Source of the DNA: Blautia sp.
GTDB taxonomy: Bacteria > Bacillota > Clostridia > Lachnospirales > Lachnospiraceae
DNA length: 11,088 bases
Assembly (NCBI GenBank): GCA_017420455.1
Contig: JAFOJB010000554.1
Span: 1 to 11,088 of the forward strand
Direction of reading: 5' to 3'
Part shown: piece by piece, positions 1 through 11,088 of the stretch
How positions within the stretch are numbered: position 1 is the first letter of the stretch
How the letters are laid out: the number at the start of each line of letters is the position of its first letter
The notes under the pieces: generated by a model
Told to the model about the DNA's origin: nothing
What the model saw: the letters and a program-made list of their open reading frames with translations, nothing else
Database searches by the model: none
Program-made: the position numbers and the translations under genes

Positions 1-1
1 C

Positions 2-898
2 TGCCAGAGCTCCTTCGCCATGGATATCAGCATGACCCTGAAAAAGGACGGAGAAAAGATCGCAAGGAAGTTTTTTGAGAAGCTCGGGGCGGATACGCTG
101 GAAGATGCGCTGCAGAAATCCAATGAGGAGCTTTATCAGGTTCAGATGCTGCTGAACGAGGCGGCGGGACCGGCTCCTTACCCCGGGACAGAATCAAAGT
201 TTTTATCGACAGCGGTGGACGGTGTCTGTATCAAAGAGGATTACTGGGACTATCTGATGTCCGGGGCCATGAAAGGAAAAACGGTCATCTTCGGGACGAA
301 CAGCGGAGAGTACGACCAGCAGTTTGAGCTTTTCGCGGCGGAGAATGATGTGCAGAGTGCCAGGCAGATGGTGATCGACCACAACTGGGGAAAGCTGGAT
401 AAGGAAAAAGGAACGAATCCGGAGTATGTGGAGGAGTATCTTTCCCATCACAGGGACGAGAGGGATGAAATGACCGCCCTTATGGATATGAAAATGGACC
501 TGTTTGTCCGGAACGCGGCGGTCAGCTTCGCGAAAAGCCTTGTGGGGATCGCGGATGTCTATATGTATGTCTTCGACCAGAGAAAAAACGATACTGTCAT
601 GGGGCGGTGCAGCCACGGTACGGAGCTGGAGGGAATCTTCGACCAGAGCGGCGTTCTTTCGGATAAGATGAAACGCATGATCCGCGATCTCTGGGCGAGT
701 GTGGCTAGGAACGGCCGTCCCGGCTGTGAAAGCCTGGGGATCACCTGGAAACCGTTCGGGGAGAAAAATGAGACGCTGCTCCTGGATGAAAACCCATCCA
801 TGGCAGAAGGCGTCCGCATGGACGACGTTCTGCTTACCATTCCTTCCTTCCGGGAATATAAGGAGTTTCCGAAGTTTGCCGCTTTATGGAAAGAATAA
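2..898 (+). CDS. Type B carboxylesterase (alpha/beta hydrolase), C-terminal part, truncated by the window edge
   Basis: The reading frame is open from base 2 (first residues CQSSFAMD) to a TAA at 896-898, so this is the last ~298 residues of a longer protein. It matches the second half of the carboxylesterase/cholinesterase family (usually ~500 residues), which hydrolyses carboxylic esters with a Ser-Glu-His triad. The acidic residue is visible in GTNSGEYDQ (Glu codon 308-310) and the catalytic His in GRCSHGTELEGIF (His codon 614-616). The GxSAG nucleophile elbow should lie just left of the window. The opening residues fit the segment shortly after that elbow, where family members read 'xQSG'. 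The C-terminus, WKPFGEKNETLLLDE then FAALWKE, is typical of the family. The ATG at 20 is internal, not the true start. The protein is probably cytoplasmic, but a signal peptide cannot be excluded without the N-terminus. The substrate is unknown. Confidence 0.88.
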   Translation, partial: CQSSFAMDISMTLKKDGEKIARKFFEKLGADTLEDALQKSNEELYQVQMLLNEAAGPAPYPGTESKFLSTAVDGVCIKEDYWDYLMSGAMKGKTVIFGTNSGEYDQQFELFAAENDVQSARQMVIDHNWGKLDKEKGTNPEYVEEYLSHHRDERDEMTALMDMKMDLFVRNAAVSFAKSLVGIADVYMYVFDQRKNDTVMGRCSHGTELEGIFDQSGVLSDKMKRMIRDLWASVARNGRPGCESLGITWKPFGEKNETLLLDENPSMAEGVRMDDVLLTIPSFREYKEFPKFAALWKE

Positions 899-927
899 TA
901 AAGACCGTGTGCTTTTCAGGAAAAGAG

Positions 928-936
928 TGCTATAAT
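928..936 (+). promoter_or_regulatory. Extended -10 promoter element for the CocE-like gene
   Basis: TGCTATAAT is a perfect extended -10 (TGnTATAAT) with a consensus TATAAT at 931-936. No convincing TTGACA lies 16-18 bases upstream, which is common for extended -10 promoters. Transcription would start near 943 and leave a leader of about 65 bases before the ATG at 1008. The element sits in the gap after the carboxylesterase stop, so the next gene can be transcribed independently. Confidence 0.6.
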
Positions 937-956
937 CGTAACGACAGAAAAGAAGG

Positions 957-980
957 AACTGTACACAAATAAGCACAGTT
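957..980 (+). promoter_or_regulatory. Inverted repeat, candidate operator downstream of the promoter
   Basis: AACTGTAC (957-964) and GCACAGTT (973-980) form an inverted repeat with seven of eight positions matching, separated by an A-rich 8-base spacer. It starts about 20 bases after the extended -10 and lies in the transcribed leader. That position suits a repressor roadblock. The spacing and AT-rich centre look like a dimer-binding operator rather than a terminator: there is no GC-rich stem and no T-run. The regulator is not identified. Confidence 0.35.
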
Positions 981-1007
981 TCTGATCTGGCGGGAAAGGA
1001 TCTCTTT

Positions 1008-2842
1008 ATGGAAAAAAACTATAACGGCCGGAAACAGACCCATACCTACCTGACCATGCCGGACGGCACCCGTCTGTCCTGTGTCCTGTTCATGCCATTA
1101 AAGGACGGAAAAGAACCGGAGGTTCCTCTGCCTGTGATCCTGAGCTATACGGCCTATGAGTGTCTGTATTACGCAGCGGGGCCGGACGGAACCGTATCAT
1201 CGAGACAAGGGCAGATTTCAACATGGATACTCTGACCGATTACGGGTATATCGTCGCCGTCGTTCAGGTCCGGGGATGCGGCGCCTCCTTCGGAACCCGA
1301 AAGGTGGTCGCCTCCCGGCAGGAGGCGCAGGACGGTGCGTATGTGGTGGAATATCTGGCTTCTCAGCCCTGGTGTGATCAGAATGTCATGACGGCGGGGC
1401 AGTCCTATAATGGACAGACACAGCTGGGAATTCTGTCCCGGAAGCCTGCGCACCTCAGGGCAGCCTATATCGGCAAGACAGACCTGAACCGGTACGACGG
1501 CTGGGTAAGAAACGGGATTCCCCGTGCCTTCGGATCCCGGCCGGATATTGACTGGGGAAAGACCAGGGAAGAGCAGGAAGCGGTGCTGGAACGGCTCGTT
1601 CAGGAGACCGTTCCGGTGGACGCAGATCCGGAACGCCAGCTGCTTCGGGAAGCCATCTCGGAGCATCTTCGGAACGGAAGTCAGGTCACCGCCCAGAGGG
1701 AATACAACTGGCGTGACAGCGAATGCCCTTATTTCGAAGGAAGCTTCTGGGACGCACTTTCCGCTTCCACGTATCTGCAGGATATCAATGCCTCCGGAGC
1801 AGTGGTCTATCTGGACGGAGGGGTGCTGGATGTGTTCCGCAGGGACACGATCCTGCTGTATCACAATCTGACCCTTCCGAAAAAGCTGATCATCGGTCCC
1901 TGGGATCATATCCGGCCGAAGCTTGATCCGGAACCCCGCTTTGAAATCCTCCGTCTGGCGGAGCATGTCCTGAAGGGCGTTGAAAACGGGATCATGGAGG
2001 AACCTCCTCTGACGCTGCGCGTCATGGAATACGATTTTCAGAACCACCGTTACAGCGGGCCAGGCACAGGGTATTACCGGAAGGAAAACTCCTGGCCGCT
2101 CTGGGAGGGCAGACGGGATGTATTCTATTTATCTCCGGAATCGAGAAATGGCATTCTTTTTGCCGGGGGTACAGGGAAAGAAAACGTTCCGGCAGCAGTT
2201 CTTTCGGCGGCGCAGCCGGAAATGTCCGGGATCGTATACCCGGTTGTCTATGGAATCTCTTCGGGGGTGGAGACGGACGATCTGCTGGCGGATCCGGAAA
2301 GAGGCGCCTGCAGCAGAGGCATGAATTTCCTGACGGATCCGTATCCGGAGGATATCGAATATATCGGCCATCCCTTCGCGGATATTTCCTTTACGGTTCT
2401 GGACGCCGGAGAAATGCCTGCGCCGCTGGATGTGGATGTGTTTGTCATGCTGTCTGATTTTGATCCGGAGACGGGACAGGCGTTCCAGTTCTGCAGCGGA
2501 TGGATGCGCTCCTCTCTGCGGACGCCCATAGGAACGCCCTCTTATGATTTCCTGGGATTACCCTGGCACGACTGCAGGAAGGGAGATAACGAATACCTGG
2601 AAACTGGAGGAACATATTCGCTCCAGATCGATCTGCTTCCGGTATTTTACCGGATCAGGAAAGGGCACCGGCTGCTGCTGACCGTCACCTGTTCCCTGGA
2701 CAGGACCTATTATGCAGGAAGGGAAATCTGCGAAATGAGTCCCGGGACTGCGGCGCCTGTCATTTCCTTCTGTACCGGCGGAGATAAGCCATGCTGCCTG
2801 ATCCTGCCGAATATCTATGCCGACAAGCCTGAAAATACATGA
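1008..2842 (+). pseudogene. CocE/NonD (X-Pro dipeptidyl-peptidase S15-like) hydrolase, interrupted by a one-base frameshift
   Basis: Translation starts at ATG 1008 behind AAAGGA (997-1002) and gives MEKNYNGRKQTHTYLTMPDG, then PVILSYTAYECLYY, the first beta-strands of an S15/CocE hydrolase. That frame ends at a stop at 1233-1235. The rest continues in the -1 frame from about 1161-1200 to a TGA at 2840-2842: NRIIETRADFN, then RGCGASFG, the nucleophile elbow GQSYNG (Ser codon 1403-1405), the acid in GGVLDVF (Asp codon 1829-1831) and the base in GPWDH (His codon 1907-1909). A C-terminal jelly-roll domain follows (DPYPEDIEYIGHPFADISF onward). Adding one base makes the span exactly 612 codons, normal for the family, so a single base seems to be missing. 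The GGGG at about 1179-1182 is the likeliest site. The family hydrolyses esters or amides, such as X-Pro peptides, cocaine-type esters and cephalosporin esters. Everything past the frameshift is intact, which suggests a recent mutation, phase variation or a sequencing error. A short product from GTG 1160 would lack the N-terminal strands. Confidence 0.82.
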
Positions 2843-2851
2843 CTCCGGTGC

Positions 2852-2899
2852 GAAAAGACCGTTCAGCAAAAAGACCGTTCAGCAAAAAGACCGTTCAGC
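2852..2899 (+). repeat. Tandem repeat, three copies of a 16-bp unit
   Basis: The unit AAAAAGACCGTTCAGC occurs three times head to tail, at 2852-2867, 2868-2883 and 2884-2899. The first copy differs only in its first base (G for A), and a partial A-rich start of a fourth follows. It fills the gap between the CocE-like stop (2842) and the TrkH start (2931). The period is not a multiple of three, so it is not a protein repeat. It could arise from slippage on the A-runs or act as an array of regulator sites; nothing here decides between these. Confidence 0.9.
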
Positions 2900-2930
2900 A
2901 AAAGGATGTCTTTCTGCACTGGAATCATAT

Positions 2931-4343
2931 ATGATGCGTATGAAAAGAATATTACAATCTGTCCGTTTCCGGCTTTCCCTTTTCGCAGGCCGGCTTTCTC
3001 CTTTACATATCATACCTTTCAGCTTTTTTGCGGCGATTCTGGCGGGGACGCTTCTGCTGCTGCTTCCCTGGGCTTCGTCCCCGGGGAGTTCGACGGATTT
3101 TCTGACAGCCTGCTTTACGGCGACTACCTCGGTATGCGTCACCGGACTGGTGGTGGTGGACACTTACGCCCACTGGAGCCTTTTCGGCCAGGTGGTTCTC
3201 CTTTTTCTGATCCAGATCGGAGGACTTGGCATTATTTCTGCCATCGCTCTTTTAATGATGGTCTTTCACAGAAAAATATCCCTGAAGAACCGCACGATCC
3301 TGCGGGATGCGCTGAACCTGGATTCTGTCTCGGGAACGCTGCGGTTTCTGCTCGGCGTTTTCAGAGGAACATTACTTGTAGAAGGCGTCGGGGCTCTGTT
3401 TTACGCGTTTTCTTTTGTTCCGGCCTGCGGGTGGAGGAAAGGATTATGGTATTCCGTCTTTCATGCGGTCTCGGCTTTCTGCAACGCCGGAATTGATATT
3501 CTGGGTCCGGACAGCCTGATGGGATATGCTTCTGACTGGTATTTCCTTTCTGTCACCATGCTGCTGATCATCACGGGAGGTCTGGGCTATGTCGTCTGGT
3601 TTGATGTCCGGAGTACAATGAAAAAGAGCCTTCGGCACAGGTTTTCGCTCAGGCAGATGCTGACCAGGCTCAGCGAACACAGCAAGCTGGTGCTGGGCAT
3701 GACTTTATTCCTGATTCTTGGCGGGGCGGTTTTCATTTTTTTCGCCGAAAGGACAAATCCGGGTACGCTGGGAGGAAAATCTTTTCCGGATCAGCTGCTG
3801 GGAAGTCTGTTCCAGTCGGTTACCTTCCGTACTGCCGGATTTGCGGCCATGCCGCAGGATAAACTGACGGGCGTATCCTGCCTTGCCGGTTATCTCCTGA
3901 TGTTTATAGGAGGCTCTCCGATCGGAACGGCCGGAGGCGTCAAAACGGTCACTTTTTTCCTTGTGCTGCTGAATGCCGCTTCCTATATCAGCGACCGGAA
4001 TTCCGCCGTCGTCTTCAGGCACAGCGTACCGGGAGAGCTGATGCGTAAGGCTGCCGCGATCGTTCTGGTAAGCTTTTTTTCCATGCTGCTGCTGACATTG
4101 CTCCTGATGTCGGTTTCCTCCGTGTCCATGGAGGACGGGCTTTTTGAAATATGCAGCGCAATAGCCACTGTCGGGCTGACGCGGGGGCTTACACCGAATC
4201 TCTCCACAGGAGGGAAGTGGATCGTGATCATCGCAATGTATCTGGGCAGGATCGGTCCGATCTCCATGGCGCTGTTCTTTTCCAGAATGCGGCAGGAGAA
4301 CAATCTGATCCATTTCGGGGAAGGAAGATTCTATGTGGGATAG
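2931..4343 (+). CDS. ktrB: Potassium uptake protein, TrkH/KtrB family membrane subunit
   Basis: This is a 470-residue integral membrane protein of the superfamily of K+ transporters, the ion-conducting subunit of Ktr/Trk systems. All four pore-loop filter segments are recognisable, each with its key glycine: TSVCVTGL (Gly72), FCNAGID (Gly187), TFRTAGF (Gly303) and ATVGLTRG (Gly415). Hydrophobic helices flank them, and GGSPIGTAGGVKT after loop 3 matches the gating region. The length fits KtrB (about 450). The start is chosen at ATG 2931 (GGAA at 2921-2924, six bases before), with ATGs at 2934 and 2940 as alternatives. The frame is open back to ATG 2817, but that start has no ribosome site, would overlap the previous gene and would translate the tandem repeat. 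The gene lies 128 bases before its regulatory partner. KtrB rather than TrkH proper is preferred because of the length and the single-domain partner. Confidence 0.93.
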   Translation: MMRMKRILQSVRFRLSLFAGRLSPLHIIPFSFFAAILAGTLLLLLPWASSPGSSTDFLTACFTATTSVCVTGLVVVDTYAHWSLFGQVVLLFLIQIGGLGIISAIALLMMVFHRKISLKNRTILRDALNLDSVSGTLRFLLGVFRGTLLVEGVGALFYAFSFVPACGWRKGLWYSVFHAVSAFCNAGIDILGPDSLMGYASDWYFLSVTMLLIITGGLGYVVWFDVRSTMKKSLRHRFSLRQMLTRLSEHSKLVLGMTLFLILGGAVFIFFAERTNPGTLGGKSFPDQLLGSLFQSVTFRTAGFAAMPQDKLTGVSCLAGYLLMFIGGSPIGTAGGVKTVTFFLVLLNAASYISDRNSAVVFRHSVPGELMRKAAAIVLVSFFSMLLLTLLLMSVSSVSMEDGLFEICSAIATVGLTRGLTPNLSTGGKWIVIIAMYLGRIGPISMALFFSRMRQENNLIHFGEGRFYVG

Positions 4344-4347
4344 AGCG

Positions 4348-4439
4348 GACAGCAGCGAAAGCTGTCACTCCACAACATGAGGAATTCAGGCACGGAGTGC
4401 CGGGAGAGCCGTAAGGCGGGAATTCCGAATGCTGTGGGG
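4348..4439 (+). other. Potentially structured RNA element in the ktrB-ktrA gap
   Basis: The 128-base gap (4344-4471) can fold extensively. A first hairpin pairs GACAGC (4348-4353) with GCTGTC (4361-4366), or alternatively forms CAGC-GAAA-GCTG with a GNRA tetraloop. A long imperfect stem then pairs 4368-4387 with 4420-4439: CTCCACA against TGTGGGG, CAT against ATG, and GGAATTC against GAATTCC, with three mismatches. Inside it sit two small hairpins: GGCAC/GTGCC (4389-4401, three-base loop) and GCC-GTAA-GGC (4408-4417, a second GNRA-type loop). The result is a three-way junction. The ktrA ribosome site follows at 4462. No known riboswitch class is recognised, including the c-di-AMP (ydaO) type found upstream of ktr genes. 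It could be a leader controlling ktrA, a processing or stability element, or a dispersed palindromic repeat. Confidence 0.45.
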
Positions 4440-4471
4440 GACTGTGAATAGTAACCAGCAGAGGAGGATTT

Positions 4472-5119
4472 ATGGTAAAATCTGTTGCAATACTTGGTCT
4501 TGGCAATTATGGAAGAAGCCTGGCGGAAAATCTGTTCGCGATGGGAGCGGACGTCCTGGTGGCAGATCGGAATGAAGAACTGATCCGGGATTTTTCTTCC
4601 CGGATCACTGCCGCAGTCTGTGTGGACCTTTCGGTCGAAGAGGAGGTTAAGCAGCTTGGCCTTCAGAACATGGATATCGTTGTTACCGCCATGGGGCAGG
4701 ATCTGGCTCCGAGCGTCATGTGTACGGTCATCGCGAAAGAAGCGGGAGTGCCTCTGGTCGTGTCAAAGGCCTCCTCGAACCTTATGGCTTCCATCTTAAA
4801 GCGAGTCGGCGCGGATAAAGTGATCAACCCGGAGAAAGAGAGCGGCCTTCGATCCGCCAGGGTGCTGATGTCCTCATCGTTTTTCGACTTTTTCCAGATC
4901 GACGATACGATCAATATGGCGGAGCTCTCCCCGAAAAAAGAATGGGAAGGAAAAACGATCCGTCAGCTGAATCTCCGCAGAAAGTATAATCTGAATGTGG
5001 TTGCGATCAAAAAGACGGACGGAAGTTGGAAGCCTGTCCGTCCGGATGAGGCGATCAGGGCCGATGAGAGGCTTCTGATCATCGCCGAAAAGGATGCGCT
5101 GGAAAGCGTCAGCCAGTGA
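4472..5119 (+). CDS. ktrA: Potassium uptake regulatory subunit, TrkA/KtrA family
   Basis: This 215-residue cytoplasmic protein forms the ring that gates KtrB/TrkH in response to bound nucleotide. The N-terminal RCK/TrkA-N Rossmann domain (residues ~1-130) shows GLGNYG at 9-14 and the ribose-binding acidic residue Asp32 in VADRNE. The segment ITAAVCVDLSVEEEVKQLG and the strand MDIVVTAMG follow as in the family. The TrkA-C domain occupies roughly 135-215 (WEGKTIRQLNLRRKYNLNVV, then ADERLLIIAE); in KtrA proteins this domain commonly binds c-di-AMP, which is family knowledge and cannot be seen here. One RCK unit and 215 residues fit KtrA rather than the double-domain TrkA of Gram-negatives. The ribosome site AGGAGG (4462-4467) lies four bases before the ATG. 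With ktrB upstream it makes a complete KtrAB system. The gene ends 24 bases before the convergent MmgE/PrpD gene, with no clear terminator between them. Confidence 0.94.
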   Translation: MVKSVAILGLGNYGRSLAENLFAMGADVLVADRNEELIRDFSSRITAAVCVDLSVEEEVKQLGLQNMDIVVTAMGQDLAPSVMCTVIAKEAGVPLVVSKASSNLMASILKRVGADKVINPEKESGLRSARVLMSSSFFDFFQIDDTINMAELSPKKEWEGKTIRQLNLRRKYNLNVVAIKKTDGSWKPVRPDEAIRADERLLIIAEKDALESVSQ

Positions 5120-5143
5120 TCCCGGCTTTCACAGTCCTGTTTC

Positions 5144-6622
5144 TCAGGCGAAATGATCCTTTATAAAGCATCCCACGTCCTGTATGTCCTCGAAATGATC
5201 GATATTTTCCCGGACAGACAGGACTTTTTCCATGTCCGCAGCATGGGGGAAGAACCTTGTGCAGTCCAGGTATTTCTGCCAGAGCTGTTCTCTGGTAAGC
5301 GGCAATCCGGGGGAACCGGGACTTTCAGATACCTCCTTTTCGTAAGAACCATGCGTGGTCCGAAGAGTGACTTTTATATGGTCGTCCCCCAGTCCGTCGG
5401 ATCCTCCCGGACGTATTTCCCAGGTCACTTTCCGGGCTGTCTGAAGAAGCACTTTGGACAGGAGCTGTTCTTCAGTGAACATATCCAGCCGGATATCGCC
5501 GAAGGCCAGAGCAAGGCTCAGACAGAAAGGCATACTGAATTTGGCGGCGGCCAGGGTTCCGGGCCGGTATTTTGTTTCATAAGGCTCCAGTACACGAAGA
5601 TGGATCGGATCGATGGTAAGGTGGATCTCCAGAATTTCTTCCGGCTTCAGAATTTCGCCGGATTCCGTCCAGCCTGCGGAGCCGGTTTTTCCTGCCGCGG
5701 TATGCCATCCCGGGTAGAAGGGCAGCAGATTGTTTTCTTTCAGCAGGGAGAGAAGAGCGTGGATGCCCCCATGGGTCGTTCCGCAGCAGGGCCAGTATTT
5801 ATACCGGAGCGCGGAGGAGATCCAGTTTTCTCCCAGGTTCTGCAGGATGACAGCGGGATCATAGTTCCCCTTCACCATCATATGATACAGTCCAAGAGGA
5901 CCTTCGAAGGGCTCGTCCATCCGTGCTTCCACTCCCTTTTCGGCAAGAATCAGCGACATGGCGGCCGCTCTGGCTGAAAACGCGTCCCGTACTGCTCTCA
6001 GGGAGGATTCCCGCGAACGGGCCGCCTGCCCCGGCAGCATAATCTGTGTCATGCACAGGGAAAGGGCATCCAGCGTCCGGGAAGGTGGCAGCTTCATCAC
6101 TCCGGCTCCGGAAAAGACAGCGCCGTAGGCGCTGAACATGGAGGGAGAATACCATCCATTCTGCAGGTCGTCTGCGAGAAGAGCCAGCTTCAGCCGGCAG
6201 ACCAGTTCACTGCCGACCGCCATGGCGAGAAGAAAATCCTTCCCGCTGACAGGTCCCCTCCGGCCGGATTCCGCCAGGGCGAGAAGAACAGGAACGGAGG
6301 CGGTGTTGGGATGGGCTTTGGACAGGTCATGTCCGTCCTCGTAGTCCAGGGCGTGGATCAATGCGCCGTTGGCCATGGCAGCCATAACTGGCGAGGCCTG
6401 CTTCCCGGTCCCGATGATCGTGCAGGAAGGCTCCGGGCTGTTTTCCAGGGCATACTCGATGAAGGGGCGGCAGGCAGGCTCCAGAGAAGCCGCCGCCCCC
6501 ATGACGCCGAGGGAGTCCAGAAGGCTTTGCTTCTGCACCTTTATCACCCGCTGAGGGAGATCCTGATAACGCGCACAAAGCGCAAAGCCGATCAGTTTTT
6601 CCGTAATTCTGCTGTTTTCCAT
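5144..6622 (-). CDS. MmgE/PrpD family protein (2-methylcitrate dehydratase/cis-aconitate decarboxylase fold)
   Basis: A 492-residue protein of normal length for the MmgE/PrpD family, which includes 2-methylcitrate dehydratase, cis-aconitate decarboxylase and an iminodisuccinate epimerase. Family landmarks are ALDYEDGHDLSKAHPNTAS (residues 91-109, with Asp93 and His104), KYWPCCGTTHGGIHALL (275-291, His284) and KYRPGTLAAAKFSMPF (351-366). Two positions look atypical. The family's G-[FW]-H-x-T stretch reads GWYSP (Tyr158 for His), and the conserved Lys about 50 residues later appears to be Arg (around 209-212). This placement was done by eye. The ATG at 6622 lies 13 bases after the glycyl radical enzyme stop, and the weak GAGAG ribosome site overlaps that stop, so it is the last gene of the operon and may be translationally coupled. 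It likely acts on the product of the radical enzyme or on a related carboxylate. The exact reaction is not assignable. Confidence 0.85.
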   Translation of the reverse strand: MENSRITEKLIGFALCARYQDLPQRVIKVQKQSLLDSLGVMGAAASLEPACRPFIEYALENSPEPSCTIIGTGKQASPVMAAMANGALIHALDYEDGHDLSKAHPNTASVPVLLALAESGRRGPVSGKDFLLAMAVGSELVCRLKLALLADDLQNGWYSPSMFSAYGAVFSGAGVMKLPPSRTLDALSLCMTQIMLPGQAARSRESSLRAVRDAFSARAAAMSLILAEKGVEARMDEPFEGPLGLYHMMVKGNYDPAVILQNLGENWISSALRYKYWPCCGTTHGGIHALLSLLKENNLLPFYPGWHTAAGKTGSAGWTESGEILKPEEILEIHLTIDPIHLRVLEPYETKYRPGTLAAAKFSMPFCLSLALAFGDIRLDMFTEEQLLSKVLLQTARKVTWEIRPGGSDGLGDDHIKVTLRTTHGSYEKEVSESPGSPGLPLTREQLWQKYLDCTRFFPHAADMEKVLSVRENIDHFEDIQDVGCFIKDHFA

Positions 6623-6635
6623 GTCTTATTCTCTC

Positions 6636-9083
6636 TCAGAGCTGATGCTCGCTTCTCTGGATCACATCGTCCTGAATATATCTGGAGAGCTGGACAAAAT
6701 ATGCGCTGAATCCTCCTACACGGACAATAAGACCCTGATGCTCCTGCGGATTGACCTGCGCGTCCTTAAGCTCTTCCCCATCCACCAGGTTATACTGAAT
6801 ATGCGTGCCGCCGGCTCCCAGAAACGCGTTGGTATAGGAAACCAGCTTGTCTATGGCCTCGCTGCTCTTAAACATGCTTCTGGGGAATTTCTGATTCAGG
6901 GCCTGTACATAAGAGTGGTCTCCGAAATTCGCGCGGAGGACGGACCTGAGAACAGCGGTAGGTCCGTTTTTATCCATTCCCCGCATGGGAGAGGCGGATC
7001 CGTCATCCAGAGGCTCCTTCGCCTTGCGGCCGTTGGGAAGGGCGCCGACTCCCAGCCCGGCAGCGTAGTGCCAGGAAAGGCCTTCCCGCAGGGATTTGAA
7101 GGGAAGGTAGGGGGAATTATCCCAGCTGGTGATGGAGTCGGCGGACATCAGGCTTACACGGCGTGCCAGATCGTCTACCTCATCGATGCCGTTGCCGAAC
7201 TTCGGAACGGCAAGACACATTCTGCGGATCTCCTCGCCGCGCTCCCCCTCGAAGTTGCTGTCCAGGGCATCCATGAGTTCCGTCATGGTGAGTACTTGAT
7301 CCTCGAAGACCAGCTTCCTGACAGCATAGAGGGAGTCCGTGGTGTCGATGATGGCGCGGTCCGTAATTCCGTATTCCGACTGAAGATCCGGTACCATGGT
7401 ATCGTATCCTTCGTCCATACATTTCTGGATCGAGGTGACGGAAAGATACGGAAGCCTCAGATACTGGGCCTGGATATCCCTCACCAGATTCGCCATCCAG
7501 AGGGTGCGGTGCATGATGAAATGATGCTGCGCGACATAGGCGTCCCAGAGCTCTTCGAAGGATCTGAAGTTTCTGGGATCACCGGTAGAGAGCCCGAGCT
7601 TCTTGCCGGTGATGGCGACGCCGTTATGAAGAGCCAGATGGAGTATGGCCGCGTTATTGAAGCCTGCGGCGCCGCATTTATATTCAGACCGCTGAGGAAG
7701 AGCGGGCCAGACACAGCCGCGGCCGATCCAGTCCCGGGCTTCCGCAAGGGGGACGCCGTCCCGGACAAACAGATCGATGATCCCTTCTTCGTTTTCAAAC
7801 AGCGGAATTCCGCCGCCTGTCAGAATATTCGTTTCGATGGCTTTACGCATGAACCAGAGCGGGATATCGTGATTCCAGCGGACTCCCACGGTAGGAGAGG
7901 ACTGGCGGAGCAGTCCGAGGGCGTGAAGAAACAGATAACTGAGCTCGTTCGTTCCTTCTTTTCCCTCCGGAGTGATCCCTCCGAGGTTTATGCTGTTGAT
8001 GGCGAAGGTGATCTGATGCGTTTCCCGGTGGGTACCGGTATCCACATAGATGGTGGTTCCCCAGCGGCCGATGAGCTCGGCGAGCATGTTCATGGCCTTG
8101 TCCATGGACAGACGTCCTTCTCTGATATCCTTTATAAAGAAGGGATAAAGATACTGGTCGCCTCTGCCCCACTGGGGATGGTTGTGCATCGGATGTTCGA
8201 TCGCCTTGCAGATCCCGGTGATGGACATGGACTGGAGCGCCTCGTGAAAGGAACGGGCCGGATATTCCGGCACGTGTTCACAGGCCGCGGCCATCTCCAG
8301 AAGTTCGGCTCTGCGTTCGCTGTTCTGCTCCTTTCCGGCCATTTCCCGGGCAAGAGCGGCATATCTGTGAGAAAGATGGATGCAGGCTTCGCAGACGATG
8401 ATGGCAGCCTTCCAGAAATAGAATTTCTGGGGGCCCTGGCGTTCATTTTCGATAAAATCGTCCAGATGTGCCTGCGCCTCTTCGATAAAATACCGGAGTC
8501 CCTTGTTGAGAATCTTGTGAAAATCGATGGTATTGGTGGAATTTCCGAAATTGCCTGTGTTGAGGGGCGGGTCCTTCAGCCTGGCTTCGAGGATATCCTG
8601 CGGCCAGGTTCCCAGAATATCATAGAGGAGCTTATTTCCCATATCGGCAGTGGATGTGCCGCCGAATACACGGGAGGCTTCGCGGAGAATTTCTATTTCC
8701 TCCTGGGAAAGGGAGGATTTATCGTTCATGGAGAACTGGATCTCGCCTTCGTCGCCCCAGATTCCATCCAGGTAGTCGCCGCAGGTATCGATGGCGGTAT
8801 AAGCCCCGATGACGGTAGGGCCGACCCGTCCGACAATATAATCAAAATCCAGGATGCTGATTTCGATATTTTCCACAACATGAGCGAAAAGCTTTGCCCG
8901 GCGGATTTCCAGGTCTTCTCCCACCGTCTGTTTCCAGGATTCGGTGGCATATTTCTGGCGGTCCACATGGAGCTTGTAGGGAGCGTTTTTTACAGCTTCC
9001 TTCCAGCGGATCCGTTTTTCGTCCAGTTCGGTTTTATCGATCTGTTTCAGAATAAGAGGATCGATCATAACGTTTGGTTCCAT
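6636..9083 (-). CDS. Glycyl radical enzyme (PFL-like family), subtype not recognised
   Basis: An 815-residue enzyme of the pyruvate formate-lyase-like superfamily, which uses a backbone glycyl radical to make a thiyl radical on an active-site Cys. The C-terminal radical loop is RVGGFSAYF (788-796), so the radical glycine is Gly791; IQDDVIQRSEH follows as in the family. GGTHIQYNLVD (758-768) is the usual strand before it. The thiyl Cys is Cys457 in GRGCVWP. It is not PFL itself, which has adjacent Cys-Cys. The residue two after the Cys is Trp, where glycerol and propanediol dehydratases, choline lyase, hydroxyproline dehydratase and isethionate lyase have Glu. An arylsuccinate-synthase-like, decarboxylase-like or new activity is therefore open. 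The start is ATG 9083, because AAAGGA lies seven bases upstream; the open frame to 9212 overlaps the previous gene. No activating enzyme is adjacent. The third gene of the operon visible in this window. Confidence 0.93.
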   Translation of the reverse strand: MEPNVMIDPLILKQIDKTELDEKRIRWKEAVKNAPYKLHVDRQKYATESWKQTVGEDLEIRRAKLFAHVVENIEISILDFDYIVGRVGPTVIGAYTAIDTCGDYLDGIWGDEGEIQFSMNDKSSLSQEEIEILREASRVFGGTSTADMGNKLLYDILGTWPQDILEARLKDPPLNTGNFGNSTNTIDFHKILNKGLRYFIEEAQAHLDDFIENERQGPQKFYFWKAAIIVCEACIHLSHRYAALAREMAGKEQNSERRAELLEMAAACEHVPEYPARSFHEALQSMSITGICKAIEHPMHNHPQWGRGDQYLYPFFIKDIREGRLSMDKAMNMLAELIGRWGTTIYVDTGTHRETHQITFAINSINLGGITPEGKEGTNELSYLFLHALGLLRQSSPTVGVRWNHDIPLWFMRKAIETNILTGGGIPLFENEEGIIDLFVRDGVPLAEARDWIGRGCVWPALPQRSEYKCGAAGFNNAAILHLALHNGVAITGKKLGLSTGDPRNFRSFEELWDAYVAQHHFIMHRTLWMANLVRDIQAQYLRLPYLSVTSIQKCMDEGYDTMVPDLQSEYGITDRAIIDTTDSLYAVRKLVFEDQVLTMTELMDALDSNFEGERGEEIRRMCLAVPKFGNGIDEVDDLARRVSLMSADSITSWDNSPYLPFKSLREGLSWHYAAGLGVGALPNGRKAKEPLDDGSASPMRGMDKNGPTAVLRSVLRANFGDHSYVQALNQKFPRSMFKSSEAIDKLVSYTNAFLGAGGTHIQYNLVDGEELKDAQVNPQEHQGLIVRVGGFSAYFVQLSRYIQDDVIQRSEHQL

Positions 9084-9097
9084 TCCTTTTTCCTTTC

Positions 9098-10645
9098 TTA
9101 AAACCTGAGGGGACATTTCCGGGCTTCTTCGAGCATGGCGGCGGCCCCTTCTGGCAGGATCCATCTTTCTTCGGTCATTTCCTCCAGCCTTCTGCTTACC
9201 GCTGCAAGCCACTTCTCCTTTGTACCGTACAGAGCCCGCAGCTTTTCGGGAGAAAAGGGGATGATGGTTCCGTCGTCCAGATACACGGCAGCAGGGACAT
9301 CCACATAATGGCTCCGGACTCCGCCGGTCTGGTTGCCATGTTCATCGTAAAGGAAGTCGGTATCCGGATACGGGCCGGTGATCTGCAGATACGAAGCTTT
9401 GGGAAGGGGAATTCCCAGGCTGCTCCAGTCCTTCAGATTGCGGTAGATCCCGGTGATGATATGCTGCATGATGGAAACACCGGGAAGATCACAGGGCTCC
9501 ACTTCCCCTGATTTTTCGGAAGGAGTCAGGGGGTGGCCGCCTGCCAGGGTATTATCCTTGTGATTTCTGTCAGCCACACCTGCTTTTTCCAGTTCTTCCG
9601 GACCGGGATATACCTTAAAATCGCTCCGGGTGCAATACTTGAGGGATGCCCCGGCCACCTCATAGGTGCGGCCGATTTTCCCGGGTTCGTCTGTGTTTTC
9701 GCTGCGGAACATGCATGCCCAGAGGGGATGGGGCAGGGTTCCCCGGATATCCCCCGCGGTCTGCAGCCGCACAATGGGGACACGTCCGCCGCATTTGCAG
9801 CGGGGATCGTCCCAGGGAAGAATATCCTCTTCCCGGTTCAGATTTCCGGCACGGCCGGACATGTAGATGACCGCTCCATCATAGATGGGCCTGTCCTCTT
9901 CCAGCATGGAATAGGGCATGACAGCCGCGACATAACAGGGAATTTCGGCAAAGGTAACGCCGATCAGGTAGGTATGTTCTGCGCGGTAACCTTCAAAAGG
10001 AGTACCCGGCCGGCCGCGCTTGATCATGGCGCTTACCTGGCTCATGATATCCATGTCCAGACCTTTTTCGGTGGAAGGATCGTCCGGGAGAGCGCCGCAT
10101 TTGTTCTTTTCCCACTGGTCCGGGCTGGAGGCCATATTGCCGACGGGCTTTCTTTCTTCCGGGGGAAGCGGGTTCGCGAGGGAAAGCGGAGCGTAGCGGA
10201 CAGGATCAAAGGTTTTCAGTGCCTGGAAGGTGGTTCCTGCGATGGACATGCCCACATATCCGTCTCCGGAGGCCAGAATATGCTCGAAGGCGCTTCCCCA
10301 GCCTACATTGGGATTGTCGATTCCCATTCCCCCGTGCATCATTTCCACCATGACATTCCCGCTGAAGGAGGCAGGATCGGCGGGCCTGCGGACAATGACA
10401 CGGGTGCAGTACGGGCAGTTTTCCGATTTGATTCCCGGTCTTCCGGTGGTGTCCTTCCAGGCATACACATTGGCTTTTCCCATGACCAGATATTCTTCTT
10501 CCAGATATCCATAAAGGGAAAGGTCGATCGGATCCTCCTGATGGGAAGCCATGTTGAGGGGATAGCTTTTTTCTGTAATTTCCAGCTTTTTTACAACAGG
10601 ATCCGGTACAATAAAGGGTTCTATATATTTTTCATAGTCTGCCAT
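9098..10645 (-). CDS. Alpha/beta-hydrolase-domain protein (Abhydrolase_10-like), probably without the usual catalytic triad
   Basis: A 515-residue protein resembling the large 'alpha/beta hydrolase domain-containing' family. Landmarks are EEEYLVMGKANVYAW (49-63), TRVIVRRPADPASFSGNVMVE (81-101), IYDGAVIYMSGR (254-265) and GGVRSHYVDVPAAVY (441-455). From memory of the family, the nucleophile stretch is GxSQS; here it reads GVTFA (229-233), with Thr231 at the Ser position. The acid stretch 'QTExD' reads QTAGD (Ala297), and 'EVAGxxH' reads EVAGASLKY (Leu335 for His). If that alignment is right, the protein is a non-canonical or inactive hydrolase. It also carries CPYC (Cys77, Cys80) and CKC (Cys283, Cys285), which could form a metal site. 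No signal peptide is seen. ATG 10645 is chosen: AGGAGAGG lies 11 bases upstream, and the start is 8 bases after the ABC ATPase stop. The frame is open further upstream, but that part overlaps the ATPase gene. Its operon position points to a role with the glycyl radical enzyme. Confidence 0.78.
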   Translation of the reverse strand: MADYEKYIEPFIVPDPVVKKLEITEKSYPLNMASHQEDPIDLSLYGYLEEEYLVMGKANVYAWKDTTGRPGIKSENCPYCTRVIVRRPADPASFSGNVMVEMMHGGMGIDNPNVGWGSAFEHILASGDGYVGMSIAGTTFQALKTFDPVRYAPLSLANPLPPEERKPVGNMASSPDQWEKNKCGALPDDPSTEKGLDMDIMSQVSAMIKRGRPGTPFEGYRAEHTYLIGVTFAEIPCYVAAVMPYSMLEEDRPIYDGAVIYMSGRAGNLNREEDILPWDDPRCKCGGRVPIVRLQTAGDIRGTLPHPLWACMFRSENTDEPGKIGRTYEVAGASLKYCTRSDFKVYPGPEELEKAGVADRNHKDNTLAGGHPLTPSEKSGEVEPCDLPGVSIMQHIITGIYRNLKDWSSLGIPLPKASYLQITGPYPDTDFLYDEHGNQTGGVRSHYVDVPAAVYLDDGTIIPFSPEKLRALYGTKEKWLAAVSRRLEEMTEERWILPEGAAAMLEEARKCPLRF

Positions 10646-10653
10646 GAATATCG

Positions 10654-11088
10654 TTACCTCTCCTTTTCCTGCTGCAGAGAATTGATTTCCCGCACACGGC
10701 AGCAGGCGGCAAAATGCTGCGGGAAGATTTCTTCGAGCTTCTGTTCTTCCTGACATCGTTCACAGGCATAGGGACAACGCTGGGCAAAACGGCAGCCTGG
10801 CTTTGGATTTATAGGGGATACCACTTCACCCTTCAGAAGGATCCTCTCCCGCTTATGGTGAATATCGATGGAAGGGATCGCGGAGAGGAGCGCTTTGGAA
10901 TACGGGTGAAGGGGCTTTTCAAAAAGCTCGTCGGAAGGACTGGTTTCCACCAGCTGACCCAGGTACATCACGCAGATATCGTGGGAAATATGCTTTACCA
11001 CCGAAAGATCATGGGTGATGAACATAAATGCGACGCCGTGTTCCTTCTGCAGCTCCTTGATCAGATTCAGGATCTGCGCCTGAATGGA
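10654..11088 (-). CDS. Oligopeptide/dipeptide ABC transporter ATP-binding protein, C-terminal part, truncated by the window edge
   Basis: The last 144 residues of an ATPase that powers uptake of peptides, nickel or related solutes across the membrane; the N-terminal part lies beyond the right edge. The visible part begins just after the Walker B/D-loop region (SIQAQILNLIKEL, from 'ALDVSIQAQIL'). It then has the switch histidine in FITHDLSVV, the strand VMYLGQLVE, and the oligo_HPY extension: HPYSKALLSAIP, GEVVSPINPKPGCRFAQRCPYA and a closing Cys. This extension is diagnostic of the DppD/DppF/OppD/OppF group. A position last in the transporter operon favours the second ATPase (OppF/DppF), but that is inference. 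The TAA at 10654-10656 lies 8 bases from the next gene, so transport and metabolism genes share one transcript. The substrate is not assignable. Confidence 0.93.
   Translation of the reverse strand, partial: SIQAQILNLIKELQKEHGVAFMFITHDLSVVKHISHDICVMYLGQLVETSPSDELFEKPLHPYSKALLSAIPSIDIHHKRERILLKGEVVSPINPKPGCRFAQRCPYACERCQEEQKLEEIFPQHFAACCRVREINSLQQEKER

Follow-up and report, generated by a model that had tools for sequence, protein, structure and literature searches.

A glycyl radical enzyme without the Cys-X-Glu motif, encoded next to an MmgE/PrpD family gene in a Blautia contig

The locus and its genes

Glycyl radical enzymes (GREs) are oxygen-sensitive radical enzymes. We analysed a stretch of 11,088 nucleotides of a Blautia sp. 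contig (JAFOJB010000554.1), hereafter the window, which comes from a presumably gut-dwelling bacterium and carries a gene for such an enzyme among those listed in Table 1. The reading frame of this gene is intact, running on the minus strand from an ATG at 9083 to a stop that ends at 6636, and, judged by sequence, a plausible ribosome-binding site precedes the start. Both Pfam matches of the protein lie over their cut-offs, an AlphaFold2 model has the GRE fold (pLDDT 87.1, pTM 0.90), and the protein belongs to the GRE superfamily. The original prediction, made from the window alone, had named Cys457 and Gly791 as thiyl and radical residues within an active-site stretch GRGCVWP; these positions proved right, as Cys457-Val458-Trp459-Pro460 lie where it had put them and G456, C457 and G791 are invariant across an alignment of 22 GREs. 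An ORF of 826 aa on the plus strand (6621-9101), antisense to the GRE gene, was also noticed and is probably a coding-strand artefact.

Table 1. Genes of the window, with positions, strands and the matches found for them
Gene product	Position	Strand	Matches and residues
Carboxylesterase end	2-898	plus	
CocE/NonD-type hydrolase	1160..2842	plus	TIGR00976, 143.4 bits (cut-off 66.3)
TrkH potassium uptake	2817-4343	plus	
TrkA-like potassium uptake	4472-5119	plus	
MmgE/PrpD family protein, 492 aa	5144..6622	minus	PF03972 (E 2.1e-46), PF19305 (E 4.1e-18)
Glycyl radical enzyme, 815 aa	6636..9083	minus	PF02901 (E 3.8e-128), PF01228 (E 1.2e-22); thiyl Cys457 in GRGCVWP, radical Gly791 in RVGGFSAYF
Alpha/beta hydrolase (Abhydrolase_10)	9098..10756	minus	PF20091 (E 1.9e-73)
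Oligo/dipeptide-type ABC transporter ATPase, C-terminal part	10654..11088	minus	PF08352 (E 9.1e-20), TIGR01727 over cut-off

The MmgE/PrpD gene begins 13 bp past the stop of the GRE gene, which lies upstream of it. On the other side the PF20091 hydrolase gene, given in Table 1 as the longest ORF with a true start perhaps nearer 10644, stops 14 bp short of the GRE start and is probably in the same operon; in the nearest relative of this locus, L007, a PF20091 relative likewise ends just upstream of the GRE. The ABC transporter ATPase gene, possibly also in the operon, is cut by the contig end and stays below the full-length DppF/OppF models, as expected of a fragment; it marks a transporter of Opp/Dpp type, not a tricarboxylate or TRAP transporter. 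The link of the CocE/NonD-type hydrolase to the GRE is only suggestive. CocE/NonD-type genes (Peptidase_S15/PepX_C) adjoin an MmgE/PrpD gene at loci L061 and L063 and lie near one at L064, with no GRE in the stretch.

Phylogeny, distribution and selection

Our tree covers 40 GREs, of which 26 belong to the window and the genomes fetched, 11 are plasmid-borne and 3 are solved proteins; it is rooted at the midpoint, and its deep order is not resolved. The window GRE and ten relatives, 49-90% identical to it, form a single clade with support of 100/100. The relatives are L007 from the uncultured Lachnospiraceae RUG12824 (genome G900; 90% identical to the window GRE), of a series which we take to be rumen genomes; L008 from a Eubacterium sp. 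of goat ileum (genome G901; 66%); L009-L014 from Bacillota MAGs (52-53%), of series presumably from anaerobic digesters; and two proteins added by genome search, L050 from genome G342 (53%, and 87% to L009) and the GRE of G471 (49%). The GRE of G505 is sister to this clade of 11 rows, with support of 100/99 and on a long branch.

The clade is rare and patchy. Scanning 84,980 species, each represented by one genome, yielded 10 loci, of which 8 were accepted as clade members; the count is a lower bound, since the scan requires an exact 8-residue word. A clade GRE is present in 3 of 398 genomes phylum-wide, the window's own included, and in 1 of 392 genomes of the window's order, again its own; in the class of G156, with the L009 protein as query, 7 of 97 genomes matched, one being the distant G505. 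Among 61 near relatives six match at E 1e-100, and the window's own is the sole clade member, the rest being paralogs with 32-34% identity.

All ten relatives have a full-length open frame, and dN/dS of the window GRE is about 0.03 against L007 and 0.18 against L008, while two pairs of the other branch, that with Cys-Val-Tyr, gave 0.09 and 0.03; these values are rough, since in three of the four pairs, that of the window and L007 included, synonymous sites are close to saturated. The open frames of the relatives together with the low dN/dS show that the window ORF is not there by chance, and the clade is clearly under purifying selection.

Activase genes

In L009, L013 and G471 a radical SAM (rSAM) activase gene lies directly upstream of the GRE, as it does in L050, where the contig end cuts it; by eye, the ORF lists show the same arrangement in L010, L011, L012 and L014 (cut), which makes 8 of the 11 clade rows with an adjacent activase. 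A divergent LysR regulator accompanies the pair in L009 and L013 by Pfam, and in L010 and L012 by eye. The GREs of the window, L007 and L008 have no activase gene next to them, and the window's contig has no activase match. The window's genome (G000; 593 contigs, 78% complete) has two activases over the family cut-off, one on contig C270 and one on contig C66, and both have other GREs as neighbours. The activases of G000 (two), G900 (three) and G901 (five) score 174-271 bits against the L009 activase, as compared to 330 bits for the activase of G471 and 411 bits for that of L013, and no orthologue of the clade's own activase was evident among those examined in these three genomes. Since there is neither an adjacent activase nor an orthologue among those examined, the GRE of the window's lineage would have to be activated in trans, or else its activase is missing from the assemblies.

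The want of an activase on the contig, with both activases of the genome placed beside other GREs, is what would be expected if the window GRE were inactive or decaying. We consider this very improbable, as the ORF is intact, its dN/dS against L007 is low and the radical residues are kept; moreover, the assembly is incomplete, and one activase may serve several GREs.

Active site residues

The residue two positions after the thiyl Cys (Cys+2) is Trp in the window GRE, L007 and L008, Tyr in L009-L014 and L050, and Thr in G471, and it is Gly in the sister G505 (Cys-Leu-Gly); none of these 12 rows has Glu there. The radical position is Gly in all 11 clade rows, and the Ala, Ser or Thr of aminoacyl radical enzymes was not found there in any of them. 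The original prediction had rightly pointed to the missing Glu and to the unusual radical loop RVGGFSAYF, since a GG-F loop (RVGGF or RIGGF) is common to all 11 rows. It had further taken Trp459 as the argument against the known reactions, of which the absence of Glu holds and the weight on Trp does not, for Trp is no family constant (Tyr in 7 of 11 rows, Thr in 1). As the Cys+2 residue varies and is never Glu, the missing Glu, and not Trp, is the signature of the clade. Identity between the Cys-Val-Trp and Cys-Val-Tyr branches is only about 53%, and the two may act on different substrates.

The Glu of the Cys-X-Glu (CXE) motif is described as conserved in GRE eliminases, in which it acts as base or in positioning, and HypD and IslA mutants that had lost it were inactive (PMC8473560, PMC7077986); indoleacetate decarboxylase (IAD) and 4-hydroxyphenylacetate decarboxylase (HPAD) likewise hold a Glu at Cys+2 (PMC6181972). 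Its absence here argues against classing the window GRE with the eliminases or with HPAD and IAD. The CXE rows of our tree (n=19) need two changes on it.

Thirty-six alignment columns are invariant in the 11 clade rows and present in at most one of the 29 other GREs. They include T183, W341, H356, Q357, I362, N363, W403, D575, R576, A577 (Gly in the others), R666, E667, L669, W671 and Y673; D575 and R576 are shared, among the 29, with G505 alone. Several barrel positions are thus clade-specific, and by alignment, at about 30% identity, to strands named in the papers, these residues would line the pocket. CutC and HypD have an aromatic residue which packs against the substrate, and in IslA this is Trp374 (PMC8473560). 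The IslA Trp374 column holds Ile362 in the window GRE, invariant in the clade; some CXE GREs of the set, e.g. L008a, are also without an aromatic residue in this column.

Nor is the lack of CXE unique to the clade: other GREs of the set have Cys-X-Asp, Cys-Val-Val, Cys-Leu-Gly or Cys-Thr-Ala. GREs with Asp at Cys+2 occur in the genome of the window and in related genomes (L053 on contig C296 of G000, L057 on contig C42 of G002, L059, L054, L082, L083 and L085), with the motifs GCVDGN, GCLDLN, GCLDGN and GCIDGN, and some of them have MmgE/PrpD and TctA genes as neighbours, or else CitMHS/MatC together with two HGD-D proteins of the 2-hydroxyglutaryl-CoA dehydratase type. Six Asp-at-Cys+2 rows group with a Novosphingobium GRE (100/100), and alone have support of 90/79. 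A GRE-like frame with Cys-Leu-Gly and the loop RIGGCSAYF lies on a plasmid of Novosphingobium sp. PP1Y (L077), which we take to be of an aerobic genus. Peptoclostridium acidaminophilum (L076) and Acetoanaerobium noterae (L079), presumably amino-acid-fermenting Clostridia, have Cys-Val-Val GREs (NCGCVVPHFRK), which the tree places near CutC at modest support (82/67). The genome of L008, G901, is rich in GREs: four with GCVE lie around the Cys-Val-Trp one, there are further GRE-activase pairs (L085-L089), one GRE (L088:2593-5076) has Cys-Thr-Ala (FGCTATGL) with an activase adjoining, and several flavoproteins similar to old yellow enzyme/BaiCD lie near GREs (by Pfam for two, the rest by eye).

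Comparison with characterised GREs

Against the GREs compared with it, whether solved, encoded on plasmids or from the same genome, the window GRE does not exceed 34% identity. PMC11528403, which lists characterised GREs, treats 40-50% identity as below the threshold separating most functionally distinct GREs, and our protein is below that range in all these comparisons. It reached none of the equivalog cut-offs of NCBIfam, the best score being 464.5 bits against the 1000 required for NF048011 (HpsG-type), and the other 11 GRE models listed were below theirs too. The view that it stands outside the best-known subclasses is borne out for every subclass that could be tested. Unlike pyruvate formate-lyase, to which similarity is about E 1e-19, it lacks the adjacent Cys pair, having Gly456-Cys457.

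The strongest rival to the reading that we propose below is a GRE eliminase, either a dehydratase or a C-N/C-S lyase, whose general base would be found not at Cys+2 but at a different residue of the pocket, E667 (strand 8) or D575 for instance. Elimination had been argued against from the outset and is indeed made less likely, although another pocket residue, for example E667, could serve as base. The Glu whose loss abolishes HypD and IslA activity is missing in all 12 rows. The isethionate sulfite-lyase IslA/IseG and the DHPS sulfolyase HpsG have the CXE Glu where the window GRE has Trp, and the columns of the sulfonate-binding Arg189, Gln193 and Arg678 of IslA hold no Arg or Gln in the window GRE by phmmer or MAFFT; the two methods disagree by 1-2 residues on the register of strand 1, and R666 stands in the column next to that of Arg678. 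The glycerol and 1,2-propanediol dehydratase GREs are about 29-30% identical to the window GRE and differ by their CXE Glu. No sulfite-pathway gene and no microcompartment gene was recognised among the eight window proteins scanned. We consider the relocated-base eliminase unlikely, though a serious contender.

An arylacetate-type decarboxylase, with Trp or Tyr at position 459 stacking on an aromatic ring, is improbable, as HPAD and IAD keep the Glu after the Cys, the window GRE scores 331 bits of the 1100 required for IAD and 235 of the 1150 for HPAD, and G471 has Thr at Cys+2.

Benzylsuccinate synthase (BSS) and (1-methylalkyl)succinate synthase (MASS) have the GRE fold in common with the window protein, and fumarate-adding GREs are not known to need CXE chemistry. 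An X-succinate synthase of this kind would also suit the neighbouring gene, as would an enzyme running the reaction backwards and breaking down a substituted succinate (tricarballylate, for example, into acetate and fumarate), since MmgE/PrpD enzymes act on succinate-like acids. PMC12358834 gives a polar site residue (Gln707 in BSS, Glu690 in MASS), and E667 lies in the corresponding region in a register which is not settled; the paper also places the fumarate-binding Arg at Cys+15. Counted along the sequence, the window GRE has Ala472 there and no Arg in 466-490, which may speak against fumarate addition, and no gene for an accessory subunit of X-succinate synthases was recognised in the window. 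We regard this reading as quite improbable.

Pairing with MmgE/PrpD genes

The MmgE/PrpD neighbour, which the original prediction had not mentioned, is the best functional clue. Members of the family dehydrate, decarboxylate or epimerise di- and tricarboxylates. Among solved proteins the window's MmgE/PrpD protein comes closest in sequence to iminodisuccinate (IDS) epimerase and the IRG1/cis-aconitate decarboxylases (2hp0, E 2.2e-20; 7bra, E 1.3e-18; low similarity), and it reached no NCBIfam cut-off.

An MmgE/PrpD gene adjoins the GRE gene in the window, in L007, in G505 (L048), on C296 of the window's genome (L053) and in G002 (L057). Within the 11-row clade this adjacency is found in the window and L007 only; the other nine rows do not have it, and no MmgE/PrpD gene was found anywhere in the genomes of four clade members (G905, G906, G907 and G342). 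The reaction therefore need not always involve MmgE/PrpD. Over all loci inspected the adjacency was noticed in 5 of 21 non-CXE GREs (the above five with it; L008, L009-L014, L050, L047, L054, the two GREs of L059, L082, L083, L085 and L088 without it; the short contigs L036 and L056 left out) vs 0 of 7 CXE loci (the L008 cluster, L015, L016, L058, L060, L086 and L089; L055 left out at a contig end), counts in which the loci are related and no random draw, and some contigs, e.g. L047, end near the GRE. In the window's genome two of the three MmgE/PrpD genes found adjoin GREs, which by our estimate is hardly to be expected by chance in a genome of about 3,000 genes.

The gene order in G505 is GntR, GRE, MmgE/PrpD, activase and DctP, while on C296 a Cys-Val-Asp GRE gene is followed after a 9 bp gap by MmgE/PrpD and then by genes for a PGA_cap protein and TctA. 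Carboxylate-type transporters thus lie beside other non-CXE GREs: DctP in L048, TctA in L053 and L057, and CitMHS/MatC in L054. The GREs of C296 and G002 are similar to the window GRE in their pairing with MmgE/PrpD and in lacking Glu at Cys+2; they differ from it in forming a separate tree group, in the Asp at Cys+2 and the RVAGY loop, and are 32-34% identical to it.

Proposed function and significance

We tentatively favour, with less than even confidence, the reading that the window GRE is a working member of a small uncharacterised clade and acts on a carboxylate without a CXE base. The chemistry of the Gly radical, the Cys thiyl and H abstraction is established for GREs. As the conserved anatomy suggests, an rSAM activase would place the radical on Gly791, from which the Cys457 thiyl radical would form and abstract an H from the substrate. 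The next step would proceed without the CXE glutamate, with Trp, Tyr or Thr at that position. From the neighbour genes, mostly those of related loci, we infer the substrate class: an organic acid, probably held by clade-specific polar residues, for which R576 with D575, H356-Q357 and E667 are candidates. The reaction may be a C-C cleavage, decarboxylation or rearrangement of the carboxylate, and in the window's lineage the co-encoded MmgE/PrpD protein may handle the product or a precursor.

A broader proposal is that non-CXE GREs (Cys-Val-Trp here, Cys-Leu-Gly in G505, Cys-Val-Asp in C296 and G002), MmgE/PrpD and, mostly, a carboxylate-type transporter make up an undescribed type of anaerobic pathway, in which a thiyl radical would cleave or rearrange a di- or tricarboxylate skeleton and MmgE/PrpD would dehydrate, decarboxylate or epimerise the partner; we think this rather unlikely as it stands. 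In the literature searched we found no description of a conserved clade which lacks CXE and has MmgE/PrpD next to some of its members, while the GRE kind itself is known and other non-CXE GREs exist.

Among the characterised GREs are those by which gut bacteria form trimethylamine, p-cresol, skatole and sulfite-derived hydrogen sulfide. A clade which lacks the usual base and is, in some members, tied to MmgE/PrpD points to a chemistry that is not predictable by analogy with the eliminases, and the compact activase-GRE unit of one branch and the GRE-MmgE/PrpD pair of the other offer the objects on which it may be tested.
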